Of a stretch of 64,000 bases of DNA, positions 1 through 64,000 are shown one piece after another. The translations under genes were made by a program, and so were the position numbers. The notes under the pieces were generated by a model. It worked only from the letters and a program-made list of their open reading frames with translations, was not told the DNA's origin and made no database searches. Every line of letters begins with the position of its first letter. Positions within the stretch are counted from its first letter, which is position 1. Location of the stretch: positions 682,001 through 746,000 of the forward strand of contig NZ_QMDV01000002.1 in NCBI RefSeq assembly GCF_003284895.1, given 5' to 3'. Source of the stretch: Pontibacter arcticus (GTDB lineage: Bacteria; Bacteroidota; Bacteroidia; Cytophagales; Hymenobacteraceae).

Positions 1-899
1 ATAAATGCCATCACCGGCCACTCAAAAAAGCCGGCCAGGTACCAGGCACGACGCGCAGTTGCTGTATCGCGGCTGGCATAGATACGTTGATACAGCGTCA
101 TGCCTACAAACCAGATCGGTATAATCGTAATAGCCCAGTTAACTACCTGCTGCCAGGTTATATTAGTAAGGGAGAGAAAATCGGAAGGAAGTGTTGTACG
201 GATGGCTGCCATACTTCTTTCAGACTGAGCCGATAGCCATTGTGTATCAGTAATATTAGCGAAGGTAAGCTGCTCCAAACCACCTACAGCCAGAAAAGAG
301 ACCGGCATCCCGATAAAGATCAGGCCACCCATCAGTATGGCCCATTGTATGGTGTCGGTATAAATAACGGCTTTCATGCCACCCATCACCGTGTAAACCA
401 CTGCAATTACCCCCATAATAAGCAGGGCAGTAGTCAGGTCTAAATTCTGGATAGTGCCGCTGGCCAGTTTCGCACCTGCCAGAATCTGAGAACTGGTAAA
501 GCCTGTGTAACCAATGGCGGATATAATACCTGCCAGCAGAGCCACACGCCTGTTAAAGTAATACCCGAACAGTTGCGGAAAAGTCAGAAACTTACTGAAA
601 GCAGGATTGTCTTTCACTTTCGGGATCAGAAACACTGCTGCGAGCCAGGCTCCGAGCAGGCCAGTAAAAAGCATCCAGGAACCTGAAAGGCCCATAGTAA
701 AACCAAGTCCGCCTAACCCGATCGAAAAGCCGCCGCCCACATCTGTCGCAACAACGGAAAGGCCTATGTGCGTGCTTCCCATTTCTCTGCCCCCTACATA
801 GTAATCATCGGCTCCGTCATTTTTTTTGAGAAAGTAAAAGCCAAAACCGAGCATGGCCAGCATATAGAGGGCAAAAATAGTTAGATCTACAAAATGCAT
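1..899 (-). CDS. Sodium:solute symporter (SSS family), truncated by window edge
   Basis: I translated this open-ended reading frame on the minus strand from the ATG at 899; it stays open for 299 codons to the window edge, so the C-terminus is missing. The protein begins MHFVDLTIFALYMLAML and shows several hydrophobic segments. The SSS-type stretch YYVGGREMG near residue 34 is followed by glycine-rich helices (VATDVGGGFSIGLGGLG), and a helix near residue 155 contains YTVMGGMKAVIYTDTIQW, a typical SSS signature. The family co-transports Na+ with sugars, amino acids, nucleosides or vitamins across the inner membrane; the substrate cannot be told. It is divergent from the aspartyl-protease gene and shares with it a 455-bp AT-rich intergenic region. 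Confidence 0.88.
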   Translation of the reverse strand, partial: MHFVDLTIFALYMLAMLGFGFYFLKKNDGADDYYVGGREMGSTHIGLSVVATDVGGGFSIGLGGLGFTMGLSGSWMLFTGLLGAWLAAVFLIPKVKDNPAFSKFLTFPQLFGYYFNRRVALLAGIISAIGYTGFTSSQILAGAKLASGTIQNLDLTTALLIMGVIAVVYTVMGGMKAVIYTDTIQWAILMGGLIFIGMPVSFLAVGGLEQLTFANITDTQWLSAQSERSMAAIRTTLPSDFLSLTNITWQQVVNWAITIIPIWFVGMTLYQRIYASRDTATARRAWYLAGFFEWPVMAF

Positions 900-1354
900 T
901 TATTAGTAAAGTATAATTTATAAATAAAGATTTAAATTGGGTTATACTTTAAGTTAATAAAAAAAGAGTCAAAATGCATCAATTTAGGCTATAAACATAC
1001 TTAAAATGTAGTTAATGCATATTTTACGCTAAAGGTTTTATACAAATTACTTAAAAATAGACCTGCTATACTTCAGAATCTGTTGCTACTATTCTTAAAG
1101 AAAATTATAAGGAGGGTACAATTAAAATCTGTTCTGTGAAGAAGCTTTGAAAAGTGAAGCCTAAAGGAATTAGCAATTTACAAAGCGACACAAACTTGAA
1201 AACCAAATATTGGCACTGAGTTTCCAAAGCAAAAGCTAAGGAGAGTCATTTTACACTTAGCTTTCAAAAATTAGTTTAACCGATAACTGTTTGAATTTTA
1301 GGTATTTTAATTGTTTGTTTCTGATATTTTGCGTATACTTAGAGAAGTAAGAGC
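900..1354. other. AT-rich divergent intergenic region
   Basis: No gene is visible in these 455 bp between two divergently transcribed genes, so promoters for both should lie here. The abundant heptamer occurs at 909-915 and, in the opposite orientation, at 943-949, near 1066 and near 1338. I see no perfect TTG/TAnnTTTG pair and no RNA gene. Confidence 0.5.
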
Positions 1355-2632
1355 ATGCTTATGCCACTAGCTTTCTGTGTTATGGTACGCATCGGTTTCC
1401 TTTTTCTGCTTTTCATTTTGCTGCTCCCGCTTCCCGGCCTTTCGCAGCAACTACCGTTCGCTGATTCGGATACTGTATATTTTAGGGGCAACCGAAAAAA
1501 AATAACCATTCCATTTAAGCTTGTTCATAACCTGATCATCATTCCGGTACAGATCAATAGCTCCAATTCGCTAAACTTTATACTTGACAGCGGTGTAAAA
1601 CATACGCTCATTACCAAGTTATTCTACACCGATTCGCTTGATATTAACAATGCCCGCGAAATAGAAGTGAAGGGTTTGGGAACAGGGTATACGATTAAAG
1701 CTTTGTACTCTGCCGGCAACCGCCTGGTAATGCCCGGAATTGAAGGAAAAAACCAGCAGGTTTATGTGTTGATGGAAGATGTTTTCAATTTATCGACCCG
1801 TATGGGTATGCCGGTGCATGGCATTATTGGCTACGATATCTTTAAGAACTTTATTGTAAAGATTAATTACAGCAGCCAGGAACTGACACTTTACAGGCCG
1901 GATACTAAAGTTAAAAAACATAAACGAGCAGAAGAATACCCGCTTTATATAGAGCAAAACAAAGCCTATGTGTACGGAAAAGTGAGCCAGCACAACGGCG
2001 ATACCATCAGCGTAAAACTGGTAATTGATACAGGTGCCAGCCATACCTTATCGCTTTACCTGCCATCGCATAACAAACTGGCTTTGCCGCCAAAAGTAAT
2101 GCAGGCGTACCTGGGCCGGGGCCTGAGTGGCGATATAAACGGCAAAATAGGGCGGCTGAACAGTTTTACCTTAGGCAAATATGAACTCACCAACATGCCG
2201 GCCTCTTACCCGGATACGGAAGCCATACAAGCCGCTTTAAATCTATCCAATCGTAACGGAAGCCTGGGTTCTGATGTGTTAAAACGCTTTACCGTGGTGC
2301 TGGATTACCCGCATAAACGCATGATGCTGGTGCCCAACCGCAAGTATAAAGAACCTTTCCAGTATAACTTAGCTGGTTTTGAACTGACAACGCCTTTACC
2401 TGGGACCAACTTTTATGTGGTTTCGAATGTGATAGACGGCTCACCGGCCAAGTTAAAAGGGCTGATGCCCGGCGACCAGCTCATAAACATCAGTGGGCGC
2501 GATTGCACCGAATTGGATTTAAACAATGTACTGAAATTAATGGAAGGCAGGCCAGGAAGCAGATTAAGGATGCAGCTGCGCCGCGATTCCAAACTGATTA
2601 ATGTAGACCTGGTGCTGCAAAGCGCTATTTGA
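1355..2632 (+). CDS. Secreted retropepsin-like aspartyl protease with C-terminal PDZ domain
   Basis: A 425-aa exported protein. Two aspartyl-protease-type motifs are visible, Asp78-Ser-Gly and Asp225-Thr-Gly-Ala-Ser-His, each in a hydrophobic strand context, so the protein carries two retropepsin-like lobes in one chain. Residues about 345-425 form a PDZ-like module (SPAKLKGLMPGDQLINISG) ending in a basic strand. A hydrophobic signal sequence ends near Gly28-Leu-Ser-Gln. The ATG at 1382 would give a more standard signal peptide (MVRIGFLFLL) than the first ATG, so the true start may be there. The family is common in Bacteroidota and substrates are unknown. The first motif has Ser in place of Thr, which is tolerated in the superfamily. 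The gene ends 2 bases before the convergent neighbour. Confidence 0.8.
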   Translation: MLMPLAFCVMVRIGFLFLLFILLLPLPGLSQQLPFADSDTVYFRGNRKKITIPFKLVHNLIIIPVQINSSNSLNFILDSGVKHTLITKLFYTDSLDINNAREIEVKGLGTGYTIKALYSAGNRLVMPGIEGKNQQVYVLMEDVFNLSTRMGMPVHGIIGYDIFKNFIVKINYSSQELTLYRPDTKVKKHKRAEEYPLYIEQNKAYVYGKVSQHNGDTISVKLVIDTGASHTLSLYLPSHNKLALPPKVMQAYLGRGLSGDINGKIGRLNSFTLGKYELTNMPASYPDTEAIQAALNLSNRNGSLGSDVLKRFTVVLDYPHKRMMLVPNRKYKEPFQYNLAGFELTTPLPGTNFYVVSNVIDGSPAKLKGLMPGDQLINISGRDCTELDLNNVLKLMEGRPGSRLRMQLRRDSKLINVDLVLQSAI

Positions 2633-2634
2633 AA

Positions 2635-2955
2635 CTAGCCTTTTACAGGCGCATTCTGAAAATCAAAGTATACCTGTAATAGCAGAAGGGCTACCGCCAG
2701 TACCATCAATCCTATTCCGATATACATCCTGACGGGTGGCACTGGTTTTAACACATTATTCCCGGCTGCATCCACTGTATTGAACTTAAAAGTAGCCAGC
2801 ATAAGCCCGTTTCCGAAACTTAACCAGATCGCAGCCATCATAATATCCCGCGTCAGGAACAACGAAACCGTACCTACTGCCGAAAAAAGTATACCGAAGA
2901 AGATGGGAAGCGAAAACTGTTTCATGAACTTTTGAAGCGAATCTGTAAGCTGCAA
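2635..2955 (-). CDS. Small three-helix membrane protein, unknown function
   Basis: A 106-aa protein with three hydrophobic segments (about residues 15-33, 37-55 and 76-96) and a short charged N-terminus (MQLTDSLQKFMKQ). I do not recognise a family. The gene is convergent with the aspartyl-protease gene, the stop codons being two bases apart, and is divergent from the arginine operon leader. No catalytic motif is visible; probably an inner-membrane protein. Confidence 0.6.
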   Translation of the reverse strand: MQLTDSLQKFMKQFSLPIFFGILFSAVGTVSLFLTRDIMMAAIWLSFGNGLMLATFKFNTVDAAGNNVLKPVPPVRMYIGIGLMVLAVALLLLQVYFDFQNAPVKG

Positions 2956-3084
2956 ATATACACAGGAACAGGCAAGGTATAAATTTTAGTTTTAAGCCGC
3001 CAAGTTTATACTTTACATTGGCTTTACAAAGTATAAATAAGAAGCTGGCAAAGTATAAACTTTCTCATAAATTTAAATTAATTA

Positions 3085-3116
3085 TTGTTTATTAAATTTT
3101 TATTCTGAAAACTTTG
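3085..3116 (+). promoter_or_regulatory. Candidate Bacteroidota promoter for the arginine operon
   Basis: TTG at 3085-3087 is followed after 21 bp by AAACTTTG at 3109-3116, a 7-of-8 match to the phylum -7 consensus TAnnTTTG. Transcription would begin near 3123 and produce a leader of about 350 nt before the GNAT gene. Inferred only from spacing and consensus. Confidence 0.45.
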
Positions 3117-3164
3117 CAGCGAACTGGGACGAAACCATAAGCCCATATTTACATAACTAAGAAA

Positions 3165-3293
3165 ATGCAAAAAACTATTTTATCATCTGACATGATAAAA
3201 CACTCTTTCCAGAAGAGTGCTGGTTTTTCTATCCTCCTCTCAGGCCGGATAGTTTTAAGGCAGGCCCTGCTTTCATTGCGCCTCAGGCCCTAG
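3165..3293 (+). CDS. Possible 42-aa leader peptide upstream of the arginine operon
   Basis: An ATG at 3165 opens a 42-codon frame ending with TAG at 3291-3293. It begins MQKTILSSDMIKHSFQ and ends RIVLRQALLSLRLRP, with four arginines among the last 16 codons. The frame runs through both leader hairpins. Arginine codons in a leader peptide would fit attenuation by arginyl-tRNA availability, but four is modest and the frame could be chance. No homologue is known to me. Confidence 0.25.
   Translation: MQKTILSSDMIKHSFQKSAGFSILLSGRIVLRQALLSLRLRP
3178..3228 (+). promoter_or_regulatory. Tandem hairpins with T-run: candidate attenuator
   Basis: TTTTATCAT (3178-3186) pairs perfectly with ATGATAAAA (3192-3200) around a 5-nt loop. 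Immediately after it CACTCTT (3201-3207) pairs with AAGAGTG (3213-3219) around a 5-nt loop. The second hairpin is followed by CTGG and five T residues (3224-3228), resembling an intrinsic terminator inside the leader of the arginine operon. The first repeat could instead be a dimeric operator. Confidence 0.45.
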
Positions 3294-3475
3294 GCCGACG
3301 TGCTTCCTGATCGCTTACGCAGCGGTTATCTTTTCTCCCTACATATTTATTTCATGCGCTACCTGTAAGGCTGGGCTCGTTTGTATGCAGACAGTCGCTT
3401 TAAGGTTTGCCGCTCTTGTATCTATTTAGCTTTATGGCTGCGCTTCGCGTGGCTCAGGTATTCTGTTATTTTTTT

Positions 3476-4090
3476 ATGAGCGATCAACCTGCTTTCAACA
3501 TTCTAGTTGCCAGTGCGCAACATCACCTATACGCTGCACAGATCTGTGCCGAAATGGAAGCTTCAGCTAAAGCGCGCGGTACCGGCATTGCCAAACGTTC
3601 GCCTGACTATATCACCCAGAAAATGCTGGAAGGCAAAGCAGTTATTGCTCTACACCAGGATGGCAGATGGGCAGGCTTTTGTTACATCGAAACCTGGAGC
3701 CATGGCAAGTACGTCGCCAATTCTGGCCTTATTGTGTCGCCGGAGTTACGTAAAAGCGGGCTGGCCAAAAGTATAAAACAGTGTATTTTTGAGCTTTCGC
3801 GCACTAAATACCCGGATGCTAAAATTTTCGGATTAACTACGGCGCTCGCTGTGATGAAGATTAATTCCGATCTGAACTACCGGCCGGTAACATACTCCGA
3901 ACTGACTGATGATGAAGCTTTCTGGGCGGGCTGCAAGAGCTGCGTGAACTATGAGATCCTGATGAGCAAGCAGCGCACCAACTGCCTTTGCACGGGCATG
4001 CTCTACGACCCTGAACGCGAAAACAAAAAAGCTATCGCGCAGCCTGCACAGGCAACTATTTCCATTTTACAAGCTGAAGCGCAGCATTAA
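3476..4090 (+). CDS. GNAT acetyltransferase heading the arginine operon (candidate N-acetylglutamate synthase)
   Basis: A 204-aa GNAT-fold protein beginning MSDQPAFNILVAS. The central part (GLIVSPELRKSGLAKSI, residues 84-100) matches the acetyl-CoA-binding motif region of GNAT enzymes. It is the first gene of a cluster that encodes every other step of arginine synthesis, and no other ArgA or ArgJ is present, so it probably makes N-acetylglutamate from glutamate and acetyl-CoA; this role is inferred from context. The C-terminal part carries Cys153-x2-Cys156 and Cys170-x-Cys172, which could bind a metal or act as a redox pair. The frame is open back to 3407, but those residues read like leader sequence, so I chose the ATG at 3476. 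Twenty-six bases separate it from argG. Confidence 0.75.
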   Translation: MSDQPAFNILVASAQHHLYAAQICAEMEASAKARGTGIAKRSPDYITQKMLEGKAVIALHQDGRWAGFCYIETWSHGKYVANSGLIVSPELRKSGLAKSIKQCIFELSRTKYPDAKIFGLTTALAVMKINSDLNYRPVTYSELTDDEAFWAGCKSCVNYEILMSKQRTNCLCTGMLYDPERENKKAIAQPAQATISILQAEAQH

Positions 4091-4116
4091 TTTAACTCTG
4101 AATCAGATATAAAATC

Positions 4117-5316
4117 ATGAAAAATAATAAAGTAGTGCTGGCTTTCAGCGGCGGTCTGGATACCTCTTACTGTGTGAAGCACCTGAAAATAGACAAAGGC
4201 CTGGAAGTGCACGCCGTACTGGTAAATACTGGTGGCTTTTCTGCGGAAGAGTTGCAAGAAGTTGAAAAACGCGCCTATGCGTTGGGCGTGGAAAGCTACG
4301 AAGCACTGGATGAAGTGGAGCATTACTACCAGAGCTGCATCAAATACTTGGTTTTCGGCAATATCCTGAAAAATAACACGTATCCGCTTTCGGTTAGTGC
4401 CGAGCGCATTACGCAGGCAATGGCAGTTGCAAAGTATGCCAAAAAGATTGACGCAGCTTATGTAGCGCATGGCAGCACTGGCGCAGGCAACGACCAGGTC
4501 CGATTTGATATGATCTTCAATATCATGATACCGGGAGTAGAAATCCTGACGCCGATTCGTGACAACCAGCTTTCACGCGAAGAGGAAATTGAATTCCTCA
4601 AAAAACATGGCGTGGAAATGGATTTTACCAAAGCCCAATATTCTATTAACAAAGGTATCTGGGGCACTTCGGTTGGCGGCAAAGAAACGTTGACGTCGCA
4701 CCAACCTTTGCCTGAAACTGCTTACCCGACGCAGGTTACAAAAGAGGGGCAGGAGCAGATTTCGCTTCAGTTTGAGCAAGGCGAACTGGTAGGAATTAAC
4801 GAGCAAAAATACGCATCTCCGGTGGCGGCTATCCAGGCGTTACAAGCAATCGCTGCTCCTTATGGCATTGGCCGCGATGTGCATGTTGGCGATACCATCA
4901 TTGGTATAAAAGGACGGGTTGGGTTTGAAGCGGCCGCCCCAATGGTCATCATAAAAGCGCATCATACCCTGGAAAAACACGTGCTCACCAAATGGCAACT
5001 TTACTGGAAAGAGCAACTGGCTACCTGGTACGGCAACTGGCTGCACGAAGGCCAGTTTATTGACCCTGTGATGCGCAACATCGAAGGTTTTCTGCAGGAA
5101 ACGCAGCAAAATGTAACAGGCACGGTGCATGTGCTATTGGCGCCTTACCGTTTCCAGGTGCAGGGCATCGAGTCTAAGTATGATCTGATGAGCAGCGCTT
5201 TCGGCAGCTACGGCGAAATGAACAATGGCTGGAGCGGCGAAGATGTAAAAGGATTCTCAAAGATATTTGGCAACCAGGCCATGTTGTACCACCAGGTAAA
5301 CGGAACGGAGTTTTAG
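4117..5316 (+). CDS. argG: Argininosuccinate synthase
   Basis: A 399-aa protein of normal family length. The N-terminal AFSGGLDTSYC is the PP-loop that binds ATP in N-type ATP pyrophosphatases, and YVAHGSTGAGNDQVRFD is the conserved argininosuccinate-synthase segment that handles citrulline and aspartate. It joins citrulline to aspartate with ATP, in the cytoplasm. It is the second gene of the arginine operon; the stop codon is followed after one base by the argC ATG, so the two are probably translationally coupled. Confidence 0.97.
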   Translation: MKNNKVVLAFSGGLDTSYCVKHLKIDKGLEVHAVLVNTGGFSAEELQEVEKRAYALGVESYEALDEVEHYYQSCIKYLVFGNILKNNTYPLSVSAERITQAMAVAKYAKKIDAAYVAHGSTGAGNDQVRFDMIFNIMIPGVEILTPIRDNQLSREEEIEFLKKHGVEMDFTKAQYSINKGIWGTSVGGKETLTSHQPLPETAYPTQVTKEGQEQISLQFEQGELVGINEQKYASPVAAIQALQAIAAPYGIGRDVHVGDTIIGIKGRVGFEAAAPMVIIKAHHTLEKHVLTKWQLYWKEQLATWYGNWLHEGQFIDPVMRNIEGFLQETQQNVTGTVHVLLAPYRFQVQGIESKYDLMSSAFGSYGEMNNGWSGEDVKGFSKIFGNQAMLYHQVNGTEF

Positions 5317-5317
5317 T

Positions 5318-6319
5318 ATGGCCACCCGCATGAAAGCCGGAATTATAGGCGCAGCCGGTTATGCTGGCGGAGAACTGGTGCGCCTGCTATTGCTGCACCC
5401 TTACGTTGAACTTGTTTTTGCACAAAGCAACAGCCAGGCAGAGCAGCCTATCACAAATACGCATACGGATCTGGTAGGTGAAACTACCTTAACGTTCAGT
5501 AGCGACATGACCGCAGAAGTGGATGTGCTGTTCTTATGTGCCGGACACGGCGCCGCCCGAAAGTTCCTGGAAACGACTTCAGTAGCAGCCACAACAAAGG
5601 TCATTGACCTGAGCCAGGATTTCCGTTGGAATGAGCAGACCTCAGAAAGTATAGTTACAACCGGAGAGAGAGCATTTGTGTACGGCTTACCGGAATTGCA
5701 ACGCGAAGAAATTAAAAAAGCGCAGCACATTGCTAACCCGGGTTGTTTTGCTACGGCTATCCAATTGGCTTTATTACCGTTGGCACAGGAAAGTATACTT
5801 ACCAGTGAAGTGCACGTTAGCGGCATAACAGGCAGCACCGGCGCAGGGCAGCAGCTCAGCGAAACCTCACATTTCAGCTGGCGCACCGAGAATATTTCGA
5901 CTTACAAAGTGATGCAGCACCAGCACCTGCATGAGATCAACAGAAGTATAAAACAGCTACAGCCTAATCAGCAACCAGCCATACATTTTGTTCCGTACCG
6001 CGGGCCGTTTGCGCGTGGTATTTTTATAACTGCCTATACTTCTTCAGACCTTACATTGGCTCAGGCTACTGAATTGTATCAAAGCTATTATGCGCAGCAT
6101 CCTTTTGTAATCATCAGCGCGCAAAACCCGGATCTGAAACAGGTGATCAACACAAACAAATGCATCCTTCATCTCCAGAAACACGGCGAGCAACTGGTGA
6201 TTACAAGTATGATCGATAACCTGCTGAAAGGCGCATCCGGCCAAGCCGTCCAGAATATGAACCTGCTGTTCAGGTTAGATGAAACAACGGGCTTAAAATT
6301 AAAACCGAGCGCTTTTTAG
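5318..6319 (+). CDS. argC: N-acetyl-gamma-glutamyl-phosphate reductase
   Basis: A 333-aa enzyme that reduces N-acetylglutamyl-phosphate to the semialdehyde with NADPH. GIIGAAGYAGGELVRLL (residues 8-24) is the Rossmann nucleotide-binding motif, and Cys143 in NPGCFATAIQ is the expected catalytic cysteine. TGSTGAGQQLS and HFVPYRGPFARGIF are further ArgC landmarks. The gene starts one base after argG. A 112-bp gap separates it from argD, wide enough for an internal promoter. Confidence 0.96.
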   Translation: MATRMKAGIIGAAGYAGGELVRLLLLHPYVELVFAQSNSQAEQPITNTHTDLVGETTLTFSSDMTAEVDVLFLCAGHGAARKFLETTSVAATTKVIDLSQDFRWNEQTSESIVTTGERAFVYGLPELQREEIKKAQHIANPGCFATAIQLALLPLAQESILTSEVHVSGITGSTGAGQQLSETSHFSWRTENISTYKVMQHQHLHEINRSIKQLQPNQQPAIHFVPYRGPFARGIFITAYTSSDLTLAQATELYQSYYAQHPFVIISAQNPDLKQVINTNKCILHLQKHGEQLVITSMIDNLLKGASGQAVQNMNLLFRLDETTGLKLKPSAF

Positions 6320-6431
6320 AAGCTTCAGACTTTATACTTCAGATAACTATAATACAACATCTTAGCAATCAACAATATGTACGTCAAATACTTTATTTAC
6401 TGTCTCACTTCATATATCTAATCCGAAAACT

Positions 6432-7577
6432 ATGAACCTGTTTGATGTTTACCCGCTGTTCGATATAGAACCCGTAAAAGCTGAAGGTCTCTACCTTTGG
6501 GACAAAGAAGGCAAAAAGTACCTCGATCTGTATGGCGGTCACGCTGTCATTTCCATCGGCCACAGCCACCCGCATTATCTCAAGCGCATTGCGCGCCAAC
6601 TCTATACCATCGGCTTTTACTCCAACGCTGTTCAGATGCCCTTACAGCAGGAACTGGCAGCTAAATTAGGCCAGCAGAGTGGCTACGATTCCTACCAGCT
6701 TTTCCTGTGCAACTCCGGCGCCGAAGCTAACGAGAACGCGTTCAAGATCGCTTCTTTTCATACAGGACGTAAGAAGATCATTTCATTTTCAGGTGCTTTC
6801 CATGGCCGCACATCTGCTGCGGTTGCCGCTACCGATGACGCTTCGATTTTAGCGCCGGTTAATGCAACTGAAAACATGGTTATACTTCCTTTTAACGATG
6901 AAGCTGCTTTTGCTGAGGCGTTAGCAAAGTATGGAGATGAGCTGGCTGCTGTGATTGTGGAAGGTATTCAGGGAGTAGCGGGTATACAATTGCCAGATGC
7001 TGCTTTTATGAAACAGGTAGCAGCGGGTTGCAAAAGAACAGGGGCTTTGCTGATTTTGGATGAGGTACAGTCAGGCTACGGGCGTACAGGTAAATTCTTT
7101 GCGCATCAGCATTTAAACATCAAACCGGACCTGATCACAGTTGCCAAAGGTATGGGCAATGGTTTTCCGGTAGCAGGTGTGCTCATCAGCCCTGAAATTG
7201 AAGCCAGACACGGCATGCTGGGCACTACATTTGGCGGCAATTACCTGGCGTGCGCTGCCAGCCTGGCGGTTCTGGAAGTAATGGAACAGCAAAATCTGGT
7301 ACAGAACGCAGCTGAGATGGGAGCGTATCTTATAAAGGAAATCCAGCAGATAGAAGGTGTAAAAGAAGTGCGCGGCCTTGGTCTGATGATCGGAATAGAG
7401 CTGTATGAACCATGCGCGGCCATCCGTCAGAAATTACTGAAAGAGCACCGCATTTTCACAGGTTCATCCTCCAATAAAAATACGCTTCGGTTGCTACCAG
7501 CCCTTTGCCTCGCCAAAGAAGAAGCGGACAAATTCCTGAAAGCCTTTACATCCATCCTTACAACGGTTCCTGCCTGA
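6432..7577 (+). CDS. argD: Acetylornithine (or succinylornithine) aminotransferase, PLP class III
   Basis: A 381-aa class-III aminotransferase. CNSGAEANENAFK (residues 93-105) binds the PLP phosphate, Asp210 in LILDEVQSGYGRTG contacts the pyridine nitrogen, and Lys239 in TVAKGMGNGFP is the PLP lysine. It converts the acetylated semialdehyde to N-acetylornithine with glutamate as donor. The stop TGA overlaps the next gene's ATG (TGATG), a translational-coupling arrangement. Confidence 0.95.
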   Translation: MNLFDVYPLFDIEPVKAEGLYLWDKEGKKYLDLYGGHAVISIGHSHPHYLKRIARQLYTIGFYSNAVQMPLQQELAAKLGQQSGYDSYQLFLCNSGAEANENAFKIASFHTGRKKIISFSGAFHGRTSAAVAATDDASILAPVNATENMVILPFNDEAAFAEALAKYGDELAAVIVEGIQGVAGIQLPDAAFMKQVAAGCKRTGALLILDEVQSGYGRTGKFFAHQHLNIKPDLITVAKGMGNGFPVAGVLISPEIEARHGMLGTTFGGNYLACAASLAVLEVMEQQNLVQNAAEMGAYLIKEIQQIEGVKEVRGLGLMIGIELYEPCAAIRQKLLKEHRIFTGSSSNKNTLRLLPALCLAKEEADKFLKAFTSILTTVPA

Positions 7578-8527
7578 TGAAACACTTTACTTCCGTACAC
7601 GATGTGCCCAACCTGGAAACACTTGTACAAGATGCGTTAGCGCTTAAAAAAGCTCCGTATCAGCATAAAACATTAGGTGAGAACAAAACGCTGGGCCTCA
7701 TTTTTATGAACCCAAGTTTGCGCACACGCCTGAGTACACAAAAGGCCGCCATGAATCTGGGCATGCAGGTAATGGTCATGAACCTGGATAAAGAAGGCTG
7801 GGCAATCGAAACCAAAGATGGCGTAATCATGAACGGCACGACGGTGGAGCACATCAAAGATGCGGCCGGTGCCATGGGCCAGTATTGCGATATCATCGGG
7901 TTGCGCTCGTTCCCGAAACTGCAAAGCCGCGAAGAAGATTATGCTGAAGAAATGCTGACAATGTTCAAGCAATACGCCGGCGTGCCTATCCTAAGCCTTG
8001 AATCTGCTACGCGGCACCCTTTGCAGAGCCTCGCCGACCTGATGACGATCCGGGAAAATGCGCCGCAAAACAAACGTCCCAAAGTAGTTTTAACCTGGGC
8101 GCCGCATATAAAACCAATTCCGCAATGTGTAGCCAATTCGTTTGCAGAGTGGATGGGTAATACCGATGTGGAACTTGTGATCACGCACCCGGAAGGCTAT
8201 GAACTAAGCGAGGAATTTACTGCTGGCGCAAGTATAGAATACAACCAGGACAAAGCGCTGGCGGATGCTGATTTTGTGTACGTTAAAAACTGGTCGTCTT
8301 ACCAGGACTATGGCAAAGTGCTGAGTGCGGGTGAAAACTGGATGATCACGAATGAGAAAATGGCGCTCACCAACAACGGAAAAGTTATGCATTGCCTGCC
8401 TGTAAGAAGAGGATTGGAATTGAGCTACGAAGTGCTCGATGGTCCGGATTCGCTGGTGATGAACCAGGCCGAAAACCGCCTGTATGCCGCACAAGCCGTC
8501 CTGAAATCCATACTTTCTGATCTGTAA
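7577..8527 (+). CDS. argF': N-acyl-ornithine carbamoyltransferase (acetyl- or succinylornithine type)
   Basis: A 316-aa carbamoyltransferase starting at the ATG that overlaps the argD stop. FMNPSLRTRLSTQKAA (about 43-58) is the carbamoyl-phosphate loop, with RTRLS in place of the classical STRTR, and ATRHPLQSLADL and MHCLPVRRG are further signatures. The overall pattern is that of the Bacteroidota enzymes which carbamoylate N-succinyl- or N-acetylornithine instead of ornithine. From memory of the Bacteroides fragilis succinylornithine enzyme, its selectivity proline (Pro90) aligns with Gly98 here. Presence of a separate ArgE supports deacylation after carbamoylation. The frame is open further upstream, but the longer start would lie inside argD. 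Confidence 0.9.
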   Translation: MKHFTSVHDVPNLETLVQDALALKKAPYQHKTLGENKTLGLIFMNPSLRTRLSTQKAAMNLGMQVMVMNLDKEGWAIETKDGVIMNGTTVEHIKDAAGAMGQYCDIIGLRSFPKLQSREEDYAEEMLTMFKQYAGVPILSLESATRHPLQSLADLMTIRENAPQNKRPKVVLTWAPHIKPIPQCVANSFAEWMGNTDVELVITHPEGYELSEEFTAGASIEYNQDKALADADFVYVKNWSSYQDYGKVLSAGENWMITNEKMALTNNGKVMHCLPVRRGLELSYEVLDGPDSLVMNQAENRLYAAQAVLKSILSDL

Positions 8528-8538
8528 CCTGGTTTGTG

Positions 8539-9336
8539 ATGGAAAAATTATATGTTATCAAAGTAGGTGGGAATATACTGGATGATCCGGAGCAACTCTC
8601 AAATTTCTTAACTGCTTTTGCCAGTATTTCAGGCTCTAAAATACTGGTGCACGGTGGAGGCAAAATTGCGTCTGCTATCGGTCGAAAGCTAGGAATTGAG
8701 CCCGTATTGGTTGACGGCCGCCGCATTACAGATGCGGAAACACTGGAGCTTGTAACGATGGTGTACGGTGGCCTGATCAACAAAAACCTGGTGGCTACGC
8801 TTCAGAAAAACGGTTGCAACGCAATCGGTTTAACAGGTCCGGACGCGAACATTATTCCGGCTGTAAAACGACCTGTACAAAGTATAGATTACGGTTTTGC
8901 CGGCGACATCACAAATCCTGAAAGTATAAACAGCGATGTATTGGAGGTTTTGCTGGATGCCGGTTTAACGCCCGTTTTTGCACCGCTCACACACGATGGC
9001 AAGGGTACCATGCTGAACACAAATGCTGATACAATTGCTGCTGCACTGGCTACCGCTTTGGCCCAAAAGTATGAAGTAGAGCTGCTTTATCTTTTCGAGA
9101 AAAAAGGCGTGCTACGCGATGTGATAAACGAAGATTCTGTCATTCCGAACATCACCGAAACAAAGTATGAGCAGCTGAAAAATGAAGGAATAATTGCGGC
9201 CGGCATGCTACCAAAACTGGACAATGCGATGCTGGCGCTCAGGCAGGGCGTAAAACAGGTTCATATCTGCCACGCATCCGCAGTAGAAGCGCTTGCACAG
9301 GGCCATAAGTTTACCGGAACAACTTTATCTCTTTAG
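8539..9336 (+). CDS. argB: Acetylglutamate kinase
   Basis: A 265-aa amino-acid kinase. The N-terminal KVGGNILDD and the HGGGKIASAIGRKLGIEP segment are the ATP and substrate glycine-rich loops, and MLNTNADTIAAALA is the usual nucleotide-binding region. It phosphorylates N-acetylglutamate, normally the feedback-controlled step. A GTG lies directly before the ATG; I chose the ATG at 8539. Eleven bases separate it from argF'. Confidence 0.95.
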   Translation: MEKLYVIKVGGNILDDPEQLSNFLTAFASISGSKILVHGGGKIASAIGRKLGIEPVLVDGRRITDAETLELVTMVYGGLINKNLVATLQKNGCNAIGLTGPDANIIPAVKRPVQSIDYGFAGDITNPESINSDVLEVLLDAGLTPVFAPLTHDGKGTMLNTNADTIAAALATALAQKYEVELLYLFEKKGVLRDVINEDSVIPNITETKYEQLKNEGIIAAGMLPKLDNAMLALRQGVKQVHICHASAVEALAQGHKFTGTTLSL

Positions 9337-9351
9337 CTTAAAAATACAAGC

Positions 9352-10437
9352 ATGTACCAGACCATCATCGAAACGGAAACGCTTTACAAACAAGCGGTTG
9401 CACTGCTACAGCAACTCATCGCCATTCCATCGTACAGCAAAGAAGAAGACGCAACTGCCACTGCCATTTATACTTTACTGGAGGCGCGTGGCGTAGCAGT
9501 TTACCGCCAGAAAAATAACGTTTGGGCACGTAACAAGCACTACAATGCAGCGCTGCCTACCTTGCTTTTAAACTCGCACCACGATACCGTAAAGCCAAAT
9601 GCCAGTTATACCCGCAACCCTTTCGAGGCAAGTATAACGGACGGTAAATTATACGGTTTGGGAAGTACCGATGCCGGTGCCAGCCTGGTGTCTTTAATCG
9701 CTACTTTTTTATACTTCTACGAGTCTGAAGACCTGACTTATAACCTGATATTAGCAGCCACTGCCGAAGAAGAAATATCAGGTAAAAACGGCCTGGAACT
9801 GCTTTACCCGGAGCTGGGCCAAATTGACGTTGCGATTGTAGGCGAACCCACCGAAATGCACCTGGCCGTAGCCGAAAAAGGCCTGCTGGTGCTGGACTGT
9901 GTAGCCGAAGGCAAAGCAGGACACGCAGCCCGCGAGGAAGGTATCAACGCCATTTACAACGCCCTGGACGATATAAGCTGGTTCCGGAATTATACTTTCC
10001 CAATCCAATCCGAGCATCTCGGCCCGATAAAAATGAGCGTGACATTAGTGAATGCCGGTACGCAGCATAATGTGGTGCCGGATGTTTGCCAGTTTACTGT
10101 AGATGTACGCCTGACCGATGCTTACACCGCAGAAGAGGTGCTGGAGATCATCCGCAAAAATGTGAAAGCCACTGTTACGCCGCGCTCAACCCGCCTGAAG
10201 CCGTCTTCTATCCCGGAAACGCACCCGTTGGTACAAGCTGGTCTGGCGCTTGGCCGAAATACGTATGGCTCGCCTACCACTTCAGATCAGGCATTGCTGC
10301 CCATTCCCTCGCTTAAAATGGGACCGGGCTTTTCAGGTCGTTCGCACATGGCCGACGAATTTATATACCTTGTCGAGATCGAGGACGGAATCCGCCTGTA
10401 CATCGAGTTATTGCAGCAGGTTATACTTCAGAAATAA
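9352..10437 (+). CDS. argE: Acetylornithine deacetylase-type M20 peptidase
   Basis: A 361-aa M20-family zinc hydrolase. LNSHHDTVKP (metal His/Asp), GLGSTDAGASLVSL (bridging Asp), ATAEEEISGKNG (catalytic Glu pair), VGEPTEMHLAVAEKG and GFSGRSHMADEF (final His) are seen in order. In this operon it should remove the acyl group from N-acylcitrulline or N-acylornithine; with an acylornithine carbamoyltransferase present, acylcitrulline is the more likely substrate. It sits 15 bases after argB and 36 before argH. Confidence 0.9.
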   Translation: MYQTIIETETLYKQAVALLQQLIAIPSYSKEEDATATAIYTLLEARGVAVYRQKNNVWARNKHYNAALPTLLLNSHHDTVKPNASYTRNPFEASITDGKLYGLGSTDAGASLVSLIATFLYFYESEDLTYNLILAATAEEEISGKNGLELLYPELGQIDVAIVGEPTEMHLAVAEKGLLVLDCVAEGKAGHAAREEGINAIYNALDDISWFRNYTFPIQSEHLGPIKMSVTLVNAGTQHNVVPDVCQFTVDVRLTDAYTAEEVLEIIRKNVKATVTPRSTRLKPSSIPETHPLVQAGLALGRNTYGSPTTSDQALLPIPSLKMGPGFSGRSHMADEFIYLVEIEDGIRLYIELLQQVILQK

Positions 10438-10473
10438 ACAGTCCATTTATACTTTAATTCCCCTTCACCAACC

Positions 10474-11805
10474 ATGAAACTCTGGCAAAAAGACACAAAC
10501 GTAGAAACAGAAATCGAGCAGTTTACTGTTGGCCGGGATCCGGAATTTGATTTACAACTGGCTGCCTTTGATGTGCTGGGCTCGCTGGCGCACACGCGTA
10601 TGCTGGAAAGTATAAACCTGCTCACTGAGGAAGAACTGGCGCTGGTACAAACCGGATTAAAGTCGATCTATGCAAGTATAAATGCCGGTACGTTTGCCAT
10701 TGAGCCGGGTGTGGAAGATGTGCATTCGCAGGTAGAGTTGGAGCTGACGCGCAAAGTAGGGGAGGCCGGCAAAAAGATTCACAGCGGACGCTCGCGCAAC
10801 GACCAGGTTCTGCTGGACCTTAAATTATACTTCCGCGATGAGTTAAAGAACACCGTAGAGCAGGTACAAACGCTTTTCGTCTTACTGCAAGCACAAAGCG
10901 AAACGTATAAAAATGTGCTGTTGCCGGGCTATACGCACTTGCAGGTAGCTATGCCCTCGTCGTTTGGTTTGTGGTTTGGCGCTTACGCCGAAAGCCTGGT
11001 GGATGATATGGAAATGCTGCTGGCTGCCTACAAGATCGTCGATAAAAATCCGTTGGGTTCTGCTGCAGGCTATGGTTCTTCCTTCCCGCTGAACCGCCAA
11101 CTTACCACCGATCTGCTGGGTTTTGAAAGTATGAATTACAACGTGGTGTATGCGCAGATGGGCCGCGGCAAATCAGAGAAAATTGTCAGTATGGCGCTTG
11201 CTTCGGTGGCGGCCACGCTGGCAAAAATGGCGATGGACCTGTGTTTGTATATGAGCCAGAATTTCGGTTTTGTGACGCTTCCTGCCAACTTAACAACGGG
11301 CTCCAGCATCATGCCACACAAAAAAAACCCGGATGTTTTTGAGCTGGTACGCGGAAAATGCAACAAACTGCAGGCCCTGCCCACTGAAGTTTCGATGTTG
11401 CTGATAAATTTGCCATCCGGTTACCACCGCGAGTTACAGCTATTAAAAGAATGCCTTTTCCCGGCTTTTGCGACGCTCTTGGATTGCCTCCAGATCATGG
11501 CCTTTATATTGCCGCAGTTGCAGGTAAAGCAGGATATTCTGAAAGACGAAAAGTATAAATACCTCTTTAGTGTGGATGCTGTAAATGCGCAGGTGCTGGC
11601 TGGTTTGCCGTTCCGGGATGCGTATAAAAAAGTAGGGGAAAGTATAGAAAACAACAGTTTCGAAGTGCCTGATGCCGTAACGCACACCCACGAAGGAAGT
11701 ATAAATAACCTATGCACAGATCAAATCAAGGTACAAATGGACAAGGTGATCAGCCAGTTCAACTTTGAAAAAGTAACGAAGGCTTATGAAGCTTTACTGG
11801 CTTAA
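10474..11805 (+). CDS. argH: Argininosuccinate lyase
   Basis: A 443-aa member of the fumarase/aspartase superfamily. HSGRSRNDQV (about residues 107-116) and the signature GSSIMPHKKNPD carry the active-site residues. It splits argininosuccinate into arginine and fumarate and is the last gene of the operon. Its TAA overlaps the stop of the convergent neighbour on the other strand. AGT-ATA (Ser-Ile) codon pairs occur four times in this gene, each part of the over-represented heptamer. Confidence 0.97.
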   Translation: MKLWQKDTNVETEIEQFTVGRDPEFDLQLAAFDVLGSLAHTRMLESINLLTEEELALVQTGLKSIYASINAGTFAIEPGVEDVHSQVELELTRKVGEAGKKIHSGRSRNDQVLLDLKLYFRDELKNTVEQVQTLFVLLQAQSETYKNVLLPGYTHLQVAMPSSFGLWFGAYAESLVDDMEMLLAAYKIVDKNPLGSAAGYGSSFPLNRQLTTDLLGFESMNYNVVYAQMGRGKSEKIVSMALASVAATLAKMAMDLCLYMSQNFGFVTLPANLTTGSSIMPHKKNPDVFELVRGKCNKLQALPTEVSMLLINLPSGYHRELQLLKECLFPAFATLLDCLQIMAFILPQLQVKQDILKDEKYKYLFSVDAVNAQVLAGLPFRDAYKKVGESIENNSFEVPDAVTHTHEGSINNLCTDQIKVQMDKVISQFNFEKVTKAYEALLA

Positions 11806-12500
11806 TTCCAGTGGAACTGCTGTGGTTTTATCTTTTTAATCTTGCGGTTAGTTTGCAACAAGGTAACGATCAGCAAAGCAATAATTACAGCCAACCCAAT
11901 AATCAGGTAAGACAATATCTGGAGCGTTTTAACCTGCTTTTCGGCGGAGGCATATAATACGTGCCCAACTTCGCCCTGCAGTTTGCTGAGCGCATGCAAC
12001 GGCTTTAATAAATCTAAAAAAGCGGTCTGGCTAGTGCCGTTGTAGTCGGCCAGCGCCGCTTCTTTATTTCCGGCACTACTTTGTACAAGTATGGCTTTTT
12101 GTAAAGTTTCCAGTTTTGTTTTGGTCAAGAGCAGCTCATCCAGGTCAAGCTTTTCCTGAGCGGTCAGTTCGGTTGCTTTAAACTTAGTCAGAACAGAATC
12201 AATATCGCTTGCATTCTGCGCCATTCCGTTTTCAAATGCTTGCATCTCATCGGTTTCGGATGTCAGGATATGTTCTTCCAGTAAAAGGCGGTTTTGGTAA
12301 AACCGTTCCTGTATGGTAGCAATATCCAGGGCGGGCACCAGCCTGTCGTAATACACCGATTTAAACTGCGATCCCACCTGGTTTACAGTGTAACTCACAA
12401 ACCAATAGGCCATTGTGATGAGTATAAAAGTAGCACCTAGTGCCAATGCGATTTTACTTCGTTGCTCAATCCTGAAACTCCAGCTCATAAACTCCCGCAA
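11802..12500 (-). CDS. Membrane-anchored four-helix-bundle sensor-like protein without output domain
   Basis: A 232-aa protein with a transmembrane helix at about 18-36, an extracytoplasmic helical region (about 40-190, rich in Leu, Glu, Gln and Lys), a second transmembrane helix at about 200-220 and a short basic tail (NRKIKKIKPQQ). The middle (SVYYDRLVPALDIATIQERFYQNRL) resembles the four-helix-bundle ligand-binding domain (4HB_MCP type) of chemoreceptors and sensor kinases. There is no HAMP, kinase or signalling domain. A second in-frame ATG lies four codons downstream of the first. The stop codon overlaps the argH stop. Confidence 0.7.
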   Translation of the reverse strand: MREFMSWSFRIEQRSKIALALGATFILITMAYWFVSYTVNQVGSQFKSVYYDRLVPALDIATIQERFYQNRLLLEEHILTSETDEMQAFENGMAQNASDIDSVLTKFKATELTAQEKLDLDELLLTKTKLETLQKAILVQSSAGNKEAALADYNGTSQTAFLDLLKPLHALSKLQGEVGHVLYASAEKQVKTLQILSYLIIGLAVIIALLIVTLLQTNRKIKKIKPQQFHWN

Positions 12501-12647
12501 TTGCTATTAAGCTCAATATAAGCAAAATTTTTAAAATTGTAAAGGCCTCGTATTGTGCACGTTCACTTCAGGCGTTGCAAATCGTATAACTTAAATAACC
12601 GGGCGCGTATAAAAGGGGCATTAATTGTTTTCAGAAGCTAATGCCAT

Positions 12648-13376
12648 TTGCCCGTGATTCCGATTAAAATTCATACCCAACCCGACGATTCGACCTGCGG
12701 CCCTACCAGCCTGCACGCCGTGTACCGCTATTTCAACGACCCGATCTCGCTGGCAGAAGTGATCAAGGAAGTCCCGGCGCTGGATGAAGGCGGAACACTG
12801 GAGGTTTTACTGGCTTGCCATGCCCTGAAACGCGGTTACCGGGCCACCATCTATACGTACAACCTGCACATTTTCGACCCGACCTGGATCGGGCTCAGCA
12901 ATGCCGCCATCATTGATAAACTGGAACAGCAGATTCTTTATAAAAAAGGCACCAAATTCCATCGGGCCACACATGCTTATATCGAGTTTCTGAGGTTAGG
13001 AGGCGAACTCCGCAGCCACGACCTGAACAACACCTTGCTGAGCCAGTATTTTGAGAAAGGCATTCCGTTACTGACAGGATTAAGCGCCACTTATTTATAC
13101 TTAAGCGCACGCGAGTTTTCTGATGATGCCGGCAATTCGGTGTACGATGATGTGCGTGGGTATCCGATGGGGCACTTTGTGGTGCTCTGCGGTTTTGCCG
13201 GAGACGAAGACCGCATTGTGGTGGCAGATCCGTACCCGGAAAATCCATACTTCCAGAACAATTATTATGAAGTAACTTCTACCCGGCTGCTGAATGCCAT
13301 CATGCTGGGCATGGCTACTTTTGATGCCAATCTGCTGGCCATAGAGCCGGCTCACCCTGAAATTCCCGAAGAATAG
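12648..13376 (+). CDS. C39-like cysteine peptidase, first gene of the ligase cassette
   Basis: About 242 aa. QPDDSTCGPTSLHAVYRYF places the nucleophile at Cys17 (counting from the TTG), followed by His176 in MGHFVVLCGF and Asp194 in VVADPYPENP, the Cys-His-Asp order of peptidase C39-like and papain-like enzymes. No ATG is available in frame: the frame opens after a TAA at 12639, and the candidates are TTG at 12648 or GTG at 12654. No signal peptide or ABC-transporter domain is present, so it is a free cytoplasmic enzyme. It lies 3 bases upstream of the RimK-like gene and is presumably co-transcribed with the next three genes. It may cleave or transfer peptides made by the downstream ligases; this is inference. 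Confidence 0.8.
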   Translation: MPVIPIKIHTQPDDSTCGPTSLHAVYRYFNDPISLAEVIKEVPALDEGGTLEVLLACHALKRGYRATIYTYNLHIFDPTWIGLSNAAIIDKLEQQILYKKGTKFHRATHAYIEFLRLGGELRSHDLNNTLLSQYFEKGIPLLTGLSATYLYLSAREFSDDAGNSVYDDVRGYPMGHFVVLCGFAGDEDRIVVADPYPENPYFQNNYYEVTSTRLLNAIMLGMATFDANLLAIEPAHPEIPEE

Positions 13377-13379
13377 ACC

Positions 13380-14849
13380 ATGCGAAAGATAGTTGTTGTC
13401 GATCATCCCAAAGACTGGGGTGTTGCGATAGATGAGGTAGAAGTGGTGGATGCGCAAACGTATTTAACCGATACAAACTACACTGATATTAAAACAGCGC
13501 GCATATTTAACCTTTGCCGCTCGTACCGCTACCAAAGTGCGGGGTATTATGTATCGTTACTGGCCGAAGCGCGCGGCCACAAAGCCATACCCAGCGTTAC
13601 CACCATGCAGGACCTGAAAAGCCCGACCATTGTGCGCGCCATTACTGTCGAGATCGAAGACCTGATCAAGAAAAGCCTGGCTACCATCAAGTCCAAAACA
13701 TTTACGCTAAGCATTTACTTTGGGCAGAACGTGGCCAAGAAGTATGAAAAGCTGTGCAAGGCCCTGCACGATCATTTTCAGGCACCGTTGCTGCGGGCGC
13801 AGTTTGTGTTTAAAGAAGAATGGGTGCTGCAAAGTATATCGGCTGTGCCCGTAAACGAAGTACCCGATCATCATTACAAATACCTGAAGCGCTTTGCCAA
13901 AGCATACGTGGCACGGCACCGTTTTGCGGGCGCACGCATCACGCGCAAAGTATACGACCTGGCGATACTCGTTGACCCAAAAGAAAAAGCCCCGCCCTCA
14001 AACGAAAAAGCAATCCAGCTTTTTGTGGAGGCCGCCGAAAGTATGGGATTCTATACTGAGCTGATCACCAAAGACGATTACCGCCGTTTGCCTGAGTTTG
14101 ATGCCCTTTTTATCCGGGAAACGACTTCTGTAAACCACCACACGTACCGTTTTGCGCGTAAGGCGTTTGCCGATGGTTTGGTAGTGATCGATGACCCGAC
14201 TTCCATACTTCGGTGCACAAACAAAGTATACTTAGCCGAACTTTTGACCAAAGCTAAAGTGCCCGTTCCTAAAACGATGATCATCCACAAAGATAACCGG
14301 GAGCAGGTAGAGGCAGAGCTGGGTTTGCCCTGCGTGCTTAAAAAGCCGGACAGTTCGTTCTCGCAGGGAGTTGTAAAAGCAAAAGATAAAAAATCGCTGA
14401 AAAAAGTGCTGGATGAAATGCTTGCTGATTCGGAGTTGGTGATCGGGCAGGAGTATACGCCCACCGATTTTGACTGGCGCATCGGTATTTTGGATAAGCA
14501 GCCGCTTTTTGCCTGCAAATATTACATGGCAAAAGGCCACTGGCAGATCTATAACTGGAACGGCAAAAAGCAGGACGAAGAAGGCGAAGATGAGATTGTA
14601 CCGTTCGAGCAGGTGCCGTTTCATGTGCTGCATACCGCTTTAAAAGCCGCCAACCTGATAGGCGACGGGCTTTACGGCGTAGACCTGAAAGAAATTAATG
14701 GCAAAGCCTATATCATCGAAGTGAACGATAACCCAAGTATAGATGCCGGTTGTGAAGACAAAATCCTGAAGAAAGACCTTTATACTTCCATTATCAAATC
14801 CATCAAGCGCCGCATCGAAACAAACAAAAACATCAGCACAAATGAATAA
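13380..14849 (+). CDS. RimK-type ATP-grasp ligase with N-terminal RLAN domain
   Basis: A 489-aa protein. Residues about 1-150 match the RimK-like ATP-grasp N-terminal (RLAN) domain, with the landmark IFNLCRSYRYQSAGYYVSLL. From about residue 190 comes a RimK-type ATP-grasp: LPCVLKKPDSSFSQGVVKAK binds the nucleotide, and Asp435 with Glu447-x-Asn449 in IIEVNDNPSID provides the Mg ligands. RimK enzymes join amino acids, often glutamate, to carboxyl groups of proteins, peptides or cofactors using ATP. The gene overlaps the next by 8 bases. The substrate is unknown; neighbours suggest a small peptide or amide. Confidence 0.88.
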   Translation: MRKIVVVDHPKDWGVAIDEVEVVDAQTYLTDTNYTDIKTARIFNLCRSYRYQSAGYYVSLLAEARGHKAIPSVTTMQDLKSPTIVRAITVEIEDLIKKSLATIKSKTFTLSIYFGQNVAKKYEKLCKALHDHFQAPLLRAQFVFKEEWVLQSISAVPVNEVPDHHYKYLKRFAKAYVARHRFAGARITRKVYDLAILVDPKEKAPPSNEKAIQLFVEAAESMGFYTELITKDDYRRLPEFDALFIRETTSVNHHTYRFARKAFADGLVVIDDPTSILRCTNKVYLAELLTKAKVPVPKTMIIHKDNREQVEAELGLPCVLKKPDSSFSQGVVKAKDKKSLKKVLDEMLADSELVIGQEYTPTDFDWRIGILDKQPLFACKYYMAKGHWQIYNWNGKKQDEEGEDEIVPFEQVPFHVLHTALKAANLIGDGLYGVDLKEINGKAYIIEVNDNPSIDAGCEDKILKKDLYTSIIKSIKRRIETNKNISTNE

Positions 14850-16101
14850 GCCGCACATAGAGCCGCTCCACCTTTTCGCAGGTTTTGGCGTGGAGATGGA
14901 ATACATGATCGTGAACCGCGATACGCTGGAAGTGCTCCCCATTACTGATAAACTGATTTACGACGAGGTAGGTGCATACGTATCGGATGTGGAGTTTGGT
15001 GAAATTGCCTGGAGCAACGAACTGGTGCTGCACGTAGTGGAGTTAAAAACACAGGGACCAGTACCAAGTATAACTGGTTTGCACGCCAGGTTTCAGGAGC
15101 ATGTAGTTAAAATAAATGGCATGCTGCAAAAGTATAACGCTATGCTTTTGCCCACCGGAGCGCACCCGTTCATGCACCCGGAAACCGATACCAGGCTCTG
15201 GCCACACGAGTATAACGCCGTGTACGAAGCTTACAACAAGATATTCGATTGCCGCGGACATGGTTGGGCAAACCTGCAAAGTACGCACCTTAACTTACCT
15301 TTTTACGATGATGAGGAGTTTGCAAAACTCCATGCCGCTATCCGGATGGTGTTGCCAATTATCCCGGCCATCAGTGCTTCATCGCCCATTTTGGATGGCA
15401 AAATAAGCGGCTACCAGGATATGCGTATAGAAGTTTACCGCCACAACCAGGAAAAAATACCGAGTATAGCAGGCAGTGTCATTCCGGAGGCAGTTTTTTC
15501 GAAGGCGGCTTACGAGCAGGAAATTCTGCAGCGCATGTATCAGGATATTGCACCTTTTGATGAGGCTGGCGACCTGCAGGAAGAATTTCTGAATTCAAGA
15601 GGAGCCATTGCCCGCTTCGAGCGCAACACCATCGAAATTCGCCTGATCGATATACAGGAAAGTCCACTGGCTGACCTTGCCGTGCTGAACGCCGTTGTAG
15701 CGGTTATAAAGGCTCTGGTAAGCGAGCGTTGGGTAAAGCTGGAGGAACTGAAGAAATGGGACGAGAAAACGCTGGCCGGTATACTGCTGGATGTAGTTAA
15801 AAACGGGCAGCAAACCATGCTGACCAACTATGATTACATGAAATGCTTTGGTTTTAACTGCATGGAGAATTGCACCGCCGGCGAAATCTGGAAACACCTG
15901 GTAGCAGAAACCCTTACATTGGAAGATGAACCGGAAATAGCCTTTGCACTGAATATCATACTTTCGAGGGGCAACTTAGCCAGGCGCATTTTGGAAGCAA
16001 CCGGCGCAAATCCATCCCCTGAAAGTATAAATAAAGTATACCATCAAGTAGCCAACTGCCTGCACAAAGGCGGAGTTTTTATACCTGAGAAACCATGCTA
16101 A
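14842..16101 (+). CDS. Glutamate-cysteine-ligase-type (GCS2) carboxylate-amine ligase
   Basis: A 419-aa protein. GFGVEMEYMIVN (about residues 14-25) holds the metal-binding acidic residues of the GCS2 family; MLLPTGAHPFMHP, WANLQSTHLNLPF and ERNTIEIRLIDIQESP are further GCS2 segments. The family condenses an amine with a gamma-carboxyl group at the cost of ATP, as in YbdK and plant-type glutamate-cysteine ligase. It overlaps the RimK-like gene by 8 bases and the next gene by 7, showing tight coupling. Ordinary glutathione synthesis is not suggested because no glutathione synthetase is next to it and the neighbour is RLAN-type. Confidence 0.85.
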   Translation: MNKPHIEPLHLFAGFGVEMEYMIVNRDTLEVLPITDKLIYDEVGAYVSDVEFGEIAWSNELVLHVVELKTQGPVPSITGLHARFQEHVVKINGMLQKYNAMLLPTGAHPFMHPETDTRLWPHEYNAVYEAYNKIFDCRGHGWANLQSTHLNLPFYDDEEFAKLHAAIRMVLPIIPAISASSPILDGKISGYQDMRIEVYRHNQEKIPSIAGSVIPEAVFSKAAYEQEILQRMYQDIAPFDEAGDLQEEFLNSRGAIARFERNTIEIRLIDIQESPLADLAVLNAVVAVIKALVSERWVKLEELKKWDEKTLAGILLDVVKNGQQTMLTNYDYMKCFGFNCMENCTAGEIWKHLVAETLTLEDEPEIAFALNIILSRGNLARRILEATGANPSPESINKVYHQVANCLHKGGVFIPEKPC

Positions 16102-16823
16102 AATTACTGTTAACCTGCGAGCACGGCGGCAACCAGATCCCAAGTGAGTATGCGTCTTTATTCAGCGGTGAAGAACCAATCTTAGCCACTCATAAGGGTT
16201 ATGACATTGGCGCTTTGGAACTCTTTAACAGGATGCAGGAGGTGGCCGATCACCACTATCATTCGGAAGTTTCGCGGCTTTTAGTAGAGCTGAACCGGTC
16301 CATTAACCATCATAATTTACTTTCCGGTTTCACGAAAGCACTTACGCCAAAAGAAAAGGAAAAACTGCTGGATACTTACTATTTTCCGTACAGGCATAAG
16401 GTCGAAAAAAAGGTAGACAAACTGGCAAGCGCCGGCCGTAAAGTGTTGCACATCGCTGTGCATACGTTTACACCCGTTCTGGATGGCGAAGAACGGCAGA
16501 CGGATATTGGTTTGCTTTATGACCCCAAACGAAAGCAGGAACAGGAAATCTGCAAAGTATGGCGCAGCAAAATGCTGGAGAAAGACAGTAACTTGCAGGT
16601 GCGTTTTAATTACCCATACTTAGGCGTGGCGGATGGGTTGCCCACAGCCTTGCGCCGGCAGTTCGGGGAGGATGAGTACTTGGGCATCGAATTGGAAGTA
16701 AACCAGAAATTTGCCCTCGGCGACCAGCAGGTATGGCAACAACTACAGGAAACGATTACATCAGCCTTACGAGAAGTTTTAAAACCACTGCGCGTAGATA
16801 ATGAGTACAGTGAATTGTTTTAA
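16095..16823 (+). CDS. N-formylglutamate amidohydrolase-like enzyme
   Basis: A 242-aa protein of the FGase superfamily. The start LLLTCEHGGNQIP matches the conserved CEHGGN segment, HIAVHTFTPVLDG carries the metal-ligand histidine, and RQTDIGLLYDP is typical. The known family reaction is hydrolysis of N-formylglutamate in histidine degradation, but no hut genes are here. As the last gene of the cassette it more likely hydrolyses an amide related to the products of the two ligases. A 139-bp gap follows. Confidence 0.85.
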   Translation: MLKLLLTCEHGGNQIPSEYASLFSGEEPILATHKGYDIGALELFNRMQEVADHHYHSEVSRLLVELNRSINHHNLLSGFTKALTPKEKEKLLDTYYFPYRHKVEKKVDKLASAGRKVLHIAVHTFTPVLDGEERQTDIGLLYDPKRKQEQEICKVWRSKMLEKDSNLQVRFNYPYLGVADGLPTALRRQFGEDEYLGIELEVNQKFALGDQQVWQQLQETITSALREVLKPLRVDNEYSELF

Positions 16824-16962
16824 ATACATTTTTATAACAAAACATTACAAAAACGAGTAATGTACAAATATTAGATATTGTAAGTATAGCACTGTTCGAT
16901 ATGTGCTGATTACGCTTAACATCTGAAACCCATTATTATTTACTTATACTTATACTAAAACT

Positions 16963-17556
16963 ATGAAGATCAAAGGTTTACTTAAATTCGTGATGTTACT
17001 GGTGATCGGCCAGGTAATGTTTGCCTGTAATTCGGCTAAATATTATGAGTTTGCTGCAAACAAGCCTGAAGCTTATAACAAAGTAGCTCAGAAGCCTGCA
17101 CCGGTAGCAGAAGCCACTCCAACGATGACGGAAGTTGCCTTAGCAGCTGCAGATGAGAAAGCTGCTGCTGAAGAAGCTGCTCCGGCTTTGGAAGCCAGCA
17201 CTAAGCCAGCACCGGCTGTAAAAGCTGTTAAGCCGCTTGTTGTGCCAACTGCAGAGGCTGCTCCTGCAAAAGCCACTGTAACCGAAGCCGAAGCAATGGC
17301 CATGGTAAAAGAGAAAATGGCTACCATGACCAAATTCGAAAAGAAGGCCATGAAGAAGGAAATGAAAGAGGCACTTCGCCAGAGCGGTAGCGCTACTAAT
17401 GTAGTGGAAATCATCCTGGCCATTTTACTGCCGCCTTTGGCTGTATTCCTGCACGATGGCATCGGCACTTCGTTCTGGATCAATATCATCCTGACGCTGT
17501 TATTCTTCCTGCCAGGTATTATACATGCCTTACTGGTTGTAACAGATACGATCTAA
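16963..17556 (+). CDS. Lipoprotein with Ala/Glu-rich linker and C-terminal YqaE/Pmp3 membrane domain
   Basis: A 197-aa protein in three parts: a signal sequence ending in VMFAC with the lipid-modified Cys22, a low-complexity linker rich in Ala, Glu, Lys and Pro (about 40-135), and a C-terminal hydrophobic hairpin (VEIILAILLPPLAVFLHDG..., about 145-197) matching the small stress-induced YqaE/Pmp3 family. YqaE proteins are normally 50-60 aa on their own, so the added lipoprotein part is notable, though such forms are seen in Bacteroidota. It is a single-gene unit with a strong terminator at 17574-17607. Function is unknown, perhaps envelope stress. Confidence 0.8.
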   Translation: MKIKGLLKFVMLLVIGQVMFACNSAKYYEFAANKPEAYNKVAQKPAPVAEATPTMTEVALAAADEKAAAEEAAPALEASTKPAPAVKAVKPLVVPTAEAAPAKATVTEAEAMAMVKEKMATMTKFEKKAMKKEMKEALRQSGSATNVVEIILAILLPPLAVFLHDGIGTSFWINIILTLLFFLPGIIHALLVVTDTI

Positions 17557-17573
17557 AAATCATTCTCATAAAT

Positions 17574-17607
17574 AAAAAAAGCACCGCTACAAACGGTGCT
17601 TTTTTTA
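17574..17607 (+). terminator. Rho-independent terminator after the YqaE-like gene
   Basis: GCACCG (17581-17586) pairs with CGGTGC (17594-17599) around a 7-nt loop, flanked by an A-run before and T-run after. Confidence 0.9.
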
Positions 17608-17706
17608 TTTAATACTATGTTATACTTCTGAATTTTCTGTTCGTATCTTTCGTATACAGACGTATTAGCACCCAAATAACCCTTATTTATAAAGCTGAAA
17701 ACCAAA

Positions 17707-18627
17707 ATGGAGTATAAGGATTATTACAAGATTTTAGGAGTAGATAAAAAAGCGTCGCAAGCCGATATAAAGAAAGCATACCGCAACTTTGCGAAAAAGT
17801 ATCATCCCGATAAAAACAAAGACGATAAAACTGCCGAAGAAAAATTCAAGAATATAAGTGAAGCCTACGAGGTACTGGGCAACGACGAAAAAAGGGCGCA
17901 ATACGACCAACTAGGCTCTAATTGGCGGCAATACCAGCAAACCGGCGGCCCCGGGTACGGCAGCAGGCAGTATCGACAGGAAGGCGGCTTCGGTGGCGGG
18001 TTTAACGGTGGAGGTGGCTTTTCTGATTTTTTTGAGCAATTTTTTAGTGGCAGCGGTGGTGCAGGCGGTTTTGGGAACACAGGTGGTGAAAGTTACGCTC
18101 CGAAAGGGCAGGATTACGAAACGCACATCAATTTAACGTTACAGGAAGCTTACCTGGGTGCCACCAGGCTGATAGAAGTGAATGGCCAGCAGCTGCGCAT
18201 CACAACAAAACCGGGCGTTTCTGATGGCCAGGTGCTGCGCATAAAAGGCAAGGGCGGCCCGGCGATGGGGGGCAGAGGAGTGGCCGGCGACCTTTTTGTA
18301 AATATCACCATAGCCCCGCATCCGGTACTGGAGCGAAAGGGAAACGACCTGTACATCACCTCTAAAATTGATATGTACACAGCCATCTTGGGCGGAGAAG
18401 CGCATGTAAACACACTCGATGGCCAGTTAAAACTTAAAATCCCGGGAGGTACGCAGCCCGGCAAAACATTGCGTTTGCGCGGCAAAGGGATGCCCGTTTA
18501 TGGCAGCGCAGGGCAGTTCGGAGATTTGTATGTACAGATAGAGGTAAGTCTGCCAACCATTGTATCGCAGCAGGAAGCAGATTTACTGCTAAAACTCCGG
18601 GATCTGCAAAAACATACTGCCAGCTAA
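17707..18627 (+). CDS. DnaJ/CbpA-type co-chaperone (type II J-protein)
   Basis: A 306-aa protein. The J domain spans about residues 1-70 with the HPD tripeptide in [10 protein letters not shown] Gly/Phe-rich linker follows (about 75-130, many GG and GF repeats), then the C-terminal client-binding domains ([22 protein letters not shown] onward). The four CxxCxGxG zinc motifs of DnaJ are absent, so it is CbpA-like and not the main DnaJ. It would stimulate DnaK ATPase and hold clients. A 33-bp gap leads to a small gene that may be co-expressed. Confidence 0.92.
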
Positions 18628-18660
18628 TGGTACTGTTAAACACTTTAAATTGGAAGCGCT

Positions 18661-19032
18661 ATGCTGATGACCTTAGAGTATACCAGATCACAGAATACAA
18701 TCGACCAGTTTGTAGACAGTGTTGCAGAGAAAAACCTGACCTATTACGCCAGTGATCTGTTAACGGCTGATGCCTGTAAAAGTATGGCTGAACTTGGCAA
18801 AGCTATCCGGAAGGCAACCCGCGTTTGCAAAAAGCTTGACCTGCCTTTAAAAGAAAATTTCAAGCTTGTTTTCCGGGCACAGGGTTCGGAAGTCGTACAG
18901 GACTGGAAACTTTCACCGATGGCCTACATGCTGTTAATTCTCAACACCGATTCTAAAAACGAGGTTGTCGCGCAACTGCAGGTAGAAATGGTGAAACGGC
19001 TACTTCACCAGGAAGACAAGACACATGCCTGA
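18661..19032 (+). CDS. Small conserved-looking protein downstream of the J-protein, unknown
   Basis: A 123-aa soluble protein beginning MLMTLEYTRSQNTIDQFVDSVAEKN, mostly helical in appearance with a C-terminal amphipathic segment (NEVVAQLQVEMVKRLLHQE). I do not recognise a family. It occupies the place where CbpM, the J-protein modulator, lies in other bacteria, but I cannot see the MerR-like CbpM sequence. It is convergent with truC, only 9 bases apart. Confidence 0.6.
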   Translation: MLMTLEYTRSQNTIDQFVDSVAEKNLTYYASDLLTADACKSMAELGKAIRKATRVCKKLDLPLKENFKLVFRAQGSEVVQDWKLSPMAYMLLILNTDSKNEVVAQLQVEMVKRLLHQEDKTHA

Positions 19033-19041
19033 GAAGGTCCG

Positions 19042-19743
19042 TTAAAAACAAACAGGCCAGTTAAAACGCTCGCAAACAGCTTTCATCTGGTCTGGTATGG
19101 CTGCTTTTATTTTAACAGGCTGTAACGTATACGGATGCTCAAAACCAAGCTCAGCCGAATGCAGCAGCATAGTGGGGGAGTCCAGTTCTTCCAGAAACAT
19201 CTTGTTATGGCGCCAGTCGCCGTGCTTTTTATCCCCGATAATGTAATGCCGGATGTGCGCAAAATGTTTCCGGATCTGGTGCATGCGCCCGGTTTCAGGG
19301 TATACTTCTACTAAACTGTAACGTGCCGTTTGGTAGCGCCCAACCGGGATCGGCAGCTCTATAATAGCAAGCTGTTTATACTTTGTAAGGGCTTCCTGTG
19401 CTTCTTTATGGGCATGGTCTTTATCCGGCCTGATCGGGCTATCAATAATACCAGAAGCCGGAGTGTAACCCCGCACAATGGCTAGGTATACTTTATGTAC
19501 CTGTTTGCTTTCGAACTGTGTGCTTAGCAACGCTAATGCTTCAGGATCTTTGGCAAACAATAATATACCGGAAGTGCCCCTGTCCAAACGGTGAACGGGG
19601 TATACGCGCTGCCCGAGCTGGTCGCGGAGCAGTTGCAGGGCAAATGCCTTTTTTTCTTCTGCAATGCGGGTACGGTGTACCAGTAATCCATTTGGTTTAT
19701 GGATGGCTACATAATGTTGATCTTCAAAAAGTATATCCAGCAC
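19042..19743 (-). CDS. truC: tRNA pseudouridine(65) synthase, RluA family
   Basis: A 233-aa protein. YPVHRLDRGTSGILLFAKD carries the catalytic Asp of the RluA family, and IHKPNGLLVHRT, TGRMHQIRKHFAHIRHYIIGDKKHGD and the overall length match TruC better than RluA or RluC. It isomerises uridine to pseudouridine in tRNA. It runs convergent to the small gene after the J-protein. Confidence 0.85.
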   Translation of the reverse strand: MLDILFEDQHYVAIHKPNGLLVHRTRIAEEKKAFALQLLRDQLGQRVYPVHRLDRGTSGILLFAKDPEALALLSTQFESKQVHKVYLAIVRGYTPASGIIDSPIRPDKDHAHKEAQEALTKYKQLAIIELPIPVGRYQTARYSLVEVYPETGRMHQIRKHFAHIRHYIIGDKKHGDWRHNKMFLEELDSPTMLLHSAELGFEHPYTLQPVKIKAAIPDQMKAVCERFNWPVCF

Positions 19744-19863
19744 GAAGTATAAAAGTATGGTTTGTTAAAGTTGCAAAGATACACCAGGAAAGTATAGCGG
19801 GTATACGCATATTTGGTGGCGCTGCCTGCTTTCTGTAACTTGTAAAAAAAATTAGAGAAGCCT

Positions 19864-20067
19864 ATGGCGATGTCGATTGATAACCTGCGGAAAGGGAAGA
19901 AGTACAGGCTTTTTAATTACGGCGAAGTGTTTGATTTTCAGGTGATGGATATGCCCGAAGAAGGAGATTATAAGCTAAAAGACCTGCACACCCTCGAAAA
20001 GTATACATTGCAGGAAATAATAAAGTATGGAAAAGGCAAAGACTTTGATCTGCAGGAGTTAAGTTAA
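19864..20067 (+). CDS. Small basic hypothetical protein
   Basis: A 67-aa protein, MAMSIDNLRKGKKYRLFNYG..., with beta-strand-like character and no membrane segment; its FNYGEVFDFQVMDMPEEGDYKLKDLHTLE part resembles small SH3-like folds but I recognise no family. A second in-frame ATG lies at 19870. It is convergent with the next gene (16 bases). Confidence 0.55.
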   Translation: MAMSIDNLRKGKKYRLFNYGEVFDFQVMDMPEEGDYKLKDLHTLEKYTLQEIIKYGKGKDFDLQELS

Positions 20068-20083
20068 CTGTTCATATTTTAGT

Positions 20084-20344
20084 TCAGGAGCGGGAAACTT
20101 TCCCTTTCAGTTCCCAATGGCTTTTGAGGAGTTCGTTGCTGTTTGGCTTTCTTATGATCCTGCGTACATAGCGCTCGCCGTTTATGGCTCCATCGGGCTG
20201 GCGTTTGCCTATAAAAAGTGTTTCGGGCTCCCCAAATTCGTTTGTGACAAACGTAACATCCTTCCCCAGTAACTTTTCATCCAGACGGGCGTTTGGAGCA
20301 AATATTTTCTGCAGATGAAGTTCGATTTTTTTATTTAGAGCCAT
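20084..20344 (-). CDS. Small hypothetical protein
   Basis: An 86-aa basic soluble protein (MALNKKIELHLQKIFAPN...), with a strand-rich middle (DVTFVTNEFGEPETLFIGKR) and a charged C-terminus. No family recognised. It lies 15 bases downstream of the STAS-like gene on the same strand and is probably co-transcribed with it. Confidence 0.55.
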   Translation of the reverse strand: MALNKKIELHLQKIFAPNARLDEKLLGKDVTFVTNEFGEPETLFIGKRQPDGAINGERYVRRIIRKPNSNELLKSHWELKGKVSRS

Positions 20345-20359
20345 AATAGAGCTTTAATG

Positions 20360-20809
20360 TTATTCTGCAGATTTATGCAGCAATACGTCATCTTTTTCAA
20401 ATGGTGCTTCTACAGTACTGTATAACCAGGCCATAGCCACTGCTTTGTTAGAGAAAACTTTAAACTTTGCTGAATCAGTAAAAACACCAAGTGTATGGTC
20501 AGCGATCTTGTAAGAAACCATTTCCTGAAAAATATCCAGAGGTACGATGCGGGCATACTTTTCAATCACCATATCTTTCATCGCACCTGCATTTTCTATA
20601 ACTGAACGCTGCGTTCCCATATCCATCTGTACGCCTATAGAATTATCAGCCAGCACATACTTTGCTTTATACTTTGCAATAAGGGAAACGCTTAACTTAA
20701 AACATTCCAGCAAATAATCCATTGGCGGATGCGCAAGCCATTTAAACTCTATTGTACGTGTCTCAGTATCAAAAACGATTTGGCTAAACTGATCTTTATG
20801 TAACTGCAT
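20360..20809 (-). CDS. STAS/SpoIIAA-like hypothetical protein
   Basis: A 149-aa soluble protein beginning MQLHKDQFSQIVFDTETRTIEFKW. The alternation of strands and helices (YVLADNSIGVQMD..., KVFSNKAVAMAWLYS) resembles small STAS-like proteins frequent in Hymenobacteraceae, but no diagnostic motif is present. It probably heads a two-gene unit with the 86-aa gene and is divergent from the CDF exporter. Confidence 0.55.
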   Translation of the reverse strand: MQLHKDQFSQIVFDTETRTIEFKWLAHPPMDYLLECFKLSVSLIAKYKAKYVLADNSIGVQMDMGTQRSVIENAGAMKDMVIEKYARIVPLDIFQEMVSYKIADHTLGVFTDSAKFKVFSNKAVAMAWLYSTVEAPFEKDDVLLHKSAE

Positions 20810-21012
20810 GGCGCTTATTATCGACTATATGATAAGTAGGAACTGGCTTCTACTGTTTTTTTATAATTAAGTATACAAAATTATTCATTCTTCTGCATAA
20901 GTTTCCATGAACAGAAAAAGTGAAAAAGTGGTTCGTTTGTCTGTTTTGAACATTAAATCGGTTTTTGAGCTCATGTATTAGTCAATAACCTACAGGAGTA
21001 GTAAATTTGGAG

Positions 21013-21037
21013 GATGCCTGTATACAGGGCAGGCATC
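21013..21037 (+). promoter_or_regulatory. Hairpin/palindrome just upstream of the CDF gene
   Basis: GATGCCTG (21013-21020) pairs with CAGGCATC (21030-21037). Nested inside is the 12-bp perfect palindrome CCTGTATACAGG at 21017-21028. It ends 25 bases before the CDF start codon, so it could be an operator or a 5-prime-UTR structure. Confidence 0.4.
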
Positions 21038-21062
21038 TAATTTTACAGCGCACAAAACAAGT

Positions 21063-22064
21063 ATGGTGATCAGAGTATTTAAGAAACAACGGGAAAGTGT
21101 GCGCTTGCAAATGCTTGTTGTATTGGTAGGCATAGTCTTGCTGGCCGGCAAATTCATCGCTTTTTTCCTGACCGGTTCCAATGCCATTTTAACAGATGCT
21201 CTGGAGTCGATTATCAATGTAGCTGCCGGTGCTTTTTCATTATACAGCCTTATTCTTTCAGCACGACCGCGCGATGCCAACCACCCGTACGGCCACGGTA
21301 AAATAGAATTTATAGCAGCCACTTTTGAAGGTGCCCTGATTGTGGTTGCCGGAAGTATAATTCTGATGAAATCGGTCTACAATTTATTTGAGCCGGTAGC
21401 CTTACAACAACTCGACCTGGGTATACTACTGATAGCCATAGCGGGTGTCATAAATTATATAGTAGGCCTGATAACTGAAAAGGAAGGTAAAAAAAGCAAT
21501 TCGCTGGTGTTGATGGCGGGCGGAAAACACCTTAAATCTGATGCTTATTCTACAGCCGGGATCGTAGCTGGCCTGGGCCTTATTTACTTAACCGGCCTGG
21601 TTTGGCTGGATAGTGTGGTTGCGATGCTGTTCGGAAGCCTGATTGCCTACACAGGGTATAAAATACTGCGAGCTTCGGTGGCAGGGATTATGGATGAAGC
21701 TGATTATGAATTACTAAAACGTATCGTAACTGTACTTAACCGGCACCGCCGCCCCAACTGGATTGATATCCATAACCTGCGGGTTATAAAGTATGGTACT
21801 ACGCTGCACATCGATTGCCATTTAACAGTGCCCTGGTATTTAAACGTGCAGGAAGCGCACGACGAAGTTGAAGCAGTGGGCAACCTGGTGCGCGAAAAGA
21901 TCGACCCAGGCATCGAGTTATTTGTACATACCGATCCATGCGTTCCGCAGTCCTGCGCTATTTGCACCAAAGCGGATTGCAATGTTCGGCAGCATCCATT
22001 TACCCAACGCATTGAATGGGATTTTGATAAAGTTATATCTGACCAGAAACATAGTTTAGAGTAA
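21063..22064 (+). CDS. Cation diffusion facilitator (CDF) metal exporter
   Basis: A 333-aa inner-membrane transporter with about six transmembrane helices and a C-terminal cytoplasmic domain. Metal-site motifs are visible: TDALESIIN in helix 2, HPYGHGKIE in the following loop and KSDAYSTAG in helix 5. The C-terminal domain ends with CVPQSCAICTKADCNVRQH, a cysteine cluster that suggests soft-metal sensing or binding. CDF proteins export Zn, Fe, Mn or Co in exchange for protons; the metal cannot be named from the sequence. The start follows a palindrome at 21013-21037. Confidence 0.9.
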   Translation: MVIRVFKKQRESVRLQMLVVLVGIVLLAGKFIAFFLTGSNAILTDALESIINVAAGAFSLYSLILSARPRDANHPYGHGKIEFIAATFEGALIVVAGSIILMKSVYNLFEPVALQQLDLGILLIAIAGVINYIVGLITEKEGKKSNSLVLMAGGKHLKSDAYSTAGIVAGLGLIYLTGLVWLDSVVAMLFGSLIAYTGYKILRASVAGIMDEADYELLKRIVTVLNRHRRPNWIDIHNLRVIKYGTTLHIDCHLTVPWYLNVQEAHDEVEAVGNLVREKIDPGIELFVHTDPCVPQSCAICTKADCNVRQHPFTQRIEWDFDKVISDQKHSLE

Positions 22065-22179
22065 GCTGTTAGTCCTATATGCAGAGCTCGTCTACCAGAC
22101 AGGAGCTGCCGGAAAGTACGCTTCCAAATCCGTAGCACGTTTTATTCCGTACTAAATAGCAACCCCTTACTAATTGCTT

Positions 22180-22857
22180 ATGCTTCGCCAATCTATACTT
22201 TTTATTATTCTCTTACTCATCATCGTATCCTGCTACGAACCCAGCGCTTATACAAACACGGCGGCGTTAGCGCAGCCAGAAGGGCAGGAGCAAGCCCTGG
22301 ATACGATGGGAATGCAAAAAGCTATATTTGCCGGAGGTTGTTTCTGGTGCACTGAAGCCTATTTTGAGCGCGTAAACGGTGTAAAAGCAGTCGTTTCGGG
22401 CTATGCAGGTGGCACAAAAAGAAACCCCACTTATGAGCAGGTGAGTGCAGGCTTAACAGATTATGCAGAAGCAGTGCAAGTATATTATGACTCTACACAA
22501 GTAAAGTATAACACCTTGCTCGAAGTATTTTTTGCCACTCATGATCCCACCACACTGAACTGGCAGGGACCTGATGTCGGAAAACAATACCGTTCTATCG
22601 TATTTTACAAAACTCCCAAAGAAAAAACGCAGATCGAACACTATATAGGACAGTTAAACGAAGCTGGTACTTTTCCCAACAAAGTTGTTACGACCGTAGA
22701 GCCCTTCAAAAAATTCTGGGTGGCTGAAGGTTATCATCAGGATTATTACCGACTTAACCCGGACGACATGTACGTAGTATCGGTGGCGATGCCAAAGGTT
22801 AAGAAATTCGAGAAAAACTTCCAGCATTTATTAAAGCCGGCATACAAAGCCAGGTAA
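22180..22857 (+). CDS. msrA: Peptide-methionine (S)-S-oxide reductase, lipoprotein form
   Basis: A 225-aa enzyme reducing methionine-S-sulfoxide in proteins. FAGGCFWCTEAYFERV holds catalytic Cys54; no cysteine follows Cys57 in the C-terminal part, so a distal resolving cysteine is absent. The N-terminus is a lipoprotein signal (ILLLIIVSC, Cys18), which would place the enzyme in the envelope and not the cytoplasm. I chose the ATG at 22180 over an in-frame TTG two codons earlier. Confidence 0.92.
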   Translation: MLRQSILFIILLLIIVSCYEPSAYTNTAALAQPEGQEQALDTMGMQKAIFAGGCFWCTEAYFERVNGVKAVVSGYAGGTKRNPTYEQVSAGLTDYAEAVQVYYDSTQVKYNTLLEVFFATHDPTTLNWQGPDVGKQYRSIVFYKTPKEKTQIEHYIGQLNEAGTFPNKVVTTVEPFKKFWVAEGYHQDYYRLNPDDMYVVSVAMPKVKKFEKNFQHLLKPAYKAR

Positions 22858-22933
22858 TCTGTAAATCCAATTTATCCTTTACTGCAATTAAGCGTACTAT
22901 AGTTTTTCAGATGTTCTACTAAACACAAAAACT

Positions 22934-23341
22934 ATGGATTTTATTATTGACTTACTTGTAAGTGCAGGTGTTATCCTGTTGCTTAGTTATATTTTGCCAA
23001 CCGTTCACGTTAAAAGCTTCTGGACTGCATTATGGGTTGCTTTTTTAATTGGCTTACTTAATGCAACCATTGGCTGGATATTGGGTGGTATACTTAATCT
23101 GGTTTCCTTTTTCCTGCTCGAAACTATTATTAGTCTTATCGTAACAGCTTTAATGATAAAACTGGTTGATATGATGGTCAGTAATTTTAAAGTGGATGGT
23201 TTTTTACCGGCTATCATTATTGCCGTAGCTACTGCACTTGCCATTGCAGCAGTTGGCTGGGCAAGAGGTGATCATGAAAATGAAGAATATGCTTTACAGC
23301 AAACCATTACTACAGAACAGTTATTAGCTGTAGCCAAGTAA
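22934..23341 (+). CDS. Holin-4-like (PF04020-type) small membrane protein
   Basis: A 135-aa protein with four hydrophobic segments. The sequence LLSYILPTVHVKSFWTALWVAFLIGLLNA fits the phage-holin-4 superfamily, which in Bacteroidota is chromosomal and of unknown function; no phage genes are nearby. A strong terminator directly follows, overlapping the stop codon. Confidence 0.75.
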   Translation: MDFIIDLLVSAGVILLLSYILPTVHVKSFWTALWVAFLIGLLNATIGWILGGILNLVSFFLLETIISLIVTALMIKLVDMMVSNFKVDGFLPAIIIAVATALAIAAVGWARGDHENEEYALQQTITTEQLLAVAK

Positions 23342-23385
23342 AAAAAATCCCTGTCAGGAAATTAAACCTGACAGGGATTTTTTTT
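23341..23385 (+). terminator. Strong intrinsic terminator
   Basis: AATCCCTGTCAGG (23346-23358) pairs perfectly over 13 bp with 23367-23379 around an 8-nt loop, with A-run before and T-run after. It probably works in both directions. Confidence 0.93.
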
Positions 23386-23430
23386 GATTTAAGTGGGAGA
23401 GGGCACCTCCAAAAAATAACAGAGCCTCTT

Positions 23431-23832
23431 TTATTTCACAGCTTCCAGACCAGCCTGTGCTACGGTGTGATCATTTTCTACGGTGCTGCCTGAAACGCCG
23501 ATTGCCCCGATGATTTCACCATTCGTATTTTTAATCGGGATGCCGCCCGGAAAAGTAATTAAGCCGCCATTGGAGTGCTCGATGTTATAAAGCGAGCCGC
23601 CTGGCTGCGAAGCCTGACCAAGATCACCCGTTGGCATATCAAAAAAACGAGCCGTTCGCGCTTTACGGATCGCAATATCAACCGAGCCCAGCCAGGCATT
23701 ATCCATCCTGGCAAATGCTACCAGGTTAGCGCCGGCATCTACTACGGCAATATTCATTTTAACCTGTACTTCTTCAGATTTTTTCTTTGCGGCTGCAATA
23801 GCTGCTTCTGCTTGTTCTAATGTAATTCCCAT
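23431..23832 (-). CDS. GlcG/HbpS-family heme-binding-like protein
   Basis: A 133-aa protein beginning [43 protein letters not shown] and [19 protein letters not shown] are the family signatures (GlcG/HbpS, Pfam haem-degrading). The frame is open 42 codons further upstream, but those residues are AT-rich intergenic sequence, so I chose the ATG at 23832. Role unknown; heme binding is known for HbpS only. Confidence 0.85.
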
Positions 23833-24164
23833 CGTATAAAGTTTGTTTGTACAGTTGTTTATACTTTGATTCTCATGCATTAGATATGTAATATGTGATT
23901 TGATCGTATATTTAAAACATAAACTTATACTTAACATAAAGTATATTATAAGTGACAATTAAAAAAGATGTTTTACATCGTATATTTTAAGTCTTATAAT
24001 TTATATTATGTTAAGCAATAGATGTAAATACAAGCTGCATATAGTTTCATCGCTTAATATGATAGCTTATACTTTTAATAAGTTAATGCCCCTACGCTGC
24101 CAATTTGCTAAAAATAAAAAAGGAAGCCGATTGGCCTCCTTTTTTATTTTGGTGCTTCAGATCA
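23833..24164. other. AT-rich intergenic region
   Basis: No gene. Opposed heptamer copies TATACTT (23926-23932) and AAGTATA (23939-23945) form a 7-bp inverted repeat with a 6-nt spacer. The right end holds the terminator of the TPR gene. Confidence 0.5.
24116..24146 (-). terminator. Intrinsic terminator of the TPR gene
   Basis: AAAAAGGAAGCC / GGCCTCCTTTTT form a stem (one A-C mismatch) with a 4-nt loop; read on the minus strand it ends in a T-run. Confidence 0.8.
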
Positions 24165-25298
24165 TTATTTCTTCAGCATCTTGTTAATACGCTCTGCATC
24201 AGCTGTACGCTTTAGACGTGTATACACAGCGCTCAGGTTTCTTAACGTAGACTCATCATTTGGCTGTAACTCCAGTGCTTTCTCAAAATATGGCACCGAT
24301 GCTTCATAATGCTTCTTAGATTGTGCTTCTAAAGCTTTACCTTTTTTCTGGAATGTAGCATAATCCATTTTCGCAGCTTTGTTGTTAAAGTCACTGCCTT
24401 TGTTGTATTCCATAACGGCTAAGTTATAGTGTGCATCAAAGTTTTTAGGATCAAGCTCAATTGCTTTTTTATAGTTGGCATAAGCGCCATCCAGGTTGTT
24501 CTTGCGCTCCTGTAAATTACCCAGTACTGCATATAAGCTGGCATTATTCGGATCAGCTTTGATAGCGGCTTCCAGTTTTGCCAATGCTTGGTCAGCACGG
24601 TTGTTTTTCAGGTAATATTTCAGTTCTTCCTGCATCAGGTACACGCTATTCGGATGCTCTTTCAAACCAGCGCTTAGTGCAGCTAATACCTGCTCATCGC
24701 TCGCTTCGGAAGCCTGCATTAACTGGATTTTGTTTTTGAAAACATCTTCCGTTTTATGGCCAATACCAATCAGCTGATCATAATATTTGATAGCGCCTTT
24801 GTAATCCTGCTTGGCGGTAGATGCATAAGCAGCGTAAAGTACAGCGGTTGTATCAGTTGGGTTGATCTTCGAAGCCAGCTCATACTTCTTGATAGCATTA
24901 TCCCAGTTCTGGGCGTTATGGAATTCAACTGCCTGGTTCAAAACCTGTCCGTAAAGCATGGTTAAGCGCTCCGGAACCTGCTTGCCAAACTCGCTGTCTT
25001 TGCCTTCCAGCTCTAATGTTTTGTTAAATGATTCCAAAACAATAGTTGGCGTATTGTCATTTGTTAATTTCCCGTAGATCGGGTTGCCCAGCATATCCTG
25101 GTAAATAACACCACGGTAAAACCAGGTTTTTGCTTTGCCTTTGGTTTTGTCATGTGCAATTGCTTTCTCTATATCAGCCTGCGCTTTATCTAATGTGCCA
25201 TTTTTGTGGCTCAAGACGGCACTGTTTACTGCAGCATTCTGTGCGCTTGCCACTGTAAATGTAGCTGCTGCAAGGGCTGTAAGAACTATTCTTTTCAT
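24165..25298 (-). CDS. Exported tetratricopeptide-repeat protein
   Basis: A 377-aa protein with a Sec signal peptide (MKRIVLTALAAATFTVASAQN) and at least five TPR-like repeats, seen as A-x-Y and DP/NPN spaced units such as NASLYAVLGNLQERKNNLDGAYANYKKAI... (split here as a description) and DAHYNLAVMEYN. TPRs mediate protein contacts; a periplasmic scaffold is likely. It lies 67 bases downstream of gyrA on the same strand and may be co-transcribed. Confidence 0.85.
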   Translation of the reverse strand: MKRIVLTALAAATFTVASAQNAAVNSAVLSHKNGTLDKAQADIEKAIAHDKTKGKAKTWFYRGVIYQDMLGNPIYGKLTNDNTPTIVLESFNKTLELEGKDSEFGKQVPERLTMLYGQVLNQAVEFHNAQNWDNAIKKYELASKINPTDTTAVLYAAYASTAKQDYKGAIKYYDQLIGIGHKTEDVFKNKIQLMQASEASDEQVLAALSAGLKEHPNSVYLMQEELKYYLKNNRADQALAKLEAAIKADPNNASLYAVLGNLQERKNNLDGAYANYKKAIELDPKNFDAHYNLAVMEYNKGSDFNNKAAKMDYATFQKKGKALEAQSKKHYEASVPYFEKALELQPNDESTLRNLSAVYTRLKRTADAERINKMLKK

Positions 25299-25365
25299 AC
25301 TCAGTCTTTAGAATTGGTTAGTGTTGATTTAATGCTAAACGCTTATAAAGTTAAAATAAATCCGT

Positions 25366-27915
25366 TTATACTTCTGTTTCGATTTCAGGATCCACCATGG
25401 TGTCTGGCTGTAACGATTCTTCCGGCTGCAGTTCCGACTGATCTAAAACAGCTTCTGCTACTACTTCCTCATCGTCCATTTCAATTTTCGCAACCGAAGA
25501 AATCTGGTCAGCTTCATTTAATTTGATCAGCCTCACTCCTTGCGTTGCCCGGCCAATTACCCTGATCTCACCTACTCTCAATCTGATCGTTATACCGGAT
25601 CGGTTGATGATCATCAGGTCATCTGTATCCACTACACCCTGTATAGAAACCAGTTTACCAGTTTTATCAGTTACATTCAGTGTTTTCACACCTTTGCCAC
25701 CGCGGTTTGTAATACGGTATTCATCTAATAAAGAACGCTTCCCGAAACCGTTTTCTGATACAACCAGAAGCTCCGTTTCCTGGCTCTGTACACAAACCAT
25801 ACCAACTACTTTATCATTGGCATTAGCAAGCGTTACGCCTCTTACACCAGCTGCATTACGGCCCATCTGGCGAACCTGAGTCTCGTTAAAGCGAATCGCT
25901 CTCCCCGACTCCAGCGCAATTACAATCTCACTGTTACCGTTGGTCAGTTGCACATCCAGTAAGCGGTCGCCTTCATTAATTGTGATGGCATTGATACCGT
26001 TGGTACGCGGTCTGGAGTAAGATTCCAGTATGGTTTTCTTAATGGTGCCTTTCTCCGTACAGAATACCAGGTTATGGTTCAGGATAAAGTCCTGGTTCTT
26101 CAGGTCGCGCACATTTAAAACGGTACGTACTTTATCTTCCTTCTCGATCTGGATCAGGTTCTGAATAGCGCGGCCTTTGGTTGTTTTGCCACCCTCCGGA
26201 ATCTCGTATACTTTCAGCCAGAACACTTTACCAAATTCTGTAAAGAACATCATGTGGTGGTGTGTGTTGGCAATAAAGATGTGCTCCGTAAAGTCGTTTT
26301 CTCTGGAGGCAGCTACACCACGCGAGCCAACGCCACCGCGGCTCTGGCTACGGTATTCGTTCAGCGAAGTACGCTTTATATACCCTTCATGCGAAATGGT
26401 GATCACCATGTTCTCTTCCGGAATCATATCTTCGTACGAGATATCGCCGGTGCTTACTTCGATGCTGGTGCGGCGCTCGTCTCCGTAACGCTCTCTAATT
26501 TCGATCAGCTCATCTTTGATGATCTGCTTACGCAGTGTTTCATCATTCAGAACAGAAACCAGGTAATCGATCAGTTTCATGATCTCCTGGTACTCGGCCT
26601 GAATCTTGTCACGCTCCAGGCCGGTCAGGCGCTGCAGACGCATATCAAGTATGGCACGCGCCTGGATCTCGGATAAACCGAAACGCTCCATTAAACCATT
26701 ACGCGCAATTTCAGGGTCTCTGGAAGAACGGATCAGGTTAATTACTTCGTCCAGGTTATCCAGCGCAATCAGCAAGCCTTCCAGAATGTGGGCACGCTTT
26801 CTGGCTTCATCCAGTTCGAACTGTGTTCTGCGGATTACTACTTCGTGGCGGTGCTCTACAAAATAATGGATCAGCTCTTTCAGGTTCAGCGTCATCGGGC
26901 GGCCTTTTACAAGGGCCACGTTGTTTACACCAAACGAAGACTGAAGCGCTGTATACTTGTACAGGTTATTTAAAACCACATTCGGGATAGCATCACGCTT
27001 CAGGTCGTACACAATACGCAAGCCGTCGCGGTCAGATTCGTCCCGGAGATCCGAGATGCCTTCAATTTTCTTTTCATTTACAAGCTCCGCTGTTTTCTCG
27101 ATCAGCGATGACTTGTTTACCATGTAAGGAATTTCCGTTACAATGATTTGCTCTTTACCGGATGGCGTTGTTTCGAAAATAGCACGGCCACGCATCAGCA
27201 CACGACCACGGCCGGTTTCGAACGCAGCTTTTACACCATCATAGCCATGTATAATACCACCCGTCGGAAAATCCGGGGCAGTAATGAACTGCATAAGCTC
27301 AGAAATGGTAATTTCCTCGTTATCGATATAAGCGATGGTACCATTAATGATCTCGGTAAGGTTGTGCGGCGCCATGTTGGTTGCCATACCTACTGCGATA
27401 CCGGATGTACCGTTTACCAGCAGGTTAGGAAATTTAGCAGGCATCACGCTAGGTTCTTTCAGCGAGTCGTCGAAGTTGGAAACAAAGTCAACGGTATTTT
27501 TCTCTAAGTCTGAAAGCAGCTCATCGGCAATACGCTTTAAACGCGCTTCTGTGTAACGCATGGCAGCCGGGCTATCACCGTCAATAGACCCGAAGTTACC
27601 TTGACCATCTACGAGCGGGTAACGCAGCGACCAGGGCTGCGCCATACGCACCATGGCTTCGTATACTGAGGAGTCGCCGTGCGGGTGGTACTTACCCAAC
27701 ACCTCTCCTACGATTCTGGCAGATTTTTTATACGCTCTGTTATAAGATACCCCCAGTTCAGACATACCGTAAAGCACACGGCGGTGAACCGGCTTTAGTC
27801 CGTCCCGAACATCAGGTAAGGCTCTGGAAATGATAACAGACATTGAATAATCGATATACGCACCGCGCATTTCGTCTTCAATGTTGATCGGTATTATTCG
27901 TTCGCCTTCATTCAT
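25366..27915 (-). CDS. gyrA: DNA gyrase subunit A
   Basis: An 849-aa type IIA topoisomerase subunit. The breakage-reunion domain holds catalytic Tyr121 in [10 protein letters not shown]. The quinolone-determining region reads [15 protein letters not shown], with Ser82 and Glu86 at the positions of E. coli Ser83 and Asp87, i.e. a wild-type-like state. The C-terminal domain has six beta-pinwheel repeats; the GyrA box is diverged ([12 protein letters not shown]). The last 40 residues are strongly acidic, as in other gyrases. It works with GyrB, not encoded here, to introduce negative supercoils. Confidence 0.98.
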
Positions 27916-27985
27916 GTTTATCTACTAAATTTTTGGTTAGATTAAATCTGATTGTCTTGGTTTAAAAAGAAAATGCAAAAAGAAG

Positions 27986-28282
27986 TTATTGCTTGTTCCG
28001 GGCTTTAGAGTTGCGGTTCTTTACTTTCTCCTGCGATGTTTTAGGAAGCTTCTGTCCATACTTGGGGTTCTTGTTTCGTTTCCAGAAAGGGACGCCTCTA
28101 AACTCCTGATCACCGTGCGGGTGCATCATGCGTACCTGGCACGAAACAATTGGGCAGGCCGTTTTGCAGGAAGAAACTGAAAGTATAAGGAAAGTGCAGC
28201 CTGCAAGCAGCATCACGTATTTTTTTGCTATCCGCGCCGAAGTATAAAGGGCAGAACTGCTTGCTTTTTCTTTTGAAATCAT
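27986..28282 (-). CDS. Small cysteine-containing lipoprotein, basic C-terminus
   Basis: A 98-aa protein with a hydrophobic stretch and lipobox (LILSVSSC). It is followed by CKTACPIVSCQVRMMHPHGDQ and FRGVPFWKRNKNPKYG, then a basic tail rich in Lys, Asn and Arg. No family known to me, although the motif seems conserved in related Cytophagales (memory only). It lies 70 bases upstream of gyrA in map order, i.e. on the same strand and before it in transcription. Start could be the internal ATG at residue 24 (MLLAGCTF). Confidence 0.6.
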   Translation of the reverse strand: MISKEKASSSALYTSARIAKKYVMLLAGCTFLILSVSSCKTACPIVSCQVRMMHPHGDQEFRGVPFWKRNKNPKYGQKLPKTSQEKVKNRNSKARNKQ

Positions 28283-28363
28283 ATCTTACAAAAGTAACCC
28301 TTTTTATGTTAAAAAACCACCTTTTAACGCTTAGATTTAGCATTTACCAGGGTCTGGCAGGTA

Positions 28364-29146
28364 TTAAAAAGGGTGAAATCCGTTAATCGTGAAACCGCCA
28401 TCCACAGCCAGCGTCTGGCCGGTAATATAAGCGGCGGCGGGCATACATAAAAAGGCCACTGCGGCTGCAACATCTTCGGGCTCACCGATTTTGCGCAAGG
28501 GTGTGCGGGCGAGCACGGCGCTCTTAAATTCTTCGTTCTGAAGCACCGTTTGTGCCAGTGGTGTACTGATATACCAGGGCGCTACCGCGTTTACTCGGAT
28601 GTTAGCAGGTGCCCACTCACCTGCCAGGTTGCGGGTTAGCTGCGTGAGTGCGGCCTTGGTCATACCATACACGCTGCCCGTGCGCACATGCGTTAAGCCC
28701 GCTACGGAGGTAACATGTATAATATTGCCCTGCTCACTTAACTGCAGCAACGGATATAATAACCGGTTTAGCTCAAAGGCTGACCGCAGGTTGGTGCTCA
28801 TGATAAAATCATACTCGTCAGAAGAATATTCAGTGGTAGGCTTGCGGATGTTGGTGCCGGCATTGTTTACCAGTATATCCAGTTTGCCCCAGAGTTTTTC
28901 GGTGGCGGCTTTTATACTTTCTCTTCCCTCCGGTGTGCTCACATCTGCTACCAAGGTATGAATCGGCCGGGCAGCATTTGCTTTCAGGTTATCCAGGTCT
29001 GCTTGTTTTCGGGCAACTGCTAATACCTCAGCGCCAAGCGCTACAAAATCATCTACAATGGCTGCGCCAATGCCTTTTGAGCCGCCTGTTATAACTGCTT
29101 TTTTACCGGTTAGTAACCACCTGTTTTCTTTCATAGTCTGCTGCAT
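28364..29146 (-). CDS. Short-chain dehydrogenase/reductase (tropinone-reductase-like)
   Basis: A 260-aa classical [13 protein letters not shown] (NAD(P)-binding), NNAGTN, catalytic Ser in HVTSVAG and the Tyr-x3-Lys in [25 protein letters not shown] and the overall layout recall plant tropinone reductases, a label often given to such bacterial enzymes; the substrate is unknown. It could start at residue 5 (MKENRW). Confidence 0.88.
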
Positions 29147-29185
29147 AGTAAGTATGAAATCTGTTTAAAAAGATCAATTTATACT

Positions 29186-30208
29186 TTAATCAGACTTTTC
29201 GCCTTTTATTCTGTTCAGGTACGAGGTCAAGTAGGCTTTATCTGGTTTTGGCCTGTAGTTCAGCTCCTGAAACTGCAGCTGGCCTTCCTTGTTTTTCTGG
29301 ATGTGATAGACAAAAACATACTTTCCTCCCTCCTTGCGCCAGCCATCAAATTTACCAAAACGTAAGTCGTTTATAAAGATTCCATCGGGCGCAGGCACAA
29401 TAGTAAAATAGCCTTTGGTTATACTTAACAAACGCTCAATTTTGGGGTTGCCCAGATACGGATTCAGCAATTCTTTTTGCTGTGGTTCATACTCAAACCG
29501 GACTGTTTTATCAGCATCCAGCAATGAATAAAAACCTGTGTAAAAACCCTCTTTTGTTTGCGCAGTAACAGCCCACAAAAGTGTATTAAGCGGCGTTGGT
29601 TTGCTGATGTAGGAAGTATAACCAATGCCCTGCTTTTTAAAACTGGCTTCAAATACTTCATCGGCCTTTGCTTTGGCTGCAAAAGAGAAAACAATGTAAA
29701 GCGAACTTACAACCAGACCTGCATAATTTAATTTGCTGCGGATACCGGATTTGCGGTTATAGAAAGCTGCAGCTGTTACAAGTATAAGAAAGGGTACTGT
29801 ATACAGCGGATCGATAACAAAGATGTTGTAAAATGCTACGCCATACGTACTGAATGGCCAGAAAAGCTGTGTGCCCCAGGTGGTAAAACTATCGAGTATG
29901 GCGTGTGTGGTAAAACCCAGGAAGAAGAGCCAAGTCCAATCGCGAAAAGTGGCCGTTTGGTTGCGGTAAAACCGGTGCAACAGCCACCCCAGCACCGGCG
30001 ACATCACAAAAGCAAATAGAAAGGAATGCGAGAAAGAGCGGTGGAAACTTAGCTGCTGCACCATATCCAGCCACGGGTTAAACAGGATATCCAGATCCGG
30101 GATAGTACCGGCAATAGCCCCCCACAACATGGCTTTATTCCCGATCTTCCGACCGCAGACAGCCTCGCCCACTGAGGCACCCAATACAATCTGTGTTAAT
30201 GAATCCAT
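29186..30208 (-). CDS. Membrane-bound metal-dependent hydrolase (YdjM/YbcI type)
   Basis: A 340-aa protein. The start MDSLTQIVLGASVGEAV and the histidine-rich FHRSFSHSFLFA, with GTIPDLDIL, match the YdjM family of predicted membrane-bound metal-dependent hydrolases. About four or five transmembrane helices occupy the first 190 residues; the C-terminal 150 are extracytoplasmic and strand-rich. The substrate is unknown. A 40-bp palindrome lies immediately upstream. Confidence 0.8.
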   Translation of the reverse strand: MDSLTQIVLGASVGEAVCGRKIGNKAMLWGAIAGTIPDLDILFNPWLDMVQQLSFHRSFSHSFLFAFVMSPVLGWLLHRFYRNQTATFRDWTWLFFLGFTTHAILDSFTTWGTQLFWPFSTYGVAFYNIFVIDPLYTVPFLILVTAAAFYNRKSGIRSKLNYAGLVVSSLYIVFSFAAKAKADEVFEASFKKQGIGYTSYISKPTPLNTLLWAVTAQTKEGFYTGFYSLLDADKTVRFEYEPQQKELLNPYLGNPKIERLLSITKGYFTIVPAPDGIFINDLRFGKFDGWRKEGGKYVFVYHIQKNKEGQLQFQELNYRPKPDKAYLTSYLNRIKGEKSD

Positions 30209-30221
30209 ACTTTACTAAGTA

Positions 30222-30261
30222 TAGCCTACCTTTATACTTAGCTAAGTATAAAGGTAGGCTA
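30222..30261. repeat. Perfect 40-bp palindrome between two co-directional genes
   Basis: TAGCCTACCTTTATACTTA (30222-30240), the two bases GC, then its exact reverse complement (30243-30261); since GC is self-complementary all 40 bases are palindromic. It includes one heptamer copy per arm. It lies between the GNAT-like gene and the YdjM-type gene, both on the minus strand, and would form a very stable hairpin or cruciform. There is no T-run, so factor-independent termination is not certain. Confidence 0.9.
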
Positions 30262-30277
30262 CGCTGAAATGTGAAAT

Positions 30278-31444
30278 CTATCTGATGATCTTCATGCGGT
30301 GAAACTCTTTCTCACGATCGAACAGGTAGCGGAACGTGGCATGGGTCTTGTAAATTCGGCCCCCGATCTGCTCAACCAAATGCATCATCTTCGGGTTGAA
30401 GTCTCCGATCCAGTTCATCTGCAGATCTACGTATGGAATGCTTTTATCTACCTGAATCACCTTGCCAGCCTCTACGATCATGGCAGCTTCCACGCCTTTA
30501 CTCTGATGCTCTGGTGTAATACCGAACACAATGCCGTACATTGTTTTACAGGCACCTCGCCAGCGGTGGAAAGCAAACTTTAATTTTCCCCAAAGGTCCA
30601 TTTCGCCGTTAACGTACCTGAAAAGTCTATTCAGTTCCGGAATAGCGATAAAGAAACCAACAGCCTCATTGTTGTAATAGGCAAACCACATAATGCGCTC
30701 ATCAATTACAGGTTTCAGGGTACGCATTACAGTCTGGGCCTGCGCTTCGCTCATCGGCTTTACACCTTCGTGCTTTGCCCATCCTTTGTTATATACTGAC
30801 CTGAAATCTTCTGTAAATTTCTCCAGGTTGGCCTTATCCATGTGCTTAAAGCTATAAGCGGGGTTTGCCAGAATACGTTGTGCTTTTTCGTTATACTTTT
30901 CAGGGATCGGATCGAGCACTTTTCTGTAGTAAGTATACTGGTTAAAGTATAACCCGAAGCCGTACGTCTCGAAGAGGTGCTGGTAGTATGGGTAATTGTA
31001 GTGCATGCCATAGTTTGGCGGGTAAAAGCCATCAATCAGCAAGCCCCACCATTTATCGCGGTCGCCAAAATTGATCGGCCCGTCCATTGCCTCCATGCCA
31101 CGCGCCTGCAGCCAGGTTTTACAGGCATCCAGTAAGAGGTTGGCTGCTTCCTGGTTATCGGTACAATCAAAGAAACCCATACCACCGGTTGGTTGATCGG
31201 TGGTATTAACGGTTTTTTTATTGATGAAAGCAGCTACCCGCCCTATGGTTTCGCCTTTTGTGTTTTTGAGGATCCAGCGCACAGCTTCCCCTTCGCGGAG
31301 CAGCCTGTTCTTTTTCGGATCGAATACAGCTCGGATATCTTTAGAAAGCGGTTGAATGTAGTTGGGGTCTTTTTTATAAAGCCTTACCTGCATCTGAATA
31401 AATTCATTCTCCAGCTCAGGTGATGTTACCTCTATTAGTTGCAT
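30278..31444 (-). CDS. Conserved GNAT-like protein, unknown substrate
   Basis: A 388-aa soluble protein beginning MQLIEVTSPELENEFIQM. It is a known type in Bacteroidota of GNAT-like fold proteins; visible landmarks include PINFGDRDKWWGLLIDGF and GIVFGITPEHQSKGVEAAMI, the latter resembling an acyl-CoA loop. No substrate can be assigned. It is the last gene before the tRNA-Thr pair in transcription order, followed by the 40-bp palindrome. Confidence 0.7.
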   Translation of the reverse strand: MQLIEVTSPELENEFIQMQVRLYKKDPNYIQPLSKDIRAVFDPKKNRLLREGEAVRWILKNTKGETIGRVAAFINKKTVNTTDQPTGGMGFFDCTDNQEAANLLLDACKTWLQARGMEAMDGPINFGDRDKWWGLLIDGFYPPNYGMHYNYPYYQHLFETYGFGLYFNQYTYYRKVLDPIPEKYNEKAQRILANPAYSFKHMDKANLEKFTEDFRSVYNKGWAKHEGVKPMSEAQAQTVMRTLKPVIDERIMWFAYYNNEAVGFFIAIPELNRLFRYVNGEMDLWGKLKFAFHRWRGACKTMYGIVFGITPEHQSKGVEAAMIVEAGKVIQVDKSIPYVDLQMNWIGDFNPKMMHLVEQIGGRIYKTHATFRYLFDREKEFHRMKIIR

Positions 31445-31571
31445 AGGATTGTTTAGCGTCTAAGCTTCAAATTAAAAGATTATCTGCAATAAAACATAAT
31501 GTACCAGTTATTGCCACCACGAACGGGATCAACTGAAAGGATAGAATTGCAGGGAAGTATGGTCGGAAATG

Positions 31572-31607
31572 AAAAAAGGTTTCCAGACGTATATCTGAAA
31601 ACCTTTT
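31572..31607 (-). terminator. Terminator of the tRNA-Thr pair
   Basis: AAAAGGTTTCCAGA (31574-31587) pairs at 13 of 14 positions with 31594-31607 around a 6-nt loop; on the minus strand it ends in a T-run, six bases after the tRNA. Confidence 0.85.
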
Positions 31608-31613
31608 GAGATG

Positions 31614-31686
<73 letters not shown>

Positions 31687-31745
31687 TTGTACTTTTATTT
31701 TTGAAATAACAGGTGCAGTACACTCACAAGTTATTTTAGGAGATG

Positions 31746-31818
<73 letters not shown>

Positions 31819-31945
31819 TTACTCTATTGTTGTGCTTTAGAGTTCCAAAGCGATGCAAAGGTATATCTAAGTTTTAAATCTTCAAATATAGCATCCACTT
31901 TTTTTAACGCGCTTTAGTAAGGAATTGAAAGTCAGGCTTAAAATT

Positions 31946-34084
31946 TTATCCTCTGAACGCCTGCAGCTGTTTATTAAGCAGATCTATGCGTTTCTGAGCC
32001 TCTGCAATTCGTCCTTCGTACTCTTCGCGCAGTTTATCAGCGTTCTTAGAGCGCGCAAAAAACTCAATGTTCGTACGCAGTGTCTGGATGTCGTTTTGCA
32101 GATGCGATACTTCGCGGCGTATACCCTGCTCGCGTTGCTGCAACTTCTGGCCGGCATCCGGGCTTTGCTTTAAACGCTCTACCTGCAGCTTCACGATAAT
32201 CTCGGTGCGTTCATCGTAGCTAACGGTAGGCACACGCTCGAGGTATTTCTCCATCAGGGCCACAAACTTTTCTTCGGCTTTAGCGCTATACTTTCTTCCG
32301 GCTGCCGCGTCCAGCTGTCGCCATTGGTTTGCAAACGCGTTAAACTCTTCCAGTGTAGCCGGTGCATTCGGCTCAGCCAATATGCCGGCTAAATGGTCGC
32401 AAAGCTCCATTTTTTCTGCAGAAAGTTTATCCAACTCAGCGCCGCGTTGCTGCTCCACTGCCTGTTTCTTATCAAAAAACTCGTTGCAGGCTGTACGGAA
32501 ACGGTTCCAGATTTTATCAGAAAACTTATCCGGCACACGGCCAATGGTTTTCCATTTTTTCTGAAGCTGGATCAGTTTTTCTTTTGTTGCATTCCAGTCT
32601 GTGCTCTCCTTCAGCTGTTCGGCTTGTTCGCACAATTCGGTTTTTAAACGCAGGTTTTGAGCTTTCTGCTCGTCCAGGCTCTTGAAGAACTGGTTTTTGT
32701 GCTGGAAAAATCCTTTATAATTACCCCAGAAAGCTTTGTTGATTTCTTCGGCATGTTCTTTTGGTACTAAGCCAGCCGCATCCCATTCTTCTTTCAGTTT
32801 CTGGATCTCGTCTGTCTTATCGCGCCAATCGTTAATACGGTCTGTTGTGAAGCCCTGGAAAGCCTGCAGACGCTCCAGTAAAGCTCTTTTCTTAACCAGG
32901 TTTTCGTTTTCGCGCACGCTGCGCTCCTGATGGAAAGAGCGGCGTTGCTCGTGTACTTTTTCTGAAGCGGCAATAAAGCGCTCCCAGATCGGATCGCGCT
33001 GGTCGTTCGGAACCGGTCCGATATTCTTCCATTCTTCGTGCAGATGGCGGAGTTCTTCCAGTGCTTTGTTGATCGACGTTTCGTTTTGAAGGGCTTCTGC
33101 TCGCTCTACCAAATGCAGTTTTGCATCCAGGTTACGCTTGCGGTCGAGCTCTTTCATCTCGAAGAACATGCTGCGGTTGTTATAGAAAATATCGAGCAGC
33201 GCGTGATAAGAATCCCAAAGTTCCTGCGCTTCGCCCGGAGGCACAGATCCGATCGTTTTCCATTCCTGCTGTAGTTTCTTCAATTCGTCGCTGCTGCTTT
33301 TTGTTTCAGCAGATTCTACCAATTCGCGCAGTTTCTGGAGTAAAGCTTTCTTACGGGTAAGGTTTTGCTGGCGTTGCTGTTCAGCGCTCTGGCGGTCCTG
33401 GTGCCTGGAATCGCGGTAAGCGGTTAGTAGTTTCTCTAAGTCCTGGTGTTCCGAAGAAGCGTGGTAATCGAAATCTTCGTCAGCGCCACCCTCTTGCTTA
33501 AACTTATCAAGCGCTTCGTGGCGCTCTGCCTGGAAACGCAGGTCGTAGAAACGCTGCATTTCATTGATGATCTTATACTTGGTTCGGGCATCAGCCCCTT
33601 TTACTGCAGCAATTAACTGCTGACGAAGCTGGTCGATGGAAAGCTGGCTGTAATCCTGGCTTTCGTCTTCAAATGTATCTTCTTCTTCAGCCTCCGGGGC
33701 AGCAGTAAATGTTTCTGTAGTAGAAATATCAGAAGTAGGAATTTCGTTGGATTGCCCTGTTTCCCCGGCTGCGGTACCCTCAGAAGATTCAGCGCTAACG
33801 TCAGCATCCACCACATTGGTATTCGCTTCAGCAAAAACCTCCGTTATGTTTTCAGTTTCATGGGCTTCCTGGTTATCCTGCAAAGAAGGCTGCATTTCAG
33901 GTTGCTCCTCTTTCGGTACCTCTGTATCAGATGCCTGCTGGTTGCGGTTGCTAATTTCAGCGAGACGCTGCTCCACTATACTTTGCGGCGAGTTAGTGCC
34001 TTCTGGTGTATTAGCAGCCTGGTTTTGCTCTGGCCTGGTGTTCTCAGCTCCGGTGGTGTCCATATCTTTAGAATTTGTTATCAT
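31946..34084 (-). CDS. DUF349-repeat protein
   Basis: A 712-aa soluble acidic protein. The first 150 residues are low-complexity, rich in Glu, Thr, Ser and Gln. From about 200 on there are several copies of a unit with a W-K-x-I-G-x-V/P pattern (LQQEWKTIGSVPPGEAQELW, LHEEWKNIGPVPNDQRDPIW, LQKKWKTIGRVPDKFSDKIW), i.e. DUF349 helical repeats. A coiled-coil C-terminus (about 640-712) ends the protein. Function unknown. The 18-bp gap to yqgE suggests co-transcription. Confidence 0.88.
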   Translation of the reverse strand: MITNSKDMDTTGAENTRPEQNQAANTPEGTNSPQSIVEQRLAEISNRNQQASDTEVPKEEQPEMQPSLQDNQEAHETENITEVFAEANTNVVDADVSAESSEGTAAGETGQSNEIPTSDISTTETFTAAPEAEEEDTFEDESQDYSQLSIDQLRQQLIAAVKGADARTKYKIINEMQRFYDLRFQAERHEALDKFKQEGGADEDFDYHASSEHQDLEKLLTAYRDSRHQDRQSAEQQRQQNLTRKKALLQKLRELVESAETKSSSDELKKLQQEWKTIGSVPPGEAQELWDSYHALLDIFYNNRSMFFEMKELDRKRNLDAKLHLVERAEALQNETSINKALEELRHLHEEWKNIGPVPNDQRDPIWERFIAASEKVHEQRRSFHQERSVRENENLVKKRALLERLQAFQGFTTDRINDWRDKTDEIQKLKEEWDAAGLVPKEHAEEINKAFWGNYKGFFQHKNQFFKSLDEQKAQNLRLKTELCEQAEQLKESTDWNATKEKLIQLQKKWKTIGRVPDKFSDKIWNRFRTACNEFFDKKQAVEQQRGAELDKLSAEKMELCDHLAGILAEPNAPATLEEFNAFANQWRQLDAAAGRKYSAKAEEKFVALMEKYLERVPTVSYDERTEIIVKLQVERLKQSPDAGQKLQQREQGIRREVSHLQNDIQTLRTNIEFFARSKNADKLREEYEGRIAEAQKRIDLLNKQLQAFRG

Positions 34085-34102
34085 AGTATTAAAATACGCT
34101 AT

Positions 34103-34672
34103 TTAGTTCAGGCGCGGGTCTTCAGGGTAGTTCGAAAGCACTTTATACTTGCCGCCCATTTGCCGGAGTATGCTACGCCATAGTGTATCTGTCTCCAAAT
34201 TAAATAATTTATTTGCAGCATTGTTATTAACGATCCAAACATTTTTATCAATCTCCTCCTGCAGCTGCCCCGGCGTCCAGCCAGAATAACCTAAAAAGAA
34301 TTTAATATCGTCTGTATTGATCAGCCCTGCCCCTATTTTGGTGCGCAGCATTTCAAAATCGCCGCCCCAATACAAATCATCAGAAAGCTCCACGGCTTCC
34401 GGTAAATCTTTGAGGCGGTGTATGTAGTGCAGTGTGTTATATTGCATGGGGCCGCCTATACCTAGACCGGCATCAAAGGCATTATCATATACATCCACAA
34501 CATCAGAAAGCAGCAGATTAGACATTCTGTTGAGAACAAGGCCAAATGTACCGGCCGTTTCTTCGTGGCTGCAAAGCAGCACCACGGTACGCTCAAAATT
34601 AGGGTCGCCTAAGTATGGCTCAGAAATAAGTATGCTACCTGCCTGCGGTTTTATCAGCTTTGCTTCTTCCAT
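34103..34672 (-). CDS. YqgE/AlgH family protein
   Basis: A 189-aa protein with the family hallmarks PQAGSILISEPYLGDPNFERTVVLLCSH, GLVLNR and GIGGPMQ. The family (AlgH in Pseudomonas) has no settled function. It is the first gene of a pair with the DUF349 protein and divergent from pdxH across 254 bp. Confidence 0.9.
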   Translation of the reverse strand: MEEAKLIKPQAGSILISEPYLGDPNFERTVVLLCSHEETAGTFGLVLNRMSNLLLSDVVDVYDNAFDAGLGIGGPMQYNTLHYIHRLKDLPEAVELSDDLYWGGDFEMLRTKIGAGLINTDDIKFFLGYSGWTPGQLQEEIDKNVWIVNNNAANKLFNLETDTLWRSILRQMGGKYKVLSNYPEDPRLN

Positions 34673-34926
34673 CGGTCTTCTTCTTTTGCTACTTAGTAAG
34701 AGGTAAACAATAATTTAATAACGATGTTCGGACTTATATCATGTGTTTAAGCCATTATTACTACTTACGGAAAGTGGGCAATATGGTCGTAGAGCCGCTG
34801 GATAAACACTGTTTTTTTGCTTCCGGCAGAAATGCATACCAATTTCAGTTTAAAGTATAGAATTGAAATTTTGTGTTATACCCCACTGATAATTTTTATA
34901 ATTTTGAGCATAACAAAGAAACCACG
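34673..34926. other. Divergent intergenic region, yqgE / pdxH
   Basis: No gene. On the plus side TAATTTTG at 34899-34906 is a full match to the -7 consensus, without a clear TTG at the usual distance. AT-rich throughout. Confidence 0.4.
34899..34906 (+). promoter_or_regulatory. Candidate -7 element for pdxH
   Basis: TAATTTTG matches TAnnTTTG in full, 20 bases before the pdxH ATG. The -33 part is weak; the nearest TTG is 25 bp away. Confidence 0.35.
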
Positions 34927-35577
34927 ATGGCCCTAACCCATAACATTGCCGACATCCGGATAAATTATTCAAAACAGGAATTAACCGAAGCATCTGTGGC
35001 TGGCAACCCGATCGACCAGTTTCAGGTTTGGCTGCAGGAAGCCATACAGGCGCAGGCCGACGAGCCTACGGCACTGGTTTTATCAACTGTAAATGCGGCA
35101 GGAAAGCCATCGGCACGTGTTGTTTTACTGAAGGGTGTGGATGCACAGGGCTTCACTTTCTTTACCAATTACGAAAGCCGCAAAGGGCACGAACTGGCTG
35201 AAAACCCGTTTGCTGCCCTTACATTTTTCTGGCCAGCGCTGGAGCGACAGGTGCGCATCGAAGGGCGTGTGGCAAAAGTAAACCCAGCAGTTTCGGATGC
35301 CTACTTCCAGAGCCGCCCAAAAGGCAGCCAGATTGGCGCATGGGCTTCGCCGCAAAGCAAAGAGATCGAAAGCCGCACAAAGTTAGAGGAAGCCGACAAG
35401 CAATACACAACTCAGTTTGCTGATACGGAAAGCATACCGCGGCCTGAACATTGGGGTGGCTATGTGCTGCAACCCGAAGTTATTGAGTTCTGGCAAGGCC
35501 GGCAAAATCGCCTGCACGACCGCATCGTGTACAAATTATCCGATACCGCCTGGAAACTTAAAAGGTTGGCTCCCTGA
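34927..35577 (+). CDS. pdxH: Pyridoxamine 5-prime-phosphate oxidase
   Basis: A 216-aa FMN enzyme that oxidises pyridoxine- or pyridoxamine-phosphate to PLP. SARVVLLKGVDAQGFTFFTNYESRKGHELAENP and SRPKGSQIGAWAS, with the C-terminal FWQGRQNRLHDRIVY, are the family signatures (quoted in parts). The frame is open upstream from a TTG, but the ATG at 34927 fits the family length. Confidence 0.94.
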   Translation: MALTHNIADIRINYSKQELTEASVAGNPIDQFQVWLQEAIQAQADEPTALVLSTVNAAGKPSARVVLLKGVDAQGFTFFTNYESRKGHELAENPFAALTFFWPALERQVRIEGRVAKVNPAVSDAYFQSRPKGSQIGAWASPQSKEIESRTKLEEADKQYTTQFADTESIPRPEHWGGYVLQPEVIEFWQGRQNRLHDRIVYKLSDTAWKLKRLAP

Positions 35578-35675
35578 TACCTGCACATATAGTTTATACT
35601 TTATAGCAAGCTTAACTTAACCGAAACAGGCCGGTTTATACTTTTAGCCTATCCTGTTTATACTTTATACTTTAG

Positions 35676-36974
35676 ATGGCTGAGATACTTCCGTTAAAAG
35701 CGTGGCGCTACAACGACGATTTGCATTTAAACATTGCCGAACTAACCTCTCCTCTGTTTGATGTGGTGTCGGAGCGGCAGCGCGAGGCCTTGTACCGCAA
35801 TAGTTTTAACAGCATCCATCTATCGGTGCCTTACGGCGAGAAACCAGCCAGCAACGCCGCTTTGTTATTACAGACCTGGAAAAAACACGGCATTCTGCAC
35901 CAGGATGCGTTGCCAGGTATTTATGTGTATTACCAGTATTTCCAGTTGCCGGGCAGCGATAAAGTATATTGCCGAAAAGGTTTTATCTGCCATATCAAAG
36001 CCTACGACTGGAGCGAAAACGTACTGCTGCGCCACGAGAACACCATCCCATCCGCTGTAAACGACCGCATCGAACTGCTGGAGAAAACGCAGCTTAACTC
36101 CAGCCCTACCCACGGACTTTATACCGACCCCGAGTTTATACTTGAAAAGTACATGGATGAAAGTATAAAATCGCCGATCTACGAAACCGAAGATTACCAG
36201 GGCGTGCGCGATGTGCTTTCCGTGATACACGACCATGAAGTTATAAAGCTTTTTCTGCAGACGCTACAGCATAAACAGGTACTGCTCGCCGATGGCCACC
36301 ACCGTTACGAAGGCTCTCTGGAATACCGCAAAAAGATGATGCAGGAGAATCCGGATCATACCGGTTTCGAGGCGTACAATTACCATTTGATGTACCTGAC
36401 CAACTCCGAGCACGATGATCTACGCATCCTGCCTACGCACCGCCTGGTAGAAAAAATAGAGTTGACAGACGAGGAATTTCTGCAGAAGCTCGCGCCATAC
36501 TTTGTTATCACGCCCAAAGAAGACCCCTATGAGCTGAACGAAGTAATATTGGGCAAGCAATGGGCCTTTGGTTTATACTTAAGCGGAAATGCCTACAAAC
36601 TGAGATTAAAACCCGAAATACACGAACTCATCAACTGGGAAATTCCGCAGCAGGTAAAAGACCTTGATTTGACGGTGCTGCATTTTTTTGTATTTGAGAA
36701 AGTACTGGGCGTGTACCAGGAAGCGCAGCGCAAAATGCCCGGCTTAAGCTACGAGCGTAACTTTACGGCCTGCATCAGCAAAGTAAATTCCGGTACGACA
36801 CGGTTGGCGCTTATCACAAATGAAGTATCAATGGAACAGGTAAAACGCGTATGCCACAGCGGCGCTGTTATGCCACAAAAGTCCACATTTTTTTACCCCA
36901 AAGTTATCTGCGGATACTTGTTTAGCTCTATCAAAGAAGATGAATTCTGTTCGGCCACTGCTGCTTGCCTCTAA
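35676..36974 (+). CDS. DUF1015 family protein
   Basis: A 432-aa protein. The opening LPLKAWRYND, the IHLSVPYGEKP stretch, LADGHHRYEGSLEYRKKM and the C-terminal half match DUF1015 proteins, which are widespread in Bacteroidota and clostridia; function unknown. It overlaps maf by 35 bases, which suggests translational coupling. Confidence 0.88.
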   Translation: MAEILPLKAWRYNDDLHLNIAELTSPLFDVVSERQREALYRNSFNSIHLSVPYGEKPASNAALLLQTWKKHGILHQDALPGIYVYYQYFQLPGSDKVYCRKGFICHIKAYDWSENVLLRHENTIPSAVNDRIELLEKTQLNSSPTHGLYTDPEFILEKYMDESIKSPIYETEDYQGVRDVLSVIHDHEVIKLFLQTLQHKQVLLADGHHRYEGSLEYRKKMMQENPDHTGFEAYNYHLMYLTNSEHDDLRILPTHRLVEKIELTDEEFLQKLAPYFVITPKEDPYELNEVILGKQWAFGLYLSGNAYKLRLKPEIHELINWEIPQQVKDLDLTVLHFFVFEKVLGVYQEAQRKMPGLSYERNFTACISKVNSGTTRLALITNEVSMEQVKRVCHSGAVMPQKSTFFYPKVICGYLFSSIKEDEFCSATAACL

Positions 36975-37521
36975 CTCCCCACGCCGCAAAGAACTGCTTG
37001 CCGGTTTGGGCCTGAATTTTACAGTGCGTGTAAAAGAAGTAAACGAAGATTATCCTGCCCACCTGAAACGCGCTGAGATTGCCGAATACCTGGCATCGCA
37101 TAAAGCTTCAGCTTACTTAGATGATTTGCAGAACGAAGCTCTGATCACAGCAGATACGATTGTTTGCCTGGCCGATGCCGTATTGAATAAACCAGCAAAT
37201 TATGAAGAAGCGTTTGCTATGCTGCGCTCCCTTTCCGGCACCAGCCACGAAGTTATTACCGGCGTCTGCATCCTGACAAAAGAAAGCAAAACAGTGTTTC
37301 ATGATACCACCAAAGTATACTTTAAAGCGCTCTCCGACTTCGAAATAGATTACTACATCACCACTTATAAACCCTACGATAAAGCAGGCGCTTACGGCAT
37401 TCAGGAGTGGATCGGGATGATAGGGATCGAGCGCATTGAAGGTTCTTATTTTAATGTGGTGGGCCTGCCCGTACAAAAGCTTTACGCAAAACTGACGGAG
37501 TTAGGGATTGTTAATTGTTGA
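36940..37521 (+). CDS. maf: Maf-family nucleotide pyrophosphatase
   Basis: A 193-aa protein. LLASNSPRRKELLAGLGLNF is the Maf signature, EALITADTIVCLADAVLNKP the catalytic-aspartate segment, and YDKAGAYGIQEW the C-terminal one. These enzymes hydrolyse non-canonical or pyrimidine nucleoside triphosphates (dTTP/UTP type). The start lies inside the DUF1015 gene. Confidence 0.94.
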   Translation: MNSVRPLLLASNSPRRKELLAGLGLNFTVRVKEVNEDYPAHLKRAEIAEYLASHKASAYLDDLQNEALITADTIVCLADAVLNKPANYEEAFAMLRSLSGTSHEVITGVCILTKESKTVFHDTTKVYFKALSDFEIDYYITTYKPYDKAGAYGIQEWIGMIGIERIEGSYFNVVGLPVQKLYAKLTELGIVNC

Positions 37522-37617
37522 TTGATGATTGTTGAAAAACTACAAAATCCGGAGATCAGAACTGAACTTCAAAACAACAATTTAGCAATTTAACCACCCA
37601 ACCATTTGGCAATCCAT

Positions 37618-37625
37618 TACCTTTG
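37618..37625 (+). promoter_or_regulatory. Candidate -7 element for the rRNA methyltransferase gene
   Basis: TACCTTTG fully matches TAnnTTTG, 66 bases before the start of the next gene in a 169-bp intergenic region; the -33 match is weak. Confidence 0.4.
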
Positions 37626-37690
37626 CAGTCTGGATGTGATTTAACTCATCTGAAAAGTCAGCAAGCAACAATTAACAAACAGCAATCAAC

Positions 37691-38875
37691 ATGTCATTCA
37701 TAAAATTATACTTAGCTCCCGGTAAAGAACACTCGCTTAAACGCAGACACCCCTGGGTTTTTTCCGGGGCAATACGCAAAGCAGACGGCGAACCGGCAGA
37801 GGGCGAAATTGTAGAAGTATATTCGAGCAAACACGAGTTTCTGGGGATGGGCCATTATGCCCCGGGCTCTATTGCCGTGCGTATTATTTCGTTTGAGCAG
37901 GTAGAGCCGGATTATACTTTCTGGCTGAACAAAGTACAACAAGCTTATACTTACCGCAAAGGTTTAGGTTTGGTCGATAACCCACAAACCGATGTGTACC
38001 GTTTAGTGTATGCCGAAGGCGATGGTGTGCCGGGCCTGATCGTGGATATGTACAAAGATACGGCTGTGGTGCAGGCGCACTCGCTGGGTATGTATTATGC
38101 GCGCGAGCACGTAGCTAACGCCCTGAAAGAAATTTACGGCGACAAACTAAAAGCGATCTACGATAAAAGTGCGGAATCCTTATCAACCAAATCGCCGGTT
38201 GATGCAGTAAACGGCTATTTGTACGGAGAATCTACGGGCGGCGTAGTGGTAACCGAAAACGAGAACAGGTTTTTTATTGATTGGGAAACAGGTCAGAAAA
38301 CAGGCTTTTTCATCGATCAGCGCGAAAACCGCGAGCTGCTGGCCCGTTATATCAAAGGCAAATCAGTGCTCAACACGTTCTGTTATACTGGCGGATTCTC
38401 AGTTTATGCTTTAAATGCCGGAGCCGCGGAAGTACACTCCGTGGATGTCTCTAAAAAAGCGATCGAGCTGACCGAAAAGAACGCCGAACTTAGCAACCAC
38501 CCCGAAAACCACGAAGCCTGGGCCGTGGATACCTTTGAGTTCCTGAAAGGCAAAGAAGAACGCTATGATGTCATCGTACTAGACCCTCCTGCGTTTGCCA
38601 AAAGCCAGAAAGTACGCCACAATGCGCTGATGGGCTACAAACGCCTGAACGCCGAAGCACTGAAGAAAATAAAGCCGGGTGGTATACTTTTCACGTTCTC
38701 GTGCTCGCAGGTTGTAGACAAATACCTGTTTAACAGCACCGTGATGGCAGCCGCCATTGAAGCAGGCCGGAACATCAAGATCATGCACCACTTGTCTCAA
38801 CCAGCCGATCACCCGATTTCCATTTTCCATCCGGAAGGCGAATACCTGAAAGGCCTGGTTCTTTTCGTAGAATAG
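37691..38875 (+). CDS. Class I SAM-dependent 23S rRNA methyltransferase (RlmI/RlmK type)
   Basis: A 394-aa protein. An N-terminal PUA-like domain (HPWVFSGAIRKADGEPAEGEIVEV) is followed by the SAM-binding part VLNTFCYTGGFSVYAL and the catalytic region DVIVLDPPAFAKS. YGESTGGVVVTENENRFFIDWETGQKTGFFIDQRENR (given here in meaning: the linker to the catalytic domain) is typical for RlmI-like enzymes that methylate a cytosine of 23S rRNA. A bidirectional terminator follows. Confidence 0.9.
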   Translation: MSFIKLYLAPGKEHSLKRRHPWVFSGAIRKADGEPAEGEIVEVYSSKHEFLGMGHYAPGSIAVRIISFEQVEPDYTFWLNKVQQAYTYRKGLGLVDNPQTDVYRLVYAEGDGVPGLIVDMYKDTAVVQAHSLGMYYAREHVANALKEIYGDKLKAIYDKSAESLSTKSPVDAVNGYLYGESTGGVVVTENENRFFIDWETGQKTGFFIDQRENRELLARYIKGKSVLNTFCYTGGFSVYALNAGAAEVHSVDVSKKAIELTEKNAELSNHPENHEAWAVDTFEFLKGKEERYDVIVLDPPAFAKSQKVRHNALMGYKRLNAEALKKIKPGGILFTFSCSQVVDKYLFNSTVMAAAIEAGRNIKIMHHLSQPADHPISIFHPEGEYLKGLVLFVE

Positions 38876-38884
38876 AAATGAAAC

Positions 38885-38920
38885 AAAAATCCCCGGCAAG
38901 TATAAATGCCGGGGATTTTT
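38885..38920. terminator. Bidirectional terminator with heptamer in the loop
   Basis: AAAAATCCCCGGCA (38885-38898) pairs perfectly with 38907-38920; the 8-nt loop is AGTATAAA. It lies between two convergent genes (the second ends at 38924). Confidence 0.93.
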
Positions 38921-38923
38921 GTT

Positions 38924-40321
38924 TTAAAGTATAACAAGCTCCAGGCCTGCAGTTAGTATTTGGGGCAACTCCATCCGGATGCGCCACTCTTTGGGGTAAT
39001 AATTATTGATGCGATTGCCAATCTGTTTGGCCCAGCCCAGGGGCAGGTTCTTGTATTGCATTAGTACCCAGTCGTTGCCGCTTGTGCCGAGGCTGATGTC
39101 TTCCTTTCGTAAATAGCGCAGCGCGGTTTCCAGGTCGAGTTCGGCGGTGTTAAACTGCGCTTTGTTGAGGTGCTGCGAAAGTGCCAGCGCATGCAGCGGT
39201 TTTATCTTTTTACCGTTCACCTCGGCTACTTCTGTTCCGGCGTACACCACATACAGTTTCTGGTATACTTCATCAGCAGCTTCAAACAAACTGGCAGGTA
39301 TGGCAGAAATGATCTCGTTGTGCTGCAGCCATTCATACTTTTCAGGTGCTAGCAGCCAGTTTTCTACCAACGCTTTTTCTTTTTTGCCGGCCAGGGTCAG
39401 TTTATACTTTTTCTTTTTGGAGGAAGTATGGTTTTCTGTTGCTGTGCCGCCTTTGCGCAACACGGCCATAAAAAAGCCTTCGCCCTGTACCAGGTGCGGA
39501 TAAAAACGGTAGCCCTGTATACTTTCCATACTTGATTCGGTAATGCCCCAGGCCGGATCGAGCGCCAGTTTTATACTTTGGGCATCTTCGCGGTCGGCAA
39601 GCCAGGCCATATTTTCTTCGTTTTCGGCTTCGTTCCAGGTGCAGGTGCTGTAAATTAAAATGCCGCCCGGTTTCAGGGCATCCCATACTTCCGTCAGGAT
39701 GCGTTGCTGGCGCTGGGCACAAAGCTTTACATTATCCTCCGACCATTCGGTAATCGCGCCCGGATCTTTCCGGAACATACCCTCTCCGCTGCAAGGCGCA
39801 TCCACCACCATTACATCAAAAAAAGCAGAAAACTTACTTAAATCGCGTGGGTCGTTGTTGGTTACGAGCACGTTGCCACTTCCCCATTTGGCAATATTTT
39901 CGGCCAGGATATGGGCGCGGCTTCGGATCACTTCGTTGGCAACTAGCAAACTATCCTCCGAAATTAAACCGGCCAGCAACGTCGATTTACCGCCTGGTGC
40001 CCCGCAAAGATCAAGTACATGCAGTTGTTGCGAAAGATCGGTGGACTGCTGCAAAGCCTGCTCTATAAACATCGAACTGGCTTCCTGCACATAATAAGCA
40101 CCACCGTGCAAAACAGGGTCGAGTGTGAAAGCCGGGCGATGAGGCAGATAATAACCGGAAGCGGACCAGGGCACGCGGGGCAGATCGGTTGGTAACTGCG
40201 CTTTAGCGGCGTTTACCCGAATACTGACAGGGGGCGTTTGCGTTAAAGCCTGCTCGAATTGTGGGTACGCGGCACCAAGTTGCTGCTGCATACGGGTTGC
40301 AAAAGAAGTAGGAAGATTCAT
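38924..40321 (-). CDS. NOL1/NOP2/Sun rRNA (cytosine-C5) methyltransferase, RsmF type
   Basis: A 465-aa protein. SAM site: VLDLCGAPGGKSTLLAGL; the two catalytic cysteines lie in VVDAPCSGEGMFRKDP and YSTCTWNEAENE. A C-terminal RsmF-like RNA-binding region follows (about 300-465). E. coli RsmF is 479 aa, close to this length. It methylates a cytosine of 16S rRNA. Confidence 0.9.
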   Translation of the reverse strand: MNLPTSFATRMQQQLGAAYPQFEQALTQTPPVSIRVNAAKAQLPTDLPRVPWSASGYYLPHRPAFTLDPVLHGGAYYVQEASSMFIEQALQQSTDLSQQLHVLDLCGAPGGKSTLLAGLISEDSLLVANEVIRSRAHILAENIAKWGSGNVLVTNNDPRDLSKFSAFFDVMVVDAPCSGEGMFRKDPGAITEWSEDNVKLCAQRQQRILTEVWDALKPGGILIYSTCTWNEAENEENMAWLADREDAQSIKLALDPAWGITESSMESIQGYRFYPHLVQGEGFFMAVLRKGGTATENHTSSKKKKYKLTLAGKKEKALVENWLLAPEKYEWLQHNEIISAIPASLFEAADEVYQKLYVVYAGTEVAEVNGKKIKPLHALALSQHLNKAQFNTAELDLETALRYLRKEDISLGTSGNDWVLMQYKNLPLGWAKQIGNRINNYYPKEWRIRMELPQILTAGLELVIL

Positions 40322-40365
40322 CAGCCGCTAAAGGTAACAGAAAAATAAGCCGAAGTAAAATGCCG

Positions 40366-40767
40366 CTACGCGTTTGTATGTTGCTTCAATTCCAGGTACT
40401 CATTCAGCACAGGTATATCAGCCGGACACCAATCATACTTTTTAAGATCTGACAAGGTAGACCATTGGTACGAGCGGTGCTCTGTTAAGCTTACATTACC
40501 GCCTTTGTAACGGCAGATAAAAGGGATCAGTTCGATGACCAGGTTATCCGGAAAAGTATGAATGACAGAAGTAAGGCGGAAAACAGGTTCGATGGCAATA
40601 TTAAGCTCCTCCTTAATCTCGCGGACAAGGGCTGCTTCTTCCGTTTCGTTGGGCTCGAGTTTGCCTCCGGGATATTCCCATAAAAAAGGCTGCGACATTT
40701 TGCCACTTCGCTGTGTCACTAAAACCCGGCCCTGCTGTTCAATAATGGCGCAGGTTACTTTAATCAT
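40366..40767 (-). CDS. NUDIX hydrolase, MutT-like
   Basis: A 133-aa protein. The Nudix box GKLEPNETEEAALVREIKEELNI is complete (described in family form GX5EX7REUXEEXGU), positioned in the usual place. It probably cleanses oxidised or non-canonical nucleoside triphosphates. Its start overlaps the stop of the upstream acyltransferase gene by 4 bases (ATGA), indicating an operon. Confidence 0.92.
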   Translation of the reverse strand: MIKVTCAIIEQQGRVLVTQRSGKMSQPFLWEYPGGKLEPNETEEAALVREIKEELNIAIEPVFRLTSVIHTFPDNLVIELIPFICRYKGGNVSLTEHRSYQWSTLSDLKKYDWCPADIPVLNEYLELKQHTNA

Positions 40768-41798
40768 AGTTTGTGGTTTGTACTATCAACTTTATTTTTT
40801 TTAAATAAAGTACTAAGCAAAAGCACAAATGGTTTTTCGACCTGAAAAAATAAATAACCCGAAGCCAGGCAGATGAACAGGTTGTAATACAGATCGCCAT
40901 ACTTTTCGACGAGGCCAAAGTACAAAACCTGGACTAAAAAAATGTGATACGAGGCTTTGCCTAACGCAGCAAAAAACACCAGTATTACATTATTAGATGT
41001 TGATGGCAGCAACCAGACCGCAAGGGCAATAAGGAACGCCGCATACCCGAACGTACCCACATGCTGCATGCGCCATTCCGGACGAATAAAATCCAGGGCA
41101 ACTTTAGTTTCCTGTAACTGAAACATGAAGATAGCAGCCGCTGCGGCAAGTATGAAAAGTATAAACCTTGTTGAAAAAGCAAATCCGTTTTTAATGGGAA
41201 CTGCCAAGGCAAGCCCAAAAGCGATAGCCGAAAAATAGCGCGGAAAAGCCGCATCGTAGATATATTTATTTTGGCTAAACAAGCCGAAATGCTTTACGCA
41301 AAGTATAAACCCGACTTCCAGCAATACTAACAACACAAGCGTTAGAGCCGGCTTGCGTGCAAAGCCAAAACCGATAATAGGCAGCACGAAAACCGATTGC
41401 AGCAGAAGCGTTAAAAAGTAATTTCCTTTTCCGGAGATGGGCAGCAAACCAAACCAGGTATAGCTGTTAAATGTAAAAACGTCTTCTTTGTAAAGTATAA
41501 ACCAGGCCCAGCCAATCAATAACGAGAGCAGAAAAACGAGCAGGAAAGGCACAAAAATGCGGCTTCCTTTTTTCTGAAAGTATGATTTACTGTATAGGCC
41601 ATTTAGCTTTAGTGTTTTACCAGCAGTTGCTAACCCCAGATTCAGGCCCATGATCACCATAAAAACTGGTACAGCCTGCCAGATATGAAGTATGGCATAG
41701 GAGCTGATCAGGTCTATTTTAGGAAGCGAATGCAGCAGCAACACCGCTAGAATAGCGAGGCCTTTTAACACATCTATTTGCTGAAAATGCTGCTTCAC
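40764..41798 (-). CDS. Membrane acyltransferase family 3 protein
   Basis: About 344 aa with ten hydrophobic segments. The N-terminal FQQIDVLKGLAILAVLLLHS matches the acyltransferase-3 family (R/Q-x-L/I-D-x-L-K-G...H), which O-acetylates sugars or other envelope polymers. An ATG at 41885 would make it 29 residues longer but lies inside the upstream terminator hairpin; a perfect -7 element (TATATTTG, 41838-41845 on the minus strand) points to the GTG at 41798. Confidence 0.8.
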   Translation of the reverse strand: MKQHFQQIDVLKGLAILAVLLLHSLPKIDLISSYAILHIWQAVPVFMVIMGLNLGLATAGKTLKLNGLYSKSYFQKKGSRIFVPFLLVFLLSLLIGWAWFILYKEDVFTFNSYTWFGLLPISGKGNYFLTLLLQSVFVLPIIGFGFARKPALTLVLLVLLEVGFILCVKHFGLFSQNKYIYDAAFPRYFSAIAFGLALAVPIKNGFAFSTRFILFILAAAAAIFMFQLQETKVALDFIRPEWRMQHVGTFGYAAFLIALAVWLLPSTSNNVILVFFAALGKASYHIFLVQVLYFGLVEKYGDLYYNLFICLASGYLFFQVEKPFVLLLSTLFKKNKVDSTNHKL

Positions 41799-41837
41799 CA
41801 GGTATACTTTATTGTTTGTTCTGTTTAAAGTTTGATG

Positions 41838-41845
41838 CAAATATA
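41838..41845 (-). promoter_or_regulatory. Candidate -7 element of the acyltransferase gene
   Basis: Read on the minus strand, TATATTTG fully matches TAnnTTTG. Transcription would start near 41831, 33 bases before the GTG at 41798. It decides the start of the gene. Confidence 0.5.
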
Positions 41846-41872
41846 GGATATCCGGAACTGAATCAGCATAAA

Positions 41873-41901
41873 AAAAGCCCTGCATTGCTGGCAGGGCTTT
41901 T
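41873..41901 (-). terminator. Terminator of gpsA
   Basis: AAAAGCCCTGC (41873-41883) pairs perfectly with GCAGGGCTTTT (41891-41901), 7-nt loop; T-run on the minus strand. Confidence 0.9.
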
Positions 41902-41919
41902 CATACTTTAAAAGTATAC

Positions 41920-42909
41920 TTAGGTTAACTTTTCTTTCAGGATCTCAAACTCCATGGTGGGTGAAATACGATCGTATAAAATCAGGTAGACGGCATTCGT
42001 GATGGGCATCTCTACTTTATACTTTTTATTGAGCTCATAAATGCTTTGCACCGCATAATAGCCCTCTGCCACCATGTTCATTTCTACCTGCGCTGATTTA
42101 ACCGTATATCCCCGCCCGATCATGTTACCAAATGTACGGTTGCGGCTGAACTGCGAATAAGCTGTAACCAGCAGATCACCTAAATAAGCTGAACCGGTTA
42201 GCGCACGGTGTTGTGGCATGATGGCATCCAGGAAACGTTCGATCTCGAACATCGCATTCGAAACAAGCACTGCCTGAAAGTTATCGCCATAGTTCAGGCC
42301 GCGCGCAATGCCGCATGCAAGTGCAATTATGTTTTTCATCACGGCACAATACTCGATGCCATCCAGGTCTTCGAGTGGGTTCGCCTTTACGTAACGGTTG
42401 CGAAGCAAGGCACAAAAACGCTCGGCTGTCGGCAAATCGTAAGAGCCAATTGTTAAGTAGGATTGCTTTTCCAGGGCAACTTCCTCGGCGTGGCAAGGCC
42501 CGGCAATTACCAGCTGGTGTGTGTTGGGCACCTGGTACTGGCGCGCCAGGTAATCCGTGATCAGGATATTTTCCTTCGGGATCATGCCTTTTATTGCCGA
42601 GACCACTACCTTGCCGGCAAAAGCATCTTCCGGTAAATCAGCAAGCGCCTGCTGCACAAACGCAGCAGGCACAGCCAGTATAATCCAGTCCGCAGCTGCC
42701 ACCACTTCCTGTATGGCAACTGATGGTTTTACATATTCCAGGTTAAAGGAAATACCGCTCAGGTAACGCGGATTATGTTTGTAAGTATGCAGGTGCTCTA
42801 CATCCTGTTTGTTGCGCATCCACCAGTGTACCTCCGATTTATTTTCCGAAAGAATCTTCACCAGAGCGGTTGCCCAGCTTCCGCCTCCTAATACTGCTAC
42901 TTTTTCCAA
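41920..42909 (-). CDS. gpsA: Glycerol-3-phosphate dehydrogenase [NAD(P)+]
   Basis: A 329-aa enzyme. VAVLGGGSWATALVKILSEN is the GpsA Rossmann motif, IAGPCHAEEVALEKQSYLT and CAVMKNIIALACGIARGLNYGDN the catalytic part (Lys in AVMKN). It makes sn-glycerol-3-phosphate for phospholipid synthesis. A 15-base gap to the efflux MFP gene upstream suggests it may share its transcript. Confidence 0.96.
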   Translation of the reverse strand: MEKVAVLGGGSWATALVKILSENKSEVHWWMRNKQDVEHLHTYKHNPRYLSGISFNLEYVKPSVAIQEVVAAADWIILAVPAAFVQQALADLPEDAFAGKVVVSAIKGMIPKENILITDYLARQYQVPNTHQLVIAGPCHAEEVALEKQSYLTIGSYDLPTAERFCALLRNRYVKANPLEDLDGIEYCAVMKNIIALACGIARGLNYGDNFQAVLVSNAMFEIERFLDAIMPQHRALTGSAYLGDLLVTAYSQFSRNRTFGNMIGRGYTVKSAQVEMNMVAEGYYAVQSIYELNKKYKVEMPITNAVYLILYDRISPTMEFEILKEKLT

Positions 42910-42924
42910 ATCAGTGTTTATTCG

Positions 42925-44319
42925 TTAATCTTCGTCTTCATTTGTCTCGGCTGCAATAGCCGCCTTGTCCAGCGATTTAGCATCTTTTACCGCTACGATC
43001 GCTCCGTCTTTTAGTGTTTTAGATACCGCTCTGAAAGGACCTGAAACAATTTGCTGCCCGGCTGTCAGGCCCGACAAAATCTCCATGTGCTCGAAGTCAC
43101 TGATGCCGGTTTTCACTTTTACAGCTTTCACTTTATTTGTGGCCTTTTCATACACAAAAACAACTTCCTCTACTTTTGCAGCCGGTTTGTTTTCGTCTTT
43201 TTCTTCTGTAGCGTTGGTATTGGCTTCGCCTTCCTTCGCAGTTTCGCCGCCTTTGTTGTCTTCAGAACGAGTAGTTACAGCAGATAACGGCACACCAAGT
43301 ACATTATTCTTTTTCTCTGTGATGATGTCTACAGAAGCGGTCATGCCCGGACGGAAAGGATGCGTATTGTTTTTTGCCAGATGGCTGTAAGAATCGTTGA
43401 TCAAACGGATGCGCACTTCAAATTCGGTTACGGCTTCGAGTGTCGTGGCGTCTTTGGCCGTGTTGGCAATAGCTGTTACAATTCCTTTGAATTTTTCATC
43501 GCGGTTTGTATAAGAGTCTACTTCCACTTCCACCGAGTCGCCCATCGTTACACGTACAATGTCATTCTCGTTTACATTTACGCGTACTTCCATGTTGTTC
43601 AGGTTAGCGATACGCATGATCTCGGTACCGGCCATTTGCGATGTACCTACCACACGCTCGCCGCGCTCCACATTTAATTTAGAAACGATCCCGCTAACCG
43701 GTGCATAAATGGTTGTTTTGTTGAGGTTTTCGCGAGCATCTTTAAGGGAAGCCTGGGCATTCTGTACACTGAAACCTGACGCACGCACGCTCTGGCGCAA
43801 TGATTCGATCTCCTGTTTAGTCGCTTCGTAGGTTGCCTTGATCTGCTGCCACTCCTGCTGCGAAATTACTTTCTGGTTAAACAGGGCTTCGTTACGGGCA
43901 TAATTTTGTTCTACCTGCTTAAAGTTAGCTTCTGCCTGGCCTAAACGGGCTCTGGATTGAGCTACGTTGGCGCGAGCCGTGTTTACAGCAGCCTCCTGGG
44001 CATCTACCATCGACTGGTAGTTATCCGGGCGGATACGTAGTAAAAGCTGGCCTTTTACTACCGAATCGCCTTCTGCAACATTTAATTCTGTGATCTCACC
44101 TGAAACGTCCGGGCTGATCTTCACTTCTGTTTCCGGCTGAATTTTTCCGGAAGCGCTTACTTTTTCAACGATCGTAACATTTTTGGCATCTGCCAGCACT
44201 ACTTCAGTTCCAGACTCTTTGCCAAGCCAGCCAGCTTTTTTCGCAACCAGCACACCTACCAGCAACAGAACAAGAACACCGATCAGAATCGGAATGAGTT
44301 TTGATTTTTTCTTAGCCAT
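42925..44319 (-). CDS. Efflux RND/MacA-type periplasmic adaptor (membrane fusion protein)
   Basis: A 464-aa protein. A short basic N-terminus and one transmembrane helix (LIPILIGVLVLLLVGVLVAKK) are followed by a lipoyl half (VSASGKIQPETEVKISPDVSGEI), an alpha-helical hairpin (about 95-200), the second lipoyl half and beta-barrel. Near residue 390 lies a Glu/Thr/Asn-rich insertion. It bridges an inner-membrane pump to TolC. No pump gene is adjacent; it is five bases from the tolC-like gene. Confidence 0.9.
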   Translation of the reverse strand: MAKKKSKLIPILIGVLVLLLVGVLVAKKAGWLGKESGTEVVLADAKNVTIVEKVSASGKIQPETEVKISPDVSGEITELNVAEGDSVVKGQLLLRIRPDNYQSMVDAQEAAVNTARANVAQSRARLGQAEANFKQVEQNYARNEALFNQKVISQQEWQQIKATYEATKQEIESLRQSVRASGFSVQNAQASLKDARENLNKTTIYAPVSGIVSKLNVERGERVVGTSQMAGTEIMRIANLNNMEVRVNVNENDIVRVTMGDSVEVEVDSYTNRDEKFKGIVTAIANTAKDATTLEAVTEFEVRIRLINDSYSHLAKNNTHPFRPGMTASVDIITEKKNNVLGVPLSAVTTRSEDNKGGETAKEGEANTNATEEKDENKPAAKVEEVVFVYEKATNKVKAVKVKTGISDFEHMEILSGLTAGQQIVSGPFRAVSKTLKDGAIVAVKDAKSLDKAAIAAETNEDED

Positions 44320-44324
44320 AGTTT

Positions 44325-45809
44325 TTAGAAAGAAAGGTCTTTACCCTGATAGAAATCAAGTACTTTTAGTTTAAAGGTATATTCGTATTTAGCCTGCAGC
44401 AAGCTTGATTGTGCACTGCGATAGGTGTTGCCTACAATGTTAAAATCCACTGTATTGATCACGCCGCTATTCAGGCGAAGCTCTGCATTGCGGTAGTTCT
44501 TTTCAGCAGCGATCACCTGGTTTTTAGCTGCAGTATACTTGCGTTGCGCGGCAATGGCATCTACGTGCGCCTGCTCAATCGTCTGCCTTAAATTATTGCG
44601 GGCAATATCGGTATTGATGCGGGCATTTTCCTGATCCAGTTTGGCGCGCTGCACCCCTAAACGGGTTTGCAAGCCATTAAAAACCGGCACCTGCAACGAA
44701 AACCCAAACTGCTTGCCCAGGTTATTATTGAACTGATCAGCAAACGGGTAATCATTTTGGATCGGCGTTCTTACCACATTCGGCGTGTATACTTCCAATG
44801 GAATCGTACCACCAGCATCTGTATACCCCAGTACCTGCCTGGTAAAACCTCTGTTCTCGGTTTGGTAAGTCAGCAGGAAATTATCTGTGTTGTAGAACGT
44901 ATTTAACCCGCCATTCATACTTAGTGTCGGCAAGTAAGCGCCTCTGGCTACATCAATTGCTTTGCTTGCACTTTGCAGACGCAATTCGGCACTTTTAATA
45001 GCAGGTAAAGTTTGCAGGGCCGTTTCATACACCACGGTGGCATCTGTTAATGCCGGGCTTTGGTCGGGCTCCGGAATTTCCGGTATCTCAATCTGGAAGT
45101 TAGAGGATTCTTTCAGGTTAAGCAACTGCACCATGTTCAGGTGGGCAATATCGCGCTGGTTCTGGGCATTGATCACATTCAGCTCATCCGTTGCCAACTG
45201 CGACTCCAGGTCAAGTACCGAGTTTTCTGCCACACTTCCGGCCCGGAACAAGATGTTTGTCCGGTCTAATTGCTGACGCGTTAGTTCCCGTTGTAACTCA
45301 TTGGTTTTGATCAGTTCCTGCGCAAAAAGTATGTTCAGGTAAGACGTGATCAACTGAATGGTGATATCGTTCTGTGCCGATAAGATATCCTGCTCGCTTG
45401 CCTGCAAAGCCAGGCTATTCTGCTTTATCTGGTTTACGGCCTGAAAACCCATAAACAAAGGCACAGACGCGTTAAGCGAAAAGCTGTTACTGCGGTATTG
45501 TTCGTTCCGCAGTTCGCCGATGGTCTGGTTAAGCGTGGTACCATAACTATAGTTGTGGTTGGCATTACCGTTCACGCGCGGTAACCTTGAAAATCTGGAC
45601 TGGTTAACGTTTACTTTGTTCAGGTCGCGGTTTACTTTGCTTTGCTGTACCTGCAGGTTGTTGGCAGTGGCATAATTAATAGCTTCTGCCAGCGACCAGA
45701 TACCGTCTGAACCGGCACCGGTAGCCGGCTGGTCTTGCGCATTTGCGGCGCCGGCACCTGCCAGGGTAATGCCGAGTGCCAGCAAAAGTGTTTTAGAGGT
45801 TTTATTCAT
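44325..45809 (-). CDS. TolC-family outer-membrane efflux channel
   Basis: A 494-aa protein with a signal peptide ending ANAQDQP, two repeated helical outer-membrane-efflux units (about 35-260 and 270-480) and long coiled-coil stretches such as NQVIAAEKNYRNAELRLNSGV. It exports together with the adaptor gene five bases downstream in the same direction. Substrate unknown. Confidence 0.93.
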   Translation of the reverse strand: MNKTSKTLLLALGITLAGAGAANAQDQPATGAGSDGIWSLAEAINYATANNLQVQQSKVNRDLNKVNVNQSRFSRLPRVNGNANHNYSYGTTLNQTIGELRNEQYRSNSFSLNASVPLFMGFQAVNQIKQNSLALQASEQDILSAQNDITIQLITSYLNILFAQELIKTNELQRELTRQQLDRTNILFRAGSVAENSVLDLESQLATDELNVINAQNQRDIAHLNMVQLLNLKESSNFQIEIPEIPEPDQSPALTDATVVYETALQTLPAIKSAELRLQSASKAIDVARGAYLPTLSMNGGLNTFYNTDNFLLTYQTENRGFTRQVLGYTDAGGTIPLEVYTPNVVRTPIQNDYPFADQFNNNLGKQFGFSLQVPVFNGLQTRLGVQRAKLDQENARINTDIARNNLRQTIEQAHVDAIAAQRKYTAAKNQVIAAEKNYRNAELRLNSGVINTVDFNIVGNTYRSAQSSLLQAKYEYTFKLKVLDFYQGKDLSF

Positions 45810-45823
45810 AGTTTGATGTTCGG

Positions 45824-46501
45824 TTACAGGTCGATGTTCGGGATGTAAACCACATTTTTTATCCAGCTGAGTTGTTTCAGGTATTCTAAGGTAATGGGCT
45901 TTATACCAGAGTCCATTTCAATGAACTGGCGCGCCATCTCGTTCCGGCCTTTCCGGGAAACGCTCATGGTAGCAATGTTGCAATCGTCATGGGCCAGCAC
46001 CGACGATACAAAAGCTATACTTCCCTTCACGTCATCCGCATCAATAATCATGGTATGGAGCGTAGCCGAGAAATCTGCCGTAAAGCCATCAACCTCCACT
46101 ATTTTGATCACGCCACCGCCCCTACTTTGCCCGATCACTTCTACCTCGCGGCCGGCAGCCATCAGGTTCAGCTTAATGGTGTTTGGGTGCATGGTGGAGG
46201 CATTGCCCACCGATTTGAAAGTATACTTTAAGCCTTGTTCAGCTGCATGGTCGAAGGCTTCTTTAATGCGTTTATCGTCCGTTTTGAAATCCAGGAGGCC
46301 GGCTACAATGGCGCGGTCGCTTCCGTGGCCTTCGTAAGTGCGGGCAAACGAGTTATAAAAAGTAATAATGGCTTCTTCGGGTTTTGCACCCAATATCCGG
46401 ATGGCAGCGCGGGCAATCCGGACCACGCCGGCAGTATGCGAGCTGGAAGGTCCGATCATCACAGGTCCGATCATATCAAAAACGCTACTTTTCTCAGCCA
46501 T
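45824..46501 (-). CDS. sdaAB: L-serine dehydratase (iron-sulfur type), beta subunit
   Basis: A 225-aa protein. FDMIGPVMIGPSSSHTAGVVRIAR is the conserved N-terminal segment of the beta domain; an ACT-like domain occupies about 150-225 (LAHDDCNIATMSVSRKGR). With an alpha subunit it deaminates serine to pyruvate; no alpha subunit is adjacent, so it must lie elsewhere. It is 14 bases upstream of the TolC gene on the same strand. Confidence 0.92.
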   Translation of the reverse strand: MAEKSSVFDMIGPVMIGPSSSHTAGVVRIARAAIRILGAKPEEAIITFYNSFARTYEGHGSDRAIVAGLLDFKTDDKRIKEAFDHAAEQGLKYTFKSVGNASTMHPNTIKLNLMAAGREVEVIGQSRGGGVIKIVEVDGFTADFSATLHTMIIDADDVKGSIAFVSSVLAHDDCNIATMSVSRKGRNEMARQFIEMDSGIKPITLEYLKQLSWIKNVVYIPNIDL

Positions 46502-46724
46502 AAGGTCTTATCTATCTAAGCAATATCGTAAATATCAAATTTAACAATTCTGAACTAGTTTTATATACTTTCCACCTATTTTTGGGATTATTTCTACCAA
46601 TACCGCATAAGCCTCTACCAAACCAATCAAAGCACCTTATCTACCGGCAATTGTCTGGTATGCCAGCAGATGGTAAATTATCGTAAAAAGAGTAAGGCAG
46701 CCTTCCTTTTGAAAACCAAATAAG

Positions 46725-46732
46725 TACCTTTG
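46725..46732 (+). promoter_or_regulatory. Candidate -7 element for tryptophan dioxygenase gene
   Basis: TACCTTTG fully matches TAnnTTTG, 34 bases before the start codon. The -33 TTC/TTG match is loose. Nothing else gene-like is seen in the 265-bp gap (46502-46766). Confidence 0.45.
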
Positions 46733-46766
46733 CGCCCAGGATTCATTTGTCTTTAAAACTGAAAAA

Positions 46767-47732
46767 ATGGAGTATAATTTTAAGCCGGAAGTGCTCGAAC
46801 AACTGAAACGCCTGGAGGCAAAGTATGTGCCCCTGGGTCAGGACCTTGCCGCTTACCTGGAGGGCCTCTACCACACCGACTTTCTGAATTACTGGGATTA
46901 TATTCACCTGGACACCCTCCTGAGCCTTCAGAATCCGAAGACCACAATTCCGGATGAAAAGATATTTATCATGTACCACCAGATAACAGAGTTATACTTT
47001 AAACTTTGCCTGGAAGAGTACCGACAGATTGGTGATGATAAGGAAATTACAGTAGAAATATTAATGCGTCGCTTGAAGCGCATTAACCGGTACTTCGACA
47101 ACCTGATCAACTCTTTTGATGTGATGGTGGATGGCATGGAACCGAAGCAATTTCTGCAGTTCAGGATGGCGCTGATGCCGGCCAGCGGGTTTCAGTCGGT
47201 ACAGTACCGCATGATCGAAATTGCCTCCACAGACCTCCGGAATTTAGTGGATAAAGACAAACGCGCTGCGCTTGGTTTGCAGAGCACCCAGGAAGAAATG
47301 ATAGGCTGTATTTACTGGAAAGAAGGTGCAACCGAAGTAGCATCCGGTGCCAAAACGCTTACCCTGCTGCAGTTCGAAGAAAAGTATACTTCCCAGCTTA
47401 TCCAGTTTGCCAAAGCGTACGAGCATAAAAACGTGTGGGCAGTATACAAACGCCTCCCCGAAGCCGACCAGCAAAACCCGGATCTGATGCAGATGCTCCG
47501 CGACCTGGACAGCAACATTAATGTGAACTGGCCTTTGATGCACTACAAATCTGCGGTGCGCTACCTGCAGCGCGACCCGGAAGTAATAGCTGCAACCGGC
47601 GGTACCAACTGGATGAAATACCTGCCTCCGCGTTTCCAGAAACGCATTTTTTACCCGCTCCTTTGGGACGAAACACAAACAAACGAATGGGGCAAAGGCT
47701 GGGTAGATAAAGTGCTGAAAGGCGAAATCTAA
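46767..47732 (+). CDS. Tryptophan 2,3-dioxygenase family protein
   Basis: A 321-aa protein. IHLDTLLSLQNPKTTIPDEKIFIMYHQITELYFKL corresponds to the haem-pocket start of the family (described in parts), with YHQITELYFKL the hallmark; FRMALMPASGFQSVQYRMIEIAST is the second signature. It opens the indole ring of tryptophan to N-formylkynurenine using haem iron and O2. No kynurenine-pathway partner is nearby, so its metabolic use is not shown. Confidence 0.88.
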   Translation: MEYNFKPEVLEQLKRLEAKYVPLGQDLAAYLEGLYHTDFLNYWDYIHLDTLLSLQNPKTTIPDEKIFIMYHQITELYFKLCLEEYRQIGDDKEITVEILMRRLKRINRYFDNLINSFDVMVDGMEPKQFLQFRMALMPASGFQSVQYRMIEIASTDLRNLVDKDKRAALGLQSTQEEMIGCIYWKEGATEVASGAKTLTLLQFEEKYTSQLIQFAKAYEHKNVWAVYKRLPEADQQNPDLMQMLRDLDSNINVNWPLMHYKSAVRYLQRDPEVIAATGGTNWMKYLPPRFQKRIFYPLLWDETQTNEWGKGWVDKVLKGEI

Positions 47733-47823
47733 GTATAAGTTGCTGAGTTTTTCAGATTATATAATACAGTCGTATAATTTATACTTATACTTTGAATTCA
47801 GGCTGACAGAAACGTGTTAGGAG

Positions 47824-47856
47824 TATACTTTATACTTTGCTGAAGTATAAAGTATA
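47824..47856. repeat. 14-bp inverted repeat built from heptamer copies
   Basis: TATACTTTATACTT (47824-47837) pairs perfectly with AAGTATAAAGTATA (47843-47856) around a 5-nt loop. Two heptamer copies per arm. It lies 76 bases after the TDO stop codon and might be a terminator, although no T-run follows. Confidence 0.85.
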
Positions 47857-47942
47857 ACTAAAAGATCAATATAACATTTTCCCCATTCAGCTATTAAACA
47901 ATTAATTAAAAAGTTTAAGGTTAACTACCTTACCTGTTAGTA

Positions 47943-49520
47943 ATGAGAAAGAAAGAATTAGAAATAGTGCTTGATCCGGAAGTAGCTTTTGATGCTGCGC
48001 AACTGGAACAGGAACTGATAAAGAGTGCCCAGGTTCAGCCCGACCAAGTAAAGTATATCCACCGGTTAAAGCGCTCGATTGATGCGCGTGGCCGCCAGGT
48101 ACTTGCCCGCGTCCGCGCGGATATTTACCTCGACACCCCTCCTACAGAAGTTCATTCGCCGGTTTACAAGTATCCGGATGTTTCAGATAAAAAGGAAGTC
48201 ATCATTGTAGGTGCTGGTCCGGCCGGTTTATTTGCTGCCCTCCGCTGCATCGAACTTGGTTTAAAACCTATCGTGCTCGAGCGTGGTAAAGATGTCAGAA
48301 GCCGCCGCCGCGACCTGGCCGCTATCAACAAAGAACACATCGTAAACCCGGATTCCAATTACTGTTTCGGGGAAGGCGGTGCCGGTACGTATTCGGATGG
48401 CAAACTGTACACGCGCTCCAAAAAACGCGGCGACCTGCAACGCATTTTACAGATATTTGTGCAGCACGGTGCTACGCCAGATATACTTTTTGATGCGCAT
48501 CCGCACATCGGTACCAACAAACTTCCTAAAATCATAGAAGCCATCCGTGAAACAGTCCGGGCAGCTGGTGGCGAGGTACTATTTGATAAGCGCGTTACAT
48601 CTTTCATACTGGAAAATAACGTGATGAAAGGCGTGACAACCCAGGACGGCCAACGCTATACCGGCGAATCTGTTATACTGGCTACTGGCCACAGCGCCCG
48701 TGATATGTTTGAGCTTCTGCACCAGCAAGGCATCACCATCGAAGCCAAGCCCTTTGCGATGGGCGTGCGCGTAGAACATCAGCAGCAGTTTATAGATAGT
48801 GTACAGTATAAGTGTGAAGACCGTGGGCCATACTTGCCGGCCTCGTCTTATTCGCTGGTGCAGCAAACAGTTTATAATAACAAACAGCGCGGCATTTTCT
48901 CGTTCTGTATGTGTCCGGGTGGGTTTATTGTGCCATCGGCTACAGCGCCCGGTGAAGTGGTAGTAAATGGCATGTCGCCGAGCAGGCGCGATTCTAAATT
49001 TGCCAACTCCGGCATTGTGGTGGCGATTGAGCTCGAAGATATGGAACTGGAAAAGTATGGCCCGTTGGCCGGATTGCACATGCAGCAGGAGCTTGAGCGC
49101 AAAGCCTGCGAAATGGCAGGTGGTACGCAAGCTGCCCCAGCCCAGTTACTCCAGGATTTCACCAATAAAAAAGTCAGCAAAAACCTGCTCGAAACCTCTT
49201 ACCAGCCTGGCCTGGTGGCAGTAGATATGAACAAATTGTTCTCAGAGGATATGGCTTACCGCTTACGGGAAGGCTTTAAAGCGTTCGGTAACAAAATGCG
49301 CGGTTTCCTGAGCAACGAGGCGCAGATAATTGGCGTGGAAAGCCGTACTTCATCCCCGGTTCGTATTCCGCGTAACAAAGAAACACTAGAGCATATACAG
49401 GTCAGTAACTTATACCCTTGTGGCGAAGGCGCTGGTTATGCAGGTGGTATTGTGTCGGCGGCTATGGATGGTGAGCGTTGTGCTGAAATGGTGGCTATTA
49501 AAGTTAATCAAGCTTCTTAA
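47943..49520 (+). CDS. NAD(P)/FAD-dependent oxidoreductase
   Basis: A 525-aa flavoprotein. IIVGAGPAGLFAALRCIELGLKP is the GxGxxG dinucleotide fold, NYCFGEGGAGTYSDGKLYTR the second FAD loop and YPCGEGAGYAGGIVSAAMDG the C-terminal FAD-contact. The length and motifs match the FAD-dependent proteins with a conserved C-terminal domain seen in many Bacteroidota. Substrate unknown. Confidence 0.9.
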   Translation: MRKKELEIVLDPEVAFDAAQLEQELIKSAQVQPDQVKYIHRLKRSIDARGRQVLARVRADIYLDTPPTEVHSPVYKYPDVSDKKEVIIVGAGPAGLFAALRCIELGLKPIVLERGKDVRSRRRDLAAINKEHIVNPDSNYCFGEGGAGTYSDGKLYTRSKKRGDLQRILQIFVQHGATPDILFDAHPHIGTNKLPKIIEAIRETVRAAGGEVLFDKRVTSFILENNVMKGVTTQDGQRYTGESVILATGHSARDMFELLHQQGITIEAKPFAMGVRVEHQQQFIDSVQYKCEDRGPYLPASSYSLVQQTVYNNKQRGIFSFCMCPGGFIVPSATAPGEVVVNGMSPSRRDSKFANSGIVVAIELEDMELEKYGPLAGLHMQQELERKACEMAGGTQAAPAQLLQDFTNKKVSKNLLETSYQPGLVAVDMNKLFSEDMAYRLREGFKAFGNKMRGFLSNEAQIIGVESRTSSPVRIPRNKETLEHIQVSNLYPCGEGAGYAGGIVSAAMDGERCAEMVAIKVNQAS

Positions 49521-49607
49521 AATGCACCTGTTGCGCGTGTAGTGTAACGTTACAGCTGTTTTTTCAGTTTATACTTTTATACTTTATGTATGGCTTAAAC
49601 CGAAATT

Positions 49608-49970
49608 ATGAAAAAGACACTTGTATTAGGAGCAACTGATAACCCATCCCGATTTGCTTACAAAGCAGTACATAAGCTGCAGCAACACGGCCACGAGGTG
49701 GTTCCGGTTGGTATACGGAGAGGCCAGGTTGGCGGGCAGCAGATCATTACAGATAAAGAACAACAGGTTGAAAGTATAGATACCGTTACCTTGTATGTGG
49801 GCCCGCAGAATCAGCCGTCGTGGTACGATTACATACTTTCCCTGAACCCGAAACGCATCATTTTTAACCCCGGCACTGAAAACCCTGAACTGGAAAAAAG
49901 AGCCGCTGAAGCGAACATCGAAACGCTGCACCATTGCACCCTCGTGATGCTGGCAACTGATAGTTATTAA
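49608..49970 (+). CDS. CoA-binding domain protein
   Basis: A 120-aa protein starting MKKTLVLGATDNPSRFAYKAVHKLQQHGHEVVPVGIR; this matches the single CoA-binding (succinyl-CoA-synthetase-like) Rossmann domain proteins. Role unknown. The ATG follows the 87-bp gap after the flavoprotein gene and the terminator at 50063 follows it. Confidence 0.85.
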   Translation: MKKTLVLGATDNPSRFAYKAVHKLQQHGHEVVPVGIRRGQVGGQQIITDKEQQVESIDTVTLYVGPQNQPSWYDYILSLNPKRIIFNPGTENPELEKRAAEANIETLHHCTLVMLATDSY

Positions 49971-50062
49971 TTTTTTTCAGGAGAGTTAAAACCTGCTTAA
50001 AAACTTTCCCGTATAGGTTAGTATTATTGAACAGATGGCATTTGTTGTCTATGTTCTAAAAG

Positions 50063-50092
50063 AAAAAGGGATCTTGTATAAGATCCCTTTTT
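50063..50092. terminator. Bidirectional terminator
   Basis: AAAAAGGGATCTT (50063-50075) pairs perfectly with 50080-50092 around the loop GTAT; it separates two convergent genes. Confidence 0.93.
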
Positions 50093-50097
50093 TGTTT

Positions 50098-52674
50098 TTA
50101 AGCCTCGCGGCGCAGCACTTCAAGCGGTGGCCGGTTCAGGATGCCACGGCTGTTGAGTAGCCCTACTCCTACGGTTAGCAATGTTACTACACCCAGTATA
50201 ACAAAGAGCGGCCACACCAACAACGTAAACTCTACTTCGAAACTAAATACGGCCAGCGCCCAGGCAGCCGCAAATGCAATCACCAGGCCTGTGGCGGCAG
50301 CCAGCAAGCCTAACAGTATATATTCTAAAAATGTGATGGCGAAAATCTGTTTGCGACTGGCACCCAGTGTGCGCAGCAAAACACTTTCCTGTATCCGCTG
50401 GAATTTACTCACGTTTACCGAGCCGATCAGCACCAGCAAGCCCGTAAAAATACTGAACAGCGCCATAAACTGAATTACAAACGAGATCTGGCTCACCACT
50501 TCGTCCAGTGTTTTAAGTATGAGATCAAGGCCGATGGTAGAAATATTCGGGAACTGCTCCACGATCTGGCGCTGAAACTGGGCTGCCTGCTGGTCGTTGG
50601 CACTACGCGTCATGAGTACATGAAACTGTGGCGCATCTTCCAGCACACCGGCCGGAAAAACAACCAGGAAATTACTCTGCACCCGGTTCCAGTCTACTTC
50701 GCGCAGGTGCACGATCTGTGTGGCGATAGGCGCGCCTTGGACATTAAATAACAGCGTATCGCCTATTTCAGCTTTGATGCGCTCGGCATAGCCTTCTTCC
50801 AACGAAATGGGCACCAGTTCGCTTTTGCCATCATATGTTCCGGTCCAATTGCCTTTCACTGTTTTTTCAGCCTCCGATAACTGATTGCGGTACGTTACGC
50901 GGTATTCGCGTGTAAATGTTCTCGGAGAAATATCCAGTGTCGTATCGGCCCGAACAGCAGCACCGGTCAATTCATTTATCTGCTCCAGGCGCATCGTTAC
51001 AATCGGGTCGAGTTGCAGGATTGGTAAACCCTGTGCTTTGGTGATGTTAATGACTTCATCGCGCTGGGCATTCTGGATATCAAATAAAACCAGGTTTGGC
51101 TGATTTTCGCTTCCTGCAATCGAGACTTCGCTTAACAACGTGCGCTGCACCAGGTATAACGTACCGATGAGCGCCGTACCCAATCCGATCGATACCATCA
51201 GAAGCAGTGTCTGGTTATTAGGCCGGTACAGGTTTGCCAAACCCTGGCGCCAAACATAGCCCCAGTTAACCGGGAAGTATCTTTTCACTAAAAGTGATAA
51301 CCCTTTGGCAAGCAGCGCTAGCACCAGGAATGCCGCGATCACGCCGCCTGTAAAGGAAAGCGCCTGCCACCACGTGCCCATCTGCCACCTCGAAAACACT
51401 AGTATAAACAGGAAAATCAAGCCATAAACCGCCCAACGTAGCGGGTCGCGTTGGTTGGTGAGGTGTTCTATACTTGCCCGCAACGTGATAAGCGGCGACA
51501 CCAAACGAATAGTAAGCAAAGGTAGCAATGCAAATAATACCGAAACCACTACCCCTAATAAGATTCCCTGAGCAACGGCCGCAATCGAGAAATAGGCATC
51601 CACCTGAACCGGCAAAAAGGTTTTGAATAACTGCGGCAACAGCAACTGCACGGCACTCCCCAGCACTGCGCCAGCTATACCGCCTAGTAAACCCATGCCC
51701 ATCACCTGGAACAGGTATACCAGGAAAGCCTGCTTCCCGCTCATCCCCAGGCAGCGAAGTATGCCAATGGTTGCCAACTTATCGCGCATATACACGTGCA
51801 CGGCACTCGCCACGCCAACACAGCCCAATAGCAAGGCTACAAAACCAACCAAGGCCAGGAAACGCGCCAGCTCATCGTAGGCATCGCCCATACTTTCTTT
51901 GCGGGTTTCTACGGTATCGTAAAACATGCCATACTCTTCGAAACGCGATTCCAGCCTTTTACCTAACGTATCAGGTTCTACGGTATCGGGCAGATCAAAA
52001 TAATAGTAATACGAAATGCGGCTACCGCGCTGCAACAAGCCAGTTTCATCTACATACTGCCTCGGGATATAAACCGCTGGCGCGATGGTAGAGGTTAGCG
52101 CAGTCTGGCCCGGTATCTTATGGAGTTCGCCTTCGATAACAAAGCTCTGATTACCGATCCGGATCGAGTCGCCGGGTTTGGCTTCGTATTGCAGCATCAG
52201 GTTATGGTCTACCAGCGCTTTGCGGCCTTCCCGGAACGTGCGGCTGGCGGATTCCGGTATTGTTTCGATGGCGCCAAAGTATGGAAAACCTCCTTCCAGC
52301 GCCCGCACCTGCACCAGGCGGCTTGCATTGGATTTTGGGAAGTATAACATCGAGGTCAGGCGGTTTTCATCCGAGCGATCACCTAATGCTTTAACCGAAT
52401 CCACGATGGCCAATGCCAGCGAATCCGGTTCCTTGTTCATGCCGATAACCAGATCAGCACCAATCAGCGACTGCGCTTTGTCATCAATGGCGTGCTGTAA
52501 ACTGTACCGAAAAGAATTAATGGCCACCAGCGCGGCTATACCCAACACAATCGACGATAGGAAAAGAACGAGTTTCCCACGGTTGCGGCGGGTATCGCGC
52601 CAGGCCATTTTAAGGAGCCAGCCTAAGCGCAGCTTTTGTTTTGGTTCTGTATGTTCAGGGTGATTTTCTTTCAC
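50098..52674 (-). CDS. ABC transporter permease, YbbP/FtsX-MacB type
   Basis: An 858-aa protein with a basic cytoplasmic start (MKENHPEHTEPKQKLRLGWLLKMAWRDTRRNRGK), a first transmembrane helix and, after a large extracytoplasmic MacB_PCD-like domain, three helices with the FtsX pattern, then a second half with the same order (about ten helices in all). This resembles YbbP and LolE-type permeases, with an ATPase on the same strand and a TesA-type hydrolase divergent, as in E. coli ybbAP-tesA. A role in export of a lipid-like substrate or lipoproteins is inferred only. Confidence 0.88.
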   Translation of the reverse strand: MKENHPEHTEPKQKLRLGWLLKMAWRDTRRNRGKLVLFLSSIVLGIAALVAINSFRYSLQHAIDDKAQSLIGADLVIGMNKEPDSLALAIVDSVKALGDRSDENRLTSMLYFPKSNASRLVQVRALEGGFPYFGAIETIPESASRTFREGRKALVDHNLMLQYEAKPGDSIRIGNQSFVIEGELHKIPGQTALTSTIAPAVYIPRQYVDETGLLQRGSRISYYYYFDLPDTVEPDTLGKRLESRFEEYGMFYDTVETRKESMGDAYDELARFLALVGFVALLLGCVGVASAVHVYMRDKLATIGILRCLGMSGKQAFLVYLFQVMGMGLLGGIAGAVLGSAVQLLLPQLFKTFLPVQVDAYFSIAAVAQGILLGVVVSVLFALLPLLTIRLVSPLITLRASIEHLTNQRDPLRWAVYGLIFLFILVFSRWQMGTWWQALSFTGGVIAAFLVLALLAKGLSLLVKRYFPVNWGYVWRQGLANLYRPNNQTLLLMVSIGLGTALIGTLYLVQRTLLSEVSIAGSENQPNLVLFDIQNAQRDEVINITKAQGLPILQLDPIVTMRLEQINELTGAAVRADTTLDISPRTFTREYRVTYRNQLSEAEKTVKGNWTGTYDGKSELVPISLEEGYAERIKAEIGDTLLFNVQGAPIATQIVHLREVDWNRVQSNFLVVFPAGVLEDAPQFHVLMTRSANDQQAAQFQRQIVEQFPNISTIGLDLILKTLDEVVSQISFVIQFMALFSIFTGLLVLIGSVNVSKFQRIQESVLLRTLGASRKQIFAITFLEYILLGLLAAATGLVIAFAAAWALAVFSFEVEFTLLVWPLFVILGVVTLLTVGVGLLNSRGILNRPPLEVLRREA

Positions 52675-52805
52675 GTTTATTTAGACGTTAGATGCCAGAC
52701 GTTAGATATCAGACTATATATCTTGGTTTGTTAGAAATATGGAAACGTGGATATAAGATGTGTTTGATTTAAGAAGTAAGGTGCTACTTACAAAAAATCT
52801 AAAAT

Positions 52806-53501
52806 CTAATGTCTAGCTTCTGAAGTCTGATTTGTAAGTGTATCAGAGATAACTGTTCCTCCTTTAATGCGGATAATGCGGTCGGTGCGCTGGGCCAGTT
52901 CCAGGTCGTGGGTAACCAAAACCAGCGTAGTGCCCATTTCGCGGTTAAGATCAAATAAAAGTTTCTCGACACGCTCGCCGGTTTCTTCATCCAGGTTTCC
53001 GGTAGGTTCATCGGCAAACAAAATTCGCGGACGGTTGGAAAAAGCCCTGGCCAGCGAAACACGTTGCTGCTCGCCACCCGAAAGTTGTGTGGGGTAATGA
53101 TCGTGGCGCTCAGCCAGGCCAACACGCTCTAACAACTCCATGGCCTGCTGTTTTACGTTTCGTTCGCCGCGCAACTCCAATGGTACCATCACGTTTTCAA
53201 GCGCCGTCAGCGTCGGTATCAACTGGAAATTCTGGAAAATAAAGCCCACATACTGGTTCCGGACATAGGCTCGTTTATCTTCTGAGAGGTTATCGAGCGC
53301 TACGCCATTAAGTATAACAGATCCGGAGCTGGCACGGTCGAGGCCGGCGCTCAGGCCCAGCAACGTTGTTTTACCGGAGCCGCTCGGGCCCACAATAGCA
53401 CAGACATCGCCTGCCTGAATGGTAAAGTTTACATCGTGCAGCACCGTAAGATGGCGGTTGCCGCTGTGGTATGTTTTAGTCAGATCCCGTACTTCGAGCA
53501 T
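52806..53501 (-). CDS. ABC transporter ATP-binding protein (YbbA/LolD type)
   Basis: A 231-aa ATPase. Walker A GPSGSGKTTLLG, signature LSGGEQQRVSLARA, Walker B RILFADEPTGNLD and switch HDL are all intact. It energises the permease 131 bases downstream in the same direction. The family falls with MacB/LolD/YbbA. It shares its divergent promoter region with the esterase gene. Confidence 0.94.
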   Translation of the reverse strand: MLEVRDLTKTYHSGNRHLTVLHDVNFTIQAGDVCAIVGPSGSGKTTLLGLSAGLDRASSGSVILNGVALDNLSEDKRAYVRNQYVGFIFQNFQLIPTLTALENVMVPLELRGERNVKQQAMELLERVGLAERHDHYPTQLSGGEQQRVSLARAFSNRPRILFADEPTGNLDEETGERVEKLLFDLNREMGTTLVLVTHDLELAQRTDRIIRIKGGTVISDTLTNQTSEARH

Positions 53502-53526
53502 GCGTGGCTTATTTTATAGTTCAGTT

Positions 53527-53562
53527 GAAAACCTATAAACAGAAACAACTTGGTATAGGTTT
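53527..53562. promoter_or_regulatory. 10-bp inverted repeat in a divergent promoter region
   Basis: AAAACCTATA (53527-53536) is repeated exactly in reverse complement at 53553-53562, 16 bp apart, between the divergent ATPase and esterase genes. Candidate operator for both. Confidence 0.4.
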
Positions 53563-53605
53563 TTAAAGTAGCAACGTATAAATTTAGAAACTAAAACTAT
53601 AACTA

Positions 53606-54319
53606 GTGAATAAAAAAAGATTCTTATACATCCCGTTAGGCCTTGCGCTTAGTTTTTATGGCTGCAACCAGGCCACCCAGGAAACCGAAAAAGTAACAGA
53701 ACAGCTGGCTACCACACAGGCAGCGCCTCAGGCAAAAAAACAGGCAAAAACCAAAACCATCGTATTTTTTGGTAACAGCCTGACTGCGGGCTTGGGCCTG
53801 GAACCTGATCAGGCTTTCCCGGCGCTTATACAGCAACGCCTCGACTCGCTTAACCTGCCTTATAATGTTGTGAATGCCGGGGTTAGCGGCGAAACATCGG
53901 CTGGCGGTAAAAGCAGAATATACTGGCTCCTGAAACAACCAATCGATGTTTTTGTACTGGAACTGGGCGCTAACGATGGACTGCGCGGGATTGATCCGGC
54001 TTCCACGTACCTCAACCTCGGCGAAATTGTAGATAAGGTGCGGGCTAAAAATCCTGACGTAAAAATTCTGCTGGCCGGTATGCAGTTGCCGCCAAGTATG
54101 GGCCAGAAGTATACCACCGCCTTTAAGAACGTGTTTACCAGGCTTTCCGAAGAAAAAGACCTGATCCTGATTCCTTTTTTACTTGAAGGCGTAGGCGGCG
54201 TACCGAAACTTAACCAAAAAGACGGCATCCACCCGACAGAAGAAGGGCAGAAAATTCTGGCTAATAATGTATGGGAACATCTCGAAGAAGTGGTTTCAGA
54301 ACCTGCCGGTGAACTATAG
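53606..54319 (+). CDS. Lipoprotein SGNH hydrolase, TesA-like arylesterase/lysophospholipase
   Basis: A 237-aa lipoprotein with lipobox LSFYGC (Cys20). SGNH blocks: FFGNSLTAGLGL (nucleophile Ser58; the usual GDSL Asp is Asn here), ELGANDGLRG, DGIHPTEEGQ (Asp-x-x-His). The start codon is GTG at 53606. It resembles E. coli TesA, and its position next to YbbA- and YbbP-like genes matches that locus. It probably hydrolyses esters or thioesters in the envelope. Confidence 0.9.
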   Translation: MNKKRFLYIPLGLALSFYGCNQATQETEKVTEQLATTQAAPQAKKQAKTKTIVFFGNSLTAGLGLEPDQAFPALIQQRLDSLNLPYNVVNAGVSGETSAGGKSRIYWLLKQPIDVFVLELGANDGLRGIDPASTYLNLGEIVDKVRAKNPDVKILLAGMQLPPSMGQKYTTAFKNVFTRLSEEKDLILIPFLLEGVGGVPKLNQKDGIHPTEEGQKILANNVWEHLEEVVSEPAGEL

Positions 54320-54425
54320 ACCATCATCAGAAAATTTTTTTTAATTATTTTTAGTACCAACGTAACCTTCTTCTGAAGTGGCCGTTCATACAAACGGCTA
54401 AAAGTTGAAAAGTTAATTTTCATAC

Positions 54426-54464
54426 AAAAAAGGCTCCCCGAATTCGTTCGAGGGAGCCTTTTTT
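54426..54464 (+). terminator. Terminator downstream of the esterase gene
   Basis: AAAAAAGGCTCCC (54426-54438) pairs with GGGAGCCTTTTTT (54452-54464); the loop contains a further CGAA/TTCG pairing. T-run follows. Confidence 0.92.
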
Positions 54465-54511
54465 GATTTTATACTTATCTTGAGAAGTTTTATACTTGAA
54501 AAGAAACTGCC

Positions 54512-55246
54512 TTGGCCAATATTATACTCACTTCATTTGTTCAACTTGCAATAATTTTACCTATCCTTTTTTTCTTCATTCGAGAGAAAAACAAAAGCGC
54601 CTACTTCAGACTATTCCTGTTTGTGGTTATATTTATTGTTTACTCCATTGTATTGCACTTTCCACGCTATTACGACCAGGCAGATTTTATAGGAGGTACC
54701 TGGAATTGGAGCGGCAAAATATTGGCAACACTTTTTGGTATCGTATGCTACATCTTATTCAAAAGATATTTTACTCAACATAATTACTTCACACTTCGCC
54801 AAAATAAATCAACAATTAAATCAACAGTGCTAGCTTCACTTGCACTTGTAGTTATTGCTATAATTTCAGGTTATACTTTAAAGCAAAAAGAACTTAACTT
54901 CGAAACACTTGCCTTTCAGTTAACGATGCCCGGGCTGGATGAAGAAATCCTTTTCAGAGGAGTTTTGCTAGGTTTACTGTTGACCATACTTTCTGACAAA
55001 AGCGCTATAGGGAAATTTAACTTCGGAAACCCAAGCCTTCTGATAATTTCAATTCTTTTCGGACTTGTACATGGGCTCGGTTTCGAACACGACCAGCAAA
55101 TCTATTTTCATTTTTTTAATATATTCAGTACTGGGTTAACTGGTTATGGTTTGGGTTGGATAGCGATAAACAGCAGAAGTATACTTTTGCCCGCTGTAAC
55201 GCATAACCTGTTCAATTTCCTCTTAAATTTTATAAGTATGATATAA
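54512..55246 (+). CDS. CPBP family intramembrane metalloprotease
   Basis: A 244-aa membrane protein with six to seven hydrophobic segments. The CAAX/CPBP motifs are EEILFRG (Glu-Glu-x3-Arg), FGLVHGLGFEHD and HNLFNF. The only in-frame start I see is TTG at 54512. Such proteins act in bacteriocin immunity or protein processing; the role here is unknown. Confidence 0.85.
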   Translation: MANIILTSFVQLAIILPILFFFIREKNKSAYFRLFLFVVIFIVYSIVLHFPRYYDQADFIGGTWNWSGKILATLFGIVCYILFKRYFTQHNYFTLRQNKSTIKSTVLASLALVVIAIISGYTLKQKELNFETLAFQLTMPGLDEEILFRGVLLGLLLTILSDKSAIGKFNFGNPSLLIISILFGLVHGLGFEHDQQIYFHFFNIFSTGLTGYGLGWIAINSRSILLPAVTHNLFNFLLNFISMI

Positions 55247-55564
55247 TGATCAGTAGTAACATAGTTACGATTTAAAAACCTTGTGAAATTATCAACCCAC
55301 CCTTGGCTTGTAATATTACTGAAGTATAAATATTATGTATTTATACTTAAAATCTCCCTCTGTAAGGCTTGTAAGTATAATTTTTTAGTTGAAAAGCGCA
55401 ATTAACTAGTTGTGGTATATAGCTACATCAGTTTTTTTACAGAAATTTATACTTGCTAGGCAACCTCCCCTCCTTTTGCTGCATCTAACGTGTAAAGAAA
55501 AGGAAAACAGTGCTTCCTGTAGCGACTAAAACAAACTGAAACATTTGAGAAAATTTTACACAGC
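55247..55564. other. AT-rich intergenic region upstream of the sigma gene
   Basis: No gene in 318 bp. It holds the inverted repeat at 55322-55348 made of two opposed heptamers and several other heptamer copies. A promoter for the sigma gene is expected but no clear TTG/TAnnTTTG pair is seen. Confidence 0.5.
55322..55348. repeat. 11-bp inverted repeat upstream of the ECF sigma gene
   Basis: AAGTATAAATA (55322-55332) and its exact reverse complement TATTTATACTT (55338-55348) with a 5-nt loop TTATG. Could be a regulator site or an RNA hairpin. Confidence 0.7.
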
Positions 55565-56101
55565 GTGACAGAAGCAGAACTAATAGCAGGTTGCCAACGG
55601 GCAGAAAGCAAGGCGCAGAAGCTGCTCTACGAGCGGTTTGCCTCGCAGATGTACGGCGTCTGCCTGCGCTACCTGAAAGCAGAAATGGATGCCGAAGAGG
55701 CTCTTTTAAACGGCTTTATGAAAATTTACCAGAACATCGGCAAATTCGAGAATAAAGGCAGCTTTGAAGGCTGGGTTCGCCGCATTATGGTAAACGAAGC
55801 CCTCGCCTTTTTAAGGAAAAAAGAACCACTGCACCTGGCCATAGAAGATGGTGGCACCATGCAAGTAGCCAGCCAGACCGGCGCAGACCACGACCTGGCA
55901 GAAGGCGAACTGATGCAGCTGCTTTATACTTTGCCGGCCGGTTATAGAACAGTTTTTAACCTGTATGCCATCGAAGGATATTCGCATAAAGAAATTGCGG
56001 AAATGCTAAGTATAACAGAAGGCACTTCCAAATCGCAGTTAAGCAAAGCACGTGTTATGTTGCAGCGCCGCCTTTCGGGGCAAAGTGTTATGGCAGATTA
56101 A
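55565..56101 (+). CDS. ECF-type RNA polymerase sigma factor (sigma-70 family)
   Basis: A 178-aa sigma factor. Region 2 (LLYERFASQMYGVCLRYLKAEMDAEEALLNGFMKIYQNIGKFENKGSFEGWVRRIMVNEAL, in outline) and region 4 (LPAGYRTVFNLYAIEGYSHKEIAEMLSITEGTSKSQLSKAR, in outline) are complete. The GTG at 55565 is the start. The next gene, 18 bases on, encodes a single-pass membrane protein, as expected for a sigma/anti-sigma pair. Confidence 0.93.
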   Translation: MTEAELIAGCQRAESKAQKLLYERFASQMYGVCLRYLKAEMDAEEALLNGFMKIYQNIGKFENKGSFEGWVRRIMVNEALAFLRKKEPLHLAIEDGGTMQVASQTGADHDLAEGELMQLLYTLPAGYRTVFNLYAIEGYSHKEIAEMLSITEGTSKSQLSKARVMLQRRLSGQSVMAD

Positions 56102-56119
56102 TTTAAAGGAGATCGCAAA

Positions 56120-56998
56120 ATGAGACCAGAAGATATAGATAAGTTATTCGGAGACCGGTTAAAGAATGCTGCGCCAACACCGCCCGCAGACCTTTGGAGC
56201 CGATTGCAGGAACGCATCGAAACAGAAATGCCGGAAACGAGACTGCAGATTAAACCGGAGCAGGAAGAAAAGAAAAAAGGCTTTATGTGGATGTATTCGT
56301 CGGTAGCGGCTACACTCTCGTTGCTGCTGGCTACAGGGCTTGTTTTCTATAACCTGAAAACCGGCACGCCGGAAGTACAGGAAATTTTAGCAGCGAAAGA
56401 AGAACCTGTTCTAGTAGAAGAACCGGTTTACACGCAGCCAGCGCCAACCGAAACAACCATACTTGCACAGGCCGAAAAAAATTCTGAAAAAAATATAGAA
56501 GCCCAGGCAACCGAACCGGCAACCCTTGCATCTAACAACACAGAAGCAGTTACCAAAGCAGAAAGCCCGGTAGCAAAAGCTGAAACAAGAAAAGCAAGTA
56601 TGAAGCCAGCCCCTGAAAGCGCAACCTTAGCAAGCACCGGCACAAAGTATAAAACACCGGACACAGCCAAACAACCTGCTGCTGTTACTGCGCCTGAAAT
56701 GGAACCGGTTACCTCTGCTGCAACCCTTGCCGCAGCCGAAGTAGCCCCGGCTAACCTGAACGCTGCTCCTGTAGAGATTACCATTACTCGCGCTGTGGCC
56801 CAACAGGCTGCTCCTGCAGAAACCCAGGAGCCAACCGGGTTCGATAAAAAGAAGACTTTGGCAAAGAACATTTTTAAACAAGTACGCAACCTTTCAAACG
56901 GAGAACCTGTCGAGCTGGCCAGCATTGTACGCGCAGATAAAATCTCCCTCAATACCCAGATCGGAAAACAGAAATTCACAAAAGTCATTCAACTCTAA
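56120..56998 (+). CDS. Single-pass membrane protein, probable anti-sigma factor
   Basis: A 292-aa protein. An N-terminal cytoplasmic part (residues 1-55, MRPEDIDKLFGDRLKNAAPTPPADLWSRL) precedes one transmembrane helix (about 58-75, YSSVAATLSLLLATGLVFYN). The remaining 200 residues are a Thr/Ala/Pro/Glu-rich, low-complexity periplasmic tail ending in a basic stretch. This arrangement, directly after an ECF gene, points to an anti-sigma factor though no family motif such as a ZAS domain is visible. Confidence 0.7.
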   Translation: MRPEDIDKLFGDRLKNAAPTPPADLWSRLQERIETEMPETRLQIKPEQEEKKKGFMWMYSSVAATLSLLLATGLVFYNLKTGTPEVQEILAAKEEPVLVEEPVYTQPAPTETTILAQAEKNSEKNIEAQATEPATLASNNTEAVTKAESPVAKAETRKASMKPAPESATLASTGTKYKTPDTAKQPAAVTAPEMEPVTSAATLAAAEVAPANLNAAPVEITITRAVAQQAAPAETQEPTGFDKKKTLAKNIFKQVRNLSNGEPVELASIVRADKISLNTQIGKQKFTKVIQL

Positions 56999-57009
56999 AA
57001 AATAAAACC

Positions 57010-58125
57010 ATGAAACGTTTACTTCTACTTATGGCCATTTTCATGGCTACCGCTACCGGTGTGTTCGCTAAAGGCGGTTTAACTGTGGCCCAGCGCCTCG
57101 GCACCCAGGATACCATCGTCGTAAAAATGGCCAACGGAGCCAAAATGATCCTTCAGCTCCAAAACAAAGAGCAACTGAAAGCTTTCGAAAATTATAGCCT
57201 GGATTCGTTGATGCGCGTGCTGAATGTGTATGTGCAGCGCGTGGACAGCATGGAAGCCGGAAGTATGGATTCCAAAGAAATGACCGTAACATTCGATGCC
57301 AAAGAAGGCGGAAAAGGCCAGGCAGAGCAAGTGACCATTACCATGCAGGAAACAGGGAACCAGAATAGCAAAGGCAAAAAAGAGAAGCACGAGATCCGCA
57401 TCAACAGAACCTTTAAAATTGATGTGGAAGTAGAAGAAGACGGCGAAAACACGCAGGTAAACGTGAACGTGCCGGATAAAGCCGAACGCGATAGCATCCG
57501 CCACGCCAAAGCAGAAGAAAACTATAAAGCCACTAAATTTGGATTTGGCGTGGACCTTGGCCTGAACACCTTCCTAAATAACGATCTAGTAGATTTGAAG
57601 CCTTGGGGATCAAGATATGTAAGCCTTAACTGGACGCTGAACTCGCAGCTGGGTGGCCGTAAAAGCCCGTTATTCTTGGTTTCTGGTCTTGAGTTTGCCT
57701 TTAACAACTACATGTTCGATGATAACTATGTGATCCAGGACATCGACAACCAGACTTCTTTTGTGGTATCGGAGCGTAACCTCGAGAAAAGTAAACTGAC
57801 GCATTCTTCCATCAATGTTCCGCTTATCGCTGAATTCAGATTTAAGCGCGACAAAGGTAAAACCGGCTTTATACTTGGTGCGGGTGGTTTTGTTGGCTAC
57901 GGTTTAGGCTCGCATGCCAAACTGAAGTATGACGAAGACGGTAAAACACAAAAAGACAAGATCCGCGACAGCTACAATTTATCTGATTTCCAGTACGGCC
58001 TGAAAGGTACCATCGGATATGGTTCACTTAACTTGTTTATGAAGTATAACATGAACGACCTTTTCAAGGAAAACCGTGGCCCTCAGGCAAATGTCATCAG
58101 CTTTGGTATTACAATTCTAAACTAA
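57010..58125 (+). CDS. Outer-membrane beta-barrel protein (PorT-like)
   Basis: A 371-aa protein with a signal peptide (MKRLLLLMAIFMATATGVFAKGG), a charged middle region (about 60-170, Glu/Lys-rich) and a C-terminal half of alternating aromatic strands (FGFGVDLGLNTFLNNDLV..., ending SFGITILN). It matches the outer-membrane barrel family PF13568 in style. It starts 11 bases after the membrane protein and ends the sigma operon. Confidence 0.78.
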   Translation: MKRLLLLMAIFMATATGVFAKGGLTVAQRLGTQDTIVVKMANGAKMILQLQNKEQLKAFENYSLDSLMRVLNVYVQRVDSMEAGSMDSKEMTVTFDAKEGGKGQAEQVTITMQETGNQNSKGKKEKHEIRINRTFKIDVEVEEDGENTQVNVNVPDKAERDSIRHAKAEENYKATKFGFGVDLGLNTFLNNDLVDLKPWGSRYVSLNWTLNSQLGGRKSPLFLVSGLEFAFNNYMFDDNYVIQDIDNQTSFVVSERNLEKSKLTHSSINVPLIAEFRFKRDKGKTGFILGAGGFVGYGLGSHAKLKYDEDGKTQKDKIRDSYNLSDFQYGLKGTIGYGSLNLFMKYNMNDLFKENRGPQANVISFGITILN

Positions 58126-58175
58126 ATTGAATTTTAGGAGTATAGAAAAATGTGTTTGTAATAATGGTGAGTAAC

Positions 58176-58201
58176 GAAAGAGCCCCCTCCAGGGCTCTTT
58201 C
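58176..58201 (+). terminator. Terminator of the sigma/barrel operon
   Basis: GAAAGAGCCC (58176-58185) and GGGCTCTTTC (58192-58201) pair around a 6-nt loop; a T-rich stretch follows. Confidence 0.85.
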
Positions 58202-58233
58202 TCTGTTATACTTGGTTGGTTTATACTTTGGCT

Positions 58234-58980
58234 TTACCCGTTCCTCCGGAAATTATCGATAATAATAGCCGTAGCCGTTGCCACATTTAAAGACTCCGCC
58301 TGCCCGTAAGCCGGAATTTTAACCAGCGTGTTGATGTGGCGCGCCACTTCCGGCCGGATGCCGTTTGCTTCGTTACCCATTACCACAATGCCGGCGGGCT
58401 GCAAGGTCATTTTATGAATATTTTCGCCTTCTAGCGAGGCACCGTATATGGCATGTGTGCTGCTGTGTTCGGAAATCCATACTTCCAGGTTAACATAATG
58501 CACCTGCAGTCTGATGAAAGAGCCCATTGTAGCCGATATTACTTTCGGGTTATAAAAGTCGGCGCAGTTTTCGGAACAGATAATTTTCGTGATGCCATAC
58601 CAGTCAGCAATCCGGATAATGGTACCCAGGTTACCGGGGTCGCGGATATCATCGAGGGCAATTACAAAATCGGTTGGTTTAACTTCCGGAACTCCGGGCT
58701 GGCGCATACGGGCAACAGCAAGTGCAGCGTTGTTACTGGCAAAGGTGCCAGCTTTTACAAGTTGTTCTTCCGTTACAATAGCGTAGGTATAACCTTTCGA
58801 AAGTATAGTGGTATGTTCCCTGTAGAAAGCTTCGGTTATAAATAAATGCTCCAGTTCGAAATTAGAATGCATCAATTCCAGCACACTTTTAGCTCCCTCT
58901 ACCACAAAGGCTTGGTGTTGGCTGCGGTATTTTTTTACTTGCAGGGAGTTTATATATTTTGCAACTGCTTTAGACAACAT
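58234..58980 (-). CDS. TrmH/SpoU-family RNA methyltransferase
   Basis: A 248-aa protein. The N-terminal substrate-binding part (KKYRSQHQAFVVEGAKSVLELM) precedes the SpoU trefoil-knot part: DDIRDPGNLGTIIRIADWYG, VMGNEANGIRPEV and IPAYGQAESLNVATATAI. These are the three conserved SpoU motifs. It 2-prime-O-methylates rRNA or tRNA. Its start is only 5 bases from the start of the divergent TamL-like gene. Confidence 0.92.
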   Translation of the reverse strand: MLSKAVAKYINSLQVKKYRSQHQAFVVEGAKSVLELMHSNFELEHLFITEAFYREHTTILSKGYTYAIVTEEQLVKAGTFASNNAALAVARMRQPGVPEVKPTDFVIALDDIRDPGNLGTIIRIADWYGITKIICSENCADFYNPKVISATMGSFIRLQVHYVNLEVWISEHSSTHAIYGASLEGENIHKMTLQPAGIVVMGNEANGIRPEVARHINTLVKIPAYGQAESLNVATATAIIIDNFRRNG

Positions 58981-58985
58981 AGCTG

Positions 58986-61439
58986 GTGAACGGTTTTAAA
59001 TCACGAGTATACATATCTGCCCTGTTAATTACAATTTTTTGTATGGGAGGATGTGTGCCCACCCGTTACCTGGCCGAAGACGAAAACCTGCTGGTGAGTA
59101 TTAAACCGGTAGGCCTCCAAAACGTGGATCCGGTTACTATTCAGGCACTTTACCAGCAAAAGCCCAACCGCATGGTGTTTGGCTCTACCCCTTATTTATC
59201 GTTGTATAACTTCGGTAAAAAGTTTTATAACCCGGAGCGCATCGATAAGCGGATTACAGAAAAGCGGGCCCGGATGAGAAGTAAGATCAAAGAAGAAAAC
59301 GACTCGCTGAAGATACGCGACATCCGCACCAAGTATGATAACCAGATCGCAAACCTCACGGAAAAGAAAAAAAACGGAAATTTTGTGATGCAGCTCGGCG
59401 AGCCGCCCGCCATCTATGATTCTGCCCAGATGGTACGTACCATGCAGCAGATCGATGTGTACCTTGACTCGAAAGGCTACTTTAACCACACGGCCAGTTT
59501 TACCGAAAATGTAAAAGGTAAACTTATGTACGTTACCCTGAACATCCAGGAAAATACACCTTTCCGCTATTCGGAATTAACGTACGGTATTACGGACACG
59601 GCCCTGCTGAATGTAGTTCAAAAGGGAAGCCAGTGGTCGTTGCTGAAGCCAGGTGATGTTTACGATGCCGATGTGTTATCCAAAGAGCGCGACCGGCTGA
59701 ACAACCGCATCCGCAACTATGGCTATTATGATTTTGCCCGCGCTTACATTGTTTTTGATGTAGATACCAGTTACGCCGAGAACACGGCCCGCATCAAAAC
59801 CATTATTCAAAATCCTGAAAACGACTCGACGCACAAAGTATATACCATCCGGCAAGTATACTTTAAAACCGATAACGACCGCTTTGGTATTCCGCGCGAC
59901 ACCACACACTTCCAGGATATAAACTATATTTCGTATAAGCTGAAATACTCTCCCCGCGTACTGGATACGAAAGTTGATATTTACCCGGGCCAGGTTTACA
60001 GCCAGCTGCGCACCAATACCACCCAACGCAAACTCGCTAATCTGGATGTTTTCCAGTTCAGTAACGTAACCTACAACAAGCTGGTAAACGAACAGGATTC
60101 TACTGCTACAAACGAGCTGAATGCGTTTATCAATGCCATCCCTTCCAAAAAATTCCAGGAAACGGCTGAGCTGGGCTTAACCTATACAGAGCGTATTCCG
60201 GGGCCATTCTCTAGCATCCGGCTCCGTACCCGTAATGTATTTGGCGGCGCCGAAAACCTGGATATAGGCCTGCGTGGCGGCTTTGAAGGCCAGGTTGGTT
60301 TGGTTGGCAAAGAGACTACTACGATCAAGGAATTCGGCGGCGATGTGTCCTTATCTTTCCCCTTGATTTTATTACCGTTCACGGGCCGCAATCTTTTATC
60401 AGATAGCAGCCCGCGCACCCGCATTTACACCGGCTATACCAGCCATTCGCGCAGCGAATATAAGCGCTCTACTTCGGAACTGGGCATTGATTATATCTGG
60501 CAGAAGGGCCGGAATGTGTTGCTGCCCCCTACCACGCAGTTCATCGTATCGCCGGTTAATTTGAATGTGGTGCAGGTAGACAGGCTTTCAGACGAATTCC
60601 TGAGAACACTGCGCGAGTACAGCCAGGACAGCCGCTCTTTGGAGGAAAGTTTTAAGAGCGCCTTTATTTCCTTCATGTCCTTTAACTTCATCTACAACAC
60701 CAACGACTTTACTCAATCCAGGGATGCGCGCTATTTCAGAAGCCTGGTAGAAGTGGGCGGTTTAACGCAGGAACTGGGCATTCAACCAAAATTCGGAACG
60801 CTGCGCACGTTTCAGTATGCCAAGATCAACCCCGATTACAGGCGGTATATTCCCCTGGGTGGCAAGCGGTTCTTTATTTATAAAATAAATGTTGGCGTTG
60901 GCAGCCCGATCTTCAGTTCGAATGTAATGCCTTACGACAAGTACTTTTTTGCAGGCGGTGCATCCAGTGTGCGGGCCTGGCAATCGAGGCGTTTAGGGCC
61001 GGGGTCTTTCGCTACGGTAGTGGCAAATCCGGATATTCCGGAAGGCGAAGAACAGCAGCTGACCCGGGATTTTACAGCCGAACAGCCTGGTGAAATCTTA
61101 ATAGAAGGTAGCGCCGAATACCGTTTTAACATGTTCAGTTTCCTGAACGGGGCGTTGTTTGTAGATGCGGGCAATGTGTGGCTGATGCGGCCAGACCAGG
61201 GACGACCGGGCGCAGATTTTGCCTTCAACCGTTTCTACAAAGAACTGGCCGTTGGTACGGGTTTCGGCTTCCGGTTCGATCTGTCGGTGCTGGTATTGCG
61301 TTTTGATCTTGCTACCAAAGTATACGACCCGGCTGGCGTAGATGGCAAGAAGTTTATATTGAACAATTTCAGGTTCTCGGACTTCTTTACGCAGAGCAAC
61401 CAAAGTACGCTTAACATCGGTATCGGGTATCCGTTTTAG
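58986..61439 (+). CDS. BamA/TamA-family outer-membrane lipoprotein (TamL-like)
   Basis: An 817-aa protein starting with GTG. A signal with Cys23 in FCMGGCVPTRYL makes it a lipoprotein, as TamL of Bacteroidota. POTRA-like repeats lie in about residues 40-400, then a 16-strand beta-barrel region (from about 400) ending NIGIGYPF, with the terminal aromatic residue needed for insertion. TamL acts with TamB in lipid and protein transport to the outer membrane; no tamB is next to it here. Normal bacterial TamA is not a lipoprotein. Confidence 0.88.
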   Translation: MNGFKSRVYISALLITIFCMGGCVPTRYLAEDENLLVSIKPVGLQNVDPVTIQALYQQKPNRMVFGSTPYLSLYNFGKKFYNPERIDKRITEKRARMRSKIKEENDSLKIRDIRTKYDNQIANLTEKKKNGNFVMQLGEPPAIYDSAQMVRTMQQIDVYLDSKGYFNHTASFTENVKGKLMYVTLNIQENTPFRYSELTYGITDTALLNVVQKGSQWSLLKPGDVYDADVLSKERDRLNNRIRNYGYYDFARAYIVFDVDTSYAENTARIKTIIQNPENDSTHKVYTIRQVYFKTDNDRFGIPRDTTHFQDINYISYKLKYSPRVLDTKVDIYPGQVYSQLRTNTTQRKLANLDVFQFSNVTYNKLVNEQDSTATNELNAFINAIPSKKFQETAELGLTYTERIPGPFSSIRLRTRNVFGGAENLDIGLRGGFEGQVGLVGKETTTIKEFGGDVSLSFPLILLPFTGRNLLSDSSPRTRIYTGYTSHSRSEYKRSTSELGIDYIWQKGRNVLLPPTTQFIVSPVNLNVVQVDRLSDEFLRTLREYSQDSRSLEESFKSAFISFMSFNFIYNTNDFTQSRDARYFRSLVEVGGLTQELGIQPKFGTLRTFQYAKINPDYRRYIPLGGKRFFIYKINVGVGSPIFSSNVMPYDKYFFAGGASSVRAWQSRRLGPGSFATVVANPDIPEGEEQQLTRDFTAEQPGEILIEGSAEYRFNMFSFLNGALFVDAGNVWLMRPDQGRPGADFAFNRFYKELAVGTGFGFRFDLSVLVLRFDLATKVYDPAGVDGKKFILNNFRFSDFFTQSNQSTLNIGIGYPF

Positions 61440-61498
61440 AAATTCATCTTAGCTGAAATTAAGCTGGAAAAGTTGCGTAAGATTGTTCCAGCAAGAAG

Positions 61499-61680
61499 TC
61501 CAACCACCCCCAGCCCCTCCTTATCCAAGACGGGGAGCTTTACTTACTGTTTCATACTTTATCAAAGTATAGCCTTGGCTTTTTATACTTTAGTACGTAA
61601 CAGAAACTATGAAACTCATACTTTGCTGCAGTAACAACATACTCCCCGCCTTGGATAAGGAGGGGCTGGGGGTGGTTGGA
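61499..61680. repeat. MITE-like element with 39-bp terminal inverted repeats
   Basis: The left arm (61499-61537) and right arm (61642-61680) match in 38 of 39 positions as inverted repeats (one A/G difference), separated by 104 bp. The arms start TCCAACCACCCCCAGCCCC. No target-site duplication or transposase is evident. The interior is AT-rich and non-coding. Could be a MITE, a REP-like unit or a large hairpin. Confidence 0.75.
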
Positions 61681-61821
61681 ACCCGGACTGCATACTTTAA
61701 ACCTACTTTTACCCGCCGTTGTTGGTGTTTTCACAGACAGCTATACTTTACCTGATTGGTGCTTGCTGGTGAAAACACGCAGCAAGGGCAGCATATTCTA
61801 TTTATTTTTAATATGATATAA

Positions 61822-61858
61822 AAAAAGGCTTACCGTTACTTGGTAAGCCTTTTTTTAT
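61822..61858. terminator. Strong bidirectional terminator
   Basis: AAAAAAAGGCTTACC (61822-61836) pairs perfectly with 61844-61858, 7-nt loop; it lies between convergent genes. Confidence 0.93.
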
Positions 61859-61885
61859 ACTTTATACTTTATACTTTATAATTGA

Positions 61886-63964
61886 TTAATAATTCAGGAT
61901 TTCCTCCAACATCGCAGCTACTTTATCAGCATTCGGCAACATCATTTTCTCCAGCTCCACATTAAGCGGAATAGCAGGCAGGTTAGATGCTCCCAACGTA
62001 TAAACCGGCGCATCCAGCTTCTGGAAACAATCTTTGGATAAGCGACCGGCTAACGATTCGGCAAACGAGTTCATGAGCGGTTCTTCCGTTAAAACCAACG
62101 CTTTACCGTGGCGCTCAACCGATGCGCGTACAGTTTCGTAATCCAGCGGGTTGAGCGTGCGCAGGTCAACTATTTCTATACTTCCCGGGAATTGTTTGGA
62201 GGCCGTTTTTGCCCAATAGACACCCATGCCGTACGTAATAACAGTTAAGCTGTTACCCATGCGCATTTCTTCTGCTGAAGCCTGCTGCACGATATTCGCT
62301 TTCCCTAACGGCAAAATGTAGTCCTCGTCCGGCTCCACGGTTTTAGCATCTTCGGTTCCGGCCACTTTAGACCAGTAAATGCCTTTGTGCTCCAGCATCA
62401 CCACCGGGTTCGGGTCCAGGAAAGCAGCTTTCATCAAACCTTTCATATCAGCAGCATTGCTCGGGAACACCACTTTTATTCCTCTGATGTTGAGTAGTGT
62501 CGATTCTATACTTCCCGAATGGTACGGTCCGCCTCCACCATACGCACCGATCGGCACCCGGATAACAGACTGAATCGGGAACTGTCCATTTGACAAGTAA
62601 CAGCTTTTCGATAATTCTTCAACCAGCTGGTTGATGCCCGGCCAGATATAATCCGCAAATTGAATCTCCACAATTGCTTTGGCACCTACCGCCGACATAC
62701 CGGCTGTAGAACCTACAATGTAAGCTTCCTGAATGGGCGTATTGAACACGCGGGCATCGCCATACTTTTTAGCCAGCAAAGCCGCTTCCCGGAATACGCC
62801 GCCTAATTCGCCGCCTACATCCTGGCCGTAAAATAAAGCCTCCGGGTAGGTACGTAAAATATCATCCACTGCGTGCAGCGCCGCATCCACCATAATGGCT
62901 TTCTCGGCACCGGCCGGGCTGCGTTGGCCTTTTTCTTCTGTTACAGGGGTTGGTGCAAACTCGTGCAGGTTAAACGTAGACGGGTCCGGGTTTGGAGCGG
63001 CTAATGCTTTCTGGTAATCTGCGGCTACAGTTGCTAGTGCTTCCTGCTCCAGTACCTCAATTTCTTCCAACGATACTTCTGCCTCCAGCAGCGCTTGTCT
63101 GAGTACAGGCAACGGATCGTTTACGCTGTGCTCGTTCAGGTTTTCGCCTCGGTACCACTCGCGGCGCACACCCGAAGTATGGTGGCCCAGCAACGGAACT
63201 TTAGCATGCACTAATATAGGCTTGCGCACTTTGCGCACATAATCAAAGGCCACGCGCATTCCTTCATACGACTCTGCAAAATCAGAACCGTTCAGGCGCA
63301 AGCGTTCCATGCCTTTAAAGCCAGCCGCATATTCGTACGCATCCATGGCGCGCATTTCTTTGCCGGTAGCCGAAATTCCCCAGTCGTTATCCTGCACCAG
63401 GTAGATGATCGGCAGGCCTTTCAGAACAGCCATCTGGAATGCTTCGGCCACTTCGCCTTCGGTAACAGAGCCATCGCCTAAAGAACAAAGCACAACAGGT
63501 TTCTCATCGCCATTTAGCAAGCCTTGTCCTTCTAAGTATGCGATGCCATGCGCCATACCGGTAGCAGGAATTGCCTGCATGCCCGTAGCCGAACTTTGGT
63601 GCGGGATGGTAGGGAAACCTTCGCGCTTTAAAGAGGGGTGCCCGTAATAGGTTCTGCCGCCCGAAAAAGGATCATCGGCTTTGGCCATCAGCTGAAGCAT
63701 CAGTTCATAAGGCTGCATGCCGATGCCTAAAAGTATAGAATCATCGCGGTAATAGGTGGCAGCATAATCGTAGTGCTTTAGCTGAAAAGCTGTTGCCAGC
63801 TGTATTGCTTCGTGACCCCGCGAGGTGCTGTGTACATATTTGCTACAGATCGTTTTGTTTTCTTCGTAAGTATCTGCCAGTGCTTTGGCAGTATGCATGA
63901 GTCGGTAGGCTTTTTTAAGAATGGCAACATCAACCTTAAAATCCTCCAGCGTATCTTTTGACAT
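61886..63964 (-). CDS. 2-oxoacid dehydrogenase E1, fused alpha and beta subunits
   Basis: A 692-aa protein. The first half holds the alpha subunit: HSTSRGHEAIQLATAFQL and GDGSVTEGEVAEAFQMAVLKGLPIIYLVQDNDWGIS carry the TPP site (GDG...NDN). The second half (from about 345) is a beta subunit (FGQDVGGELGGVFREAALLAKKYGDARVFNTPIQEAYIVG). The family serves branched-chain keto acid or pyruvate dehydrogenase complexes; 2-oxoisovalerate dehydrogenase is the likely identity, but this is not settled by sequence alone. No E2 or E3 gene is in the window. Confidence 0.92.
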   Translation of the reverse strand: MSKDTLEDFKVDVAILKKAYRLMHTAKALADTYEENKTICSKYVHSTSRGHEAIQLATAFQLKHYDYAATYYRDDSILLGIGMQPYELMLQLMAKADDPFSGGRTYYGHPSLKREGFPTIPHQSSATGMQAIPATGMAHGIAYLEGQGLLNGDEKPVVLCSLGDGSVTEGEVAEAFQMAVLKGLPIIYLVQDNDWGISATGKEMRAMDAYEYAAGFKGMERLRLNGSDFAESYEGMRVAFDYVRKVRKPILVHAKVPLLGHHTSGVRREWYRGENLNEHSVNDPLPVLRQALLEAEVSLEEIEVLEQEALATVAADYQKALAAPNPDPSTFNLHEFAPTPVTEEKGQRSPAGAEKAIMVDAALHAVDDILRTYPEALFYGQDVGGELGGVFREAALLAKKYGDARVFNTPIQEAYIVGSTAGMSAVGAKAIVEIQFADYIWPGINQLVEELSKSCYLSNGQFPIQSVIRVPIGAYGGGGPYHSGSIESTLLNIRGIKVVFPSNAADMKGLMKAAFLDPNPVVMLEHKGIYWSKVAGTEDAKTVEPDEDYILPLGKANIVQQASAEEMRMGNSLTVITYGMGVYWAKTASKQFPGSIEIVDLRTLNPLDYETVRASVERHGKALVLTEEPLMNSFAESLAGRLSKDCFQKLDAPVYTLGASNLPAIPLNVELEKMMLPNADKVAAMLEEILNY

Positions 63965-64000
63965 GGTTTATACTTTAGTCTTGCCCGAAATTACTAATTA

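Follow-up and report, generated by a model that had tools for sequence, protein, structure and literature searches.

The four adjacent genes at positions 12648-16823 of the Pontibacter arcticus DNA analyzed here (64,000 nucleotides, referred to as the window) encode two ligases and two hydrolases, a unit that is kept across at least seven phyla and hence must be of value. We propose that this cassette serves to make and recycle, within the cytoplasm, a small peptide that is N-capped and probably contains glutamate, a reading to which we give about an even chance. The association of the genes is itself not chance, as their arrangement is repeated in many phyla.

All four genes lie on the plus strand of a 3.77 Mb genome. 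The first encodes a C39-like (papain-like) cysteine peptidase of 242 amino acids (12648-13376), followed by an RLAN-RimK ATP-grasp ligase (13380-14849), a GCS2-type carboxylate-amine ligase that belongs to a subfamily of its own (14842-16101) and an FGase-family (N-formylglutamate amidohydrolase-like) hydrolase (16095-16823). Checking the open reading frames returned the coordinates of the initial annotation and its spacings of 3, -8 and -7 bases between the co-directional genes. The peptidase frame as given starts with TTG at 12648; since its homologues, when aligned, open with MIPIKIH, the GTG at 12654 appears to be the likelier start. As no signal peptide is evident by eye in any of the four proteins, we assume that the pathway operates in the cytoplasm. 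In the intergenic space preceding the operon (12501-12647) promoter-like sites are no more frequent than in shuffled sequence. Upstream of the cassette and divergently oriented is an orphan sensor (11802-12500, minus strand), a protein of 232 amino acids that carries the 4HB_MCP_1 chemoreceptor sensory domain only and transmembrane helices, without a signalling domain. Directly 3' of the cassette a gene on the plus strand (16963-17556) encodes a lipoprotein-like, Ala/Lys/Glu-rich protein with a C-terminal Pmp3-type membrane domain, which shows no conservation with the cassette. Just 5' of the cassette, a run of genes that look like arginine-biosynthesis genes, apparently argG to argH, occupies 4117-11805 of the plus strand; a tie between these genes and the cassette was rejected, since clustering of the neighbourhoods showed that the pairing is not conserved in other loci. 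Clustering of all neighbouring genes across the loci yielded no fifth conserved gene, only the four families being conserved.

The Pfam assignments of all four proteins exceed the curated cut-offs, and the active sites were examined in alignments of 30-35 diverse relatives from many phyla per family. The peptidase matches Peptidase_C39_2 (PF13529) with 31.6 bits compared to a cut-off of 24, its profile finds C39 peptidases with solved structures, and the catalytic set Q11, C17, H176 and D194 of a C39-type cysteine peptidase is invariant in 32 relatives. In the RLAN-RimK ligase an RLAN domain (PF14401, 164 bits; residues 25-169, 13452-13886, contig C2:695452-695886, plus strand) precedes a RimK-type ATP-grasp domain (PF08443, 46 bits; residues 281-475, 14220-14804, plus strand) with intact metal residues, and K282, K321, D365, R367, D435, E447 and N449 of the ATP-grasp site are invariant among the aligned RLAN-RimK relatives. 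The GCS2 protein (PF04107, 99 bits) combines this domain with a GCS fold that matches YbdK and GCL and with a catalytic core; its invariant residues are E18, E20, N59, E60, H149, N151, R195, E265, R267 and D270, and E18, E20, R195, E265, R267 and D270 align with YbdK. The last protein (PF05013, 81 bits), whose nearest solved structure is 2odf, carries E9, H10, H119, H123, R134, E199 and E201 as invariant residues of the FGase family. Judged by these residues, all four enzymes look catalytically alive. The intact Cys-His-Asp peptidase, the two ligases and the FGase-like hydrolase described in the initial annotation are thus borne out by the Pfam matches and the invariant residues, and the loss of ATP/Mg residues that it had considered for either ligase has not occurred, as both ligases keep them.

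The structure model of GCS2 (pLDDT 93) has YbdK as its best structural match (1tt4/1r8g, TM 0.68/0.79), followed by plant GCL and bacterial GshA and then by PafA and Dop. In the RLAN-RimK model (pLDDT 85) it is the ATP-grasp part only that matches LysX, ArgX, RimK and D-Ala-D-Ala ligases, while the RLAN part has no known-structure counterpart among the matches listed. The ATP-grasp domain and its Mg ligands are common to RimK, LysX, ArgX and RLAN-RimK; the latter is set apart by the RLAN domain, some 150 additional residues at its N-terminus. That the RLAN gene might be a plain RimK acting on ribosomal S6 had been raised in the initial annotation and was ruled out: the S6-ligase model scores it at 34.3 bits compared to a cut-off of 331, the same genome carries a separate RimK-type gene (302 amino acids, 209 bits), and the C-terminus of the host S6, ...KQAKKEEVKA, is neither Glu-rich nor terminated by Glu-Glu. 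The rimK_fam model likewise gives 66.7 bits compared to a cut-off of 143. The cassette GCS2 shares with YbdK and the plant-type glutamate-cysteine ligases (PF04107) the fold, the GxExE strand, R195 and the ExR..D motif, and yet it is only 13-14% identical to YbdK, is about 60 residues longer and falls far under all NCBIfam equivalog cut-offs, the best glutamate-cysteine ligase/YbdK score being 58.8 bits, obtained with the YbdK-type model, compared to a cut-off of 371. Also unlike YbdK, this subfamily always adjoins RLAN-RimK in the Bacteroidota sample described below.

A protein search of one-per-species genomes detected 80 loci. The best RLAN-RimK matches are those of Pontibacter, with 81-86% identity across the ligase, and the order C39, RLAN-RimK, GCS2, FGase is shared by the full set of 35 Pontibacter loci and by 36 loci of other organisms, which span several phyla. 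Incomplete loci lack FGase only (n=17), C39 only (n=13) or both (n=5), some of them being cut by contig ends. RLAN-RimK together with GCS2 occurs in Bacteroidota, Ignavibacteriota (Melioribacter), Fibrobacterota, Planctomycetota, Nitrospirota, Thermodesulfobacteriota and some Pseudomonadota (Thiobacillus). On a 9 kb record of Legionella adelaidensis labelled as a plasmid (L247, NZ_LR134436.1, 41-3232) RLAN-RimK, GCS2 and FGase are found, and one Planctomycetota genome (L243, genome G658) carries a very divergent cassette of C39, RLAN-RimK and GCS2 whose branch measures 2.4 changes per site. Further GCS2 matches next to Pseudomonadota RLAN genes were discarded as an artefact, since the first 211 positions of the profile consisted of out-of-frame RLAN translations.

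The initial annotation had called for the co-occurrence of the four genes in other genomes, and this was found both across phyla and in a sample of 248 Bacteroidota genomes. RLAN is present in 32 of the 248. At a threshold of over 250 bits, the GCS2 subfamily was detected in 23, all of them RLAN-positive (23/23) and with GCS2 adjacent to RLAN. The C39 subfamily is found in 20 genomes, all within the 23 that carry GCS2, and is absent from three Flavobacteriaceae-type genomes; the FGase subfamily is found in 18, namely 16 of the 23 cassette genomes and two RLAN-free genomes. Under independence, the probabilities of these overlaps for GCS2, C39 and FGase are about 1e-25, 1e-26 and 1e-17, values that are too small since the genomes are related, although the trend itself is clear. 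The divergence of the four cassette proteins is correlated, indicating that they travel together. The ligase pair is the core of the cassette, C39 is usual, and FGase is common yet dispensable; ligases that are always present and hydrolases that are often missing are what one would expect if synthesis is the core function and breakdown an accessory one. Of three Adhaeribacter genomes searched, two have FGase unlinked to the cassette, with a gene for an S66 LD-carboxypeptidase before it (L250 2949-4668, L251 3039-4710), and the third yielded no FGase.

What is new here is that a GNAT takes the place of GCS2 beside, or fused to, other RLAN-RimK genes. In Pseudomonadota, RLAN-RimK genes adjoin a GNAT-C39 (DUF3335) protein, and in some Bacteroidota RLAN-RimK is fused to GNAT, in both cases without GCS2 or FGase. 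The flanks of the GCS2 loci gave no GNAT match and no locus carries both GCS2 and GNAT, while the GCS2, C39 and FGase subfamilies are absent genome-wide from the GNAT-fusion Bacteroidota tested (G143, G159, G187, G223, G061 and G089). These sister systems share with the cassette the RLAN-RimK family, in which the ATP-grasp residues of the cassette enzyme are over 95% conserved among GNAT-type relatives, and a C39-like peptidase neighbour; they differ from it in having GNAT for GCS2, in carrying no FGase-family gene and, fusions excepted, in falling outside the main GCS2-associated clade. Eight GNAT-type Pseudomonadota loci (L198, L199, L202, L203, L205, L209, L215 and L219) also carry DUF2817, which we take to be a metallopeptidase-like family and which is perhaps the counterpart of FGase in such loci; as a general partner it was rejected, being found in these eight only.

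In the tree, the GCS2-type ligases fall almost all into one clade (SH-aLRT 100), with 5 label changes compared to 40 in shuffles. This pattern is broken by L243, a Planctomycetota row on a long branch, and by six GNAT fusions placed inside the clade or adjacent to it. The tree favours nesting of the fusions among the GCS2 rows, as none of 200 bootstrap trees separates the two; the AU test does not reject a tree that keeps the GCS2 rows together apart from the fusions (p 0.157), and the nesting of the fusions is not significant. Either GNAT would have replaced GCS2 once, or the exchange would have gone the other way, from GNAT to GCS2, the fusions having branched off early. Under both directions GCS2 and GNAT look like alternatives for one step. 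As the two are mutually exclusive and both can cap an amino group, we infer that they are alternative amine caps, gamma-glutamyl in the case of GCS2 and acetyl in the case of GNAT.

In the pathway that we propose, GCS2 would use ATP to activate the side-chain carboxylate of glutamate and couple it to another compound through the amino group of the latter. RLAN-RimK, again at the expense of ATP, would join a further amino acid to a carboxylate of the GCS2 product, and the C39-like peptidase and the FGase-family hydrolase would hydrolyse the amide bonds, with release or recycling as the outcome. In the sister systems GNAT would act in place of GCS2, the cap being acetyl rather than gamma-glutamyl. 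The substrates, the order of the steps and the direction of the hydrolases are what we infer. Glutamate is proposed because it is common to the glutamate-cysteine ligase, RimK and N-formylglutamate amidohydrolase families: LysX, ArgX and RimK act on glutamate or aminoadipate, and the FGase family is named for N-formylglutamate. The structural likeness of GCS2 to YbdK and the glutamate-cysteine ligases, and of the ATP-grasp part to LysX, ArgX and RimK, argues for a small peptide, as do the conserved gene order, the co-occurrence and correlated divergence of the four proteins, the mutual exclusion of GCS2 and GNAT and the lack of a conserved precursor-peptide gene. The absence of FGase from 7 of the 23 cassette genomes, its presence in the two RLAN-free genomes, the absence of C39 from Flavobacteriaceae and the lack of significance for the nesting of the fusions count against it. 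The suggestion of the initial annotation that the ligases assemble a small peptide or an amide, which the hydrolases trim or recycle, agrees with all the observations and is refined in two respects, in that the hydrolases are often absent and that a sister system swaps GCS2 for GNAT. On a wider scale, and more tentatively, RLAN-RimK might be the core of widespread unrecognised N-capped peptide metabolites with a modular cap, either acetyl from GNAT or gamma-glutamyl from a dedicated GCS2, the cassette being responsible for making and recycling the gamma-glutamyl kind in Bacteroidota, Planctomycetota and further phyla.

Rather than building a small peptide, RLAN-RimK and GCS2 could act on a target protein by adding amino acids to it, as a tag or as a modification of its end, with the two hydrolases removing them. 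RimK modifies S6 and LysX and ArgX act on a carrier protein, and these are the structures matched by the ATP-grasp part; the GCS2 model has PafA and Dop among its structural matches, and the peptidase resembles protein-cutting C39 enzymes. The RLAN part, which has no known-structure match among those listed, could bind a protein, and given the kinship of the modelled GCS2 fold with the Pup ligase PafA and with Dop, GCS2 too might act on a protein. Nevertheless, neighbour clustering found no gene for a tag or carrier protein conserved beside the cassette, so that a small tag protein encoded nearby, as in pupylation-like tagging, is lacking; the GCS2 model fits YbdK and the glutamate-cysteine ligases far better than PafA (E 1e-14 vs 1e-5), and the S6 end and the separate RimK gene speak against tagging as well. 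We therefore regard modification of a protein as unlikely.

A glutathione-like thiol, in which GCS2 would form gamma-glutamylcysteine and RLAN-RimK would extend it as a glutathione synthetase, has a lower probability still. The pairing of GCS2 with an ATP-grasp enzyme mirrors the logic of GshA and GshB, and glutathione synthetase is a weak profile match, yet the GCS2 lies far under every glutamate-cysteine ligase cut-off. Moreover, BshC, which completes bacillithiol synthesis, is present in 23 of 23 cassette genomes and in 26 of 26 comparison genomes. Given its presence in all cassette hosts tested, no thiol is replaced there, and replacement of bacillithiol was rejected, as all 49 genomes checked have BshC, cassette or not.

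We consider it very improbable that the enzymes serve murein salvage, in which intracellular murein peptides would be cut and ligated anew. Murein recycling typically involves amidases, peptidases and ligases that join amino acids with ATP, and the unlinked FGase of two Adhaeribacter species follows the S66 gene mentioned above; this neighbour, however, is confined to one genus, elsewhere no murein gene is conserved by the cassette, and the two RLAN-free FGase genomes are without such a neighbour. A ribosomal peptide of the graspetide type, modified by an ATP-grasp ligase and released from its leader by the C39 peptidase, is hardly credible, for although clusters of this kind contain C39 peptidases and ATP-grasp ligases (PMC8939145), here there is no transporter, the C39 is not fused to an ABC transporter, the gene gaps (at most 3 bases) are too small for a precursor inside the operon of the window, and no conserved small ORF lies within 700 bases upstream in 14 relatives.

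Nor does the cassette correspond to a named system. A C39 peptidase of a bacteriocin exporter does not fit a stand-alone protein of 242 amino acids with no linked exporter or precursor conserved. A role in histidine degradation was rejected by the score of the FGase protein in the HutG model (17.3 bits, cut-off 279), and so was a function in anti-phage defence or in phages, as the PADLOC models matched none of the four proteins and the PHROGs (phage) library gave only a weak RimK match. The NAGGN (N-acetylglutaminylglutamine amide) osmolyte pathway combines an acetyltransferase, an ATP-grasp ligase and a peptidase to make an N-capped dipeptide, and the GNAT sister systems resemble it in logic. 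The cassette differs from it in that no asparagine-synthetase-like gene is conserved nearby and the GCS2 form is without an acetyltransferase.

The initial annotation had presented the cassette as an undescribed system. A search of the literature library used here found no paper on the cassette or its product, which upholds this in part, yet the RLAN domain and amidoligase neighbourhoods were reportedly treated by Iyer and colleagues in 2009. The systems in that work are said to be gene clusters that combine ligases and peptidases with acyl enzymes and for which no product is known, a kind that the cassette resembles. We therefore count it among these predicted amidoligase neighbourhoods as a further variant. 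The cassette is compact, self-contained and to all appearance cytoplasmic, and the exchange of GCS2 for GNAT offers a testable chemistry rule for the whole family of 'RimK-like' genes, whose present annotation as glutamate ligases lacks evidence.

Two other observations concern ligases of related type. A Pseudomonas aeruginosa RLAN-RimK gene (L246, NZ_CP133752.1) has no GNAT or C39 neighbour and lies near a glutamate/aspartate transporter and pagP. By gene order, PA1345 is putatively the RLAN gene of P. aeruginosa. Its control by Cpx was rejected, as for PA1345 a Cpx motif is predicted only, with no signal in DAP-seq (PMC12802237). The genome of the window itself holds two frames of about 878 amino acids with RimK-type ATP-grasp matches (L255, C2:71568; L256, C2:480487), which by their size are perhaps cyanophycin-synthetase-like.
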